Assembly (NCBI GenBank): GCA_021325375.1
Contig: JAJPHG010000020.1
Span: forward strand, 124,001-188,000
Length of the DNA: 64,000 nucleotides
Direction: 5' to 3'
DNA from: Alphaproteobacteria bacterium
Lineage (GTDB): Bacteria; Pseudomonadota; Alphaproteobacteria; Micropepsales; Micropepsaceae
Of the stretch, positions 1 to 64,000 are shown in pieces. Made by a program: the position numbers and the translations under genes. Every line of letters begins with the position of its first letter. Within the stretch, counting starts at the first letter, position 1. The notes under the pieces are model-generated. The model saw only the letters and a list, made by a program, of their open reading frames with translations. It was not told the DNA's origin and ran no database searches.

Positions 1-692
1 GACACGTCCGGCAGTGACGGATCGAAGGTCTCGCGGAACGTCGCGTCGCGTGCGAAGCCGGCCTCGGCGAGCTTGCGCACGCGGTCCAGCACCTCGTGGA
101 TGTTCACCGGCGCGCGCGTTAGGCTGCGCGTGTCGCCGAAGGTCTCCATGCGGTCGATGAGCGCGCGGATGCGGTCGGTTTCGTCGCAGATGAGCTGCGT
201 GAGCGTCTTGTCCTCGGTCTGATCTTCGAGGAGCTGGGCCGCGCCACGGATGCCGGCGAGCGGGTTCTTGATCTCATGCGCCAGCACGGCGGCCATGCCG
301 TGCATCGAGCGCACCGCGCCACGATGCAGGAGCTGGCGATCGATGCGTTGCGCCAGGCTCGCTTCCTGGAGCGTCAGGACCACCGCGCCATCCGGCTTGG
401 CGAGCGGCGTCACGGTCACGTCGGCGACGCGTTCGCCGTGGCGCGGCGTGGTGAGGTCCATCGTGCGCTCGCTGACCGAAGCGCCGCGGGCGCGCGCCTG
501 GGCGATCAGCCCGATCAGCGGCGTGCCGAAGGGGACGAGATCGTCGAGCTTCTGCTTGAGCAGAAGCCCTGCGCCGCTGCCGAAGAACTGCTCGGCGGCT
601 GGGTTGACGTAAAGCAGCCGCTGCTCCGCATCCGCCACCAGGACGGGCATGGGCAGGGTATTGGCGACTAGCGCGGAAAGATCGATGCTCAA
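1..692 (-). CDS. ntrB: Nitrogen regulation sensor kinase NtrB, C-terminus cut by window edge
   Basis: Cytoplasmic histidine kinase that, in the known family, phosphorylates and dephosphorylates the response regulator NtrC under control of PII. The visible 230 residues contain an N-terminal PAS region (around residues 10-110, beginning near PVLVADAEQRLLYVNP) and the phosphorylation H-box AHEIKNPL with the histidine near residue 139; the ATP-binding domain lies outside the window. There is an in-frame stop shortly upstream, so the only starts available are TTG at 692 or ATG at 650; TTG is preferred because it gives the usual short leader before the PAS core. It is divergent from ispDF. The start is uncertain, the family call is firm. 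Confidence 0.9.
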   Translation of the reverse strand, partial: MSIDLSALVANTLPMPVLVADAEQRLLYVNPAAEQFFGSGAGLLLKQKLDDLVPFGTPLIGLIAQARARGASVSERTMDLTTPRHGERVADVTVTPLAKPDGAVVLTLQEASLAQRIDRQLLHRGAVRSMHGMAAVLAHEIKNPLAGIRGAAQLLEDQTEDKTLTQLICDETDRIRALIDRMETFGDTRSLTRAPVNIHEVLDRVRKLAEAGFARDATFRETFDPSLPDV

Positions 693-1237
693 CCAGGCCC
701 ACCTGCAGGTCTTTGCCTACTCGTTGGGCAGCATAGGTTGATGGCTACAATTTATGCAATGGTGCAGAATTCGCTAAGAGCATCAGCTGCTTTCACAAGA
801 CACTCCATAGCCATGCCAAGAATTGCACGATGGCGCATAAAGATGCGATCGCGCCGAGAAAGAGCGCGAGCGGCTCAATGGAATCCTTGTTTGGAGAGAT
901 TTTCGGAGCTTTCACCGCACACCTCTTCATTAAACTTGAGGGTTTGGTGAATGCGATTGGTTAAGGGGTATTAGGGGTCAAACCATTTGCGTCTACAAGG
1001 GGCACATTTGGCGAACACATCGTACAAACGCAGCGTAGTTAACCGTGTTATTCATAATATCAATATCTGCTATTTTTTTGTATTTTAAATATAGAATATA
1101 TTGAATACCAGTTATAAAATTCAGATACACTGATTGCAGGCCATTTCCAACTCGCAGTGAGTGATTTCACCGCGGGGAATTCGCTTCCCGCAGTAGTTCC
1201 TTTTTGCCACGCCCGCCGTGTTTGGTTACATAGCCAT
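693..1237. other. AT-rich intergenic region between ntrB and ispDF
   Basis: A 545-base gap between divergent genes. The section from about 1030 to 1135 is strikingly AT-rich for this genome and probably holds promoters for ispDF, but no convincing -35/-10 pair could be assigned. At about 1171-1191 there is an imperfect hairpin (GCGGGGAA and TTCCCGC arms). Apart from the short minus-strand reading frame at 793-915, listed separately, no gene is seen. Confidence 0.5.
793..915 (-). CDS. Candidate single-span membrane peptide, 40 aa
   Basis: Short reading frame starting at GTG 915, with GAGG six bases upstream; an in-frame ATG at 930 would give 45 residues. The N-terminal dozen residues are basic and polar (VKAPKISPNKDS), followed by one hydrophobic stretch (LALFLGAIASLCAIVQFLAW), so it would be a one-span inner-membrane peptide. 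It lies 100 bases upstream of ntrB on the same strand. I do not recognise a family. Short open frames occur by chance, but the clear transmembrane segment plus the ribosome binding site makes it worth listing. Confidence 0.35.
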   Translation of the reverse strand: MKAPKISPNKDSIEPLALFLGAIASLCAIVQFLAWLWSVL

Positions 1238-2383
1238 ATGCCGAAAACAACTGTCTTAATCGTCGCCGCCGGACGGGGCGAGCGCGTCGGCGGGCCGGTG
1301 CCGAAGCAGTACCTGCCCCTTCTCGGAAAGCCGATGCTGCGCTGGACGGTGGAGGCGTTTCTCGGCCGCGTCGACGCCATCCAACTCGTCGTCGGCACCG
1401 ATGACGAGGCGGCCTACCGGGACGCGGTGCGCGGCATCGACCTGCCCCATCCGGTCGCCGGCGGCCCGACGCGGCAGCATTCGGCGATGCATGGGCTCGA
1501 AGCGCTGGCGCATCACAAGCCCGATTTCGTCCTGATCCACGATGCGGCCCGTCCCCTGGTGTCGCCGGCCACGATCGAAAGCGTCGTCGCGGCGCTGGCG
1601 GCGGGTGCCGACGCGGCGGTGCCCCTGCTCGCCGTCGCCGACACGCTGCGCAAGCACGAGGACGGCAGATGGATCACCGTTCCGCGCGACGGGCTGATGC
1701 GGGCACAGACGCCGCAGGGCTTCCGCTTCGAGAAAATCCTCAAGGCCCATCGCGACCACAAGACGCTCGCGCTCACCGACGACATGGCGCTGGCGGAACT
1801 TGCCGGCCTCGATATCGTTGTCGTCCCGGGCGAGGAAACCAATCTCAAGATCACCAGCGCGAAGGACATCCCCATGGCGGAACAGCTTCTGGCCGCGCGG
1901 CTGGGCGAGACGCGCACCGGCTCCGGCTACGACGTGCACCGCTTCACCGATGGCGATCACATCTGGCTCTGCGGCGTGAAGATCGCGCACGACCACGCGC
2001 TCGAGGGCCATTCCGACGCCGATGCCGGGCTGCACGCGCTCACCGACGCGATCCTGGGCGCCATCGGCGAAGGCGACATCGGCATGCACTTTACGCCCAC
2101 CGACGAACGCTGGCGCGGCGCGCCGTCGTGGAAGTTCCTCGATCACGCGGCCGGTTTGGTGCGCGACAAGGGCGGCGCCGTCGCGCATTGCGACGTCACC
2201 ATCATCTGCGAGCGGCCGAAGATCGGCCCGCACCGCGAGGCGATGCGCGCGCGGATCGCCGAAATCCTCAAGCTCGACGTCGGCCGCGTCAGCGTGAAGG
2301 CGACGACGACGGAGGGCCTGGGCTTCATCGGCCGCCGCGAAGGCCTCGCTGCCGAGGCCGTCGCCACAGTGCGCCTGCCATGA
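1238..2383 (+). CDS. ispDF: Bifunctional IspD-IspF enzyme of the MEP isoprenoid pathway
   Basis: Fused enzyme: the N-terminal IspD half makes CDP-methylerythritol from MEP and CTP, the C-terminal IspF half cyclises the phosphorylated product to methylerythritol 2,4-cyclodiphosphate. IspD signatures are AAGRGERVGGPVPKQY near residue 13, HDAARPL and RAQTPQGF. The IspF half begins near residue 226 with GSGYDVHRF (metal-binding Asp and His) and has GHSDADAGLHAL and ATTTEGLGFIGR. Length 381 aa fits the alphaproteobacterial fusion. ATG 1238 was chosen because the preceding 27 in-frame codons have no similarity to IspD. The stop overlaps the pgpA start (ATGA), so ispDF, pgpA and pncC are probably translationally coupled. 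ispG of the same pathway lies at 25958-27088. Confidence 0.97.
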   Translation: MPKTTVLIVAAGRGERVGGPVPKQYLPLLGKPMLRWTVEAFLGRVDAIQLVVGTDDEAAYRDAVRGIDLPHPVAGGPTRQHSAMHGLEALAHHKPDFVLIHDAARPLVSPATIESVVAALAAGADAAVPLLAVADTLRKHEDGRWITVPRDGLMRAQTPQGFRFEKILKAHRDHKTLALTDDMALAELAGLDIVVVPGEETNLKITSAKDIPMAEQLLAARLGETRTGSGYDVHRFTDGDHIWLCGVKIAHDHALEGHSDADAGLHALTDAILGAIGEGDIGMHFTPTDERWRGAPSWKFLDHAAGLVRDKGGAVAHCDVTIICERPKIGPHREAMRARIAEILKLDVGRVSVKATTTEGLGFIGRREGLAAEAVATVRLP

Positions 2384-2823
2384 GCAACGTCGCCACGCTC
2401 TTTGGCCTCGGACGTCTCGGCTTCGCGCCGGGAACGCTGGGCAGCCTCGTCGCGCTTCCTATCGCGTGGCTCGTGATGCGCTTCGGCGGGATGTACGTGC
2501 TGCTCGGCGTCACCGCGGTCGTCGCCATCGCCGCGATCTGGGTGAGCGACGCCTATGCGCGCGAGATCGGCGCCGAGGACCCGCAGGACTGCATCATCGA
2601 CGAGGTCGCGGGGCAGATGCTCGCTTGCGCGCTTAGCCCCCTGTCGCTTGCGGGCTTCGCGCTCGCCTTCGTGCTCTTCCGGCTCTTCGACATCTCCAAG
2701 CTGTGGCCGATCTCGGCGGTGGAGCGCATCGGCGGCGGCGCGGGCATCGTCGGCGACGACATGCTCGCGGGCCTGATCGCCGGCATGGTGGTTGCGACTG
2801 CGGCGACGGCGGGACTTGTCTGA
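2380..2823 (+). CDS. pgpA: Phosphatidylglycerophosphatase A
   Basis: Inner-membrane phosphatase that converts phosphatidylglycerophosphate to phosphatidylglycerol in phospholipid synthesis. The 147-aa protein shows the family signatures: LGRLGFAPGTLGSL near the N-terminus, the acidic DPQDCIIDEVAGQ block around residues 66-78, the FRLFDISKLWPI segment and GIVGDDMLAGL near the C-terminus, with hydrophobic spans between them. The start ATG overlaps the ispDF stop by four bases and the stop TGA shares one base with the pncC start ATG. Confidence 0.96.
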   Translation: MSNVATLFGLGRLGFAPGTLGSLVALPIAWLVMRFGGMYVLLGVTAVVAIAAIWVSDAYAREIGAEDPQDCIIDEVAGQMLACALSPLSLAGFALAFVLFRLFDISKLWPISAVERIGGGAGIVGDDMLAGLIAGMVVATAATAGLV

Positions 2824-3311
2824 TGTTCCCTTCGCCGCTGCTTCGCCTTGCCGAAGTCGTCACCGCCGAGGCGCGCGCGCAGAAGCTGCGCATCGCCACC
2901 GCCGAAAGCTGCACCGGCGGATTGATCGGGGGTTTGCTCACCGAGATCCCGGGCTCGTCGGAGGTCTTCGAGCGCGGCTTCATCGTCTATTCCAACCGCG
3001 CCAAGCAGGACATGCTGGGTGTGCCCGGCGATCTCATCGCCGACATGGGCGCGGTCTCCGAAGCCGTCGCGCGCATGATGGCCGAAGGCGCGGTCGAGAA
3101 CTCCAACGCGCATCTCGCGGTCGCGGTGACCGGGATCGCGGGCCCCGGCGGCGGCACGCCGATGAAGCCCGTCGGCCTCGTCCACATCGCAGCTTGCCGC
3201 GAGAACCGCTCGATCCTGCACGAGGCCCACCGCTTCGGCGACATCGGCCGCAGCGAGGTGCGGATGAGGAGCGTGGAAGCGGCGCTGGAGCTGTTGCAGC
3301 GGCTTTTCTAG
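2823..3311 (+). CDS. pncC: Nicotinamide-nucleotide amidohydrolase PncC (CinA C-terminal family)
   Basis: Single-domain CinA C-terminal protein of 162 aa, expected to deamidate NMN to nicotinate mononucleotide in pyridine nucleotide recycling. Seen: ATAESCTGGLIGGLLTEIPGSS near residues 26-47 (with the catalytic Ser of this family), GFIVYSNRAKQDMLGV, and VAVTGIAGPGGGTPMKPVG. There is no N-terminal molybdopterin-binding-like CinA domain, which is normal for stand-alone PncC. It is the last gene of the ispDF-pgpA-pncC operon and faces coq10 across paired hairpins at 3319-3457. Confidence 0.95.
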   Translation: MFPSPLLRLAEVVTAEARAQKLRIATAESCTGGLIGGLLTEIPGSSEVFERGFIVYSNRAKQDMLGVPGDLIADMGAVSEAVARMMAEGAVENSNAHLAVAVTGIAGPGGGTPMKPVGLVHIAACRENRSILHEAHRFGDIGRSEVRMRSVEAALELLQRLF

Positions 3312-3318
3312 CCCAAAT

Positions 3319-3457
3319 GTCATGGCCCGCGAATGCGGGCCACCCAGCTGGGTTCTGCACACTGCCGAAAGCGCTGGCGCGGAGGTCATTTTTTCTCCGC
3401 GAATTCTTTGAAATAGAGCAAGCGTTACCTGGGTGGCCCGCATTCGCGGGCCATGAC
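3319..3457. repeat. Paired inverted hairpins (REPIN-like), family copy A1
   Basis: Two inverted copies of a 29-base arm, at 3319-3347 and 3429-3457, separated by about 80 bases of unrelated sequence. Each arm is itself a hairpin with stem GGCCCGC / GCGGGCC and loop GAAT, preceded by GTCAT and followed by ACCCAG. It lies between the convergent genes pncC and coq10 and could act as a bidirectional transcription or mRNA end. Near-identical arms recur at 8560-8686 and 25813-25941. Confidence 0.9.
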
Positions 3458-3483
3458 AAATGAGTTTTCAATTGAAAGGAATC

Positions 3484-3936
3484 CTACGCCGTCTTCTTCG
3501 ACAGCTTCTCAGCCCTCTCCAGGAACGCGTCGGTGGTGCGCAGGAGGACGCGGCCGAAGGCTGTGCCGACGACCATGTTCAGCACGGGATTGCGCAGCTC
3601 GAAGGCGATGGAGAAGTCGATCTTGCAGCCCTGCCCCTGCGGCGTGAAGCGCCAGTGGTTCTCCAGCTGCCGGAACGGACCCTCGGTCTGCACCACGTCG
3701 ATGGTGCGGCCTTCCGGGTCGAGCACCACGCGGCTGGTGTAGCTCTCGCTGAAATTCCGGAAGCCCGCGGTCATGCGCGCGCTCAAGATCTCGCGGCCCT
3801 TGAGGTGGCTGCGGCCCACGATGTGCAGCGCCTTCACCCCTGGAACGAATTTCGGATATCTCTCGACGTCGGCGACGATCGCATACATGAGGTCGGCCGT
3901 ATACGGAACGGTGCGGCTTTCGCTATGCTTGGTCAC
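3484..3936 (-). CDS. Coenzyme Q-binding protein COQ10 / RatA-like SRPBCC protein
   Basis: 150-aa START-like (SRPBCC) protein of the COQ10/RatA family, thought to bind ubiquinone or its precursors and help respiratory function. The start [18 protein letters not shown] with [15 protein letters not shown], the central [16 protein letters not shown] and the C-terminal [16 protein letters not shown] are typical. Its ATG overlaps the lipA stop (ATGA), so the two are co-translated, an arrangement common in alphaproteobacteria. The RatA toxin name used for E. coli homologues should not be assumed here. Confidence 0.92.
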
Positions 3937-4886
3937 GCGCGCGAAGCCCTCGCGGATTTGAGCGCGGCAAAATCGCTGTCGGCATGATAGGACGAGCGCG
4001 TGAGCGGGCTTGCCGACACCATCGCGAAGCCCTTGGCGCGGGCGACCTGCTCGAGGCCCTTGAACTCGTCCGGAGCCCAGAAGCGCGCGAGCGGCGCGTG
4101 CTTCTTGGTCGGCTGCAGATATTGGCCGATGGTGAGGAAGTCGACGCGCGCGGCGCGCAGGTCGTCCATCACCTGCATGATCTCCTCGCGGCTTTCGCCC
4201 AGCCCCACCATCAGCCCCGATTTCGTGAAGCCTTCCGGCACCAGCTCCTTGGCGCGCTCCAGAAGGCGCAGCGACGCGAAATAGCGCGCGCCCGGCCTGA
4301 CCGACAAATAAAGCCGCGGCACGGTCTCGAGATTGTGGTTGAAGACGTCGGGACGCGCGTCCATCACGACGTCGAGCGCGCCGTCCTTGCGCAGGAAATC
4401 GGGGGTCAGCACCTCGATGCTCGTGCCGGGGCTCAGCTGCCGGATCGCGCGGATCGTTCGCGCGAAATGCTCCGCCCCGCCGTCGGCAAGATCGTCGCGG
4501 TCGACCGAGGTGACGACGACGTGCTTGAGGCCGAGCTTGGCTGTGGCGCGCGCCACGTTCTGCGGCTCATCGGCGTCGAGCGCCGTGGGCAGGCCCGTCT
4601 TGACGTTGCAGAAGGCGCAGGCGCGCGTGCAGGTGTCCCCTAAGATCATCATCGTGGCGTGGCGGTGCGTCCAGCACTCGCCGATGTTCGGGCACGCCGC
4701 CTCCTCGCAGACCGTGTGCAGCTTGTGCGCGCGCACGATCTCCCTGGTCTGCGCATACTCGCGGCTCACCGGCGCCTTGACGCGGATCCATTCCGGCTTG
4801 CGCAGCACGGGACTGTCCGGCCGGTGGGCCTTTTCCGGGTGACGCGGGGGCTCGGCGCGGTCGATGACGACGGTCATGGCGGTCAT
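3933..4886 (-). CDS. lipA: Lipoyl synthase
   Basis: Radical-SAM enzyme that inserts two sulfurs into protein-bound octanoyl chains to make lipoyl cofactors. The 317-aa protein has the LipA-specific auxiliary cluster cysteines at about 60, 65 and 71 ([12 protein letters not shown]) and the radical-SAM CX3CX2C motif at about 86, 90 and 93 (CTRACAFC). ATG 4886 is preferred because AAGAG lies six bases upstream; ATG 4877 is an alternative. It overlaps coq10 by four bases and is divergent from the SnoaL-like gene at 4945. Confidence 0.96.
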
Positions 4887-4944
4887 ATAGGACTCTTCGC
4901 GCCCCGATGCCACAATGGCGTCCGCCGCCGATGGGATAGCTGCC

Positions 4945-5328
4945 ATGATCACGGAACCCGCCATGTTCGCGCTCGCCGACCGCTTCATGCATGCCATAGA
5001 GCACGGCGACGCCGAGGCCATCGCGGCCTGCTACGCGCCCGACGTGCGCATCTGGCACAACAACGACGGCAAGGAGCAGGGACCGGCCGAGAACCTTCGC
5101 GTCCTGCGCTGGGTCGAAGAGCGTCTCAAGAACCGCAAGTACGAGATCGCCGGCCGTCACGCCTTCCCGGGCGGCTATGTGCAGCAGCACACTCTGACCG
5201 GCACGCTGCGCGACGGGACACCGTTCCGCATGCCGGCCTGCCTGGTCGTCACCGTCGAGAACGGACGCATCGCGCGGCTCGAGGAGTATCTCGATTCCGC
5301 CCATGTGCAGCCGCTGTTGAGGGGGTAG
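4945..5328 (+). CDS. SnoaL/NTF2-like domain protein
   Basis: A 127-aa protein with the cone-shaped NTF2 fold pattern: a helical start ([19 protein letters not shown]), the [15 protein letters not shown] strand, and a C-terminal [17 protein letters not shown] segment. Related proteins include isomerases, hydrolases and ligand-binding proteins, so the reaction cannot be read from the sequence. ATG 4945 gives the usual short leader; ATG 4915 would add ten residues. It is transcribed away from lipA and followed by a hairpin pair. Confidence 0.8.
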
Positions 5329-5348
5329 TTCCACACCCTTCCCTCATC

Positions 5349-5441
5349 GTCATCGCCCGCTTTATGCGGGCGACCCACGGCAGCAGGCGCCGACCATCGA
5401 ACTTGTATCCGTGGGTCGCCCGGACAAGCCGGGCGATGACG
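5349..5441. repeat. Paired inverted hairpins, variant B
   Basis: Same layout as the A family but with different stems: the left arm GTCAT then stem CGCCCGC / GCGGGCG, the right arm (inverted) with stem CGCCCGG / CCGGGCG and the GATGAC end. The outer GTCAT and GACCCACGG-type flanks are kept while the stem bases change in pairs. It sits between the SnoaL-like gene and the GloVer gene. Confidence 0.75.
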
Positions 5442-5485
5442 TCTGTGGGGAAGAGAGATGAATCCGTTCGTCCGATTAAGGCACG

Positions 5486-5528
5486 GTTTCCGAAACGTCA
5501 TCTTAACGGCATCTTAGGATAATCCTAA
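5486..5528. promoter_or_regulatory. Two tandem palindromes upstream of the GloVer gene
   Basis: GTTTC-C-GAAAC at 5486-5496 and a perfect TTAGGAT-A-ATCCTAA at 5514-5528, ending 29 bases before the ATG at 5558. They look like operator sites, but no regulator can be assigned. The 15-bp palindrome could also form a weak stem in the 5' leader. Confidence 0.35.
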
Positions 5529-5557
5529 CGGGTTTGGGACCGTGGGAGTCTTCGAAG

Positions 5558-6838
5558 ATGACGGGGTTGCATCGCGCCGTGTTGCGCGGGTTTGCCGTTC
5601 TGGCGGCGGTCGCGGCGCTCGGCGGTAGCGCCGGCGCGCACAAGATCATGGTGATCCATTCCTTCTGCGGCGAGGCCAATTGCGCCGACGGCGGCAGCGG
5701 CATGTCGCTGGTGCGCGATGCAGCGGGCAATCTCTACGGCACGGCGGCGCCGACCTCTTCGGACTATGGCTCGATCTTCGAGCTGAGCCCGGCGGGCGGC
5801 AAATGGACGTATCGCGCGCTCGATCATTTCAGCCAGGGCGCACAGCTCACGCCCAACGCGCCGCTGATCGTCGACGTGAACGGCGATCTGTACGGCTCCC
5901 TGAAGGACTACAACCGGCTCTCGCGCGGCGGCATGATCTTCAAGCTCAGTCACAGCGCGGACGGCTCGACCTGGACGTACCGCATGCTGCATTACTTCAC
6001 GCAGGATCGTTACGGCTCCGAAGGCGCGATGACCTATGCGGGCGCCGCCGCGGGTCTGCCCTATGACGGCGTCTCGACGCTCTATGGTCCCTCGGGGCAA
6101 GGCGGGCGCGATGCAAAGGGCACCATCTTCGCGCTCACCCCGCCGACCACGGGCAAGATTTGGGACTACAAGATCATCTATTCCTTCTGCCGGCGGGCCG
6201 ATTGCGCCGACGGCTGGGCGCCTTTCGACACGCTGACGATGGACGGGGCAGGCAACCTCTACGGCACCACCGTCGCCGGCGGCGCGAACGGACAAGGCGT
6301 GCTCTTCGAGCTGAGCCCGGGCGCCAAGCACTGGTCGAACACCGTGCTTCACGATTTCTGCTCGCAGAGCGATTGCGGCGAGCCGCTCACCAACAGCGTC
6401 GTCCGCGATGCCGCGGGCAACCTCTACGGCACCACGTCGGAGGACGCCGGATGTGTCGCCGGCCAGCCTTGCGGCGTCCTCTACAAGCTCGCGCCCGATG
6501 GACAGGAGAGCGTCCTGCACGGCTTCTGCTCGCAGAGCGATTGCGCCGACGGCAAGGATGCCGGCATGGGGCTGACCATGGACGCGAACGGAACGCTCTA
6601 TGGCGTGACCACCCAAGGCGGCGGCAACGACCAGGACGTCAACGGCAAGGGCGGCGGGACGATCTTCTCCTTCGACGGCAAGTATCACGTCCTGCACAGC
6701 TTCTGCGCGCGGACGAACTGCACCGACGGCGCCTATCCCATCGGCCCCTTGATCGCGGACGGCGCGGGGCATTTCTACGGCGTCACCTCAAGCGGCGGCG
6801 CAACGGGACACGGCACCATTTTCGAGTTCGCGCCTTAA
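5558..6838 (+). CDS. Secreted GloVer tandem-repeat protein
   Basis: A 426-aa exported protein with a signal peptide (MTGLHRAVLRGFAVLAAVAA, cleavage near SAGA). The rest is built of repeats with the pattern G-N-L-Y-G-T-T, a G-rich loop, then G-x-I/L-F-E/K-L-S/T-P, which is the GloVer repeat family. Between repeats there is a recurring cysteine pair: FCGEANCADG, FCRRADCADG, FCSQSDCGEP, FCSQSDCADG and FCARTNCTDG. The pairs are likely disulfides that cap each unit in the periplasm or outside the cell. Function is unknown. ATG 5558 was chosen for the signal peptide and the GGGAG upstream. A damaged paralogue lies at 60743-61416. Confidence 0.9.
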   Translation: MTGLHRAVLRGFAVLAAVAALGGSAGAHKIMVIHSFCGEANCADGGSGMSLVRDAAGNLYGTAAPTSSDYGSIFELSPAGGKWTYRALDHFSQGAQLTPNAPLIVDVNGDLYGSLKDYNRLSRGGMIFKLSHSADGSTWTYRMLHYFTQDRYGSEGAMTYAGAAAGLPYDGVSTLYGPSGQGGRDAKGTIFALTPPTTGKIWDYKIIYSFCRRADCADGWAPFDTLTMDGAGNLYGTTVAGGANGQGVLFELSPGAKHWSNTVLHDFCSQSDCGEPLTNSVVRDAAGNLYGTTSEDAGCVAGQPCGVLYKLAPDGQESVLHGFCSQSDCADGKDAGMGLTMDANGTLYGVTTQGGGNDQDVNGKGGGTIFSFDGKYHVLHSFCARTNCTDGAYPIGPLIADGAGHFYGVTSSGGATGHGTIFEFAP

Positions 6839-6948
6839 AAAGGCGGCGGGGCGGCGATTTCTCCCCGGTTTTGCCGCCACGGCCGTTTGCGCTAAAATTT
6901 CACCATAATTCGGGACCGGGATGAACCTGGACCGCCGGGGAGAGACGA

Positions 6949-8541
6949 TTGACCTTAGCCACCGTTGCCGCCGCGTCCGGCGAAGACGTTTGTCCGTTCG
7001 ACATCTCCAGCACGGGCAAGTCCGTATTCCGCGGCTTCGTGGACGCCCGCGCCAGGTTCGGCGGCAAGCGCGTCTGCATCTTCGACGTCGACGACAGCGA
7101 GCGGACCTATGACGACATCCTGCGCGGCGCGCTGGCGCTCGGCCACGCGCTGAAGGCGGGCACGAAAAAGGGGGAATGCGTCGGCGTCATGCTGCCGACC
7201 GGCGCGGGCGCGATCGCGACGTTCCTGGCGGTGTCGGCCTATGGCCGCGTTCCGGCGATGCTGAATTTCACCTCGGGCGCGGCGGCGGTCAAATCCGCAC
7301 TCAAGACGGCGCAAGTGAAGAAGATCGCGACCGCCAGGCGCCTGGTCGAGATGGCGGGGCTCCAGTCCCTGGTCGACGAACTCTCGCAGACGGCCGAGAT
7401 CGTCTATCTCGAGGACGTCCGCGCGAACCTTTCGCTCATGGACAAGGTGGCCGCGGCCGTCGGCCAGTTCTTCCCGGGGCTCATGACCTCGCATCCGTCG
7501 CCGGACGCGCCGGCGGTGATCCTCTTCACCTCCGGCACCGAAGGCGAGCCGAAAGGCGTGGCGCTCTCGCACCGCAACCTGCTCGCCAATGTCGAGCAAG
7601 TGCGGGTGCACCTGGCGCTCTATTCGTCGGACATCCTGCTCAATCCCCTGCCCGCGTTCCATTGCTTCGGGCTGACGGTCGGCTCGCTGATGCCGCCGCT
7701 GCTGGGGCTGAAGGTCGTGTGCCATCCCACGCCCTTGCAGCCGAAGGAGATCGTCAACCGCATCCGCAAGCACCAGGCGACGATCCTGGTCTCCACCGAC
7801 ACCTTCATCACGCAATATGCGCGCGTCGGCGAGCCGGGCGATCTCAAATCGCTGCGGCTGACCGTCTGCGGCGCCGAGCGGCTGCGCGACGAGACGCGCG
7901 CGCTGCTGCGCAAGAAGCACGGCATCGAGCTGCTCGAAGGCTACGGCGTCACCGAGGCCTCGCCGGTGATCGCCGCGAACCGGCCCGGCGCGAACCGTCC
8001 CGGCACCGTCGGGCAATTGATGGCCGACATGCAGCTGCGCCTCGATCCGGTGGAAGGCATCCCCAATGCGGGGCGCCTGGTGGTGAAGGGCCCGAACGTG
8101 ATGCTCGGCTATCTCAAGGCCGACGCGCCGGGCAAGATCGTGCCGCCCGATGGCGGCTGGCACGACACCGGCGACGTCGTCTCGGTGGACGAGGACGGCT
8201 ACATCGCGATCAAGGGGCGGCTGAAGCGTTTCGCCAAGATCGGCGGCGAGTCGGTTTCGCTCGCGGTCGTCGAGAGCTGCGCCTCGGCCTTGTGGCCCGA
8301 CCACGGCCACGCCGCGATCACCGTGCCCGACGGCCGCAAGGGCGAGCAGATCGTGCTCATCACCACCAACCCAGACGCCAACCGCCACGACATCGTAGGC
8401 TGGGCGCACAATCACGGCGTCTCCGAGCTCGCGATCCCGCGCCGCATCGTCTGCGTCGACGAGATACCGGTGCTCGGCACCGGCAAGACCGACTATGTGA
8501 AAGTGCAGAAGATGCTGCCCGCGGAAGGGCAAGTGAACTAG
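6949..8541 (+). CDS. AMP-dependent acyl-CoA/acyl-ACP synthetase (Aas-type ligase)
   Basis: A 530-aa adenylate-forming enzyme that activates a carboxylic acid, probably a fatty acid, with ATP. Seen: the P-loop-like LFTSGTEGEPKGVALSH near residues 190-206, the GYGVTEASPV motif, the GWHDTGDVV motif and the C-terminal GRLKRFAKIGGESVSL and PVLGTGKTDYV hinge and lysine motifs. It most resembles the ligase half of acyl-ACP synthetase/lysophospholipid acyltransferase (Aas), without the acyltransferase half. The start is TTG 6949, supported by a strong GGGGAGAG five bases upstream; no in-frame ATG fits. The exact substrate is not determined. Confidence 0.88.
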   Translation: MTLATVAAASGEDVCPFDISSTGKSVFRGFVDARARFGGKRVCIFDVDDSERTYDDILRGALALGHALKAGTKKGECVGVMLPTGAGAIATFLAVSAYGRVPAMLNFTSGAAAVKSALKTAQVKKIATARRLVEMAGLQSLVDELSQTAEIVYLEDVRANLSLMDKVAAAVGQFFPGLMTSHPSPDAPAVILFTSGTEGEPKGVALSHRNLLANVEQVRVHLALYSSDILLNPLPAFHCFGLTVGSLMPPLLGLKVVCHPTPLQPKEIVNRIRKHQATILVSTDTFITQYARVGEPGDLKSLRLTVCGAERLRDETRALLRKKHGIELLEGYGVTEASPVIAANRPGANRPGTVGQLMADMQLRLDPVEGIPNAGRLVVKGPNVMLGYLKADAPGKIVPPDGGWHDTGDVVSVDEDGYIAIKGRLKRFAKIGGESVSLAVVESCASALWPDHGHAAITVPDGRKGEQIVLITTNPDANRHDIVGWAHNHGVSELAIPRRIVCVDEIPVLGTGKTDYVKVQKMLPAEGQVN

Positions 8542-8559
8542 GATTGTTCACATTTCAGT

Positions 8560-8686
8560 GTCATGGCCCGCGAATGCGGGCCACCCAGGTGAAAACCTGC
8601 GAGAATCGCCCAGCATCGTCTTAACGTCGCGCAACAGGATTCAGAATGCAGAACCCACTGGGTGGCCCGCATTCGCGGGCCATGAC
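8560..8686. repeat. Paired inverted hairpins, family copy A2
   Basis: Same 29-base hairpin arms as at 3319-3457 (8560-8588 and 8658-8686), here separated by about 70 bases that do not match the spacers of the other copies. It lies between two genes transcribed in the same direction, beginning 18 bases after one stop and ending 14 bases before the next ATG. Confidence 0.9.
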
Positions 8687-8700
8687 GAGTTGTTGAGACC

Positions 8701-9432
8701 ATGCTGACGCGGCGAAGCTGTCTCGCGGCGCTCGCGGTCCTCACCGTTCCGGCGCGCGCGGATGGGACGGATGGCCGGCTGAAGGCGCGCCCGAGTCTTT
8801 CGCCGCCGCAGCCGCCCGCGCCGCGCGCGGGAGATTTCACGCCGCTGGGCTTGGACGAGAGGGACGCAACCCTCTACGCACCGAAAAGCTTTGTGCCGCA
8901 GACCGCGCTGCCGCTGCTGGTGATCCTGCACGGCTCGGGCGGCAACGGACACGAGACGGCGGCGGCGCTCGCAAGCGAAGCCGATAAGCGGAACCTGCTC
9001 GTGCTCGCACCCTCTTCCCGCCGCAGCACCTGGGACGTGCATCACGCGCCCGCCTGCGACGACACGCTCTTCATCGACCGCGCGCTGGCATGGACGTTCG
9101 GCCGCACGACCATCGACGCCAAACGTATCGCGCTCATGGGCCTGTCGGACGGCGCCGCCTTCGCGCTGTCGCTCGGCCTCGCCAATGGCGATTTCTTCTC
9201 GGACGTGCAGTCGCTCTCCGCGAGCACCTTTCACGTGCCGCTCACCATCGGAAAGCCGCGCATCTTCGTCAGCCACGGCCGCCGCGACCACACCATTCCT
9301 TTCGCGACCGGACAGCGCATCGCCGGCACGCTGAGCGCGGCCGGCTACGACGTGATGTTCCGCCCCTTCGACGGCGGACACGAGTTGACGAAGGACTGCC
9401 TGGACGCGGCGCTAGACCGCTTTCTCGGTTGA
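8701..9432 (+). CDS. Exported alpha/beta hydrolase, esterase/PHB-depolymerase-like
   Basis: A 243-aa alpha/beta hydrolase with a short signal peptide (MLTRRSCLAALAVLTVPARA). The oxyanion-hole segment LLVILHGSGGNG is at about residues 73-83, the nucleophile Ser149 is in GLSDG, the acid is likely the Asp of HGRRDHTIPF and the His is in GGHEL near the end. This triad is typical of esterases and phospholipase/carboxylesterase types; the substrate is unknown. The C-terminal 21 bases overlap the convergent acetyltransferase gene. Confidence 0.85.
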   Translation: MLTRRSCLAALAVLTVPARADGTDGRLKARPSLSPPQPPAPRAGDFTPLGLDERDATLYAPKSFVPQTALPLLVILHGSGGNGHETAAALASEADKRNLLVLAPSSRRSTWDVHHAPACDDTLFIDRALAWTFGRTTIDAKRIALMGLSDGAAFALSLGLANGDFFSDVQSLSASTFHVPLTIGKPRIFVSHGRRDHTIPFATGQRIAGTLSAAGYDVMFRPFDGGHELTKDCLDAALDRFLG

Positions 9433-10236
9433 CGTCGCCATGATCTCGTCATGGCGCGCGCAGATGCGCGGCCACAGCGATGCGGCCTCGGGCATCTTCA
9501 GGTCGCATTCCTCGTCGAGGAAGCGCACGAGCTCGGACGCCGAGTCGAGCGTCCTGTCGGTGAAGCCCTGCGGCGTGACGATGCGCACGACGCGCCCGCG
9601 CAGCACCTGGACATGGCCGTCGCGGAAGCGGAAGCAGAACAGATTCTGCGTGAACGGCGACATGGGCGAGGTCTGCATCCACACGCATTTCTCGGCCAGC
9701 TCCGCCTCGTCCACCGCTTCGAGCTTGAAGTCGAAGGAGGGCGCGCAGCCGAATTCGTGATGGCGCAGCCGCCACCAGCCGTCGTCGACGCGCGAGACGT
9801 TGAACGTGAACCCGCCCGAGACGAAATCGCCCTCGCGCACCGGGATCGGATCGACCGGCCCGTCGCCGAAGCCGACATCGGCGAGATAGAGCCCCTCGGG
9901 CAGTTCGACCCGCAGTACCAGATGATTGCGCACGGCCATCTCGCCCCACGCCTCGCGCATCACCGCGCCGAGCGAGCGGGTCACCTTGAAGCCCAGCTCT
10001 GCGAGCGCCCAGCCGAAGATGCCGTTCATCTCGTAGCACCACCCGCCGCGCCCGCGCGTCACGATCTTCTCGTAGATCGGCCCGATCTCGGTCGTTACCG
10101 GCCGCCCGAGCTGCACGTCCAGGTCCTCGTAGGGAATCGAGCGCAAATGGGCGTGGTGAAGGGTCGTGAGCCCCTCAAGCGTCGCGGGCGGCCGCTCGGT
10201 CAAGCCGATCCGGCGGAGATAGGCGTCGATGTTCAT
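9412..10236 (-). CDS. Arylamine N-acetyltransferase
   Basis: A 274-aa NAT-family enzyme that transfers an acetyl group from acetyl-CoA to arylamines or hydrazines. The catalytic triad is visible as Cys67 (RGRGGWCYE), His105 (VRNHLVLRV) and Asp120 (LADVGFG). The length is normal for bacterial NATs. Its 3' end overlaps the hydrolase gene on the other strand by 21 bases. Confidence 0.95.
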   Translation of the reverse strand: MNIDAYLRRIGLTERPPATLEGLTTLHHAHLRSIPYEDLDVQLGRPVTTEIGPIYEKIVTRGRGGWCYEMNGIFGWALAELGFKVTRSLGAVMREAWGEMAVRNHLVLRVELPEGLYLADVGFGDGPVDPIPVREGDFVSGGFTFNVSRVDDGWWRLRHHEFGCAPSFDFKLEAVDEAELAEKCVWMQTSPMSPFTQNLFCFRFRDGHVQVLRGRVVRIVTPQGFTDRTLDSASELVRFLDEECDLKMPEAASLWPRICARHDEIMATSTEKAV

Positions 10237-10308
10237 GGGTCCCCAGATCTCAGAACGAATGATCTACACTGTGCATTCGTTTTTCGGTTTTTAAAATCGC
10301 CGCGCCGA

Positions 10309-10950
10309 TCAGCCGGCCGTGTTGACCGCCAGTTGAGCAGCGAAAGCCCGCTTGTAGGCGGGCCGCGCTTCGCCGCGGGCGACGTAGGCGGCCAGGCTCG
10401 GAAATTCGCCCAGGATGCCCGACGGCTTCAGCCTCAGCAGCACCGACACCATCATCAGGTCGCCCGCGCTGAACCCGCCGTCGAGCCAGTCGGCATCGCC
10501 GAGGCGGGCGGACAGCTGTCTCAACCGGTCGCGGATGCGATCCACGACCAGAGGCAGGCGCTCCTTGCTCCAGGGCTTGTCGCCCTCCACAAACTTGGCG
10601 ATCACGAGGTCGAGGATCGCCGGCTCCACCGAATTGAGCGCGGCGAACATCCACATGATCGCGCGCGCCCGCGCATCGGCATCGTCCGGCAGCAGGCCCC
10701 CGTGGCGCTCGGCGATATGGAACACGATCGCTCCCGTCTCGAACAGCGCGAGACCGCCTTCCTCATAGGTCGGTATCTGGCCGAAAGGATGGAGCGCGAG
10801 ATGCGCGGGTTCCTTCATCGCCTTGAACGAAACAAGGCGGACCTCGTAAGGCCGGCCCGCCTCTTCAAGCGCCCAGCGAACGCGCGTATCGCGCGCCAGC
10901 CCCTTGCCGCCATCGGGCGACCGCTCAAAGGCGGTGATGGTGATGGTCAT
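10309..10950 (-). CDS. Glutathione S-transferase family protein
   Basis: A 213-aa protein with an N-terminal thioredoxin-like GST domain (start MTITITAFERSPDGGKGLAR; the cis-Pro region PFGQIPTYEEGGLALFETGAI with the E-T/S glutathione contact) and an all-helical C-terminal half (AALNSVEPAILDLVIAKF; GGFSAGDLMMVSVLLRL). Likely cytosolic detoxification or thiol exchange; no subclass can be assigned safely. It is downstream of the acetyltransferase promoter region on the same strand. Confidence 0.85.
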   Translation of the reverse strand: MTITITAFERSPDGGKGLARDTRVRWALEEAGRPYEVRLVSFKAMKEPAHLALHPFGQIPTYEEGGLALFETGAIVFHIAERHGGLLPDDADARARAIMWMFAALNSVEPAILDLVIAKFVEGDKPWSKERLPLVVDRIRDRLRQLSARLGDADWLDGGFSAGDLMMVSVLLRLKPSGILGEFPSLAAYVARGEARPAYKRAFAAQLAVNTAG

Positions 10951-11025
10951 CGCGGGGCTCCTTTCGGGCGAAAATCATCAGCTGCGGAGCGGGCAAGCTG
11001 TCAAGGCAAACCGGCACCTATGCTG

Positions 11026-11095
11026 CCCTCATGCTTCGACAGGCTCAGCATGAGGGCGTGCCCCAAACCCTCACCCTGAGCTTGTCGAAGGGTGA
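11026..11095. repeat. Two related CCCTCA...TGAGGG-type hairpins
   Basis: Two adjacent imperfect palindromes (about 11026-11056 and 11068-11095) sharing the core GACAGGCTCAG / CTGAGCTTGTC in opposite orientation, a common intergenic repeat type in high-GC proteobacteria. The rest of 10951-11275 holds the left direct repeat, a small palindrome GTGTA-GCT-TACAC at 11145-11157 and the hairpin at 11236, but no gene. Confidence 0.75.
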
Positions 11096-11125
11096 GATCG
11101 TCCTGGCACTGCTCGGTTCATCGGA

Positions 11126-11140
11126 TAGGAATATTATCTC
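11126..11140 (+). repeat. Left 15-bp direct repeat of the ParB-like/methyltransferase module
   Basis: TAGGAATATTATCTC, repeated without mismatch at 13738-13752, 2612 bases downstream. It is AT-rich in a GC-rich chromosome and brackets exactly the two-gene module, which suggests an attachment-site or target duplication. No integrase gene is present between the copies. Confidence 0.7.
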
Positions 11141-11235
11141 AGTCGTGTAGCTTACACAGAAGCACTAGGCGTAGTCCTCCGAAATCAGTGAGTAACTGGG
11201 CGAAGTCTAGCCGCCGGTCGCTGAATCGTTGCAGT

Positions 11236-11266
11236 CTGCCACCGCGACAACGAGCGCGGGTGGCAG
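11236..11266 (+). promoter_or_regulatory. Hairpin abutting the ribosome binding site of the ParB-like gene
   Basis: Perfect 8-bp stem CTGCCACC (11236-11243) / GGTGGCAG (11259-11266), extendable by an inner GCG/CGC. The GGGG of the ribosome binding site follows directly at 11267-11270 and its first bases are in the stem, so folding could limit translation of the GTG start at 11276. Confidence 0.4.
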
Positions 11267-11275
11267 GGGGCTTAT

Positions 11276-12688
11276 GTGGTTCAATACAAACCGCTGAAGG
11301 TATCGCAGCTCAAGCTTGACCTCAGAAATTACCGGCTGGGCAAGACGAAGAACCAGCCTGCGACTTTCCAAGCCATGCTGGAAGATCAAGCCGACCTGCT
11401 CGCGAATCTAGCTCGTGACATCATCGACCACGGTCTCAGCCCCGGAGAAATGGTGTGGGTGATCCCGGATGAAAGCGATGCTGACATGTACACAGTCTTG
11501 GAAGGCAATCGGCGCATCACAGCGTTGAAAGTGCTCGACACCCCATCCATCGCGGTCGGGTCCGCCGTGGAAAAGAAGTTCACAAACCTGTCCAAAGAAT
11601 ACGCGCAAAGAAGCCCAATCCGCGAAGTTTATGGGTGCGTATTCTCAGGCCGCGAAGAAGCGCGTCCTTGGATTCGGCGCAGGCATATGAATGCAGGGTC
11701 CGGCGTCGGCCTTGAAGGCTGGGGCTTTATGGCAAAGGGCCGGGCAATGCGCGACGAAGGAGAAAACGCGCCGCGCACGCTCATTGTGATGGAAGCCCTT
11801 CAAGATCGCTCGCCAGAATGGGCTCAAATCGAAAGTGCTCTTGACGAAAAATGGTCCACCGTTGACCGCGTGATGAATTCATCAAGTCTTCCCAAGACCC
11901 TTGGCATTACTATCGATCCGAACAAAGGGACGATCACAGCAGAAAACGGTGACGCGCAGGCAGCAAGATCGCTCCTGAGACGAATTCTCGCTGCAATGGC
12001 GGATCCTGAATTCAAATTCAAAAAGATCGAAGACAGGAACGACCGTGAAAATTTCATTGGCGATTTTGCCCAATACGCCGTGAAGCTTAAGCCTGCTGTC
12101 CCGCGCGACGGACGCGACGGCGGTAAATCCGGTGATAAAGGCAAATCCGGGGGAAAAGAAAAGGATTCTAAGGGAGGCTCAAAAAAGCCGAAGGCAGATT
12201 CACTTGCTCGCGACACGTTGGCGCCGAAGAGAGGCCCTAAAATTTTGCCGGTCGTTGGAACGCGCCTCAATCCGCTATATGGCGAATGCCGCAAGATAAA
12301 AATCCATGGCAACGAGAATGCAGCGGCGCTGCTATTGCGTGTGTTCATTGAGTTGAGCAGCGAGGCATATTTAAAAACTCGACGGGTGCCGATCCCGCAA
12401 GCACTGAAAGAAAAAGGTCGAAAAAGGTGGGATGAATTCGGAATCGCTCTGGCAACGAAGGTCGAGTGTGTCTGCAATAACCTCGATCCAACGCGCCGCG
12501 AAAAGAAATTCCAGCAGGCCCGCTTGGCCATCGATCCGGGAACCAAGGGCTATTATTCGGTCGAGACCCTCCACGGTTATTTCCACAATGTCGATCTGCT
12601 GCCGGATGCCAAGGACCTGAAGAGAGCTTGGGATGCTTGGGAGAGCTACCTGTTTGAGCTTCATACATCTTTGAACCCAGGCCCATAA
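11276..12688 (+). CDS. ParB/Srx-fold N-terminal domain protein of unknown function
   Basis: A 470-aa protein starting at GTG 11276 (AGGGGG six bases upstream; the overlapping ATG at 11274 hits a stop after seven codons). Residues 1 to about 90 look like the ParB/sulfiredoxin fold, with the nucleotide-binding-type motif EGNRRITAL at 76-84. A basic Gly/Ser/Lys-rich linker spans about 276-310, then a conserved-looking C-terminal domain (ENAAALLLRVFIELSSEAYL). It is not a chromosome-partition ParB: there is no parA partner and no KorB-type helix-turn-helix was seen. It pairs with the adjacent adenine methyltransferase inside a direct-repeat-bounded, AT-richer segment, so a role in DNA modification or defence is inferred, not shown. 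Confidence 0.75.
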   Translation: MVQYKPLKVSQLKLDLRNYRLGKTKNQPATFQAMLEDQADLLANLARDIIDHGLSPGEMVWVIPDESDADMYTVLEGNRRITALKVLDTPSIAVGSAVEKKFTNLSKEYAQRSPIREVYGCVFSGREEARPWIRRRHMNAGSGVGLEGWGFMAKGRAMRDEGENAPRTLIVMEALQDRSPEWAQIESALDEKWSTVDRVMNSSSLPKTLGITIDPNKGTITAENGDAQAARSLLRRILAAMADPEFKFKKIEDRNDRENFIGDFAQYAVKLKPAVPRDGRDGGKSGDKGKSGGKEKDSKGGSKKPKADSLARDTLAPKRGPKILPVVGTRLNPLYGECRKIKIHGNENAAALLLRVFIELSSEAYLKTRRVPIPQALKEKGRKRWDEFGIALATKVECVCNNLDPTRREKKFQQARLAIDPGTKGYYSVETLHGYFHNVDLLPDAKDLKRAWDAWESYLFELHTSLNPGP

Positions 12689-12727
12689 ATATCGCTGGCC
12701 AGCGCGGTGACGAATGTATAAATAGCC

Positions 12728-13582
12728 ATGTTCGACACACCTCTCAGATACCCCGGCGGCAAAGCTCGTCTCACGCAATACGTCCTTGACGTGTTCAAGC
12801 TCAACAATCTGGCCGGAGGGCACTACGTTGAGGCTTACGCAGGAGGTGCCGGCGTGGCTTTCCCGTTGCTGTATTTGGAATATGCTATGCACATTCATCT
12901 CAACGATCTGAACAAATCTGTTTTTGCTTTCTGGAAATCGGTTCTCGAAGAACCTGAGGAATTATGTCGGCTCGTCCGCGATAAACCGCTGACAATTGGC
13001 CAATGGAAAAAGCAACGTAAAATTCAGACCGCTACCGACGTGAGTAGATTGGAGCTTGGCTTCTCCACACTCTATCTTAATCGGACCAACCGATCTGGAA
13101 TTTTGAACGCGGGCGTAATCGGCGGCCTCGATCAAACCGGTGGCTGGAAAATAGATGCACGCTTCAATCGCAAGGATCTTATCAAGCGCATTGAGAAGAT
13201 TGCGAGCTATGCGCCAAGGATCAGTCTGTACAACATGGATGCGGCGGCATTCATCACTGAAAAGCTTCCCGAGATTTCGAGAAAATCGCTCGTTTATCTC
13301 GATCCTCCTTATTATGCGAAGGGTAGCGAGCTTTACGAGAACCATTATAAGCCCGGAGATCATGCCGCCATCGCTGTACTGGTAGCGAAGATCAAGCAGA
13401 AGTGGATTGTTTCGTATGACAATGTGCGCCCGATTCGAAAGCTGTACCAGCAGTTCGAACAAGAGCCGTTTGGCTTGCGCTACTCCGCACAGGATCGTTA
13501 TGACGGCAAAGAGGTCATGATATTCAGTCGTGACCTGAAAACACCGGATTCTGTGGAGTCGTTCCGTGGCATAGCGGCGTAG
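12728..13582 (+). CDS. D12-class N6-adenine DNA methyltransferase (Dam-like)
   Basis: A 284-aa class I SAM enzyme expected to methylate adenine N6 in DNA. Motifs in order: PGGK at residues 9-12, the SAM loop AYAGGAGVAFPL at about 37-48, FSTLYLNRTNRSGI at 112-125 and the catalytic DPPYY at 192-196. All key residues are present, so it should be active. It begins 39 bases after the ParB-like gene on the same strand. No restriction endonuclease gene is visible beside it, so it is either an orphan or works with the ParB-like protein. Base composition is lower in GC than the flanks, indicating horizontal acquisition. Confidence 0.9.
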   Translation: MFDTPLRYPGGKARLTQYVLDVFKLNNLAGGHYVEAYAGGAGVAFPLLYLEYAMHIHLNDLNKSVFAFWKSVLEEPEELCRLVRDKPLTIGQWKKQRKIQTATDVSRLELGFSTLYLNRTNRSGILNAGVIGGLDQTGGWKIDARFNRKDLIKRIEKIASYAPRISLYNMDAAAFITEKLPEISRKSLVYLDPPYYAKGSELYENHYKPGDHAAIAVLVAKIKQKWIVSYDNVRPIRKLYQQFEQEPFGLRYSAQDRYDGKEVMIFSRDLKTPDSVESFRGIAA

Positions 13583-13596
13583 GTATCATGGCGAAG

Positions 13597-13662
13597 CCAA
13601 CGGGCCGCCTCGAACCACTCGCGGGCGGTTGTCTCGTCGTGGAAGTGCTACTTGCGAAATAT
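13597..13662 (-). pseudogene. Possible N-terminal scrap of an IS1595-type transposase
   Basis: Reading the minus strand gives IFRK, a stop, then HFHDETTAREWFEAARW. The FHDE...A...FEA.RW spacing is like the segment that precedes the zinc ribbon in IS1595-family transposases; the similarity stops right after the Trp, where those proteins continue with P-x-G-x-x-CP. It would be a remnant of only 66 bases with an internal stop. It sits just after the methyltransferase gene, inside the right direct repeat. The match is short and could be chance. Confidence 0.4.
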
Positions 13663-13737
13663 TCTTAGCCAGTTTTGGTACGTTTGTCGTCTATCCTTAC
13701 AATCTAGGCTAGCGGGTTGTGGTGCTAACTACGCAAC

Positions 13738-13752
13738 TAGGAATATTATCTC
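13738..13752 (+). repeat. Right 15-bp direct repeat of the ParB-like/methyltransferase module
   Basis: Perfect copy of TAGGAATATTATCTC (left copy at 11126-11140). It marks the right end of the AT-richer segment and lies about 100 bases before the padR-like gene. Confidence 0.7.
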
Positions 13753-13768
13753 CATAAATTATTCGCCT

Positions 13769-13814
13769 GTCCCTCATATAGGGGACTTGCATATAGCGAA
13801 CTTCATGCTAGATG
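13769..13814 (+). promoter_or_regulatory. Possible operator and promoter of the padR-like operon
   Basis: An inverted repeat GTCCC-N8-GGGAC at 13769-13786 directly precedes a possible -35 (TTGCAT, 13787-13792) and -10 (TAGATG, 13809-13814) with a 16-base spacer. PadR proteins often repress their own operon, so this palindrome is a candidate site; it does not match the ATGT-N8-ACAT PadR consensus. Confidence 0.3.
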
Positions 13815-13852
13815 TAACTCCGCAATAGTTGGGAGGCGGAAAGCAGCGCGTC

Positions 13853-14254
13853 GTGCCACCTGAGACAGATTACACGCGCAAATTCCGTAAGGAACTGATG
13901 GCCGGGCTATCATCGCTCGTCCTCCTGGCCGTGCTCGCCCGTGCGGGCCGGGAGATGTATGGCTACGAAATCGCGAAAGCGGTCAAAGCCGAGGGCGAAG
14001 GCGGGCTGATCTTCAAGCAGGGCGCGATCTATCCGGTCCTGCGGTCCCTTCACGCGACGGGCCTTTTGGAGAGCCGGGTCGAGGCTTCGGCCTTCGGTCC
14101 GCCCCGCCGCTACTACAACATCACCGACGGCGGGCGCCGCGCACTGGCCGAGTGGCAGTTCGCCTGGCGCGACATGCGCGAATTCGTCGACGACGCCCTC
14201 AAGGGCGGCGGCATGGGCGCAGGAGCCGGCGATGACGCCAGACCGTCGGCCTGA
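13853..14254 (+). CDS. PadR family transcriptional regulator
   Basis: A 133-aa winged-helix repressor. Seen: the first helix ELMAGLSSLVLLAVLARAG, the MYGYEIAKAV motif, the winged-helix segment FKQGAIYPVLRSLHATGLLES and the wing GPPRRYYNITDGGRRALAEW. GTG 13853 keeps the conserved TRKFRKEL lead; ATG 13898 with AAGGA upstream is a shorter option. The 3' end overlaps the next gene by 23 bases. PadR genes paired with a HAAS or sensor membrane protein form a common envelope-stress-like module; the signal here is unknown. Confidence 0.9.
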   Translation: MPPETDYTRKFRKELMAGLSSLVLLAVLARAGREMYGYEIAKAVKAEGEGGLIFKQGAIYPVLRSLHATGLLESRVEASAFGPPRRYYNITDGGRRALAEWQFAWRDMREFVDDALKGGGMGAGAGDDARPSA

Positions 14255-15137
14255 AACGGTCCGAGCCTATCTGGACGCGCTGAGGCGCGCGCTCAAAGGC
14301 GCGCCCGCCGGGCTGATCGCCGACGCGCTCGCCGACACCGAAGACCATCTGAACAACGAGATTTCCCACAACCCGGATCTTCCGGAATCCCTGATCCTGG
14401 CGTCCGTCATCGACATCTACGGCACGCCGCAAGAAATCGCAGAGGAGTACCGAGACATGGAAGCCACAATCGGCGGGCCCTTCCCCAAGACCGAGCCCAG
14501 CCAAGAGCGCCGCTACGGATTCTTCAACGTCATCTCCGACACGCGCACCTACGGCGCGCTGCTCTACATGCTTTTGTCGCTGGTGACGGGTATCGTCTAT
14601 TTCACCTTCGTCGTCACCGGCATGTCGCTGAGCCTGGGCCTGATGATCACGATCATCGGCATACCGCTGGCGCTCGTCGTGCTCGGCATGTCGCGGCTGT
14701 TCGCGCATGTCGAGGGCCGCATCGTCGAGGGACTGCTCGGCGTGCGCATGCCGCGCCGCCTGCCGCCCGCGACCCAGGCCGACGAGACGATCTGGTCGCG
14801 CATCAAGGACGTCGTAAGCGACATCCGCACCTGGTCGTCGATGCTCTACATGCTGCTGATGCTGCCGCTGGGCATCGTATACTTCACCTTCGCGGTGACC
14901 GGACTGTCGCTGTCGCTCGGCGTCACGGCCGTCAGCATCTACGGCCTCGTGACCAACGACGCCAGCCACATGCGCTTTGACGGCGTTCCCTGGATGCAGC
15001 ATCTGGTCCACACCGCGCCGGGCCTGATCCTATTCGCGCTCGCCGGCCTGCTCCTGTTCTTCCTCGTGCTGCACATGGCGCGCGGGATCGGCTGGCTGCA
15101 CGGCAAGATCGCCGAGTTGCTTCTCGTCCGGCTCTAG
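14232..15137 (+). CDS. HAAS-type and duplicated sensor-domain membrane protein
   Basis: A 301-aa membrane protein. Residues 1-75 are an alpha-helical HAAS-like domain (VRAYLDALRRAL, IADALADTEDHL, YGTPQEIAEEYR). Two related membrane blocks follow, each starting with TRTYGALLYMLL or IRTWSSMLYMLL and continuing GIVYFTFxVTGxSLSLG, the pattern of the putative sensor domain found in two-component and PadR-linked proteins. A final hydrophobic segment (GLILFALAGLLLFFLVLHMA) ends the protein. It overlaps the PadR gene, so the regulator and sensor are co-translated; the protein probably feeds a membrane signal to PadR, which is inference. Confidence 0.82.
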   Translation: MTPDRRPETVRAYLDALRRALKGAPAGLIADALADTEDHLNNEISHNPDLPESLILASVIDIYGTPQEIAEEYRDMEATIGGPFPKTEPSQERRYGFFNVISDTRTYGALLYMLLSLVTGIVYFTFVVTGMSLSLGLMITIIGIPLALVVLGMSRLFAHVEGRIVEGLLGVRMPRRLPPATQADETIWSRIKDVVSDIRTWSSMLYMLLMLPLGIVYFTFAVTGLSLSLGVTAVSIYGLVTNDASHMRFDGVPWMQHLVHTAPGLILFALAGLLLFFLVLHMARGIGWLHGKIAELLLVRL

Positions 15138-15251
15138 CCTCCAATAAATGCCGGACACCCTGGCGCCGCGGATCACCAGATTCGCGGCGCTATTTTTCCG
15201 CCCCGCGGCCAGAGACCCTTAACCCCATTACGATTAACGCCCCGGTAAGGG

Positions 15252-15281
15252 TTGACGCGCCTAATAGCCTTTGCGCTATAA
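15252..15281 (+). promoter_or_regulatory. Likely sigma-70 promoter of the M23 peptidase gene
   Basis: TTGACG at 15252-15257 and CTATAA at 15276-15281 with an 18-base spacer, close to the alphaproteobacterial housekeeping consensus. The start codon lies 87 bases downstream. Confidence 0.5.
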
Positions 15282-15368
15282 GGCCTTGCTGCCGGTTCGC
15301 CGGGCGCATGACGCGTGGGGGAGCCTGGGCTGGGGGAGACTTCGGCTCGACTATACTCAGGAGCCGAT

Positions 15369-16979
15369 GTGGAGCGACGCAGCCCCCTAGCTACGACGTC
15401 CGTGATGGGCGAATGGCGCAAATCCGCGCATGGCGCCGCGACCGCGCTCGGCACGACCGACGGGCGCTGGGCCCTGGTGAGCACCTCGCTCACCGCGATG
15501 ATCGCCGGCTCCATCGCCTGGCTCGCGATCGGCACCATGCCGCCGATGAAGCCGCACGGCTTGGCGGCGCACAGCCAGACAACGTTCCTGCCTTATCAAT
15601 TGTTCCAGAAGCTCACTCATTCGGACGGCAACTACGCTTCGATCGCGCCGTTCACGCCGCCCAAGCCCACCTCGCCCCTCGACCAGGCCGCAGACGACCA
15701 GACGCTCGACAGCGGCGACGCCACCTCCGGGATAGACACCCGCACCGTCACCATGGACCGCGGCGACACGCTCGCGGGCGCGCTTGAGGACGCGGGCATA
15801 TCTTCCGAGGACGCGAGCGCCGCGGTCGCGGCCCTGGGCAAGGTCTACAACGTGCGCAGCCTGCGCGCGGGCCAGGACTTCGAGGTCACCTATTCCACCG
15901 CGCCGCAAACCGCCGACGCGAACGAGAACGCCCAAGCGCTCGTGCCCGCCACCGGCGACGAGGACGACGCGAACGCCAACGGTCCCGTCGGCCCCGCCAC
16001 CATCGCACCGGCGGCGCATCTCATCTCGATCGCGTTCTCGCCCTCGATCGAGCACGAGATCACCATCGCGCGCGACGAGAGCAACGCCTTCGCCGCCAGC
16101 GACATCGTGAAGAAGCTCCAGGTGCACGAGCACCGCGCCGGCGCGACGATCGAAGGCAGCCTCTATCTCAGCGCCATGCGCGCGGGCGTCCCCGCCGACG
16201 TCGTGGTCGAGATGATCCACATGTTCTCCTACGAGGTCGACTTCCAGCGCGACATCCGTCCGGGCGACACGTTCGAGGTCTTCTACAGCTACTACTACAC
16301 GCCCGAGGGCCAGCCCGCGCGCAACGGCAACATCGCCTATGCGACGATGCATCTGAAGGGCCGCTCGGTGACGCTCTACCGCTACCAGCCCGATCCCAAC
16401 CAGCCGGCGGATTATTTCGACGCGCATGGCCAGAGCGCCAAGTCGATGCTGATGAAGACGCCGGTCGACGGCGCGCGCATCTCGTCGGGCTTCGGCATGC
16501 GCTTCCATCCGGTGCTCGGCTACAGCCGCATGCACAAGGGCATCGACTTTGCGGTGCCGGTGGGAACGCCGGTGATGGCGGCGGGCGCGGGCGTCGTGCA
16601 GATCGCCGGCCACATGGGCGGCTACGGCAACTACCTGCGCATCAACCACCAGAACGGCTACGGCACCGCTTACGGACACCTGTCGCGGCTGGCGCCCGGC
16701 ATCCGCGCAGGCAGCCATGTGCATCAGGGCCAGATCGTCGCCTATAGCGGCAACACGGGCCTGTCGACCGGGCCGCACCTGCACTACGAGATCCTCGTCA
16801 ACGGTTCCCAGGTCAATCCGCTCGGCGTGAAGGTCGCCCACGGCCGCGTCATGCAGGGCCGCGAGCTGCGCGAGTTCCAGATGGCGCGCCTGCACACCGA
16901 CGCGCTGATGGCCGCGATGCCGCTCGAGACCAAGGTCGCCGACATCTCGACCGACCTGCGCCAGGCGAAAGTGAAATAG
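15369..16979 (+). CDS. Membrane-anchored M23 family metallopeptidase
   Basis: A 536-aa cell-wall endopeptidase or amidase activator. A single N-terminal membrane segment (LTAMIAGSIAWLAIG near residue 40) anchors it; residues around 110-160 (RTVTMDRGDTLAGALEDAGI) form an OapA/LysM-like domain; the M23 domain starts near 375 (SSGFGMRFHPVLGYSRMHKG) with zinc ligands His389 and Asp393 (HKGIDFA) and His470-x-His472 (HLHYE). All zinc ligands are present, so it should be an active enzyme cutting peptidoglycan peptides. GTG 15369 is chosen for the AGGAG five bases upstream; an in-frame GTG at 15315 is possible. Confidence 0.9.
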   Translation: MERRSPLATTSVMGEWRKSAHGAATALGTTDGRWALVSTSLTAMIAGSIAWLAIGTMPPMKPHGLAAHSQTTFLPYQLFQKLTHSDGNYASIAPFTPPKPTSPLDQAADDQTLDSGDATSGIDTRTVTMDRGDTLAGALEDAGISSEDASAAVAALGKVYNVRSLRAGQDFEVTYSTAPQTADANENAQALVPATGDEDDANANGPVGPATIAPAAHLISIAFSPSIEHEITIARDESNAFAASDIVKKLQVHEHRAGATIEGSLYLSAMRAGVPADVVVEMIHMFSYEVDFQRDIRPGDTFEVFYSYYYTPEGQPARNGNIAYATMHLKGRSVTLYRYQPDPNQPADYFDAHGQSAKSMLMKTPVDGARISSGFGMRFHPVLGYSRMHKGIDFAVPVGTPVMAAGAGVVQIAGHMGGYGNYLRINHQNGYGTAYGHLSRLAPGIRAGSHVHQGQIVAYSGNTGLSTGPHLHYEILVNGSQVNPLGVKVAHGRVMQGRELREFQMARLHTDALMAAMPLETKVADISTDLRQAKVK

Positions 16980-16985
16980 GCAGGC

Positions 16986-17688
16986 GTGGACGACGCGTTC
17001 GCCAAGCGCGAGGCACGCTACCGCACGTTCAGGGAAAGAACCCGGACGCCACCTTCTCGCGCTATCTGATGGAACGGCAGGTCAAGAACCTGCGCGCCGG
17101 CCCGGGCGTGCTGAAGATCGCGCTCGCGGGCCGCGAAGACTTCTGGTCCTCGGGCGAAGCCAGGGCGAAGAAGCTGATGGCCGCCGTCGAGCCGCATCAC
17201 AGGGTCATCGAATACGGCTGCGGCTCCTTGCGGATCGCCGCGCATTTCATCCGCCGTCTCGCGGGGGGAACTTCTTCGGCCTGGACGTCGTAAGCGGGTT
17301 CTATGAAGCGGGTTGCGCCGCGATCGGCGAGGACTTGATCGCGCAGAAGACGCTGCATCTCGCCGTCATCGACGCAGCGTCGCTCGACGCAGCCGAAGCC
17401 TTCGAAGCCGACTTCATCTACAGCAACGTCGTCTGCGTCCACGTCCATCCGGACGAGATCGAGGCCTACAATCTCGCCCGCTTGACCCGCAAGCCGGGCG
17501 CCCGCCTGATTTTCAACGCCACGCTGTCGCAGCGCCCCGTGCGCTACGCCTTCGACGGCTGGGCATGGCCGTTGGAATTCTACAAGGACTCGCTGGGCGC
17601 TCTGAAATTCGTGCGCGCGACGACCTCGCCGCCGCAGGCCCGCGACGGCCACGAGATCACGCCGGTGGACCTCGAGTTCCATCGTTGA
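16986..17688 (+). pseudogene. Class I SAM methyltransferase broken by two frameshifts
   Basis: Three overlapping frames join into one methyltransferase: VDDAFAKREARYRTFR, then GKNPDATFSRYLMERQVKNL to VIEYGCGSLRIAAHFIRRLA, then NFFGLDVVSGFYEAG to the stop at 17688. The SAM loop is EYGCGSLR and the motif II acidic residue is in FFGLDVV. The joins fall in G-runs at 17032-17034 and 17263-17268, each needing one extra G. It follows the M23 gene by six bases. Either a recent pseudogene or a gene damaged only by base-calling errors; the rest of the frame is intact and well conserved in codon use. Confidence 0.75.
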
Positions 17689-17803
17689 CGCCGCGCTTGC
17701 AGGCGTGATCGCCGTCACGCCCCACGCCCCGCGCAACGGTATATTCGTTTCGACGAAAGATAGAGCTAAGCTGGGAACAGCCGGAGCTTGAAAAGGGGAC
17801 CCT

Positions 17804-18763
17804 ATGACCACCACTGTCTATTTCGCGACCAACCGCGTCATCGCCGGACCGGCCGAGGACTATCGCAACTACGGCAACGGCATCGTCGCGCCGACCGATC
17901 CGACGGCGGTGACCTATGGCACGGCCTTCGTGAACGACGCCAATCTGACGGCCGACACGGTGGGTGCGATCACCTCGATCCAGGACATCTCCAAGGGCCA
18001 TTTCAGCGCCAATGCGACGGCCGACCTGTCGAACCCTGGCCGCAACCTGCTCATCTTCCTCCACGGCTTCGACAACAGCTTCGAGAACGCGCTCACCCGC
18101 GCTGCGTTCAATCAGCAATGGTTCAAGGCCTCGAATGTCGATGCCGCGAATATGACCGTCGTCGCCTTTTCGTGGCCGTCGCTGGGCAAGCTGTTGAGCC
18201 TTCCCATGCCGGCCGACGACTATTTGCGCGACCAGATGAGCGCCGGTCAGTCGGGCGCGCACATCATGCGGTTCTTTGCGAACCTCGAGCCGATCATCAA
18301 GGCCGCGCGCGCCTCGGGCCGCCGCGTGTTCCTGCTCGCCCATTCGATGGGACACATCGCGCTGCAGGCGGCGGTGGAGAGCTGGTTCCTGCACGGCCAG
18401 GGCGCCGCGAGCCTGTTCGACCATGCGTTCCTGTGTGCGGGCGACGAGCGCTATGACAGTCTCGGCTTTCCGCCGCCGGGGCGCCTGAGCGACCTCAAGC
18501 TGCTGACGAAGCGCATCTCGGTCTATCACAGCACCGCCGACCACGTGATCTGCCTCAGCAACTTCCTCAACGGGCTGCAGCGGCTGGGTTATGAGGGCCC
18601 GAAGAACCTGCAGGACACGACCCAGTTCCCGCCGGCGGCGTACCGCATGGTCGACTGCTCGTCCTTCAACGACTACGACAACGACGACTTCCAAGGCTCG
18701 CACCAGTACTACCGCCGCTCGGTCAAGGCACGGACGGACATCGCTACCGCGATGGGGGCATGA
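17804..18763 (+). CDS. DUF900-type alpha/beta hydrolase
   Basis: A 319-aa cytoplasmic protein with the start VYFATNR, the oxyanion segment LLIFLHGFDNSFENAL at about residues 82-97 and the nucleophile Ser181 in AHSMG. The order and spacing match the DUF900 hydrolases, a family without a known substrate. A signal peptide is absent. It stands alone between the methyltransferase remnant and clpB. Confidence 0.82.
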   Translation: MTTTVYFATNRVIAGPAEDYRNYGNGIVAPTDPTAVTYGTAFVNDANLTADTVGAITSIQDISKGHFSANATADLSNPGRNLLIFLHGFDNSFENALTRAAFNQQWFKASNVDAANMTVVAFSWPSLGKLLSLPMPADDYLRDQMSAGQSGAHIMRFFANLEPIIKAARASGRRVFLLAHSMGHIALQAAVESWFLHGQGAASLFDHAFLCAGDERYDSLGFPPPGRLSDLKLLTKRISVYHSTADHVICLSNFLNGLQRLGYEGPKNLQDTTQFPPAAYRMVDCSSFNDYDNDDFQGSHQYYRRSVKARTDIATAMGA

Positions 18764-18929
18764 GGGTAGCCAGGATCACGTGGGCACAAAGCGCAATACG
18801 AAAAATATGACTCGCGGACTTGGCCTCTATTTTATCTTCAAGTGGCAGGCTTCAGCGTCGGCATCGTCCTGGTCATCGCCGCCGTGGCGTTTGTCAAATT
18901 TGGCGCGAGCTTTTGATGCGAATCCACCT

Positions 18930-19073
18930 TCCCCTTGAGGGAGGGTCGACAATTTGCTGAGCGGCGCGTAGCGACAGCGTACGCGCGAGCAAATTTCGGG
19001 GAGGGGCAAAGCCGCAAGCGCCAGACCCCTCCCCGAAAAATGCTTCGCATTTTTCGACCCTCCCTCAAGGGGA
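18930..19073. repeat. Nested inverted repeat between convergent genes
   Basis: Outer arms of 20 bases are perfectly inverted (18930-18949 and 19054-19073). Inside are a second pair, TTCGGGGAGGGG (18995-19006) and CCCCTCCCCGAA (19026-19037), and a terminal hairpin GAAAAATGC-TTC-GCATTTTTC at 19035-19055. Together they form a branched foldback between the hydrolase gene and clpB, plausible as a two-way terminator. The remaining 18764-18929 shows no gene. Confidence 0.8.
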
Positions 19074-19084
19074 GGGTCGAATGC

Positions 19085-21712
<2,628 letters not shown>

Positions 21713-21806
21713 CTGTTCCTCTCAAGCCTTCGTCACCCCGCCCTTCAGGGCCGATGCGCCGAATCCAAAACGCAGAATACCGCCCCAACAGGGCACGGTT
21801 ACCGGA

Positions 21807-23069
21807 TTAAATGGGTTCTCTTTCCGTGCTCTTCAAGGGGATTTCCCTTAAATGCCTGAGCGGCGAGAACAGGACGAACAGCGGCGACAGCGTCATCCCG
21901 GCGACCGCGATCAAGAGCGTCTCGCGGATGCCGAGCCAGCCGCCCAGCACGCCGCCCACCGCGGCGCCCAGGACCGTCATGCCTCCGGTGACGGCACTGA
22001 ACAGCGCGGCCGTGCGGCCCAGAAGCTGCGGCGGCAGCATCGCCTGGCGCAGGCTGGTCAGCGGGATCATGAACGCCATCGCGAAACCGTCGCCGCCGAG
22101 CTGGGCTGTCATGAGCATCGCGGCCGCCAGCCACAGCGGCCCATGCGCCAGCGGCACCAGCAGCAGCATGGCGGTGTAGACGAAGCAGCATCCCCAGATC
22201 GTCGGGCCCACACCGATGCGCCGCATCAGCGCGTTCGACAAGCCCGCGCCGAACAAGGCACCCACGCCGCCACAGGCGATGGTCACACCCATCAGCGCCG
22301 GCGACAGTCCGAGGACCTTGATCCCGAACAACAGGTAGAGCGGCCAGAAGAACGCGCCGAACCCGGTGAAAACGACGGTCATGCCGAGCAGTGGCCGCAC
22401 CAGCGGCTCATGGAGCACGGCCTTGAATCCGCTCGACAGATCTTCATGCCAGCGCGCGGGCTTGGGCGCGGGCGCGAGCTCGCGCGCAGGCACCGCGAAC
22501 AGGAACGCGGCCGAGACGAGATAGCTCAGCGAGGTCCCCAGCATTGCGAACGGTGCGGTGAAGAGCTGGAACAGCGTGCCCGCTGCTGCGGGACCGCCGA
22601 TCTCGGCGATGGCTTCGGTCGTGCCGAGCTTCGCATTGCCGTCGAGGAGATGCTCGCGCGCGATCAACGACGGCAGGAAGGCGTGGTCAGCGATCTCGAA
22701 CAACGCGCTCGCCGCGCCCACCAACGCCGCCACGACATAGAGCTGCGGCATCGCCAGCGCCCGCATCCAGGCCGCAACGGGCACGGTCAGGATCAGCGCC
22801 GTGCGCGCGAGGTCGCAGGCGATCATCACGCGCCTTCGGCTGCTGCGGTCGACGATGCCGCCCGCGAACAGGCCGACCACGGCGCCGGGACCGCGCGAGA
22901 GCGCCGCCAGCACGCCGAGCTGCGCCGGCGTGGCATGGATGGACAGGATCGCCGACATGGCAAAGCCTTCGCGCGCGATGCGCGCGCCGAAGGACGAAAC
23001 GGCTTGGGCTGCCCAAAGCCGCAGAAAACCGGCATGCGCCCACAGCGCGCCGGACGGACGGAATTTCAC
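21807..23069 (-). CDS. MFS transporter, EntS-like
   Basis: A 420-aa inner-membrane protein with about twelve hydrophobic spans and the cytoplasmic loop signature GIVDRSSRRRVMIACDLART between spans 2 and 3. The layout (FLRLWAAQAVSSFGARIAREG at the start) is that of the MFS_3 / enterobactin-exporter-like group, which mostly export small molecules. No substrate can be assigned. It sits between the DUF4167 gene and clpB, which are often close neighbours in alphaproteobacteria. Confidence 0.88.
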   Translation of the reverse strand: MKFRPSGALWAHAGFLRLWAAQAVSSFGARIAREGFAMSAILSIHATPAQLGVLAALSRGPGAVVGLFAGGIVDRSSRRRVMIACDLARTALILTVPVAAWMRALAMPQLYVVAALVGAASALFEIADHAFLPSLIAREHLLDGNAKLGTTEAIAEIGGPAAAGTLFQLFTAPFAMLGTSLSYLVSAAFLFAVPARELAPAPKPARWHEDLSSGFKAVLHEPLVRPLLGMTVVFTGFGAFFWPLYLLFGIKVLGLSPALMGVTIACGGVGALFGAGLSNALMRRIGVGPTIWGCCFVYTAMLLLVPLAHGPLWLAAAMLMTAQLGGDGFAMAFMIPLTSLRQAMLPPQLLGRTAALFSAVTGGMTVLGAAVGGVLGGWLGIRETLLIAVAGMTLSPLFVLFSPLRHLREIPLKSTEREPI

Positions 23070-23224
23070 GTGGAAGTCTTTCCAAAGAACAGGTGTGCGC
23101 GAGCGCCCGCGAGGCGGACGCGGCCAAAGCTCCTCGAACCCGAGGACTTAGTTGAGAGTGAGACCCCTCATGGCGGCAACCTGTTCTGCCGGAGGAAATA
23201 CCGGCGTTCGAAAGATACTCTAGC

Positions 23225-23734
<510 letters not shown>

Positions 23735-23974
23735 GTAAACCCCTTTTGCATTATCCAAAAGCTCTGCCTCTTTGCGCGAACGATCCGGACCGCACGCGGC
23801 GGAACCCGGCGAAACCCAAAAGCGTGTCGTTCGCTTTTCGCAAGGACCGGCGCGTCCAACGCGCCCTTCGCCTTCCCGGCCCAACTATCTGGGCCGCGGC
23901 GGGTCCCTGACTCCCCACTAGGGGCGGAAACTAACGATTCCGGGCTGTAGTTCCAACTGTTTTCTCGTTGGGCT

Positions 23975-24732
23975 CTAGGATTTCCTGCCTATCACGGCCC
24001 GGGGAATCCCCGCCAGATCGGGCGCAATTCCTAGGATTTCCAAGTTTAGAAGCCCATGGACCGCGTCATCCTGCCCGGCACCAATCTCCAGGAATGCCAG
24101 CCCGCCGGGTTTCAGCTGCCGCCGCAGCACTTGCCCAAGCGCACGATAGGCGGCCAAGCCGTCCTGCCCGCCGTCCAGAGCCGCCCGAGGCTCATAGCGC
24201 CGGACCTCAGGCTCAAGGGCAGCGATATCCGCCGATCTTACATAGGGAGGATTGCAGAGAACTACATCGTGCTCGCCGGATACTTGCGCGAAATCCTGTC
24301 TGAGCCGGAAGGCGCGGTCTCCGAGCCCATGTTTTTGGATATTGCGATGCGTCCAGGCCAGTGCCTCGTTTGCGCTGTCCACGCCGACGCCCCGCGCGTT
24401 CGGGTATTCATGCAAGGCCGCAACGAGAAGACAGCCCGAACCCGTCCCCAGATCGAGGACGTCCAGCGGCGCCGCACGGTCCGGAAAACGCGCGAGCATC
24501 TGCTCGATCAGCGTCTCGGTTTCCGGCCGGGGGACAAGCGCGCCGGGACCGACCGCGAAATCGAGGCTCCAGAATTCCTTGCGGCCGGTGATGTAGGCGA
24601 CGGGCTCGCGTGCAACGCGGCGAGCGATGAAGGATTCGAATTCGGCGTCATCGGCCGCGGCCTCGCGCAGCACCCGCGCGTCGAGCCTGGGATTGTCCAC
24701 GCCCGCGGCGCGCAGCTTCTCGACCGCGTCCT

Positions 24733-24736
<4 letters not shown>
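23975..24736 (-). CDS. prmC: Release factor N5-glutamine methyltransferase
   Basis: SAM enzyme that methylates the Gln of the GGQ motif of release factors 1 and 2. Seen: [20 protein letters not shown] (substrate-binding N-domain end), the SAM loop [17 protein letters not shown] and the catalytic NPPYV near residue 180. At 253 aa it is slightly shorter than usual at the N-terminus. The start TTG 24736 overlaps the prfA stop by four bases (TTGA), coupling enzyme and substrate; no ATG is available in this frame. Confidence 0.94.
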
Positions 24737-25800
<1,064 letters not shown>

Positions 25801-25812
25801 AAACCCAACTTG

Positions 25813-25941
25813 TCATGGCCCGCGAATGCGGGCCACCCAGCTGACGCCTTCACCGGCGCCGGGAGTTTAAAGAGAAGCAAATCTAAAAATGCACCAATGC
25901 GCGTGCGCCCACCTGGGTGGCCCGCATTCGCGGGCCATGAC
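25813..25941. repeat. Paired inverted hairpins, family copy A3
   Basis: Third copy of the 29-base hairpin arms (25813-25841 and 25913-25941), separated by about 70 bases unlike the other spacers. It lies between two same-strand housekeeping genes, ispG and prfA, and may separate their transcripts. Confidence 0.9.
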
Positions 25942-25957
25942 AATCTAAGGGGCATCG

Positions 25958-27088
25958 CTACTGCGCCGGCTCGAGCACCTTGCCGCGTTCGGCTTCGATG
26001 CTCGCGGCCTTCTTCTCGCAGAGCTCGACGACGTGATCGACGAGCTTCTCGTTGTCGAGGCGGTAGGCGGGCTCGCCGTTCAGGTAGATCTGGCCATGGC
26101 CCTTGCCCGCGCCGCCTCCCGTGAAGCCGAGGTCGGTCTCGCGCGCCTCGCCCGGCCCGTTCACGACGCAGCCGATGATCGAGAGCGTCATCGGCGTGGC
26201 GATGTGCTTGAGGCGCTGCTCCAGGATGCCGACCGTCTCGATGACGTTGAAGCCCTGGCGCGCGCAGGACGGGCACGAGACGATGTTCACGCCGCGATGG
26301 CGCAGGTTGAGGCTCTTGAGGATATCGAACCCGACGCGCACCTCTTCCACCGGATCGGCGCTCAGCGAGACGCGGATCGTGTCGCCGATGCCGCTCCACA
26401 GGAGCATGCCCATGCCGATGGAGGATTTGACGGTGCCGGAGATCATGCCGCCGGCCTCGGTGATACCCAGATGGATCGGGCAGTCGACGGCCTCGGAGAG
26501 CTGCTGATAGGCGGCGACGGCGAGGAAGGCGTCCGACGCCTTCACCGAGATCTTGTATTCGCGGAAATCGTTGTCTTCGAGAATGCGCGCGTGGTTCAGC
26601 GCGCTCTCGACCATCGCCTCTGGGCACGGCTCGCCGTACTTCTCCAGCAGGTCGGGCTCGAGCGATCCGGCATTGACGCCGATGCGCATCGAGCAGCCAT
26701 GGTCCTTGGCCGCCTGGACGACGTCCTTGACGCGCTGGGCGTTGCCGATATTGCCCGGATTGATGCGCAGGCAGGCCGCGCCGTTCTGCGCCGCCTCGAT
26801 GGCGCGCTTGTAGTGGAAATGGATGTCGGCGACGACGGGGATGTTCGAGGCCTTCGTGATCGCCTTCATCGCCTTGGTGGCGTCCACGTCGGGGCAGGAG
26901 ACGCGCACGATGTCGCAGCCCGCCTCCTCGATGGCGCGGATCTGGTCGATGGTCGCGCGCGCGTCGCCGGTGACGGTGTTCGTCATCGTCTGCACGCTGA
27001 TCGGCGCGTCTCCGCCGACGGGCACCTTGCCCACCATGATCTGCCGCGACTTGCGGCGGTGAATGTCGCGATACGCGCGAAGGCTCAT
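25958..27088 (-). CDS. ispG: 4-hydroxy-3-methylbut-2-enyl diphosphate synthase
   Basis: Iron-sulfur enzyme of the MEP pathway that reduces the IspF product to HMBPP. The 376-aa protein starts [20 protein letters not shown]; the 4Fe-4S cysteines are in [10 protein letters not shown] and [10 protein letters not shown], with [10 protein letters not shown] and LRINPGNIG in the barrel. ATG 27088 is chosen (AAGGG about eight bases upstream and agreement with family starts). It begins four bases after the RodZ-like gene, an arrangement widespread in proteobacteria. Confidence 0.97.
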
Positions 27089-27092
27089 TTTG

Positions 27093-28079
27093 CTACCCTT
27101 GCCTTCCATTATAACGGTCGGCGATGGACTGCGGATCCAGCGAAAAACTGTCACCCACCTGGCCGTTCTTGCCCACGGTTCCCATCGCCACGCCGTCGAG
27201 ATCGATCTCGACCGCGCCGGCATTGCCGGTGGTCAGCGTCGCGCCGACCACATCGGGCACCATATAGGTGTCGCCCGCGTTCAGCGCGCGGTTGATGAGG
27301 ATCCTGCCGTCGGAGCCCTGCACCAGCACCTGCGTCGGCTGCTTGATGCGCAGGATCACGCGCGCGCCCTTGTTCTGCAGGCCGTAGACCTTGCCCGGCG
27401 GGATCGCGGCCTGCTGCTGCGTCGCATCGAGTGACGCCGGCGCTTGTGTCGCGTTCGGCGCGGGCGACGTTGAATTCGGGGCAGTCGTCGTGGGCGCAGG
27501 CACCACCGGCTGCGGCAGCGGCTGGATCTTCACGACCTGTTTCGGCGCGGGCTTGGGCGCGACGGCGGCTTGCGGCACGGGCGCAACCGGGGGCGCGAGC
27601 ATCTTGTCGGCCGCGGGCACGAGCAGATGATAGGCACCGTAGGCGAAGGCGAGCAGCACGAACGCCGCGATGATCTTCCAGCCTTGCGGCAGTCGCCTGT
27701 GCTCGTCCTCGTCGATGACGGTGATGGTGGGCGTGACGTCGTCGGTGCGGCCGGCGATCTGCGACTTGAAGCGCTCGACGCATTGCGGAGCATCGAGTCC
27801 CAGATACTCGGCATAGGTACGCACGAAACCGACGGCGTAAGTGCGTCCGGGAAGCGCCTCGATGCGGTCTTCCTCGAGCGCCTCGAGATGATCCTTGCGG
27901 ATCTTCAGCGCCTTGGACACCGTCGACAGGTCGTCGCCGCGCCGCTGCCGCGCCGCACGCAGATCCTGGCCGACCGTCTCCAGCGGCGCGTCGCTGTCGC
28001 CGGAGATCTCGCGCAGGTGGATGCGGCGCTTGTTCTGGCCGCCGCCGTCCTCAACGGTGAGATGGGTAACCTTCGTCAT
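27093..28079 (-). CDS. RodZ-like helix-turn-helix membrane protein (DUF4115)
   Basis: A 328-aa protein: an N-terminal Cro-type helix-turn-helix (about residues 37-100: [35 protein letters not shown]), one membrane span ([20 protein letters not shown] near 133), a Pro/Ala-rich periplasmic linker and a C-terminal DUF4115 domain ([20 protein letters not shown]). This is the RodZ plan, in which the protein links MreB to the cell-wall machinery; whether this homologue does so is inferred. It is directly upstream of ispG. Confidence 0.9.
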
Positions 28080-28165
28080 GCTCCGGCCGCGTCCCGCGCC
28101 CCCACGCGTGCATCTATGTAACTGGAAGAACCCACGTTAGACAATTGGAAATCCTCAGACTTTGC

Positions 28166-30436
28166 CTATTTGATGACGATCCCGCGCTCCGCGGCGAAGG
28201 CGGCAAGGCGGGTTCTTAGGCTACCGTCGGTCCGGTCGCAAAGCTTATCGACGAACTGCGACACTTCCCGCAAGTCCAGGCTTTGGATCATGGCCTTCAC
28301 AGGGCCGATATTGGCGGGCTGCATCGACAGGGTGCGAAGCCCCAATCCGATCAAGGCCATGGCGTCCAGGGGCTTACCCGCCATCTCGCCGCAGAGCGAC
28401 AGGTCGCCGGGCGATTCGCTGGCGCTCTTCACGATCAGCCGGATCAGGGTCAGCGCCGGGGGGTTCAGGGCGTCGTAGCGGCGCGAGACCCTGGGGTTGG
28501 TGCGGTCGACCGCGAAGACGAACTGGAACAGGTCGTTGGAGCCGATGGAGACGAAATCGGCGCTGCGCATGATCTGCGGCAGCATGAAGGCGAGCGCGGG
28601 GACCTCGAGCATCGCGCCGACGCGGATCTGCTTGGGCTGGGGGAGCTGGAGCAGCCGCGCGCGCTCGGTCTCGCGGTCGATCAGCGCGCGCGCCTCGTTG
28701 AACTCGGCGACGTGGGTGACCATCGGCAGCAGGATGTTGAGCACGCGCCCCTGCGCCGCCTGCAGCAGCGCGCGCACCTGGTAGCGCAGCAGCGCGGGGC
28801 GGTCGAGCGCGATGCGGATCGCGCGCCAGCCGAGCGCCGGATTGGCCTCGCGCTCCCAGCGCGCGTAAGGCAGCACCTTGTCGCCGCCCAGATCGAGCGA
28901 GCGGAACACGACGGGCTTGTCGCCCGCCGCCTCGATCACCGCGCGGTAGAACTCCACCTGATCGGCGAGGCGCGGCATGGTCTCGCCGATCATGAACTGC
29001 AGCTCGGTGCGGAACAGGCCGACGCCATCCGCGCCCGACTCCTTCAGATGCGCCATGTCGAGCAGAAGCCCTGCGTTCATCATCAGCTTGATGTGGACAC
29101 CGTCCCTGGTGACGGCGGGCATCTCGCGCAACTGGGCGAAGGCGGCGACGCGATGCGCGCGCAACTCGCGCTTGGCGACATAGGTCTTCACCACGCTGCG
29201 CGGCGGACGCAGGTGCACCTCGCCCGCCTCGCCATCGACGACGACCGTGTCGCCGGCGCGCGCGCTGTCGCTCACGCCGTCGACGGTGCTCACCAGCGCG
29301 AGCCCCATCGAGCGTGCGACGATGGCGACGTGCGAGGTCGCCGCGGCGTCTTCCAGCACCAATCCCACGAGCTTGTCGCGGCCGTAATCGAGCAGCTCGG
29401 CCGGCCCCATCGCGCGCGCGACGAGCACGGCGTGGTCCGGCATGTCTTCGGCCGGATGCTTGTCGCCGTCGCCCGCGAGATGGCGCAGCAGGCGGCGCGC
29501 GAGATCGTCGAGATCGTGGGCGCGCTCGCGCAGGACCGGATCGCCCAGGCGCTGTACGCGCAACCGCATCTCGTCCTGCACGCGCTCGACGCCGGCCTCT
29601 GCCGTCAGGCCCGTGCGTACCGCTTCGCGCATGCGCTGGCGCCAGCCCTGGTCGTAGGCGAAGAGGCGATAGGCCTCGATCACCTCGCGGCTCTCGCCGG
29701 TCAGGTCCAGCTCGCTGGAATCCAGCATGCCGTCGACGTTCTCGCGCAGCTTGGCGATGGCGTCGTCCAGGCGCTTGAGCTCTTCCTGCGGATTGTCGGC
29801 GATCATGCGCTCGACCTTCACGCGCGGCTCGTGAAGGACGACGCGGCCCACGGCGACGCCCTCCGACAGCCCTTCGCCCTTGAAGGTGCGCGGCCGGTCG
29901 GGGCGAAGCTCCGGCTCGTCGAGCTCGGCGATGTTGAACAGCCCTCCCTGCGCCACGACCTCGGCCAGCACCATGGCCACCGTCTGCAGCGCCTCGACCT
30001 CCTCCTCGGAATAGAGCACGGCCGCGCGGTTCTGCACGGTCAGCACGCCGAACACCTGCCCGCCGCGCACCACCGGCACGCCGAGGAAGGATTTGTACGG
30101 GTCCTCGCCGGTCTCGGGACGATAGGAAAAATGCGGGTCGGACGGCGCGTCGCTCAGGTTCACCGGCTCCGCCATCGTGGCGACGAGGCCCACGAGGCCC
30201 TCGCTCTCCTTCATGCGCGTGTTGTGCACGGCCGCCGGGTTCAGGCCCTCGGTCGCGAACAGCTCGAGATATTTCCCGGCGCGGCGCAGATAGATCGAGC
30301 AGACCTCGGCGACCATGTTGGTCGCGATCAGCGAGACGAGCTTGTCGAGGCGATGCTGCGCGCTGATCTTCTCGGCCATGATCTCGCGCAGCCGCCGAAG
30401 CAGCGTGCGCGGTCCGGAAGCCGTCAGCGCGGGCAT
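28166..30436 (-). CDS. ptsP: Phosphoenolpyruvate-protein phosphotransferase PtsP (EI-Ntr)
   Basis: First enzyme of the nitrogen phosphotransferase relay, passing phosphate from PEP to NPr. The 756-aa protein has an N-terminal GAF domain (about 15-165), the PEP-utilising N domain, the phospho-His domain with His369 in ATSHVAIVARS, and the C-terminal PEP-binding barrel (GVGLFRTELQFM, DLGGDKVLPY, SIGSNDLFQF, SLCGEMAG). The GAF domain separates it from sugar-system EI. ATG 30436 lies one base after the lysC stop; an upstream ATG at 30493 would overlap lysC and adds nothing conserved. Confidence 0.96.
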   Translation of the reverse strand: MPALTASGPRTLLRRLREIMAEKISAQHRLDKLVSLIATNMVAEVCSIYLRRAGKYLELFATEGLNPAAVHNTRMKESEGLVGLVATMAEPVNLSDAPSDPHFSYRPETGEDPYKSFLGVPVVRGGQVFGVLTVQNRAAVLYSEEEVEALQTVAMVLAEVVAQGGLFNIAELDEPELRPDRPRTFKGEGLSEGVAVGRVVLHEPRVKVERMIADNPQEELKRLDDAIAKLRENVDGMLDSSELDLTGESREVIEAYRLFAYDQGWRQRMREAVRTGLTAEAGVERVQDEMRLRVQRLGDPVLRERAHDLDDLARRLLRHLAGDGDKHPAEDMPDHAVLVARAMGPAELLDYGRDKLVGLVLEDAAATSHVAIVARSMGLALVSTVDGVSDSARAGDTVVVDGEAGEVHLRPPRSVVKTYVAKRELRAHRVAAFAQLREMPAVTRDGVHIKLMMNAGLLLDMAHLKESGADGVGLFRTELQFMIGETMPRLADQVEFYRAVIEAAGDKPVVFRSLDLGGDKVLPYARWEREANPALGWRAIRIALDRPALLRYQVRALLQAAQGRVLNILLPMVTHVAEFNEARALIDRETERARLLQLPQPKQIRVGAMLEVPALAFMLPQIMRSADFVSIGSNDLFQFVFAVDRTNPRVSRRYDALNPPALTLIRLIVKSASESPGDLSLCGEMAGKPLDAMALIGLGLRTLSMQPANIGPVKAMIQSLDLREVSQFVDKLCDRTDGSLRTRLAAFAAERGIVIK

Positions 30437-30437
30437 G

Positions 30438-31661
30438 TCACCCCACGTCCAGTTCGTAGGCCGAGTGGAGCGCGCGCACGGCGAGCTCCACATATTCCTC
30501 GGCGATGAGCACGCTGACCTTGATCTCGGACGTCGAGATCACCTGGATGTTGATGCCCTTCTCGAACAGGGTGCGGAACATGGTCTGGGCGACGCCGGGA
30601 TGGGCGCGCATGCCGATGCCGATGATCGAGACCTTGGCGACGTTCGCATCCGAGGTGATGTCGCGGTAGCCGATCACCGGGCCGGCCTTCTCGACCACTG
30701 CGAGCGTCGCGGCCATGTCGCCGCGTGAGACCGTGAAGGTCATATCGGTCTTGCGGCCGTCCTCCGACACGTTCTGCACGATCATGTCGATGTTGATGCC
30801 GCTGTCGGCGAGCGGCCCGAAGATCGCCGCGGCGATGCCGGGACGGTCGGGGATCTTGTGCAGCGTGATCTTTGCTTCATCGCGCGAATAGGCGATGCCG
30901 GTCACGGGTTTCTTTTCCACGATATCTTCCTCGTCGCAGACAAGCGTGCCGCCCTTCTCGGGCGCGAAGGTGGACAGCACCCGCACCGGCACGCGATGGA
31001 GCATGGCGATCTCGACCGAGCGCGTCTGCAGCACCTTGGCGCCGAGCGACGCCATCTCGAGCATCTCTTCGTAGGCGATCTTCTCGAGACGCCGCGCCTT
31101 GGAGACGATGCGCGGGTCGGTGGTGTAGACGCCGTCGACGTCGGTATAGATGTCGCAGCGGTCGGCCTTGAGCGCGGCGGCGACCGCGACCGCGCTGGTG
31201 TCGCCGCCGCCGCGGCCGATGGTGGTGACGCGGTTGTCGGGCGCGATGCCCTGGAAGCCGGCGACCACTGCCGTCTCGCCCTCGGCCAGCCGCTTGTTCA
31301 GCTCGCCGGCCTCGATGGTCTCGATCCGCGCCGAGGAATGCATCGCCGAGGTCCGCACGGGGATCTGCCAGCCCATCCAGGAGCGCGCGTTCACGCCGAG
31401 GGTCTGCAGCGCGATCGCGGTCAGCCCGGCCGAGACCTGCTCGCCCGAGGCCACGACGACGTCGTATTCGCGCGCGTCGTAGAGCGGGGAGAGCTCGCGC
31501 GTCCAGGCGACGAGCTTGTTGGTCTCGCCCGCCATCGCCGAGACGGTCACCGCGACCTGGTTGCCGGCGTCGACCTCGCGCTTGACCAGCGTCGCCACGT
31601 GGCGGATGCGGTCAAGGTCGGCGACGGAGGTCCCGCCGAATTTCATGACGATTTTTGCCAT
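30438..31661 (-). CDS. lysC: Aspartate kinase
   Basis: Phosphorylates aspartate at the head of the lysine, threonine and methionine pathways. The 407-aa protein starts [15 protein letters not shown] and has the [16 protein letters not shown] and [13 protein letters not shown] substrate and nucleotide motifs, then two ACT domains (around 265-405; [15 protein letters not shown]) that usually carry lysine/threonine feedback. ATG 31661 has AGGGG upstream; the frame extends to 31733 without similarity. It is in a tight run with ptsP. Confidence 0.97.
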
Positions 31662-31707
31662 CGCCCCTACATAGACGGCGACGGCTGAAGGCTCAATGAA
31701 TCTATTC

Positions 31708-31795
31708 GTCATGGCCGCCCTTGAGGCGGCCATCCAGAGTCGTCTCGCTCGCCGACGCTCGCTTGCTGGATGGCCGGGTCAAGCCCAGCCATGAC
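31708..31795. repeat. Paired inverted hairpins, variant C
   Basis: Outer GTCAT...ATGAC ends as in the A family. Left stem TGGCCGCC / GGCGGCCA with loop CTTGA; right arm TGGCCGGG / CCCAGCCA with loop TCAAG. The flanks ATCCAG and CTGGAT match the A-type tail. It lies between lysC and the GH127 gene. Confidence 0.75.
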
Positions 31796-31804
31796 GATGG
31801 GGTG

Positions 31805-33978
31805 TTAGGTTGCCCGCAGCAACCGGCACCCGAACACCGGGCCTGCCGAATGGCCCGCTTCGGGCACGAAGCGGATGCGCAGGGTCTTGCTGCGGGTGAG
31901 CGCCTCGGGAATCGGATAGTCCCGCTCGATGAAGCCGCCGCGGCTCTCCGCCTCCAGCGCCTGGGTGGCGACAGGCTCACCGTCGACGAGGACATGGAAC
32001 AGCCGCCGCTTGTCGTCGCCGGAATAAGAGGCGTTGAGGACAAGCGGGCCCGTCTCCGATTTCATCGTGAATTCGAAGAAACCTCCGGTGCGGGCGTCGC
32101 GCCCTTTGCGCCCGTGATAGACAACGGCATAGGAGATCTTGGAAGCCAGACCATGTGCCGCCTCGTCCGCCTCGTCGCCGAGCCTGGCGATATCGAGCGC
32201 GCGGGCGTCGAGCGCGCGGGCATCCGCCTTCTCGCGCTCGATCGCCGCCAGCTCCTCCGGCGTATAGGTCTTGAAATAGACCTCGGCCGCGCGGTCGTAT
32301 TGGAGGAAGAACGGCACCAGCGACGCCTCCTCGGCGACCTTCGCCATCACCACCGGCCCTTTGAGCCGTGCGACCATGCGCGGATCGTCGGGCGTCGGCT
32401 CGGTGCGAAGCGCCATCGGCAAGGTGAGTGCTACCGAGTCGCCACGCCTCCATTTGCGTTCGACGATCGCGTAGCCGCGCGAGCGCGAGATCGCCGCCGG
32501 TTTGCCGTTCACGCTGAGCCGTGGATCGGCGCACCAGCCCGGCAGCCTGATCGCCAGTGCGAACCTGCGCGCCCGTCCGCCCACCGAGATCGTGATGTTT
32601 TCCGACAGCGGGTAGGATGTGTCGAGATCGAGCGTGCTGCCGCGCCAGCGCACGGTCGAGGGCACGAACAGGTTCACGAACAGCGTGTCGCCGCTCTCCC
32701 ACCAGATCGAGTCGCCGTGCTTGGAATGGCTCTCCATGCCGGTGCCCATGCAGCACCAGAAATCGTTTTCGGGCGTCGAGAACTCGCGCCGGCTGCCGGT
32801 CATCAGCGGCATCATGTAGGTGAACATCGACGTCGTGGGATCGTGCTGCGCCAGGATGTGGTTGATTTGCGCGCGCTCGTAATAGTCGAAATAGGCGGCG
32901 TCGGGCCGCCATTGATACAGATGCCGCGTCAGCTTGAGCATGTTTGGCTGTTGCAGGACTCGCAGGTCTGCTCGGTCACGTATTTGGAGATCGTCCGCGG
33001 CGGCTGGAAATATTCGCGGTCGCCATGGCCCCCGATGACGTAGGAATGGTCGCGCGTCACCGCCTCCCAGAAGAACCGCGCCGCCGCTTCGTGCCGCGCC
33101 TCGCCCGACACTTCGTAGAGCCGCGCGAGCCCGATCAGCTTGGGGATCTGCGTATTGGCGTGCAGGTCCTGCAGCTCGTCGCGCTGCTCCGCCAGCGGCA
33201 CCAGCACCTTGCGATGATACAGACGCTCCGACAGCGCACGCCAGCGCGCATCACCGGTGCGCGCGTACAGCTCGGCGAAAGACTCGTTGAGCCCGCCATG
33301 CTCGCAATCGAGGATCTTCTGCACCTGCGCGTCGTCGAGCTTCGAGAACACGTGATCGATGAACCCGGCCAGGCCCAGCGCCACCGTGCGCGCCCTGGCG
33401 TTGCCGCAATAGCGCTCGGCGTCGAACAGCCCGGCGAAGGTCTTGTGGAAATTGTACAGCGGCACCCAGCAGCCGTTGAGATCGAACGGCAGCACACGGA
33501 TGTCGCCCTGCACAAGCTCGGCGAAGATCAGCTTGCCGTCCTCGATCGCGTCGCCGCGCTTGCGTGTGAAGCCGGCGACATAGCCGTCCGGCGCCTGGCA
33601 CGCCGCCAGCTCGTCCACGATATAGCCGACGCGGCGCTTGCATTCTTCGTCACCGGTCTGCGCGTGCATCAGTGCGCAGGCGCTCAAATAATGGCCGAGC
33701 GTATGGCCGGCGATCGTATCGCTCTCCCAGCCGCCATAGACCTCGCCCTTCGGCGCCAGTCCCGCATGCAGGCGGAAATTGTGCAGCAGCCGGTCGGGCT
33801 CGAGCCGGTGGAGATAGGCGAGATTGGACTGGACCGCCTCCAGATAGGGCGACGGCTTGAGGCGCGCGGCCTCCATCGGGAGCGGGCGCACCGGGACGCC
33901 AGAAGCCGTGGCCTGCGGCGCCAGCGTGACCGCGGCCGAGCTCAGCAAAAGCGTCCTGCGGGAAAGTGGCCAGAACAT
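31805..33978 (-). pseudogene. GH127-type beta-L-arabinofuranosidase split by one frameshift
   Basis: The upstream part (33978-32929) has a Tat-like signal (SRRTLLL) and GWESDTIAGHTLGHYLSA, and ends CESCNSQTCSS. The downstream part (from about 32941) continues NMLKLTRHLYQW in another frame. One missing base in the A-run around 32943-32947 would join them. GH127 enzymes use zinc held by Glu and Cys of a C-E-S-C motif and a Cys-Cys pair; both are present (TCESC before the join, FWCCMGTG after it). Combined length is about 720 aa, normal for the family. It is either a sequencing error or a very recent loss. The gene sits between lysC and ubiG. Confidence 0.82.
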
Positions 33979-34001
33979 GGGTTTTAGGCTACACGATCGG
34001 C

Positions 34002-34736
34002 ATGCAATCGTCCTCCGTCGACGCGGCCGAAGTCGCCAAATTCTCCGCCCTGGCGCAGGAGTGGTGGGACCCCGCGGGCAAGTTCGCCCCGCTGCACAAA
34101 TTCAACCCGGTCCGCCTCGGCTTCATCCGCGACACGGCGGAAGCGCATTTCGCGCGCGACCCGCGCGGCTTGCGTCCGTTCGAAGGCTTGAGCCTGCTCG
34201 ACATCGGCTGCGGCGGCGGGCTGCTTTCGGAGCCGATGGCCCGGCTGGGCTTCAAAGTCCTTGGCGCCGACGCATCCGAGCGCAACATCAAGACCGCCGC
34301 CGCCCACGCCTCGGCCGCCGGCCTGGACGTCGACTACCGCGCGACGACCGCCGAGGACCTGGCCTCCGAAGGCCTGACCTTCGACGTGGTCCTCAACATG
34401 GAGGTGGTCGAGCATGTGGCCGACCTCGCCGCCTATCTTTCGGCCTGCGCCCACCTGGTCCGGCCGGGCGGCGTGATGTTCGTCGCCACCCTCAACAAGA
34501 CCCTCAAATCGCTGGCGCTGGCGAAGATCGGGGCGGAGTACGTGCTGGGCTGGCTGCCGCGCGGGACGCACGACTGGAGCCGCTTCATCGAGCCCGCAAA
34601 GCTTCAAGCGATGCTTGAGGAGAACGGCCTCAACGTCCTGAAAACGCAGGGCGTTGCATTTAATCCCTTGGGCTGGGACTGGCGGCTGTCCGCGGATACG
34701 GACGTGAATTACATGATGGTCGCATCCAAACCTTGA
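34002..34736 (+). CDS. ubiG: Ubiquinone O-methyltransferase UbiG
   Basis: SAM enzyme catalysing both O-methylations in ubiquinone synthesis. The 244-aa protein has the typical start ([20 protein letters not shown] with [12 protein letters not shown]), the SAM loop [19 protein letters not shown] near residue 66, [10 protein letters not shown] and the C-terminal [10 protein letters not shown] and ADTDVNYM segments. ATG 34002 agrees with family starts. The protein's role matches other quinone-related genes in the window (coq10, ispDF, ispG). Confidence 0.97.
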
Positions 34737-34772
34737 GATCCCCGCATCCAGCCTAGGCGGGAGGGGATGATG

Positions 34773-36266
34773 ATGGACAGTGCGCGACGGCCTTGGGTCG
34801 TTCTGTCGGCGGCATGCCTTCTGATCCATCTCCTGGTCAACAACGGCTACGGCGCGTTCAGCGACGAGTTGTACTTCGTCGTCTGCGGCCTGCATCCGGC
34901 AGCCGGCTATGTGGACCAGCCGCCCCTGGTGCCGTGGATCGCGGGGGCGTCCTACACGCTGTTCGGAACTTGGCTCCTGCCCCTGCGCCTGGTGCCCGCG
35001 CTGTCGATGGCCGCGACGGTCGCGCTGACCGCCGAGCTGGCGCGATTGCTGGGCGGCAGCCGCTTCGCGCAGTGGCTCTCAGGGCTGGCGGTCCTGCTCG
35101 GCGGCGTGTTCCTGGTCGACGGCCTGCTGCTCACGACCGACATGATGCAGCCGCTCGCCTGGACCGGCCTGACCTGGGTGCTGGTCAAGCTCGCCCAGAC
35201 GCGCGACGGGCGCTGGTGGCTCGCCTTCGGCCTGATCGTGGGCATTGGCTTGCTGAGCAAATACCTGATCGCGTTCTATCTGCTTGGGCTCGCGGTCGGC
35301 GTCGCGCTCACGCCGCTGCGGCGCTGGTTCGCGAGTCCGTATCCCTATCTCGCCGCCGTCATCGCCCTGCTCTTCGCAGCACCCAGCGCCGTGTGGCAGG
35401 CGCAGCACGGCTGGCCCTTCCTGCAACTCGGCCAGGCGGGCGTGAGCGGCAAGAACCTCGCGCTGTCGCCGCTAGGTTTCTTCGCGCAGCAGATCCTGTT
35501 CGCGGGCCCGGCGGCGGCGCCGGTCTGGATCGCGGGCCTGTGGCGCTTCGGCGTGCGGCCGCCCCAGCCGGAGCTTCGCGTGTTCGCGCTCGCCTATGTC
35601 GCGATGGCGGCGTTGTTCCTGACGCTCCACGGCAAAGCCTATTACCTGGCGCCGATCTATCCGACGCTGCTCGCCGGCGGCGCGGTCGCGCTGGAGAACT
35701 GGTTCGGCCGTGCGTGGTTGCGCTCTTGTGTCCTGGCTTTCGTGACCGGCATCGGAGTTCTCCTCGCGCCGCTCGCGCTGCCCGTGCTGCCGCCCGAGCG
35801 TTATGGGGACTATGCGCGCGCGCTCGGAATCCCTTCAGGCGCCGCGGCGACGGAAAAGGGAAAGCCGAGCGCGCTGCCACTCCACCTGGCGGGCATGTTC
35901 GGCTGGCGCGAGATGGCGGCGAAGGTCGACGCCGTCTGGCGCGCGTTGCCCGCCAAGGAGCGCGCGCATGCCGTGTTCTACGGGCGCGACTACGGCGAGG
36001 CGGCGGCGGTCGCGGTCTACGGCCACGTGCCCGCCGTGAGCGGGCACAACAATTTTTTCCTCTGGGGCCCGAAGGACGGCAACGTCGTCATCACGCTTGG
36101 GAACGACGTGACGACGCTGACGGCGAATTATAAATCCGTCAGCGTCGCCGGCCGCATCGATGCGCCTTACGCCATGCCCTACGAGACCGGCATGCCGGTC
36201 ACCGTCCTGCGCGAGCCGCGCGTGCCGCTTGCGGCGCTGTGGCCCAAGCTTCGGCACTACGACTGA
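34773..36266 (+). CDS. GT39/ArnT-like membrane glycosyltransferase
   Basis: A 497-aa inner-membrane protein with about ten or more spans. The first periplasmic loop has the acidic pair expected for the GT-C fold (NNGYGAFSDELYFVVCGLHP, then GYVDQPPLVPWIAG), as in dolichyl- or undecaprenyl-phosphate-sugar-using transferases of the PMT/ArnT group. The C-terminal 110 residues are a soluble periplasmic domain. Acceptor and sugar are unknown. Three ATGs overlap at 34767, 34770 and 34773; the last has the best spacing from GGAGG. Confidence 0.85.
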   Translation: MDSARRPWVVLSAACLLIHLLVNNGYGAFSDELYFVVCGLHPAAGYVDQPPLVPWIAGASYTLFGTWLLPLRLVPALSMAATVALTAELARLLGGSRFAQWLSGLAVLLGGVFLVDGLLLTTDMMQPLAWTGLTWVLVKLAQTRDGRWWLAFGLIVGIGLLSKYLIAFYLLGLAVGVALTPLRRWFASPYPYLAAVIALLFAAPSAVWQAQHGWPFLQLGQAGVSGKNLALSPLGFFAQQILFAGPAAAPVWIAGLWRFGVRPPQPELRVFALAYVAMAALFLTLHGKAYYLAPIYPTLLAGGAVALENWFGRAWLRSCVLAFVTGIGVLLAPLALPVLPPERYGDYARALGIPSGAAATEKGKPSALPLHLAGMFGWREMAAKVDAVWRALPAKERAHAVFYGRDYGEAAAVAVYGHVPAVSGHNNFFLWGPKDGNVVITLGNDVTTLTANYKSVSVAGRIDAPYAMPYETGMPVTVLREPRVPLAALWPKLRHYD

Positions 36267-36270
36267 GCGC

Positions 36271-36774
36271 CTATCTGCCCGGCTTCAGGCGGCCCGTATC
36301 GACGGTTGCCGGAAGCGGCAGCACCTTGCCCGGGGCCGTCGCGTTCAGCGTGAAGGCTTGCTTCGCCGAGGTGCAGAACTGTGCCTGCTTCGGCGGCGTC
36401 ATGCCCGGGACGAACGTGGCCGTGTAGCTCGTGATCGTTCCCTTGATCTGCGTGTGGCCGACGAAATGCATTGAGCCCGTGGTGTAGTAGTAGTCGTTTT
36501 GGCTGGTGAAATCCGCCGACCCGCTGCTGATGTCCTGGTTGAGTCCGAAGCCCCAACCTTCGTTCGCCGTGTTTCCGGTTTTCTTGCACGGCGCAATCAT
36601 GCCCACGCTCATGCTGGTGACGGTGTAGGCGCTGCCGGAATGCGACACGACGAGAGAGATGGTTGCTCCGTCGGTCGAACTTCCGGCAAAGCTTCCGGCC
36701 GCCTGCGCATAGGCACCGCCTGCGATCAGGCACGCCGCGCCGGCGATGCCCACGATAAATGAAATCCGTTTCAT
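36271..36774 (-). CDS. Small secreted protein of unknown function
   Basis: A 167-aa protein with a clear signal peptide (MKRISFIVGIAGAACLIAGG, cleaved near AYAQA). The mature part is Ser/Thr/Gly-rich with two cysteines (APCKKTG and QFCTSAK) that may form one disulfide, and looks all-beta. I do not recognise the family. ATG 36774 has GAGG six bases upstream. It converges with the glycosyltransferase gene, with only four bases between the stops. Confidence 0.8.
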   Translation of the reverse strand: MKRISFIVGIAGAACLIAGGAYAQAAGSFAGSSTDGATISLVVSHSGSAYTVTSMSVGMIAPCKKTGNTANEGWGFGLNQDISSGSADFTSQNDYYYTTGSMHFVGHTQIKGTITSYTATFVPGMTPPKQAQFCTSAKQAFTLNATAPGKVLPLPATVDTGRLKPGR

Positions 36775-36841
36775 GATTAGCCTCATGTCGTTGTGCCCCC
36801 TGCATCTACTATAAGCGCTGGAACATGAGAACGCGAGGCGC

Positions 36842-37258
36842 CTAGTTCGCGGCTTCGTCCGGATCGGGCGGCAGGGGAGCCACGTCGATGCCCTCCTCCA
36901 CCAGTTCCACCGCTTCCTTGACCGTGGATTCGCCGTAGATCTGGCGTTCTTCCGTCTCGCCGTAATGGATCTTGCGCGCTTCTTCGGCGAAACGGGGGCC
37001 GACATACTCCGCGTTGTCCTGAACGTATTTGCGCAGGCCCGTCATGAACTGGCGCATTTTGCGCATCTCTTCGGGCGCGGTGACGGACGTCTTGGTCCCC
37101 GCGACGGCGGGGGCCATGATCGCCTTCTCGACCTTGCGCGAGTTGCAGATGGGACAGACGAGCTTGGCCGAAGCGGCCTGCGCGTCGAACGCGGCGCCGT
37201 CCTTGAACCAGCCTTCGAACTCGTGCCCCGCCTTGCAGCGAAGATTGTAGACGATCAC
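36842..37258 (-). CDS. DUF1178 family protein
   Basis: A 138-aa protein with the family start VIVYNLRCKAGHEFEGWFKD (start GTG 37258) and a zinc-ribbon-like pair of motifs, LRCKAGH and LVCPICNSRKVEKAI, followed by a helical region and YGETEERQIYGES. The function of the family is unknown. In alphaproteobacteria it is usually encoded next to the nitrilase and glutaredoxin genes, as here, except that two extra genes now lie between. Confidence 0.9.
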   Translation of the reverse strand: MIVYNLRCKAGHEFEGWFKDGAAFDAQAASAKLVCPICNSRKVEKAIMAPAVAGTKTSVTAPEEMRKMRQFMTGLRKYVQDNAEYVGPRFAEEARKIHYGETEERQIYGESTVKEAVELVEEGIDVAPLPPDPDEAAN

Positions 37259-37320
37259 TTGTGCGGTATCCGCATTGCACCAGGACCATGGACACAAAAG
37301 CCATCCCGGGCAAGCCGCCG

Positions 37321-38631
37321 TCAGGGCGGTGGCGCGATATCGGAAAACAGCTTGTAGGGGGGCGTGCGCAGATAAGCGGCGATCTGCAACTGCGCTTGAT
37401 AGGGAACAGCGGCCCTGCGCGCATCCCAGAGCGCCAATTCCTCCGTCGACAGCCCGGTGGAATGGGCCATCGCGTCCAAGTCCGCGCCCTGCTGCTTCAG
37501 TGCGATTTTGAGGTCGATCGCCCAGCGGTCCGCTTCCTCCTGGACCTGAAATATCCTGGCGCCGGTCTCGCGCATCCATTGCGTCACGCGACGCGAAAGG
37601 TAGCCGGACACGATGGCGAAGAACGAGACGAGATACGGACTGAGTTGTACGCTGCCGCCGGTGCCGTTGCCCGACTGTGCCAAGGTCAGCGCGCCGGCGC
37701 CCGCAAAGAAAAACACGGCGAGCGCGACGGATGCGCCAAGGGCGGTGCGAAACAGGTATACCCCGAACTTGTATTTGGTGTCTTCGAAGAGAATCTCCCG
37801 CGTGAGCGCGATCAATGCTCCCAGCACTCCCATCAGCACGGTGAGAAACAACGTCAGCACGATGCTTGGGAGAGAGACGAAATAGAACGGGAACCCGAAG
37901 AATATCCCTTGATAGGATTCCAGATCGTCGGTCACCTGCGCCTCGCTGTCGTTCTTCTTGAGGCGGTCGTACCACCGCTTGCTGTCGGCGGCGCTGACCC
38001 CGGCCATCTTCTCCGCGTAGTTCTTGTCCGCGATCTTGTTGTCCAGGGTGTCGACTTTCGTCTGAAGGGCGCGCAGGTCACTGCGCGACGCATCCAGCAG
38101 CTTGCCAACGGCCTTGCTCTCGTCGGCCGGCATGGCTCTCCTGCGCTCATTGATGTATTTGGTCGCGCCGAAAATATCGTCGCTCGCAGACTCCAAGGAG
38201 CGCTCGAAATCGGCCGACTCAAAGCCGCCGGATATGTTCTTGGGCGCCACCATCAGCCGCGAATACAGTTCGGAAACGTCCGCCTTCAAGGCGCTACGCG
38301 TCATCGCAGCGGTCAGTTGCGCGGCGCGGACGTCGTTGTCGGCCTTGCCGAGCTTGCCCAAGTTCGCTTTGAGGTTGGCCGCGGAGGCCTGCGAGCCGCG
38401 AAGAATGTGGTTGTATTGATCAACGAGAAAGACGACTTGGCCCACGGTTCGCTGTTTCGAATCCGTGTTGCTCACGATCTGTGTCTGAAATTGCTGCGCC
38501 GCCATCGTAATGACGATGAAGCACATGCAGGACAGGAACGACACGATCAGGATAGCGGCCGTCGCCATGTTGGCGGCGAAGTTTTTGTGCTCCTCGATCG
38601 GGCGATCCGCCGGCAACACGTCCACGACCAT
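37321..38631 (-). CDS. Multi-span membrane protein with C-terminal XRE-like helix-turn-helix
   Basis: A 436-aa protein I cannot place in a family. One membrane span near residues 22-45, a long helical, probably coiled-coil region (about 55-245: QQFQTQIVSNTDSKQRTVGQ to DRLKKNDSEAQVTDD), then three spans (about 255-290, 300-330 and 343-362). The final 55 residues match the XRE pattern: LKIALKQQGADLDAMAHSTG and LSTEELALWDARRAAVP then IAAYLRTPPYKLF, i.e. helix-turn-helix spacing with the conserved W. ATG 38631 with GGGGG upstream is chosen over TTG 38649. If the coiled coil is periplasmic, the DNA-binding-like tail would be cytoplasmic, like a membrane-bound regulator. Confidence 0.72.
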   Translation of the reverse strand: MVVDVLPADRPIEEHKNFAANMATAAILIVSFLSCMCFIVITMAAQQFQTQIVSNTDSKQRTVGQVVFLVDQYNHILRGSQASAANLKANLGKLGKADNDVRAAQLTAAMTRSALKADVSELYSRLMVAPKNISGGFESADFERSLESASDDIFGATKYINERRRAMPADESKAVGKLLDASRSDLRALQTKVDTLDNKIADKNYAEKMAGVSAADSKRWYDRLKKNDSEAQVTDDLESYQGIFFGFPFYFVSLPSIVLTLFLTVLMGVLGALIALTREILFEDTKYKFGVYLFRTALGASVALAVFFFAGAGALTLAQSGNGTGGSVQLSPYLVSFFAIVSGYLSRRVTQWMRETGARIFQVQEEADRWAIDLKIALKQQGADLDAMAHSTGLSTEELALWDARRAAVPYQAQLQIAAYLRTPPYKLFSDIAPPP

Positions 38632-38678
38632 TTCCGCCCCCACAGACAATCAGAGATTGTATCGTGTGGCGTAGAAAA

Positions 38679-39269
38679 TCAAGTCCTTCCCAGCCGCCGC
38701 CGACCGGCGCTCGCGGCAAGCACGAGCCATGCGCCGAGGGCAGCGAGCTTCTCGTCCTGCGTCCAGGGCGCGCCCATTTCCTTGCCGAACGCGGCCAGAC
38801 GCGCGCGCCAATCGGTGAGATGATCCGCCTCCGCCGCGATGTCGCGTTCGCGCAGACGCGACACGGCGATCCCGGCGCGCGTACAGGCATCGGCAACGAC
38901 GTCGCGATAGAATTCGCCTTCCGCCGCATGGATCAGCGCATGCGATGCGAGGATCGTGCGCAGATCGGGAAGCGGCTTGCCGGATGCCGTCAACACGCAG
39001 CAACGCGATATCGGCTGCAGCGCCTTCAGCGCTTCGTCCGCCAGACGGTCCGCCACAGCCCGGCAGCGCGCGATGAATTCTTCGGCGCGTGCGAACGGCA
39101 TCGGCTCGGCTTCGTGGAACGGTTGCTTGTGGCCGTCACAGAGCGTCATGCGGCCGCGCGCGACGATGGCGGGCGCGCCGGCGTCACCCGCAAGCACGCA
39201 ATAGGCCGCCCAGCCTGAATGCGAGCGGACGCCCAATGCGCGCTTAGGGGCCTTCGAACTCCCGGTCAT
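38679..39269 (-). CDS. Hypothetical protein, 196 aa
   Basis: Starts MTGSSKAPKRALGVRSHSGW at 39269, overlapping the end of the nitrilase gene by 26 bases, so it is probably co-translated. The N-terminal AAYCVLAGDAGAPAIVARGR and the repeated acidic residues later (ILASHALIHAAEGEFYRDVV) look like a small ribonuclease-H-like or resolvase-type fold, but this is weak. No signal peptide or membrane span. Function unknown. Confidence 0.7.
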   Translation of the reverse strand: MTGSSKAPKRALGVRSHSGWAAYCVLAGDAGAPAIVARGRMTLCDGHKQPFHEAEPMPFARAEEFIARCRAVADRLADEALKALQPISRCCVLTASGKPLPDLRTILASHALIHAAEGEFYRDVVADACTRAGIAVSRLRERDIAAEADHLTDWRARLAAFGKEMGAPWTQDEKLAALGAWLVLAASAGRRRLGRT

Positions 39270-40065
39270 GCGACAAGCTTGGCACGCGCGAGCGCGCGGA
39301 GGTGGCAGCAGCAGGATCGACATCGGCCACGATCACGCCCGGCTCCGTCCCGGCCTCGGCAAGGATTTCGCCCCAGGGCGCTATGATGAGCGAATGCCCG
39401 TAGGTCTGACGGCCGTTCGCGTGTGTGCCGCCCTGCGCGGGCGCGATGACGAAGGCGCCGTTCTCGATCGCGCGGGCGCGCAGGAGCACGTGCCAGTGCG
39501 CCTTTCCCGTCGTCTCGGTAAACGCCGACGGCACGCTGAGCACCATCGCGCCCGCCTGCGCGAGCTTGCGATAGAGCCGCGCGAAGCGCAGGTCGTAGCA
39601 TATCGTCATGCCGAGCCTGCCCCAGGGCAGATCGGCCGTGACGGCGCGGCGGCCGCCTTCGACGGTGTTGGACTCGCGATAGCGCTCGCCCGAGCCCGGA
39701 TCGGTGTCGAAAAGATGGATCTTGTCGTAGCGCGCCGCGATGCGTCCCTTCGCATCGATCAGGAAAGAGCGGTTGGCGGTCTTGGTGGCGCTCACCTTGA
39801 TCGCGAGCGAGCCGATCAAGAGCCACACGCCCAATTCCTCTGCGAGCGCGCGAAACGCGGGCAGCGCGGGATCGGCGTCTTCGCTGAAGCTGCGCTCGAG
39901 CTTGGCGCCGCCGTCGGGCGCCATCAGCGTCGTGTTCTCGGGCGTGGCGATGAACTCGGCACCCAAAGCGCGCGCCTCGCGGACCAACTCCGACGTGATC
40001 TCGATGTTCTGCGCCACGTCGTCCGACGAGCGCAGCTGCACGCAGGCGGCGCGGAAGGCGCTCAT
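39244..40065 (-). CDS. Carbon-nitrogen hydrolase (Nit/omega-amidase type)
   Basis: A 273-aa nitrilase-superfamily amidase. The Glu-Lys-Cys triad is visible in TPENTTLM (Glu near 43), YDKIHLFD (Lys near 114) and TICYDLRFARLY (Cys near 155). The sequence is closest to Nit1/deaminated-glutathione amidases, a metabolite repair function. Its start overlaps the grxC stop (ATGA), and that coupling to glutaredoxin fits a glutathione-related role, which is inference. Confidence 0.92.
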   Translation of the reverse strand: MSAFRAACVQLRSSDDVAQNIEITSELVREARALGAEFIATPENTTLMAPDGGAKLERSFSEDADPALPAFRALAEELGVWLLIGSLAIKVSATKTANRSFLIDAKGRIAARYDKIHLFDTDPGSGERYRESNTVEGGRRAVTADLPWGRLGMTICYDLRFARLYRKLAQAGAMVLSVPSAFTETTGKAHWHVLLRARAIENGAFVIAPAQGGTHANGRQTYGHSLIIAPWGEILAEAGTEPGVIVADVDPAAATSARSRVPSLSHDREFEGP

Positions 40066-40322
40066 TGCTTGTGCAGCAGCGGGTCCAGCCCGCCCGCGCG
40101 GTCTAGTGCGTAGAGGTCATCGCAGCCGCCGACATGGGTCTCGCCGATGAATATCTGCGGCACGGTGCGGCGGCCGTTGGTCTGCGCCTCCATCTCCACG
40201 CGCGCGTCGTGATCCATGAACACGTCGATCTCCTCGATCTCGGCGCCCTTCTTCTTCAGGAGCGACTTCGCCCGCACGCAATACGGGCAGATGGGTGTGG
40301 TGTAGATGCGGACCTTCGACAT
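40062..40322 (-). CDS. grxC: Glutaredoxin 3
   Basis: An 86-aa dithiol glutaredoxin that reduces disulfides with glutathione. Active site CPYC (TTPICPYCVRAK) near residues 12-15, cis-Pro in TVPQIFIG and the GG of HVGGCDDLYALD for glutathione binding. ATG 40322 is chosen; the open frame starts nine codons earlier without similarity. Followed by the nitrilase with a four-base overlap. Confidence 0.95.
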   Translation of the reverse strand: MSKVRIYTTPICPYCVRAKSLLKKKGAEIEEIDVFMDHDARVEMEAQTNGRRTVPQIFIGETHVGGCDDLYALDRAGGLDPLLHKQ

Positions 40323-40371
40323 ACGCGCACTCGCGGACGGCGGAATCACTACGACACTTCTATTACAACAA

Positions 40372-41136
40372 CTATATAGAGGTCGTTAGCGGCCTAACAA
40401 CGCGGGCCAGGGCCAGGACGTGCACTTTTGCGGCCCCTGCGCGCTTTAGGGCACGGGCGCAGGCCTCCACCGTGGCGCCGGTCGTCAGCACGTCGTCGAT
40501 CAGCAGGACCGCCCTGCCCTCGACCCGCCCCCGCCGCCCCGGCGGCACCCGGAAAGCGCCGCGCATGTTGCGCCGCCGAGCCTTTGCGGAGGGCATTTCG
40601 CCCTGGCTGGGCGTGGCGCGGACGCGGACCAGCACCAGCGGCTCGACCGTCTTGCCGGACAGCCGGCTGAGCCCACGGGCCAGCTCCGCCGATTGGTTGT
40701 AGCGCCGCGCCCACAATCTTGAGGCGTGCAGCGGCACCGGAACGATGATCTCGATGTCATCAAGCAGCACGCGGCCGGCGCGGTCCAACCAGCGCGCGAA
40801 GCCGGGGATCAGGTCGAGCCGGTCGGCGTGCTTGAGCGCCAGAATCGGCCCGCGGCTGCCTTCGTCATAGCGCATCACCGCGCGGGCGCGGTCGAAGGCG
40901 GGCGGCTCGGCGATGCAGGCCGCGCATCGTGTATCGGGTCCAGGGTCGAGCTCGAACGGAAGGCCGCAGCACATACAGGCGGGCCCGTCGAGGAACTCGA
41001 TCTCCTGCCAGCACGCGGCACAGAGGCTTCCCGGCTCGGCCACCATCGCGCGGCAGCCGATGCAGAGCGGCGGATAGAGGAAGTCGAGCGCCGTGCGCCC
41101 CGCGCGCTTCCATGCGTTCTGCATCCCCGCCGTCAT
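40372..41136 (-). CDS. ComF family phosphoribosyltransferase-like protein
   Basis: A 254-aa protein with an N-terminal zinc-ribbon region of paired cysteines (PPLCIGCRAM, SLCAACWQE, PACMCCGLPF, TRCAACIAE) and a C-terminal phosphoribosyltransferase domain with the PRPP loop VLLIDDVLTTGATVEACARA. ComF homologues act in DNA uptake in naturally competent bacteria; here competence is unproven. It is divergent from the methyltransferase at 41154, with 17 bases between the starts. Confidence 0.92.
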   Translation of the reverse strand: MTAGMQNAWKRAGRTALDFLYPPLCIGCRAMVAEPGSLCAACWQEIEFLDGPACMCCGLPFELDPGPDTRCAACIAEPPAFDRARAVMRYDEGSRGPILALKHADRLDLIPGFARWLDRAGRVLLDDIEIIVPVPLHASRLWARRYNQSAELARGLSRLSGKTVEPLVLVRVRATPSQGEMPSAKARRRNMRGAFRVPPGRRGRVEGRAVLLIDDVLTTGATVEACARALKRAGAAKVHVLALARVVRPLTTSI

Positions 41137-41153
41137 CTTGCTAGTATAGCAGC

Positions 41154-41918
41154 ATGACCGCGCCGCGCATTTTCGATTCCGCCGCCCTCGCCAGGCGCCG
41201 CGCGCGCGCGGGCCGCATCGCTGGCGACCGCTTTCTCGCGCGCGAGGCGGAGGAAAACCTGAGCCTGCGCATCGCGGCGGCCAACCGGCGCTTCGAGAGC
41301 GTGCTGCGGGTCGACGCGCTCGACGCGGACGAGACCGTGCCGGGCGAGGATGCGAGCTTCGACCTGGTGACGAGCACGCTCTCGCTGCACGCGGTCGACG
41401 ACCTGCCCGGCGCGCTCGTCCAGATCCGCCGCAAGCTGAAGCCCGACGGGCTGTTCCTGGGCGCGCTGTTCGGCGGCGAGACGCTGAACGAGTTGCGCGA
41501 TGCCTTCGCCACGGCCGAGATCGAGACGGTGGGCGGCGTCAGTCCCCGCGTCGCGCCGTTCGCCGATGTACGCGATCTGGGGAACCTCCTGCAGCGCGCA
41601 GGCTTCGCGCTTCCCGTCGCCGATCTGGAGCGCACGACGGTCAACTATCGCGACTTCTTCTCGCTGCTGCGCGATCTGCGCGCCCATGGCGAGACCAACG
41701 CGCTCGCGCAGCGCAGCCGAAAGTTCCTGCCGCGCAGGATGCTGGCCGCGCTTCTCGCCTCGTATCGGCCGGTGCGAGCGACCTTCGACATCGTCTATCT
41801 CACCGGCTGGGCCCCGCATGAGAGCCAGCAGAAGCCGCTCAAACCGGGCAGCGCGACGATGCGCCTCGCGGACGCGCTAGGCACGACGGAACGCTCGGCG
41901 GGAGAGAAGACGGGGTAG
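41154..41918 (+). CDS. NDUFAF5/BioC-like methyltransferase lacking the SAM-binding loop
   Basis: A 254-aa protein whose start (PRIFDSAALARRRARAGRIA) and downstream part (FDLVTSTLSLHAVDDLPGAL, KPDGLFLGALFGGETLNELR) are those of the NDUFAF5-like methyltransferase group found next to comF in alphaproteobacteria. Where the family has the glycine-rich SAM loop and the acidic motif II, this protein runs directly from NRRFESVLRVDALDADE to VPGEDASFDLV. About 30 residues seem to be missing, in frame. It may be non-catalytic, or the deletion may be an artefact; the frame is otherwise clean. Confidence 0.82.
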   Translation: MTAPRIFDSAALARRRARAGRIAGDRFLAREAEENLSLRIAAANRRFESVLRVDALDADETVPGEDASFDLVTSTLSLHAVDDLPGALVQIRRKLKPDGLFLGALFGGETLNELRDAFATAEIETVGGVSPRVAPFADVRDLGNLLQRAGFALPVADLERTTVNYRDFFSLLRDLRAHGETNALAQRSRKFLPRRMLAALLASYRPVRATFDIVYLTGWAPHESQQKPLKPGSATMRLADALGTTERSAGEKTG

Positions 41919-41933
41919 AAACGGCGCGCCGCC

Positions 41934-42086
41934 CTAAAGGAACGGGATGATCATTTGCTCGAAGAAGGTCTTGACCGTCTGGCCGATGGTCGTGGCGCCG
42001 GTCACGATCAGGATGGAGATCAGGCTGGCGATGACCGCGTATTCGATCGCGGTCGTTCCCTTCCTGTCCCGGGCGACGTTGGTCAG
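41934..42086 (-). CDS. Flp/Fap type IVb pilin, no ATG start
   Basis: A 50-residue pilin with the type IVb prepilin signature RDRKG/TTAIEYAVIASL: cleavage after the Gly, Glu at +5 and Tyr next to it, then a hydrophobic helix to QMIIPFL. No ATG, GTG or TTG lies in a usable position in this frame. The only candidate is CTG at 42086, which overlaps the mutT stop as CTGA, like an ATGA coupling. No prepilin peptidase or Tad secretion genes are in the window. It is either a rare CTG-start pilin or a pilin whose 5' end was lost by fusion to mutT. Confidence 0.65.
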   Translation of the reverse strand: MTNVARDRKGTTAIEYAVIASLISILIVTGATTIGQTVKTFFEQMIIPFL

Positions 42087-42487
42087 AGCAGATCGCGCAG
42101 CATCGGCAAGAGCGGCAAATCCGCGGGCGGCATGGGATAGTCCGCCATGTCCTTGGGCCGCACCCATTTGAGCGCCGCATGCTCGAGCGGCTGGGGCACG
42201 CCCTCCCAGCGCCGGCACAGATAGAGCGGCATCAGAAGGTGGAAATCTGTGTATGCGTGCGACGCGAAGGTGAATGGCGCGAGGCACGCCTCTTTGACCG
42301 CGATGCCGAGCTCCTCGCGAAGCTCGCGTATCAGAGTCGCCTCCGGAGTTTCTCCGGGCTCCATCTTGCCGCCGGGAAATTCCCATAATCCACCCATCGC
42401 CTTGTCCGCGGGCCGCTGTGCCAGAAGCACGCGTCCGTCCGGATCGATAAGCGCGCACGCCACCACGAAGACTATGCGCAAAGCCAT
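42083..42487 (-). CDS. mutT: Nudix pyrophosphohydrolase (MutT type)
   Basis: A 134-aa Nudix enzyme that hydrolyses oxidised or non-canonical nucleoside triphosphates. The Nudix box is complete: GGKMEPGETPEATLIRELRE with EELGI following. Start LRIVFVVACALIDPDGRVLL and the WEFPGG segment agree with MutT. It follows argJ on the same strand, 58 bases away, an arrangement conserved in this group. Confidence 0.93.
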   Translation of the reverse strand: MALRIVFVVACALIDPDGRVLLAQRPADKAMGGLWEFPGGKMEPGETPEATLIRELREELGIAVKEACLAPFTFASHAYTDFHLLMPLYLCRRWEGVPQPLEHAALKWVRPKDMADYPMPPADLPLLPMLRDLL

Positions 42488-42545
42488 CGAAGCGTCTCCT
42501 ACTTTGCCGCACCAGGGCTAAAGCGGCGTTAAGAAATAGCAGGAT

Positions 42546-43847
42546 TTACGAGCGATACGACCCGTTGATGTCGATATAGCCATGCGTGAGGTCGCAGGTC
42601 CAAACGCGCGCCGCGCCCTTGCCCAGTCCCAGATCGACACCGATCTCGACGGTGCGGCCGGAGACGGCCTTGGTCGCGGCGTCCTCGTTATACTTGACGG
42701 CGCGTTCACCCTTCTCGGCGACGAGCTGGTTGCCGAAGGTGATCTTGAGCTTGTCGCGATCGGCCGCCTCGCCCGCCTTGCCGACCGCCATCACGACGCG
42801 GCCCCAATTCGCGTCGGCGCCGGCGATGGCCGTCTTCACCAGCGGCGAGTTCGCGATCGAGAGCGCGATGCGTTTCGCGGCCGCATCGCTCTCAGCGCCC
42901 GCGACGTCGACGCGGATCAGCTTCTGCGCCCCTTCGCCGTCGCGCACGACCTGAAGCGCGAGATCGAGCAGGAGCGCGTTGAGCTTGGCGCGGAAATCGT
43001 TGAGCCGCTTGTCGGACGCCTTGGCGATCGCGGGATGGTTCGCGCCCTTGCCGGTCGCGAACAGCAGCAGCGTGTCGCTCGTGGACGTGTCGCTGTCGAC
43101 GGTGATCGCGTTGAACGAATTCTGCACGCCGCTCGACAGCAAATCTTGGAGCACGGGCGCCGGCAGATTCGCGTTTGTGAAGACGAAGGACAACATCGTC
43201 GCCATGTCCGGCGCGATCATGCCCGAGCCTTTGGCGATGCCGTTGATGGTCACGCGGTGGCCGTCGATCTCGGCCGAAGCGGTGGCGAGCTTGGGATAGG
43301 TGTCCGTCGTCATGATCGCTTCCGCCGCCTGGCGCCAGCCGCCCGCGGCGCCCGCCTCGACCAGGCCGGCAAGGATGCGGGTGATCTTGGCTGCGGGAAG
43401 CGGCTCGCCGATCACGCCGGTGGAGGCGAGGAAGACTTCCTGCGGCCTGCAGCCCACGACGGCGGCGGCAGAGTCCGCCACCTGCCGCGCGGCGTCCATC
43501 CCGCCCTTGCCCGTGAAGGCGTTGGCGTTGCCGCTGTTGACGACCAGGGCGCGCGCCGAGCCGGCCTTGGCGTTCGCCCGGCACCACTCCACCGGCGCCG
43601 AGGCGGTCTTGGACTTGGTGAACACGCCGGCGACCTGGGTTCCGGGCGCCAGCACGGCCACCAGGACGTCGGTGCGGTCCTTGTAGCGGATCCCGGCCTG
43701 GCCCGTGGCCAGCCGGATGCCGGCCAGGGGCGGCAGGCTCGCGAACGATCTGGGCGCCAGGGGCGAGACGGCGTGCCCCGCCTTCTCCGCCACTTTCCCT
43801 GGCACTTTCCCCGGCACTTTCGCAGCCTTGGACGCTTTGGCGGCCAT
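42546..43847 (-). CDS. argJ: Bifunctional glutamate N-acetyltransferase / N-acetylglutamate synthase
   Basis: Arginine-pathway enzyme that recycles the acetyl group from acetylornithine to glutamate. The precursor cleaves itself between Ala216 and Thr217 in [13 protein letters not shown], and Thr217 becomes the nucleophile. Also seen: [23 protein letters not shown] and the C-terminal [16 protein letters not shown]. The 433-aa protein has an Ala/Lys/Pro-rich extension of about 25 residues at the N-terminus ([18 protein letters not shown]). ATG 43847 is the first in-frame start without a shadow of secA. It is divergent from secA. Confidence 0.96.
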
Positions 43848-43970
43848 CCGGCTCCCCAGCTCAAACAGGGGGCGGATGTGGCCGGAATCGGCTGAATTGA
43901 CAAGGGGGTGGGGGGTTCTTATGTCTCCCGCGCGGCTTTCAGGCCGTTTTCGCCCAAACCCGAGGATTTC

Positions 43971-46742
<2,772 letters not shown>

Positions 46743-46879
46743 GGTCCGTGCTCGATTAAAAATTTGACAAGTCGTGCAGTGAAGGCTGCTGCCGCCGGCA
46801 CGCCAGGACGCGCTGGCGAAAGGCTGGGAATACAAGTATAAGGCGAGTGCTGTCCGCTTCTTATGCTTGGGGGTTCGCC

Positions 46880-47806
46880 ATGGCCGTTCCGCGCGACTAT
46901 CGTCTGATAAACGCCTGCATCGCCGCCTATCACATCGACGACAACGGCAACCTCGACCCGCATGCGCCCGGCTACGGCCAGATCGGCCTAAAGGGGCCGC
47001 CGCAAGGCTTCGTCGCGGGCGAGCTCGATATCGACGCCTGCTTCGTCGGCGAGACCACGGACAACTACGTCATCCTCGCGTTCCGCGGCACGCGGCCGCC
47101 GACGCAGGGCGGCAATCCGCTCGACTGGATCCTCGACTGGCTGCAGGATTTCGAGCTCGGTCCGACGCCGTGGCTCGTGAACGGCAAGTCCTACGGTCAG
47201 GTCGAAGGCGGATTCGCCGCGGCCATGCTGGCGCTGTGGCCCAGGGTGAAGCTCGCGCTCGACAAGATCGATCTCAAGAGCAAGGCGGGGTTCTGGATCA
47301 CCGGTCACAGCAAGGGCGGCTCGCTCACCGCGCTCGCCGCGACGCTGGTGGCAGCGGCTTACCCCGGCATCGCGCCGCAGATCGTGGCCTTCGCGCCCGC
47401 CATGGCGTGCGATGAAGACTTCCAGACCCTCTACGAGAACCAGGGGCTCGACGACGCCACGCTGCGCTATCAGAACGAATGCGACATCGTCCCGTATATG
47501 CCGGTCGTGTTCACGGCGAAGAGCGCGATTCAGAACGCCCAGATCATCGCCGGCGTATTGGCCCGCGCGAAAGGGACGACGCTCGCCAAGATCAGCCTCC
47601 TGGAATACGAGCCGCTGGGATCGCTGGACTACATCGATTTCGACGAGAGCACCGGCAAGTACAGCATCGTCACCGGCTGGAAAGGCGAGATCGACGGCAT
47701 CGCCGCCATCGCCAGCGCGCTGCTGCACGGCCAGTTTTCCACGATCGTCGAGGCGCATGCGGCTTCCGGCGGCTATCTGGAGTGCTTCGGGATACCCACG
47801 GTGTGA
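46880..47806 (+). CDS. Class 3 lipase-like hydrolase
   Basis: A 308-aa alpha/beta hydrolase with no signal peptide. The nucleophile Ser144 lies in GHSKGGSLTA, preceded by the lipase-3 strand NYVILAFRGTRPPTQG near residue 62; later NECDIVPYMPV could carry the acid. Such proteins act on acylglycerols or other esters; the substrate is open. ATG 46880 has GGGGG about six bases upstream; ATG 46847 would add eleven residues. Independent of secA, with no shared promoter seen. Confidence 0.82.
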   Translation: MAVPRDYRLINACIAAYHIDDNGNLDPHAPGYGQIGLKGPPQGFVAGELDIDACFVGETTDNYVILAFRGTRPPTQGGNPLDWILDWLQDFELGPTPWLVNGKSYGQVEGGFAAAMLALWPRVKLALDKIDLKSKAGFWITGHSKGGSLTALAATLVAAAYPGIAPQIVAFAPAMACDEDFQTLYENQGLDDATLRYQNECDIVPYMPVVFTAKSAIQNAQIIAGVLARAKGTTLAKISLLEYEPLGSLDYIDFDESTGKYSIVTGWKGEIDGIAAIASALLHGQFSTIVEAHAASGGYLECFGIPTV

Positions 47807-47957
47807 CGACCTGCAGCGCGCGCGTCCGTACTCGTTGTAGTCGTATGCTTGCCGCGCGATAGGCAAAAGCACGGTTAAGCACGGCAATGCCGGGTTGCGT
47901 CGGCCCGCCTCGTATTGCAAACTCTTCAGGTTCTATCGCCTATCGGGGGGCAACCTA

Positions 47958-48902
47958 ATGCGCATGAGGTTTGTGACGGGGATGCTGGCTGCGTCCCTGG
48001 CTTTTTCGTTTACGGCATCGGCACAGGACGTGCGAAAGCCGGTCGTTTCGATCAACGACATCCAGGACATGGCGAACACCGGCCAGAGCGACGTGCTCAG
48101 GCAGATGATCGAGACCACGATCGTCAACACCGGCAAGTTCCGCATCATGGAGCGCGGCGACCAGGGCACCGCCGTCCTGCTCAAGGAGCAGCAAGGCGCC
48201 AAGGCCGGTCTGTATACGTCGAACACGCCGGGCAAGATCGGCGGCTTCGAGGGCGTGGACTTCATGGTCTACGGTACCATCACCACCGGCCAGGCGACGA
48301 CGCAGCACGACACCGGCGCGTCGATGGGCATGGCGGTCGGCGGCGGCTTCGCCGACAGGTTGGGCGTGCCCGGCCTGGGCGGGGCGATGCGCGCCAACTC
48401 GAACTGCAACAGCAGCTCGGCCAGCCTGCAAGTCGACATCCGCATCACCGACGGCAAGACGGGCGAGGAGCGCTACGCCAAGCACGTCACGAAGACGGAA
48501 CAGGGACAGACCGTCTGCGGCGGCCGCAGCTCGGTCGACGTCTCCGGCCTGCTCCGCGTCGCGGCGCAGAGCGTCTCGATGGGCCTGGTGACCATCATGT
48601 ATCCGGTCAAGGTCGTCGACGTCGACGCCGACGGCCAGGTGGTGCTCAACTATGGCGAAGGCCTGCTCGCGGCGGGCGACGTGTTCGCGGTGTTCCAGGA
48701 AGGAAGAGAGATCCGCGATCCCGACACCGGCGCGGTCCTGGGCAACAGCGAGAAATTGCTGGGCTTGGTGAAGATCACCGAGGTGATGCCGAAAATGTCG
48801 AAGGCGACGATGATGACCGCGTTCCCGGTCGCGCCTTCCGTCGGGTCCGTCGCGCGCGCGGCGACGCCCGAGCAGATCTCCGCCGCCAAGCACAGCAGGT
48901 AA
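47958..48902 (+). CDS. CsgG/HfaB-type outer-membrane protein
   Basis: A 314-aa exported protein with signal peptide MRFVTGMLAASLAFSFTASA. The core (NTGKFRIMERGDQGTAVLLK, FEGVDFMVYGTITTGQ, LQVDIRITDGKTGEERYAKH) is the CsgG/HfaB fold, which in curli export or holdfast anchoring forms outer-membrane rings. It lacks the lipobox cysteine of CsgG and the C-terminus has an extra domain (VKVVDVDADGQVVLNYGEGL) like the FlgT C-terminal region. The next gene starts five bases after its stop, so the pair is an operon with a terminator at the end. Confidence 0.8.
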   Translation: MRMRFVTGMLAASLAFSFTASAQDVRKPVVSINDIQDMANTGQSDVLRQMIETTIVNTGKFRIMERGDQGTAVLLKEQQGAKAGLYTSNTPGKIGGFEGVDFMVYGTITTGQATTQHDTGASMGMAVGGGFADRLGVPGLGGAMRANSNCNSSSASLQVDIRITDGKTGEERYAKHVTKTEQGQTVCGGRSSVDVSGLLRVAAQSVSMGLVTIMYPVKVVDVDADGQVVLNYGEGLLAAGDVFAVFQEGREIRDPDTGAVLGNSEKLLGLVKITEVMPKMSKATMMTAFPVAPSVGSVARAATPEQISAAKHSR

Positions 48903-48907
48903 ATCCG

Positions 48908-49885
48908 ATGATCCTCCAATCGCGCTTGGCAAGGGCGTTCGGCCTTGCCGGTATCGCGGCGCTCGCCGTCACCGGCCACGCCTCGGCACAGCTGGCCACG
49001 ATCAGCGTCGGCCACATCACGGCCCATCAGGACTGCAAGGTCTATCAGGAGTCGGCGGGAAGCACGGCGGTCTTCGCCCAGCGCGACACCGTGGTGGCCG
49101 CGAAGGAAAGCGCCGGCGTCGCCGCCAATCGCGACACCGTGGTGGCCGCCAGGGAAGGCACCGTCGTCGCCGCCCAGCGCGAGAAGGTGGCGGCCTTCTC
49201 GAGCTGGCGGACATGGCTGGTGAAGGACTGCGTCAGCGATTTCCCCTCGCTGAAGACCAGCCTGCAGGCGGCGCTGGCCGCGAGCGGAAAGCTCGCCGTC
49301 AAGGGATCGGGCGGAAAGTACGTCCTGTCCGGCGCGATCTCCCAGATCGGCGGCATGGACGATCCCGCCGTGCAAACCATCTCGACCGGAAGCTATTCCG
49401 TGGCGTCGCAGGGCATCTTCGTGAACATGGAAGTGACGCTGAAAGACGCGAGCGGCCGCATCGTCTATGGCGGGCTGCTGACCAAGCACCTGGAAACGGG
49501 ATCGAACATCCAGACCCCGGGCATGGAAACCGGCAGCTACCAGCCGAACGGCGAAGCCACCTACACCCAGCTGCAGAACCAGGTCGCTCTCGCCGTCGCG
49601 CGCCTCGCGGCCTTCCACATCGTTCCGCTCCAGGTGGTCGGCAACGATGGCGGGCAGATCCGGCTGAACTACGGCGCTCCCCTGTTGACGCTCGGCATGA
49701 GCGTGCACGCGACCAGTCCCGATGGGGCGGCCTCGGTCCGCTACAGCGTCGTCTCCGCCGACGCCAATGGCGCGACGGCCGAGAAGGACGGCGACGGCGA
49801 TGCCTCGAGGATCGTTCCCGGCAGCCCGGCCGACGTCGTCGAGGACGACAACGGACGCCACTATAAGAGAGTCGATCTGCCTTAG
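48908..49885 (+). CDS. Exported partner of the CsgG-like protein
   Basis: A 325-aa secreted protein (signal MILQSRLARAFGLAGIAALA, cleaved near HASA). Residues about 50-90 contain an internal repeat built on RDTVVAA (FAQRDTVVAAKESAGVAANR, then DTVVAAREGTVVAAQREKVA). The middle (GGKYVLSGAISQIGG, VNMEVTLKDASGRIVYGGLL) resembles CsgG-like domains and the end (IVPLQVVGNDGGQIRLNYGA) repeats the FlgT-like tail of the preceding protein, so the two are distant relatives. Function unknown; an outer-membrane complex is inferred. Confidence 0.7.
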   Translation: MILQSRLARAFGLAGIAALAVTGHASAQLATISVGHITAHQDCKVYQESAGSTAVFAQRDTVVAAKESAGVAANRDTVVAAREGTVVAAQREKVAAFSSWRTWLVKDCVSDFPSLKTSLQAALAASGKLAVKGSGGKYVLSGAISQIGGMDDPAVQTISTGSYSVASQGIFVNMEVTLKDASGRIVYGGLLTKHLETGSNIQTPGMETGSYQPNGEATYTQLQNQVALAVARLAAFHIVPLQVVGNDGGQIRLNYGAPLLTLGMSVHATSPDGAASVRYSVVSADANGATAEKDGDGDASRIVPGSPADVVEDDNGRHYKRVDLP

Positions 49886-49909
49886 TTGATCGTCCCGACA
49901 CATCACCCC

Positions 49910-49946
49910 GGCCGAGCGGGAGCCGCTCGGCCCCCTTTTTCTTTTT
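49910..49946 (+). terminator. Rho-independent terminator of the CsgG-like operon
   Basis: A perfect 10-bp stem, GGCCGAGCGG / CCGCTCGGCC, with loop GAG, followed by CCC and two T-runs (TTTTT and TTTTT split by C). It comes 25 bases after the stop of the second gene. Confidence 0.9.
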
Positions 49947-49990
49947 CGCATGCGCGGTCAGGATCGCTCGTCCGCTATCGGAGACCGCCC

Positions 49991-51109
49991 ATGACCCCGT
50001 TCAAGATCGACATTCCGCAAGCCACGCTCGACGCCATCCGCGCCAGGGTGCGCGCCTATGAATGGCACGAGATGCCGCGTGGGGCCGGGCTCGAGGACAG
50101 CTGGGCCTACGGCGCCAACCTCGAATTCATGAAAAAGCTCTGCGCCTATTGGGCGGACGGCTACGACTGGCGCAAATGGGAGGCCGCGCTCAACCGCTTC
50201 CCGCAATTCACCGCGCGCGTCGAGGACATCGACATCCATTTCTACCGTGTCGACGGCAGCGGCCCGCCGCTGATCCTCTCCCATGGCTGGCCGGGATCGG
50301 TGTTCGAGTTCCTGCACATCATCGACAAGCTTGCGAAGGATTTCACCGTCGTGGTGCCGTCCCTGCCCGGCTACGGCTTCTCGGGCAAACCCGCGCGTCC
50401 CATCGGTCCGCGCACCGTCGCGCGGCTGTTCGACACGCTGATGACGGACGTATTGCAGCTTCCGAACTACATCGCGCAAGGCGGCGATTGGGGCAGCGCG
50501 ATCTCGGGCTGGATGGCCTATGAGGGCAAAGGCTGCCGCGCCGCGCATCTCAACATGTTCGGCTGGCGCTCGCCGGGCGTGGGGCCGCAGACCAAGGAAG
50601 AGCAGGAATATGTCGCGCGCGCGGCGCAGCTCTTTGAGCTCGAAGGCGCCTATTTCCGCGAGCACACCACCAAGCCGCAGACGCTGTCCTACGCGATGAT
50701 GGATTCGCCGGTGGGCGCGGCGGCGTGGATCGTGGAGAAATTCCACGGCTGGTCGGACATCCGCAAGGGCTTCGAGAACGTCTATACGAAGGACCAGCTC
50801 CTCACCAATGTGATGATCTATCTGGTGACGAAGAGCTTCAACACCGCGACATGGCTCTATCGCGGCCTGGTCGAGGACTTCACCGGCGCGCCGGTGCCCG
50901 CGAAGGCGCGCATCGAGAAGCCGGTCGGCATCGCCGCGTTCCCCGTCGACCTCATCCCCTTCCCGCCGAAGAGCCTGGTCGAGCGCCACATGAACGTGAC
51001 GCATTGGACCGACTTCAAGGAAGGCGGCCATTTCGCGGCGCTGGAGCGCGGCGACGATCTGGTCGCGGATATCAAGGCGTTCGCGCGGAGTCTTCCCCCG
51101 AATGCGTAA
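49991..51109 (+). CDS. Epoxide hydrolase-like alpha/beta hydrolase
   Basis: A 372-aa protein with the epoxide hydrolase N-terminal lid (MTPFKIDIPQATLDAIRARV, then GYDWRKWEAALNRFPQF) and the core motif HGWPGS at 99-104. The nucleophile Asp166 is in QGGDWGSA, and the His is likely in the C-terminal GGHFAALE. An Asp nucleophile marks it as an epoxide hydrolase rather than an esterase. GGAG lies about eight bases upstream of ATG 49991. The next gene overlaps its stop by eight bases. Confidence 0.9.
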   Translation: MTPFKIDIPQATLDAIRARVRAYEWHEMPRGAGLEDSWAYGANLEFMKKLCAYWADGYDWRKWEAALNRFPQFTARVEDIDIHFYRVDGSGPPLILSHGWPGSVFEFLHIIDKLAKDFTVVVPSLPGYGFSGKPARPIGPRTVARLFDTLMTDVLQLPNYIAQGGDWGSAISGWMAYEGKGCRAAHLNMFGWRSPGVGPQTKEEQEYVARAAQLFELEGAYFREHTTKPQTLSYAMMDSPVGAAAWIVEKFHGWSDIRKGFENVYTKDQLLTNVMIYLVTKSFNTATWLYRGLVEDFTGAPVPAKARIEKPVGIAAFPVDLIPFPPKSLVERHMNVTHWTDFKEGGHFAALERGDDLVADIKAFARSLPPNA

Positions 51110-52268
51110 AGCCATCGCCGCGTCGATCTTGGGTTTGACAGCCTTGGGCGGCGCGTCCCCCGATGTTCCACCATCGGTCCTGGCGCGTCTGCCGACCTAT
51201 TGCCGCTACGACGTCGATGTGCGCGGCCAGGCCAATCCATACGCCGCCTTCGCGCGCGACGTGGACGAAGACGGCACCGTCTGTCCCTTCGCCGCAGGCG
51301 TGGCGCAGACGGCGCAGGTCTATCGCGTCCGCGGCGACGCCGCTTGTGCCGCGTCCGATCTTCCGAGCGCGAAAATCGGCGCCGTGAGCGAGATCGACGG
51401 CGCCGAGGCGCGCCGCGCGATGGATTGCTCGCTCGCGCGCGTCAAGCATCCGAAGCCCGGCGCGACGACGAGGTCCTATCTCGTGCGCTACAGGGATCCC
51501 GGCGGCGCACTCCTGGGCGTGATAAATGCCGGCCGGTACACCCGGGTTGCCGCGCGCGACGGCCTGCCGTTCACCGACATGGCCATCGCCACCGTCGACG
51601 ACCAGGTCTATGAATGCTTCGCGATGTTGGACGGCGCCGCGTCGGATCCGGCGGCTTATTTCAAGCTCGTCTCCCTGCCCTTGCCCGCCGGCGCCACACA
51701 GGAAGAGATCGCGGGCCGCGACTGCCGCGACGTCGCGAAAGAACGCTACGGCGTCGAATTCGGCATCGACGCGGTGAGCGCCGAATTCTCGCTCTGGCTG
51801 GATCCGTCGCCGCAGACGCCGCAGGCCGAACAATTCGACGACGTGCTGACCTCCGCGCTCGCCGCTGCCGGCGTCACGCCCAGGGTCGCCGGCACGCGGA
51901 TATTCTCGCCGGGAACGGCACGCGCCGACCGAGCGGCCGACGGCACCGGCTTCGTCATGCTCGGCGGCAAGCGCAAAGCGATGATCGAGATGCGCCGCAT
52001 GACGCAAGCGACTTGCGCTGCGATCTTCAGCGCCGCCGCGACCCTCAAGCTCCATCTCCAAACAAGCCAGACCGATCTGATGATCCTCAACCCGCCCGGC
52101 ATCGACGGCCGGCCGCCGCGCACGCATGCGAAGACGGTCGCGGTCACCAGCGCGGCCGATCTTTGCGACGTCTTGCGGCGCGGCTTTGACGAATGGCACG
52201 CCGCGGCGACCGAGATGCCGTCGGACATGAGCGATCTCGACGGACAGAACAGCTCGCTCGGCGACTGA
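51102..52268 (+). CDS. Exported cysteine-containing protein of unknown function
   Basis: A 388-aa protein starting MRKAIAASILGLTALGGASP, probably a signal peptide. Cysteines are scattered (TYCRYDVD, TVCPFAAGV, AACAASDL, MDCSLARV, GRDCRDVA, ATCAAIF, DLCDVLRR). The reading overlaps the epoxide hydrolase by eight bases, so the two are probably translated together. No recognisable domain. The C-terminal tail is polar and acidic. Confidence 0.7.
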   Translation: MRKAIAASILGLTALGGASPDVPPSVLARLPTYCRYDVDVRGQANPYAAFARDVDEDGTVCPFAAGVAQTAQVYRVRGDAACAASDLPSAKIGAVSEIDGAEARRAMDCSLARVKHPKPGATTRSYLVRYRDPGGALLGVINAGRYTRVAARDGLPFTDMAIATVDDQVYECFAMLDGAASDPAAYFKLVSLPLPAGATQEEIAGRDCRDVAKERYGVEFGIDAVSAEFSLWLDPSPQTPQAEQFDDVLTSALAAAGVTPRVAGTRIFSPGTARADRAADGTGFVMLGGKRKAMIEMRRMTQATCAAIFSAAATLKLHLQTSQTDLMILNPPGIDGRPPRTHAKTVAVTSAADLCDVLRRGFDEWHAAATEMPSDMSDLDGQNSSLGD

Positions 52269-52338
52269 GCGCCGACGGCCGGCTCCCCATGGCGCCGGTC
52301 GTGCTCGGCGGATAGTGGGCCATGACGCCGAGGATGGG

Positions 52339-53295
<957 letters not shown>

Positions 53296-53406
53296 GGCGT
53301 CCAGGGGTAGAACCCGAAAGGGCCGGGAAAGTGGCGAACCGGGTCCAAGCTGTCAACAAAGACGGCCCGGAAAAGTTACAGGCCCGCGATTAAGCCATTA
53401 ATAGCG

Positions 53407-53997
53407 CTAGCCGATCCAGTGCCGCCGTATGGGCCGGCCGCGGCGCATGTCCAGCGCCGCCAGGGCGCTGGGGATATCGGCCTCCCAACGGGGCATGAGG
53501 ATGACGATGGCCCAGCCGTCCAGCGCCGCCACGGCCGTCCCGAGCCCGATGGCCCAGAACGCGATTGCGGCGCTGCCCCCAAGGGCGACCGTCATCGTGC
53601 CTGCGAGCAGGCACAGCCCCATCAGCTTGGCCGAGCGCGCATGCGTCGCGGTCATGCGGCCGAAGCGCAAGACGCTGATCCCCTGCTGGACGATCTCCGC
53701 GGCGATGGCGCCGGCGATCACGGGCCAGTTCGCCCACATCGCGTCGGGCCGCAGGAAGAAGAGCGCCGTGATCGTGGCCAGCCAGAAGGCGAGATCCACG
53801 ATGCTGTCGGCCCGGCGCAGCGCGGTGGTCGAGACGCCGAGCCGCCTGGCGACGATCCCATCGAAGACGTCGCTGAGCGTGGCAAGCAGGATCAGGACGG
53901 CGAGCGCGGTTCCGCGCCCGGTCCATCCCAGCGCCAGCACGCCCACGACCGCCAGCGCCCGGAAGACGATGAGCGCGGCGGGAATCCTTTCGACCAT
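53407..53997 (-). CDS. CDP-alcohol phosphatidyltransferase family protein
   Basis: A 196-aa membrane protein with about six spans. The CDP-alcohol motif D-x2-D-G-x2-A-R-x8-G-x3-D-x3-D is nearly complete: DVFDGIVARRLGVSTTAL then RRADSIVD, with the four Asp and the Ala-Arg present but Leu in the usual Gly position. Such enzymes attach alcohols such as glycerol phosphate, inositol or serine to CDP-diacylglycerol. The missing Gly suggests altered activity. ATG 53997 chosen; GTG 54003 also possible. Confidence 0.8.
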   Translation of the reverse strand: MVERIPAALIVFRALAVVGVLALGWTGRGTALAVLILLATLSDVFDGIVARRLGVSTTALRRADSIVDLAFWLATITALFFLRPDAMWANWPVIAGAIAAEIVQQGISVLRFGRMTATHARSAKLMGLCLLAGTMTVALGGSAAIAFWAIGLGTAVAALDGWAIVILMPRWEADIPSALAALDMRRGRPIRRHWIG

Positions 53998-54110
53998 CCG
54001 CACGGGCAGAGCTTACCTCGCGGAACCGCTCAGGCAAAACGCTGCGAAAGCCGATGCAATGCCGCGCCGCGTCGGATAAAATCCGCCTGGGCAAAGCATG
54101 GGGCACGGTT

Positions 54111-54506
54111 ATGGTCGTCAGATTGCTTCTTTTGGTCGTAGGCGCGCTGCACATCGTCAACGGGCTCTTCATGCTGGTGGCGCCCGGCGTGTGGTACGTG
54201 ATGGTGCCGGGCGTGGTGATGACGGGAGCGTTCAACGCCCACTTCATCTACGACATCGGCATGGCGTTCATCGCCAGCGGCGCGATGCTCGCGATGGGCG
54301 CACGCTCGGGAAGAGACGCGGCCGTCTATGCCTGCGCGGGCGCGACATGGCCGGTGCTGCACGCGCTCATCCATGTCAAAGGCTGGATGTCGAACGGGTT
54401 CCCGGCCGACTCCCATGTCGCGATGTCGGAAGTCACGGGCGTCGTGCTGATCGCTTTGCTGGGAGCGGCGCTGGCCTGGCTCAGGATGCGCGGAGAAGCC
54501 CGATGA
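54111..54506 (+). CDS. Small membrane protein, 131 aa
   Basis: Four hydrophobic spans: VRLLLLVVGALHIVNGLFML, VVMTGAFNAHFIYDIGMAFI, SGAMLAMGARSG with AAVYACAGATWPVLHALIHV and SEVTGVVLIALLGAALAWLR. I do not recognise the family. ATG 54111 has a GGGCACGG region upstream. The stop overlaps the start of the AhpD-like gene (ATGA), linking the two. Confidence 0.75.
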   Translation: MVVRLLLLVVGALHIVNGLFMLVAPGVWYVMVPGVVMTGAFNAHFIYDIGMAFIASGAMLAMGARSGRDAAVYACAGATWPVLHALIHVKGWMSNGFPADSHVAMSEVTGVVLIALLGAALAWLRMRGEAR

Positions 54507-55048
54507 TCAAATTCCTGCTGCATCGGATCGTCTCAAGCATGGAGCGCCGGTACGAATACGATGCGACTTACCTGCACGAGCTCGTCGACATCTCGCCCAC
54601 GGCCGCGCGGCGCTATGTGAAGGCGCAGACGGCCGGCCGCTGGCAGGGCCCGGCCCCGCGCGACGCGTGGCACGCCGCGGCCATCGGCGGAGCGCTCGTC
54701 GAGGATTGCGGACCTTGCGTGCAGATCGCGTCCGACATCGCCGTCGAGGCGGGGATGCCGCCCGCGACGATCCAGGCGCTGCTCGCAGGCCGCGACGCCG
54801 ATCCCGACGCCAAGCTCGGCTTCGACTATGCGCGCGCCCTGCTCGCGGGCTCGCGGGATTTCGAGGACCTGCGCGAAGCCGTCGAGCGCCGTTTCGGCCG
54901 CCAGGGCCTCGTCGCGCTCTCGATGATGGCGATGTATTCGCGCAACTTCCCCGTCCTCAAGCGCGCGCTCGGCCACGCCAAGACGTGCCGGCGCGTGCGC
55001 GTCGGCGGCACGGACGTCGCGGTGGCGCCGGAACTGAAAGCGGCATGA
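54503..55048 (+). CDS. Carboxymuconolactone decarboxylase/AhpD-like protein
   Basis: A 181-aa helical protein. The CxxC-type active site GALVEDCGPCVQIASDIAVE near residues 62-81 matches the AhpD-like core (Glu, Cys-x-x-Cys, with the later His position here not clear). Such proteins can be peroxidase-associated reductases or decarboxylases. The start overlaps the membrane protein stop by four bases. The short polar N-terminus (MIKFLLHRIVSSMERRYEYD) is not a signal peptide. Confidence 0.75.
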   Translation: MIKFLLHRIVSSMERRYEYDATYLHELVDISPTAARRYVKAQTAGRWQGPAPRDAWHAAAIGGALVEDCGPCVQIASDIAVEAGMPPATIQALLAGRDADPDAKLGFDYARALLAGSRDFEDLREAVERRFGRQGLVALSMMAMYSRNFPVLKRALGHAKTCRRVRVGGTDVAVAPELKAA

Positions 55049-55210
55049 GCGTGTACGGACGATCGTGCGCTACCTAAGGCTGGCGCGCGGACGGCGAATT
55101 TCACGCATCAAAATGTCACAGAGCCGGTCTATTTCCGCCGATATTCCCGAAAAACTTGTATCGTCGGATTCAAGGGCGGCACATGCTGCCCGCAAAAAAG
55201 GGGAGCACCC

Positions 55211-56305
55211 ATGTCCAGATCCATCGCCGCGGCCGCGCTTGCCTGCGGCCTCGCGCTTTCAGCCTCCGCCGCCAGCGCCGGCATCCTCGTGCCCGTGCCG
55301 GCTTTCCCGGGCGCGACGGCGACCTACGCCACGGGCATCAACAACAGCAACGTCATCGCCGGCTCGTATATCGATGCGAACGCCGTCTCGCACGGCTTTT
55401 ACGGCACGGCCGACGGCAACTACACCTCTTTCGACTTCCCGGGCGGAAACACCTTCGCCGACTCGATCAACGACGCGGGCGACATCACCGGCTTCGCCGA
55501 AGTCCCGAACGACGACTGCCCGGTCTTGGGCTGCGAATACATCCTCAAGGCCGACCGCACGGAGGTCGCGATCACCAAGGGCGGCAACCCGCTCGACGGC
55601 CAAGCCGAGCAGATCGTGAAGGGCAAGTTCACCGGCGACTACTTCTTCACCGACGACCAGGGAGTGACGCACGAGAACGGCTTCCTGGGTAGCCATGCGC
55701 ATTGGAAGAGCGACATCTCCCTGCCGTTCGAGAACGTGGGACACGTCCGTGGCCGCGGCTTGAACAAGAAGGGCGAGCTCGTCGGCTACTACAGCGACAC
55801 CGGCAACGGCACCATCCCGGCCTTCCTCATCAAAGACGGCCAGACATCGAGCATCGCCTTCGACGATCCGGACACGTTCGAGACGCTCTTCGAAGGCGTG
55901 AACGGAACCGGCAAGATCGTGGGCGGCTGGACGAACGACGACGGCAGTGAAGGCCAGGCGTTCATCTACGAATCGTCCGACGACACCTTCCGCGTGATCG
56001 ACGTGCCTGGAGAAACCGTCCCCCTTGCGCGCCAGGTGAACGATTCCGGCATAATCACGATCACCGGCGCGACGAGCTCCTATCTCTATTGCACGCACAA
56101 GAAGCTCTGCCCGATCACGGCGGGTGCGATCGAGATCAAGGAGAAGATCGTCGCGGCGAAGCATCCGGGCGCCAAGCAGTGGGTGCTGTGCAGGAACGGC
56201 TGCGAAAAAGATTCCGCAAACGTGCGTCCGGCGAGCGCGGCACAAATCCGCGAAGCGATCGCGCGCGATCCGTCGCTGCTCAAGGAATTGCGCGACCGGC
56301 GCTGA
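55211..56305 (+). CDS. Secreted HAF-repeat protein
   Basis: A 364-aa exported protein (signal MSRSIAAAALACGLALSASA, cleaved near ASAG). Repeats of the type G-I-N-N-S/D-G-x-I-x-G follow (YATGINNSNVIAGSYID, SINDAGDITGFAEV, GLNKKGELVGYYSD, GVNGTGKIVGGWTND, QVNDSGIITITGA), which is the HAF/extracellular-repeat pattern. The C-terminal third has four cysteines and charged residues. Function unknown, probably outside the cell. GGGGAG sits about six bases upstream. Confidence 0.83.
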   Translation: MSRSIAAAALACGLALSASAASAGILVPVPAFPGATATYATGINNSNVIAGSYIDANAVSHGFYGTADGNYTSFDFPGGNTFADSINDAGDITGFAEVPNDDCPVLGCEYILKADRTEVAITKGGNPLDGQAEQIVKGKFTGDYFFTDDQGVTHENGFLGSHAHWKSDISLPFENVGHVRGRGLNKKGELVGYYSDTGNGTIPAFLIKDGQTSSIAFDDPDTFETLFEGVNGTGKIVGGWTNDDGSEGQAFIYESSDDTFRVIDVPGETVPLARQVNDSGIITITGATSSYLYCTHKKLCPITAGAIEIKEKIVAAKHPGAKQWVLCRNGCEKDSANVRPASAAQIREAIARDPSLLKELRDRR

Positions 56306-56327
56306 TAGCGTTCAAGGGGGGTGAGGA

Positions 56328-56362
56328 AATGCCGGGTCCGCGCGAGCGGCCCGGCATTTTTC
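56328..56362 (+). terminator. Rho-independent terminator after the HAF gene
   Basis: Stem AATGCCGGG / CCCGGCATT with an inner CCGC-GCGA-GCGG tetraloop hairpin, followed by TTTTTCTT. It lies between convergent genes; the T-run overlaps the last codons of the GLUG gene on the other strand. Confidence 0.85.
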
Positions 56363-57889
56363 TTATTGCGGATTGGCCGTCAGATAGGGAAGCCCGTTGT
56401 TGATGGCCGGATTCTCGGCCCAGATCGACGGATCGAAGCCCACGGGCAGTCCCGTCTGGAACTGCTCCGTAGTGAGACCCATGACGCCGGGGTAACCGTT
56501 GTTACCGACGCCGTGGCTTTGACCGCTGGTGGTGATGTCCCAATAGGTGTCGGTGAGATCGCTGCCGCCCAGGTCGTCGCCGACCAGGCCGCCGACGGCG
56601 TTGCCCGACCCGCTCGCGACCGCGCCCGACGCATAGGAGTCGCTCACCGGGCCGTTGTTGAGACCGATCAAGCCTCCGACCGTCGAGCCCGTGCCGCCGA
56701 ACGCGGCACCCGTCGCATATGAATTCTGAACCGAGGCGTCTTGGCCTGCGCTGCTGCCGACGAGGCCTCCCGCCACGCCGTTATTGCCGGCCACGATCGC
56801 GCCGGTGGCGAAAGACGTCTGGATGGCGCCCGCGTTGCTGCCGACGAGACCGCCGGCCGTCCAGCCTTTGGCGCCCGTGACCTTCGCGCTCGAAGAGGAG
56901 TTCTGGATCGTCGCGTCGTTGAGGCCCACAAGCCCTCCGACATCGCGTTCGTCGCCGCTGTTGCCGGTGCCGGCGACCGCGCCGGATGTGTGCGAGCTCG
57001 TGATCGAACCGTTATCGGCCACGCCGCATAGTCCGCCCACTTGCGAGCCGGTCTCGCCGCTTACGCGTCCCGTCACTTCGACGTTGAAGACCTCGGTGAA
57101 GCATAACCCCGCCAACCCGCCGGCCCCGGCGTTCTGGCCAGCGCGGATGTCGGCGTTGATGAGATGAAGATTGGAGATCGGCCCGCCGCCCACGCCGTAG
57201 AACATGCCGTTGTGCTGGCCCGCTCCGCCGCTCCTCCCATCGACACTGAGCCGCGAGATCCTGTGGCCCAGGCCTTCGAAGGTGCCGGTGAAGAATTCTG
57301 TGATCGCATCGCCCTGATAGGTGCCGTCGGGTCCCGCGTCGTAATCCACGCCGAGGGCGAAATGGCCCGTCGGATTGGCGGCGATGTCCACGATCAATGT
57401 CGGAATATCCAAAGCGACCTGATAGGTCGCCCCGTTGATCACGAGACTGGCCGCCATGCTTTCAATATCGACCTTGGCGCGGGGCGCGATGTAGAAGATC
57501 CCCCCCGACCCGCCATCGTTCGTCGTCACGGTCAGGCCGGCGTTGCCGAAGTTTCCGACGTCGATGTGCTTGGTTACTTTGATGCCGCGATAAGAATCTA
57601 GGGTGAGATGGTGGGTATTCGCCCAACTGATCACGGCGAGGATTTCAATGTCCTGAGCCTTCGGGCCCGACTGAAGCGTGACGTCGCCGGCCTCGATCAG
57701 GTTGTGCAGGTCGTTGCTGTTCAACACCGCGCGCTTGGCGGTCGCCGTGCAGACGCCCGCGCTGCAAACGACGTTCTTGGTTGCCCCTCCCGAGACCGTG
57801 AGGGCGGCCCATGCCGGCGACGTGCAGAGCGCCGCAGCGGCGGCCAAGATAGAAACCCTGAGTTTCACAGTCATCCCTCGCTTGTGCAT
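56363..57889 (-). CDS. Secreted GLUG-motif protein
   Basis: A 508-aa exported protein (signal MTVKLRVSILAAAAALCTSP, from ATG 57874; ATG 57889 gives a slightly longer positive head). The N-terminal third resembles the hemagglutinin-like start (RAVLNSNDLHNLIEAGDVTL, SWANTHHLTLDSYRGIKV). The remainder carries at least five GLUG units of the form GGLVG...G-x-I-x-x-S-x-x-S/A-G-x-V, e.g. GGLVGSNAGAIQTSFATGAI. Probably an adhesin or extracellular beta-helix. No autotransporter barrel or sorting signal is visible. Confidence 0.82.
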   Translation of the reverse strand: MHKRGMTVKLRVSILAAAAALCTSPAWAALTVSGGATKNVVCSAGVCTATAKRAVLNSNDLHNLIEAGDVTLQSGPKAQDIEILAVISWANTHHLTLDSYRGIKVTKHIDVGNFGNAGLTVTTNDGGSGGIFYIAPRAKVDIESMAASLVINGATYQVALDIPTLIVDIAANPTGHFALGVDYDAGPDGTYQGDAITEFFTGTFEGLGHRISRLSVDGRSGGAGQHNGMFYGVGGGPISNLHLINADIRAGQNAGAGGLAGLCFTEVFNVEVTGRVSGETGSQVGGLCGVADNGSITSSHTSGAVAGTGNSGDERDVGGLVGLNDATIQNSSSSAKVTGAKGWTAGGLVGSNAGAIQTSFATGAIVAGNNGVAGGLVGSSAGQDASVQNSYATGAAFGGTGSTVGGLIGLNNGPVSDSYASGAVASGSGNAVGGLVGDDLGGSDLTDTYWDITTSGQSHGVGNNGYPGVMGLTTEQFQTGLPVGFDPSIWAENPAINNGLPYLTANPQ

Positions 57890-58004
57890 CGCTGCGAGGC
57901 TAGGTTGGCGTCGCGGCAGGTTGCAAGCCGCTCGCGGGCATTTTATCGCTTGTGTGCGCCGCGCGAGCGGACAGAATGGCGGCAGATTTACAAGGAAAAG
58001 CGAA

Positions 58005-59102
58005 ATGAGCGTGGCGCCGCCGGACGATCGCCAGGAGAAGTTCTCGGGCACCCAGGACGTGCGCGAGGCGCACCGCTTCGACGCGGACAAGCTCGAAGCC
58101 TATCTGGCCGAGCGCATCGAGGGCTTCAAGAAACCGCTCGAGGTGCGCCAGTTCAAGGGCGGCCAGTCCAATCCCACCTATCAGCTCGTCACGCCCAACC
58201 GGAAATACGTGCTGCGCCGCAAGCCGCCGGGAAAGCTGCTGCCGTCGGCGCATGCCGTCGACCGCGAGTTCCGCATCATCTCCGCGCTGCATCCCACGGG
58301 CTTCCCCGTGGCCAAGCCCTATCTGCTGTGCGAGGACGAGAGCGTGATCGGCACGATCTTCTACGTGATGGAATGCGTCGAGGGACGCATCTATTGGGGG
58401 CCGATGCTGCCCGACCAGTCATCCAAACAGCGCGGCGAGATCTATGACGCCATGAACGAGACGCTCGCGCGGCTGCACGGCCTCGACCACGAGAAGCTGG
58501 GCCTCGCCGATTTCGGCAAGCCCGGCAACTATGTCGGCCGCCAGATCTCGCGCTGGACCAAGCAGTACCAGGCGTCGGAAACCGAAACCATCGACGAGAT
58601 GAACAAGCTCATCGAATGGCTGCCCGCGCATCTGCCGACGGACGAGCGCACGTCGATCGTGCACGGCGACTACCGCCTCGACAACATGATCCTGCATCCG
58701 ACCGAGCCCAAGGTGCTGGCGGTGCTGGACTGGGAGCTTTGCACCATCGGCGATCCGATGGCCGATTTCACCTATCACCTGATGCAGTGGATGATGCCCG
58801 AAGGCGGCACGGGCGGCGGCACGGGAAGCCTGCTCGGCGTCGACCTGGCCGCGATGGGGATCCCCACGATCGAGGCCTATACGCAGGCCTATTGCCGGCG
58901 GACAAACCGGCCGACCGTCCCGAACATGGACTACTACGCCTCTTACAACTTCTTCCGCCTCGCCGGCATCCTGCAGGGCATCGTGGGGCGGGTGCGCGAC
59001 GGCACGGCGTCGAACGCCAACGCGGCGCAGAACGCCGCCGCTGTCCGGCCGCTCGCCGAACGCGCCTGGCATTTCGCCAAGCGCGCCGGCGCGCCCGGTT
59101 AA
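58005..59102 (+). CDS. APH-family phosphotransferase (ACAD10/11 or LvaA-like)
   Basis: A 365-aa kinase of the aminoglycoside-phosphotransferase fold. Seen: FKGGQSNPTYQLVTPNRKYV with the Lys-like RRKPPGKLLPSAHAVDRE, the catalytic loop IVHGDYRLDNMIL (Asp near 223) and the metal-binding VLDWELCTIGDPMADF. This subgroup is homologous to the kinase part of ACAD10/ACAD11 and to LvaA, which phosphorylates 4-hydroxyacyl-CoA. The acyl-CoA dehydrogenase at 61492 is the natural partner, but two genes lie between. AAGGAAAAG upstream of ATG 58005. Confidence 0.9.
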   Translation: MSVAPPDDRQEKFSGTQDVREAHRFDADKLEAYLAERIEGFKKPLEVRQFKGGQSNPTYQLVTPNRKYVLRRKPPGKLLPSAHAVDREFRIISALHPTGFPVAKPYLLCEDESVIGTIFYVMECVEGRIYWGPMLPDQSSKQRGEIYDAMNETLARLHGLDHEKLGLADFGKPGNYVGRQISRWTKQYQASETETIDEMNKLIEWLPAHLPTDERTSIVHGDYRLDNMILHPTEPKVLAVLDWELCTIGDPMADFTYHLMQWMMPEGGTGGGTGSLLGVDLAAMGIPTIEAYTQAYCRRTNRPTVPNMDYYASYNFFRLAGILQGIVGRVRDGTASNANAAQNAAAVRPLAERAWHFAKRAGAPG

Positions 59103-59192
59103 CGCGCGTTAGGTATCCGGTCGCGGAAATCCTTGCTTAACAACATCGGCGTAGCCTGACGTTCTACCGAAAGCTGCTTTTCGGACGGCAGG

Positions 59193-60737
59193 ATGCCCGT
59201 GACACAAGCCGGGAACGACCACGCTCAGGCGCGATCCGCGCATGACGATGCGCATTTCGACCTGGCGGAGCGCGCCGCGCGCTTCGGCTATTGGCGCGTC
59301 GATCTCAAGGACGGATCGACCTATTGGTCGCCCGGCATGTACCGCCTGCTCGGCGTCGATCCCACAAGCCCGCCCGACAGCGATTGGCTGCTCGCGCAGA
59401 TGCTGCCGGAGGACAAGCTCGTCGTCGACGCCGCGATCGCCAACGCGATCAAGACACGAACACCCTTCACCTACCGCACGCGCGCGCGCGATCCCAACGT
59501 CGCGGCGCAGATCGTCGACACGCAGGGCGAGCTCGCCATCGGCCCGGACGGCCGCGTCGTGTCGGTGATCGGCGTCTGCTACGACGTCACGCTGCAGGTC
59601 AAGGCCGAGGAAGCGCGCGAGAAAGCGCAGGCGATGTACCGCCTGATGACCGAGGAGGCGTCCGACATCATCATCCTCTACGGCGAGGACGGCGGCGTGC
59701 TGTTCGCCTCCCAGGCGCTCGAACGCGTGCTGGGCTATTCGGTCGCCGATATCGAGCGCGAGCGCGCCCTGGAGCTCGTCCATCCCGACGATCTGGAACA
59801 GATCGCCAAGATCCGGCAGCGCCCAGAAGCAGGACAGACGCTCACGGCGACCTACCGCATGCGGCACGCCCAAGGGCACTATGTCTGGATGGAGATCACG
59901 CTGCGCGCCGTGCGCGGCGCCGGAAGCCACGAGTATCGCCACACCGTCTGCATCGCCCGCGACGTCACGGAGCGCATGGAGCAGGAGCTGGAGACCAAGG
60001 CCGCGCGCGAGCGCGCCGAGGCCGCCAACAAGGCGAAATCGCGCTTCCTCGCCAATATGAGCCACGAGCTGCGCACGCCGCTGAACGCGGTGATCGGCTT
60101 CACCGACCTCATGCGCCAGCAGATGTTCGGCAAGCTGGGCAGCGAGCGCTACGAGGAATACGCGACGCTGATTTACGATTCCGGCCAGCTCCTGCTCGAT
60201 CTGATCACCGACATGCTCGACATGGCGAAGATCGAGGCTGGCAAGCTCGAGCTCAACCTCGAGCGCGTCGACTTGACCGGCACGATCGAGGACAGCGTGC
60301 GGCTTCTGACCGACCGCGCCGACAACAACGGCCTCGACATCTGCGTCTCGATACCGAAAGAGCCCATATCGCTCGTCGCCGACCGCCGCGCGGTCAAGCA
60401 GGTCCTGCTCAACCTTTTGACCAACGCGATCAAATTCACTCCGCCCGGCGGCCAGATCGCGGTCGCGGTGCGGATCGAGGACGGCAGCGCGGTCCTGAGC
60501 GTGCGCGACACCGGCATCGGCATCCCCGCGCACGAATTGCCCCGGCTCGGCCGTCCGTTCGAACAGGTCTGCGGCGATCCCATGCTCGCCAAGTCCGGCA
60601 CCGGGCTGGGCCTGGCGCTGGTGCGCGCGCTCGTCGAGAAGCACGGCGGGGCGATGCGCATCGAGAGCGAAGAAGGCGTCGGCACCGAGGTGACCGTCGG
60701 CTTCCCCCTCAACCCCGCCCAGCGCGTGGCGGCCTAG
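59193..60737 (+). CDS. Cytosolic PAS-domain histidine kinase
   Basis: A 514-aa protein with no membrane segment. Two PAS domains (about 25-140: FGYWRVDLKDGSTYWSPGMY; 150-265: DIIILYGEDGGVLFASQALE), each with a PAC-like tail, then the HisKA domain with phospho-acceptor His291 in NMSHELRTPLNAVIGF and HATPase_c with NLLTNAIKFTPPGG, DTGIGIPAHELP and GTGLGLALVRALVE. No response regulator is in the window. The signal sensed by the PAS domains is not evident. Confidence 0.93.
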   Translation: MPVTQAGNDHAQARSAHDDAHFDLAERAARFGYWRVDLKDGSTYWSPGMYRLLGVDPTSPPDSDWLLAQMLPEDKLVVDAAIANAIKTRTPFTYRTRARDPNVAAQIVDTQGELAIGPDGRVVSVIGVCYDVTLQVKAEEAREKAQAMYRLMTEEASDIIILYGEDGGVLFASQALERVLGYSVADIERERALELVHPDDLEQIAKIRQRPEAGQTLTATYRMRHAQGHYVWMEITLRAVRGAGSHEYRHTVCIARDVTERMEQELETKAARERAEAANKAKSRFLANMSHELRTPLNAVIGFTDLMRQQMFGKLGSERYEEYATLIYDSGQLLLDLITDMLDMAKIEAGKLELNLERVDLTGTIEDSVRLLTDRADNNGLDICVSIPKEPISLVADRRAVKQVLLNLLTNAIKFTPPGGQIAVAVRIEDGSAVLSVRDTGIGIPAHELPRLGRPFEQVCGDPMLAKSGTGLGLALVRALVEKHGGAMRIESEEGVGTEVTVGFPLNPAQRVAA

Positions 60738-60742
60738 CCGCG

Positions 60743-61416
60743 CTAGGGTGTCAGCTCGAAGATCGTGCCCTCGCCGTTCGTGCCGCCTTCCAGAGTCGTC
60801 CCCAGCAGGTTGCCGTCACCGCCCAGGATGACGCCGCCGTCGGGGATTTCGCCATCGGCACACCGTCATACAAAGCACCTGTCTGAGCACCTTGGTAGGT
60901 CAATCCGCCCACCGGCATGCTGCCGCTCGTGGAGCAATCCCCGTTGCTGCAGAAACCAAAGAGCGCGGTCTGCTTGTACAGGCCATGTTTTGTCGGACTG
61001 AGCTTGAACACGACGCCATGACCGAACGCTCCGCCGCTCGACGCCGCGACATAGACATTGCCGCTCACGTCCACGACAAGCTTCTCGGTGACGCTCCCGC
61101 CGTCCGAGCAATTGATGGTATCGGTGCAGAGATTGTCGATCACGCGGTAGACATAGCGGCCCGACGTCTTTCGCTTCAGCACGAAAATAACACCTGAATC
61201 TGTGATTCCTCCTCCGTGCGTCGCGCCGAAGATGTCGCCCGCGGCATCGACGGCGAGAGGCGACGTCGGAGCACGTCCATCAGTGCAATTCTGCTCCGTG
61301 CAGAACACATGGAGCGTCGTCAGCATCGACGCCGAAGCGGCGCATGGCTGAAGGCATACGGCGAGCGGGATCGCGGCAAGGCTCAAGCCTGCGCGCCATG
61401 CGGTTCTCAAAAGCAT
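60743..61416 (-). pseudogene. GloVer repeat protein with an out-of-frame internal deletion
   Basis: Paralogue of the protein at 5558. From ATG 61416 (GAGG upstream) it has a signal peptide (LLRTAWRAGLSLAAIPLAVC) and repeats with FCTEQNCTDG, LCTDTINCSDG and FCSNGDCSTSG. After YQGAQTGALYDGV the frame is wrong for the rest. Changing frame gives CADGEIPDGGVILGGDGNLL then GTTLEGGTNGEGTIFELTP, stop. Compared with the paralogue, about 44 codons (YDG to CADG) are gone at the join near 60862, not a multiple of three. The true product would be truncated or altered. Confidence 0.78.
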
Positions 61417-61450
61417 TCGTGTCCTCAAAATTTCGCAGCCACGCCGCCAC

Positions 61451-61483
61451 AAAAAAATGCGGCGCCCCTTAAGGGCGCCGCAT
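61451..61483 (-). terminator. Rho-independent terminator of the acyl-CoA dehydrogenase gene
   Basis: Perfect stem ATGCGGCGCCC / GGGCGCCGCAT (61457-61467 and 61473-61483) followed on the minus strand by seven T. It ends the acyl-CoA dehydrogenase transcript nine bases after its stop. Confidence 0.92.
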
Positions 61484-61491
61484 CGTGCTGC

Positions 61492-62733
61492 TTATTCCGC
61501 CGCAGCCCGCGTCGGACGCGGCACATGCTTGCCGTATTCGAGCCGCGCGATGGTGCGGTTGTGCACCTCGTCCGGGCCGTCGGCGATGCGCAGCGTGCGC
61601 TGGCCCGCATACATGCGTGCGAGGCCGGAATCGGTCGTCACGCCGCCTCCGCCCCAGGCCTGGATCGCGTCATCGATGACCTTGAGCGCCATGCGCGGTC
61701 CCGCGACCTTTATCATCGCGATCTCGGTGCGCGCGACCTTGTTGCCGACCTTGTCCATCATGTCGGCCGCCTTGAGCGTCAGCAGGCGGCACATGTCGAT
61801 ATTGGTGCGCGCCTCGGCGACGCGCTGCTCCCACACCGAGTGATCGGCGATCTTCTTGCCGAACGCTTCGCGCGACAGCAGGCGCTTGACCATGATCCCG
61901 AGAGCGCGTTCCGCGACGCCGACGGTCCGCATGCAGTGGTGGATGCGGCCCGGTCCGAGGCGGCCCTGCGCGATCTCGAAGCCGCGGCCCTCGCCCAGGA
62001 TGATGTTCTCGGCCGGGACCTTGACGTCCTTGAGCTCGACCTCGGCATGGCCGTGCGGCGCGTCGTCATAGCCGAAGACGGGAAGCATGCGTTTGACGTG
62101 GACGCCCGGCATGTCGCGCTCGACCAGGATCTGCGACTGCTGGCTGTGCCTGTCGCCGTCGGTCGTGTTCTTGCCCATGACGATCATCACCTTGCAGCGC
62201 GGATCGCCGACGCCCGACGACCACCATTTGGTGCCGTTGACGACGTAGTGATCGCCGCGGCGCTCGATGCGCGTGGCGATGTTCGTCGCGTCGGAGGACG
62301 CGACCGCGGGCTCGGTCATGAGGAACGCGGAGCGGATCTCGCCCGCGAGCAGCGGCTTCAGCCACTTGTCCTGCTGATAGGGGCTGCCGTAGCGCTCCAG
62401 CACCTCCATGTTGCCGGTGTCGGGCGCCGAGCAGTTGAACACTTCCGAGGCGAAGCCGACATGGCCCATGATCTCGGCCAGCGGCGCGTATTCGAGATTG
62501 GTGAGGCCGGCGCCGTTCTCGCTCTCATTCAGGAACAGGTTCCACAGCCCCTGCTTCTTGGCCTTGGCCTTCAGCTCCTCGACGACGGGCACGACGATCC
62601 ACGGATTGCCCTTGGCGCGCGCGTCGTTCATCTGGTCGTGGTAGGTCTGCTCGGCCGCGTAGACATGCGCGTCCATGAAAGCCTGGACACGCGCCATCCA
62701 TTCCTTCTGGCGCGGCGAATAATCGAAATCCAT
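61492..62733 (-). CDS. Acyl-CoA dehydrogenase family protein (ACAD10/11 or LvaC-like)
   Basis: A 413-aa FAD enzyme. Seen: the N-terminal helical part ([20 protein letters not shown]), [20 protein letters not shown] and [19 protein letters not shown] (flavin-contact region), then [20 protein letters not shown] and [20 protein letters not shown] at the C-terminus. It is closest to the ACAD10/11 type, which acts on phosphorylated hydroxyacyl-CoA. The kinase at 58005 is the likely partner. ATG 62733 has AAGGAG eight bases upstream. Confidence 0.9.
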
Positions 62734-62871
62734 GTTGGTCTCCTTGGGTGGCAAAGATAGCGTGTGCCCCAAGTCTAGCGGCCCCCGCCGCCCGCAGCCA
62801 GCCCGCATTTGGCGAGTCTTATTTGCCGGGCCTCATTTGACAGCGCCGCCCGGCCCCGGCATCACATCGCC

Positions 62872-63465
62872 ATGCTTCTTTATGCCGGAATCCTCTTCAT
62901 CGCGGCCGGGCTCGCGTGCATCGCGTTCGACCGGCAAAGCTCGCATTACCTCTACGACCATGTGAGCGCGGGGTTCTGGCGCTTTCTCGATTCCACCACG
63001 CACCTGGCCAAGGCGTCGCATTGGCTGATCGCGGCGGCGCTCGCCTATCTCGTGGCACTCACCAAGCACTGGGAGGCCGTGCGTCTGTGCGCACTGGCAT
63101 TCGCTGCGAGCGTCGCGATCGGCAGCGTCGTGCTGCACGCGATCAAGCTGGTGCTCGGACGCCGCAGGCCGCGCGACGACATCGAGATGGGCCTCTACGG
63201 CTTCATGCCGCTCGCCTTCGACACCGACTACAATTCGTTCCCCTCCGGCCATGCGCTGACGATCATGTGCGTGGCAGTGATCGCCTCGGTGGTGTGGCCG
63301 ATGCTGTGGCCGGTCTGGTTCGCGATCGCGCTGTGGCTGGGGCTGACGCGCGCGCTCCTGACCGCGCATTACCTGAGCGACGTGCTCGTGGGAGCCGGCA
63401 TCGGGTTGATTTCGGCGCGCGAGGCGGCCATTCATATCCTCCCGCACACGCCGCCGTGGTTCTAG
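62872..63465 (+). CDS. PAP2 family membrane phosphatase
   Basis: A 197-aa membrane protein with the three PAP2 motifs: KLVLGRRRPRD, the PSGH of NSFPSGHALTIM and the HYLSDVLVG near the end, with spans around them. Likely dephosphorylates a lipid such as phosphatidate or undecaprenyl diphosphate. ATG 62872 is chosen; upstream in-frame codons have no hydrophobic start. The TerC gene begins five bases after its stop, so the two may be co-transcribed. Confidence 0.88.
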   Translation: MLLYAGILFIAAGLACIAFDRQSSHYLYDHVSAGFWRFLDSTTHLAKASHWLIAAALAYLVALTKHWEAVRLCALAFAASVAIGSVVLHAIKLVLGRRRPRDDIEMGLYGFMPLAFDTDYNSFPSGHALTIMCVAVIASVVWPMLWPVWFAIALWLGLTRALLTAHYLSDVLVGAGIGLISAREAAIHILPHTPPWF

Positions 63466-63470
63466 AGACG

Positions 63471-64000
63471 ATGCTCGCGCTCCTCACCTCCGTCGACGCA
63501 TGGATCGCGCTGCTCACGCTGACCGTGCTCGAGATCGTGCTCGGCATCGACAACATCATCTTCCTCTCCCTCGCCGCCAACAAGCTGCCCGCGCCGCGCC
63601 GCCCGGCCGCGCGCCGCATTGGGCTCAGCCTGGCGCTGGTGCTGCGCATCATCTTCCTTTCGAGCATCGCGTGGATCATCTCGCTGTCGCGCCCCGTGCT
63701 CTCGCTTTGGGGGCACGATTTCTCCTGGCGCGACATCGTGTTCTTCGCCGGCGGCCTGTTCCTGCTCACCAAGAGCACCCGCGAGATCCGCAGCATGGTC
63801 GAGGGCGAGGAGCACACGGCGACCGGCACGGGCGCGACGATGCTTTCGGTGATCGTGCAGATCGCGATGTTCGACATCGTGTTCTCGATCGACTCGGTGG
63901 TCACCGCGGTCGGCATGACCGAGCACCTGGCGGTGATGATCGCCGCCGTGGTGCTGGCCATGGTGCTGATGATGGCGGCGTCCGGTACCGTCGCCGATTT
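63471..64000 (+). CDS. TerC family membrane protein, cut by window edge
   Basis: The first 176 residues of a TerC/YkoY-type integral membrane protein. The family signatures are present twice: LEIVLGIDNIIFLSLAANKL in the first span and DIVFSIDSVVTAVGMTEHL later, with the acidic residues in the membrane. Family members are implicated in metal homeostasis, often manganese, in relation to exported proteins. Which metal applies here cannot be told. Confidence 0.9.
   Translation, partial: MLALLTSVDAWIALLTLTVLEIVLGIDNIIFLSLAANKLPAPRRPAARRIGLSLALVLRIIFLSSIAWIISLSRPVLSLWGHDFSWRDIVFFAGGLFLLTKSTREIRSMVEGEEHTATGTGATMLSVIVQIAMFDIVFSIDSVVTAVGMTEHLAVMIAAVVLAMVLMMAASGTVAD

Follow-up and report, generated by a model that had tools for sequence, protein, structure and literature searches.

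The minus-strand open reading frame at 37,321–38,631 of the 64,000-nucleotide stretch of DNA analysed here (the window) is a genuine gene for a 436-amino-acid, four-span membrane protein that ends in a tail with a predicted Cro/XRE fold. The explanation we prefer, to which we give about an even chance, is that of a four-span inner-membrane signalling or scaffolding protein whose XRE-fold tail most likely binds protein, not DNA; we infer both the signalling and the protein binding. Both ends of such a protein would be cytoplasmic and its large helical domain periplasmic, and a change in the periplasm or membrane would be relayed through a conserved three-span core to the cytoplasmic tail, which would then bind a partner protein or its own copies.

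The tail is missed at Pfam and NCBIfam cut-offs, so domain-match surveys of membrane regulators could overlook such proteins, and among the titles and abstract openings listed by searches of an open-access library none described a protein of this architecture. Protein binding by the acidic tail would make it another membrane XRE domain, besides that of RodZ, that does not regulate genes, and a C-terminal domain on a four-span protein offers a simple case for deciding between DNA and protein binding.

Membrane core and C-terminal fold

That the open reading frame is real follows from the GGGGGCGG stretch immediately 5′ of the ATG at 38,631 and from a same-genome paralogue on another contig (40% identity over approximately the last 200 residues). 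This ATG gives 436 amino acids and sets the residue numbering used here, while an alternative TTG 18 bases upstream would give 442. As to recent acquisition, base composition points both ways: the GC3 of the gene (0.805) lies inside the spread of the window (mean 0.815), but its GC content of 60.4% is the lowest among the nine genes compared (62.0–70.8%). The protein matched no Pfam or NCBIfam model at cut-off; a PDB sequence search returned at best a phycocyanin (E = 0.42) for the whole protein and no match for the tail alone.

The first-pass annotation described a multi-span membrane protein, and hydropathy bears this out with four spans, all encoded on the minus strand: TM1 (residues 25–43; 38,503–38,559; hydropathy 2.62), TM2 (residues 257–275; 37,807–37,863; 2.66), TM3 (residues 297–315; 37,687–37,743; 2.04) and TM4 (residues 328–346; 37,594–37,650; 1.29). 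The N-terminal span is followed by approximately 205 mostly helical residues, the three further spans and a tail of approximately 80 residues. The predicted periplasmic helical region (residues 46–250; 37,882–38,496, minus strand) is almost all helix in AlphaFold2 at middling confidence (block pLDDT 45–78; helices at 63–127, 139–166, 169–201, 205–210, 214–226 and 228–244), with a mean entropy of 1.86; the full-protein model, built from five sequences, has a mean pLDDT of 63.6 and a pTM of 0.36. Several matches to this part of the protein were set aside: flavodoxin and DUF5326 (E = 0.003–0.04, below cut-off, each in one of eight members) fall on the helical region or TM2, and when the full model was compared with known structures, PI3K-p85 and SMC matched the helical region and no other part. 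PADLOC hits to ZorA, JetC, Avs2 and LmuB (best E = 0.0013) each concern one of nine members and were put down to long-helix likeness, the Avs2 match, the one with a position given, lying in the helical region.

TM1, TM2 and TM3 exceed the hydropathy threshold and TM4 is weaker. In each of the 11 intact, tail-bearing members of the family it has the lowest hydropathy of the four spans (best 19-residue mean 0.78–2.02), yet it carries a conserved SPYL...GYLS motif and has the lowest entropy among the segments measured; the model has a pLDDT of approximately 40 there. Lysine and arginine counts across the same 11 members are 1–3 in the TM2–TM3 loop, 0–1 in the TM3–TM4 loop and 2–5 just after TM4. 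This charge bias would place the tail on the cytoplasmic side, provided that the weakly hydrophobic TM4, on which the sidedness depends, is a true span; the periplasmic placement that the first-pass annotation named as counting against its view was not seen.

The tail itself (residues 369–434; 37,330–37,527, minus strand) is, on structural modelling, a Cro/XRE domain, as that annotation had proposed, with AlphaFold2, VIA-align and Foldseek in agreement; a tail predicted not to be a helix-turn-helix, the other result named there as counting against the view, was not obtained. Predicted alone, it forms a five-helix domain, including the helix 2–3 helix-turn-helix that characterizes the superfamily, with a mean pLDDT of 83.2 and block values of 90–93 over residues 21–70 of 82; this is one of five models, the remaining four having mean pLDDTs of 44–66. 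Inside the full model, residues 371–430 reach block pLDDTs of 83–86. The best PDB match by VIA-align is CylR2 (2xiu_B; Z = 11.4, rmsd 1.6, 64 of 65 residues aligned; Z = 10.9 for the full model), and the first 17 among the best 50 rows are regulators, repressors, an antitoxin component or putative DNA-binding proteins with the XRE fold. Foldseek gave probabilities of 1.00 with E values no better than 0.0085, which is unsurprising for so short a domain.

Sequence profiles stay below their cut-offs. HTH_35 scores 17.6 bits on the tail against a cut-off of 25 (E = 0.0039), phage repressor families reach E = 0.03, and YdaS, matched in two of eight members at a position in the protein that the search does not give, has a best E of 0.015. 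The family profile also matched a free-standing regulator from another genome through tail positions only (E = 1 × 10−4), a protein that Pfam identifies by HTH_3 (E = 4.8 × 10−8).

A C-terminal XRE domain had been called unusual, and comparison with known systems justifies the point. ToxR, CadC and the wider class of membrane regulators combine a membrane protein with a cytoplasmic helix-turn-helix and a periplasmic domain, as the window protein is predicted to do, but in ToxR and CadC the helix-turn-helix domain is N-terminal and belongs to another class, whereas in the window protein it is C-terminal and has an acidic helix 3. CylR2 and other small Cro/XRE repressors, onto which the tail superposes over nearly its whole length, differ in charge pattern, and CylR2, at 19% identity, is a soluble DNA-binding protein. 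XRE-fold domains of HppE and HEPD also appear among the fold matches (Z = 8.9–9.5), in a soluble oxygenase and without a membrane core; we know of no DNA reading by the XRE fold of either enzyme. RodZ shares an XRE-family fold on a membrane protein, cytoplasmic in RodZ and predicted to be so in the window protein, and the RodZ domain is described as binding MreB and itself, not DNA (PMC6946637). It is, however, bitopic, with an N-terminal HTH_25 followed by one span, an arrangement that the four-span window protein lacks. The genome's own RodZ, which has this arrangement, is encoded in the same window (27,093–28,079, minus strand) and served as a control.

Charge and conservation of the tail

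Helix 3 (residues 396–404; 37,420–37,446, minus strand) occupies the position of the DNA-reading helix and is both acidic and variable. Scored over the seven residues before the core tryptophan, with the register of the controls set by hand, it contains at least two acidic residues in 11 of 11 members and in none of the 28 XRE domains taken as controls from the window's genome; its sum is negative in 11 of 11 against 1 of 28, and its mean net charge is −2.0 against +0.6. Over the first 53 residues of the domain, the mean net charge is −1.1 for members and +2.7 for controls, of which four are net negative as whole domains. Mann–Whitney values for these comparisons overstate the significance, as the 11 members are related and represent few independent lineages.

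Helix 3 is also the least conserved part of the tail (mean entropy 1.76), together with helix 2 (1.70) and ahead of helix 4 (1.36), helix 1 (1.24) and the C-terminal stretch (1.22), while the turn after helix 3 is the most conserved (1.07). Ten tail positions are invariant in all 11 members, namely R369, W370, W402, V409, P410, Q414, L421, F429, D431 and P434, among them the conserved tryptophan (W402) picked out in the first-pass annotation. V409 and P410 sit in the helix 3–4 turn, and F429, D431 and P434 are C-terminal. Protein binding appears likely to us because acidity and variability mark the reading helix, whereas the helix 3–4 turn, Q414 and the C-terminal residues are fixed. The description of the tail as a DNA-binding part, made before these comparisons, accordingly finds little favour in the acidity and variability of helix 3.

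Two considerations temper this argument. Variability of helix 3 would also fit a family in which every copy recognizes a different operator, and helix 2 is nearly as variable. The RodZ XRE domain, which binds protein, is itself basic, so the charge test fails to separate the two roles: among related genomes from the same genus and class as the window, its net charge averages +1.1 (one domain at −2, two at 0), and the region around helix 3 is basic too. Here 18 loci were used from 24, of which 15 were readable and three too short, and whole-domain charge alone is quoted because the automatic helix 3 register was off for most RodZ rows. Judged from sequence, the acidic helix 3 leans against ordinary groove reading and proves neither a protein partner nor an inability to bind DNA.

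The principal alternative, which we consider possible though on balance doubtful, is a membrane-bound one-component transcription regulator in which the periplasmic helical domain would sense and the membrane-held XRE tail would bind a promoter, in the manner of ToxR and CadC with their N-terminal domains. The window protein has the one or more transmembrane regions expected of a transmembrane transcription regulator, and its tail closely matches the fold of true DNA-binding repressors. Such regulators are common: one survey counts 50,302 in 9,673 genomes, with the helix-turn-helix as the commonest DNA-binding domain (PMC10269533). The acidity and variability of helix 3 weigh against this assignment. 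A 17-base imperfect inverted repeat (38,635–38,671; 71% complementary) lies just 5′ of the ATG, where an operator might be sought, but we rejected it as one, since an equal or better repeat occurs in 31 of 2,000 shuffles of the region and at 7 of 54 open reading frame starts in the window. RNA folding of the repeat is ordinary (z = −1.14), and the interval 36,700–40,500 holds one promoter-like site against 0.6 expected, located away from the membrane-protein gene.

Distribution of the family and variation of the core

The family is rare and patchy. Its 11 intact, tail-bearing members comprise eight in the window's genus and three outside it. Within the genus, five genomes have intact genes: the window's genome, G091 and G099 have two copies apiece, and G004 and G013 a single one. 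G022 retains only a remnant of 89 codons, the end of which matches the tail. An order-wide search of 96 genomes with the G004 homologue as query gave matches in six, all of them in this genus. Further afield, tail-bearing homologues occur in two of the 297 genomes searched from a single further family of the class, and 1 of 72,556 plasmid records, a Rhizobium etli IE4771 plasmid, carries a homologue with 27% identity over 90% coverage including the tail. Samples of 387 genomes of the class and of 397 and 387 of the phylum added only relatives matching short of the tail, or weak matches. In the tree, the window copy sits on a long branch (2.48) with no supported close kin.

No relatives emerged among 39 pattern matches in a single-protein scan of genome contigs or among 59 viral contigs searched with the family alignment, and phage records contained no match to the protein. 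The alignment used for the other-family, PADLOC and viral-contig searches (A5) has one row, a G099 copy (G099_B), without the end of its tail; the charge and entropy comparisons used the full tail. Left out of the member count were three chemoreceptor-like proteins (G994 C199, G1051 and G904), a cation-efflux-like transporter (G656) and a peptidase-like protein from Bacteroidales (L032), all named by likeness, as well as the Pfam-identified free-standing XRE regulator mentioned above (G1095).

Neighbours vary between loci. In the window's own genome and in G013, G091 and G099, the paralogue or its counterparts occupy a conserved place: on one side lies a glutamine synthetase, accompanied by a P-II-like gene, and on the other a pair of histidine kinases and then a gyrase-B-type gene. 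The remnant in G022 adjoins the same glutamine synthetase and kinases. Pfam confirms the names of the glutamine synthetase, the two kinases and the gyrase-B-type protein for the window's own genome; at the other loci they are given by likeness. The paralogue lies at 5,882–7,399 of its locus (L021), with the counterparts in L015, L016 and L017 and the remnant in L011/L019. G091 and G099 carry tandem pairs of the family gene, and the G004 copy lies at a different place, near a panC-like gene (by likeness). Downstream of the R. etli homologue come an AAA ATPase/McrC pair and a UvrD-type helicase (L035, 5,896–13,203). The window copy has no conserved partner gene next to it.

Some relatives of the membrane core have no tail. 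Those in G028, G322 and G450 end shortly after TM4; in G450 (L033, 4,606–6,309) the last spans of the tailless protein are repeated behind it in a copy of 83 codons, which makes a partial tandem duplication. In the window's own genome, a 343-amino-acid protein (L144, 1,486–2,517, minus strand) is SLOG-like in its N-terminal half and weakly resembles the three-span core in its C-terminal membrane part. We regard as rather unlikely the idea that a previously undescribed three-span membrane core carries various cytoplasmic domains from protein to protein (an acidic XRE fold that binds protein, a SLOG-like domain or none), with the XRE fold acting as the docking or gating domain of a membrane effector and not as a gene regulator. 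A related proposal, that the family is a membrane effector module, perhaps one that forms a pore or disturbs the membrane, whose cytoplasmic input domains can be exchanged, the XRE tail among them, and which serves in stress or mobile-element defence, strikes us as quite unlikely. The core profile does match the SLOG-like protein (E = 5.5 × 10−6), and the patchy presence, the plasmid copy beside the AAA ATPase/McrC pair and the G022 remnant would fit, but hhalign against the full-length family alignment (A3) gives this link a probability of 7%, the SLOG match itself lies below the Pfam cut-off (E = 0.001), the PADLOC matches are weak and the neighbours differ between loci. That the tail is a decayed former DNA-binding domain doing no more than stabilizing the protein is highly improbable: helix 3 without regulator-like charge, the tailless relatives and the truncated G022 remnant could be read this way, but the ten tail positions shared by all 11 members, which span two distinct bacterial families, suggest selection.

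Insertion into the DUF1178–nitrilase block

The window copy occupies a setting of its own, all of it on the minus strand. Downstream lies a DUF1178 protein (36,842–37,258; PF06676, E = 3 × 10−49) and upstream a 214-amino-acid protein of uncertain start (38,679–39,323; best Pfam E = 0.13, below cut-off), followed by the carbon–nitrogen hydrolase of the nitrilase family (39,244–40,065; PF00795, E = 3.7 × 10−52) that belongs to the conserved block. The gene was initially noted as interrupting a conserved DUF1178–nitrilase block, and comparison of DUF1178 loci upholds this. Loci were compared for the best 30 out of 44 genomes with a match, the window's own among them; in the other 29, the 1.5 kb upstream of DUF1178 contain a nitrilase 26 times (G091, G002 and G100 have none in reach) and this membrane-protein gene never. 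Within these 30 loci the window's genome is therefore the sole carrier of the insertion, and G091, the closest relative by DUF1178 (87%), has no membrane gene there. The 214-amino-acid gene also separates nitrilase from DUF1178 in the window; it has a relative in G091 (72% identity), immediately preceding DUF1178, and another in G082 (49%), where nitrilase and DUF1178 flank it. Beside the full DUF1178 gene, 6 of the 45 genus genomes searched (G007, G010, G033, G076, G077 and G079; also loci L078 and L080), two of which showed it again in the locus comparison, carry a second, partial DUF1178-like stretch of approximately 55–60 residues corresponding to the zinc-ribbon end.
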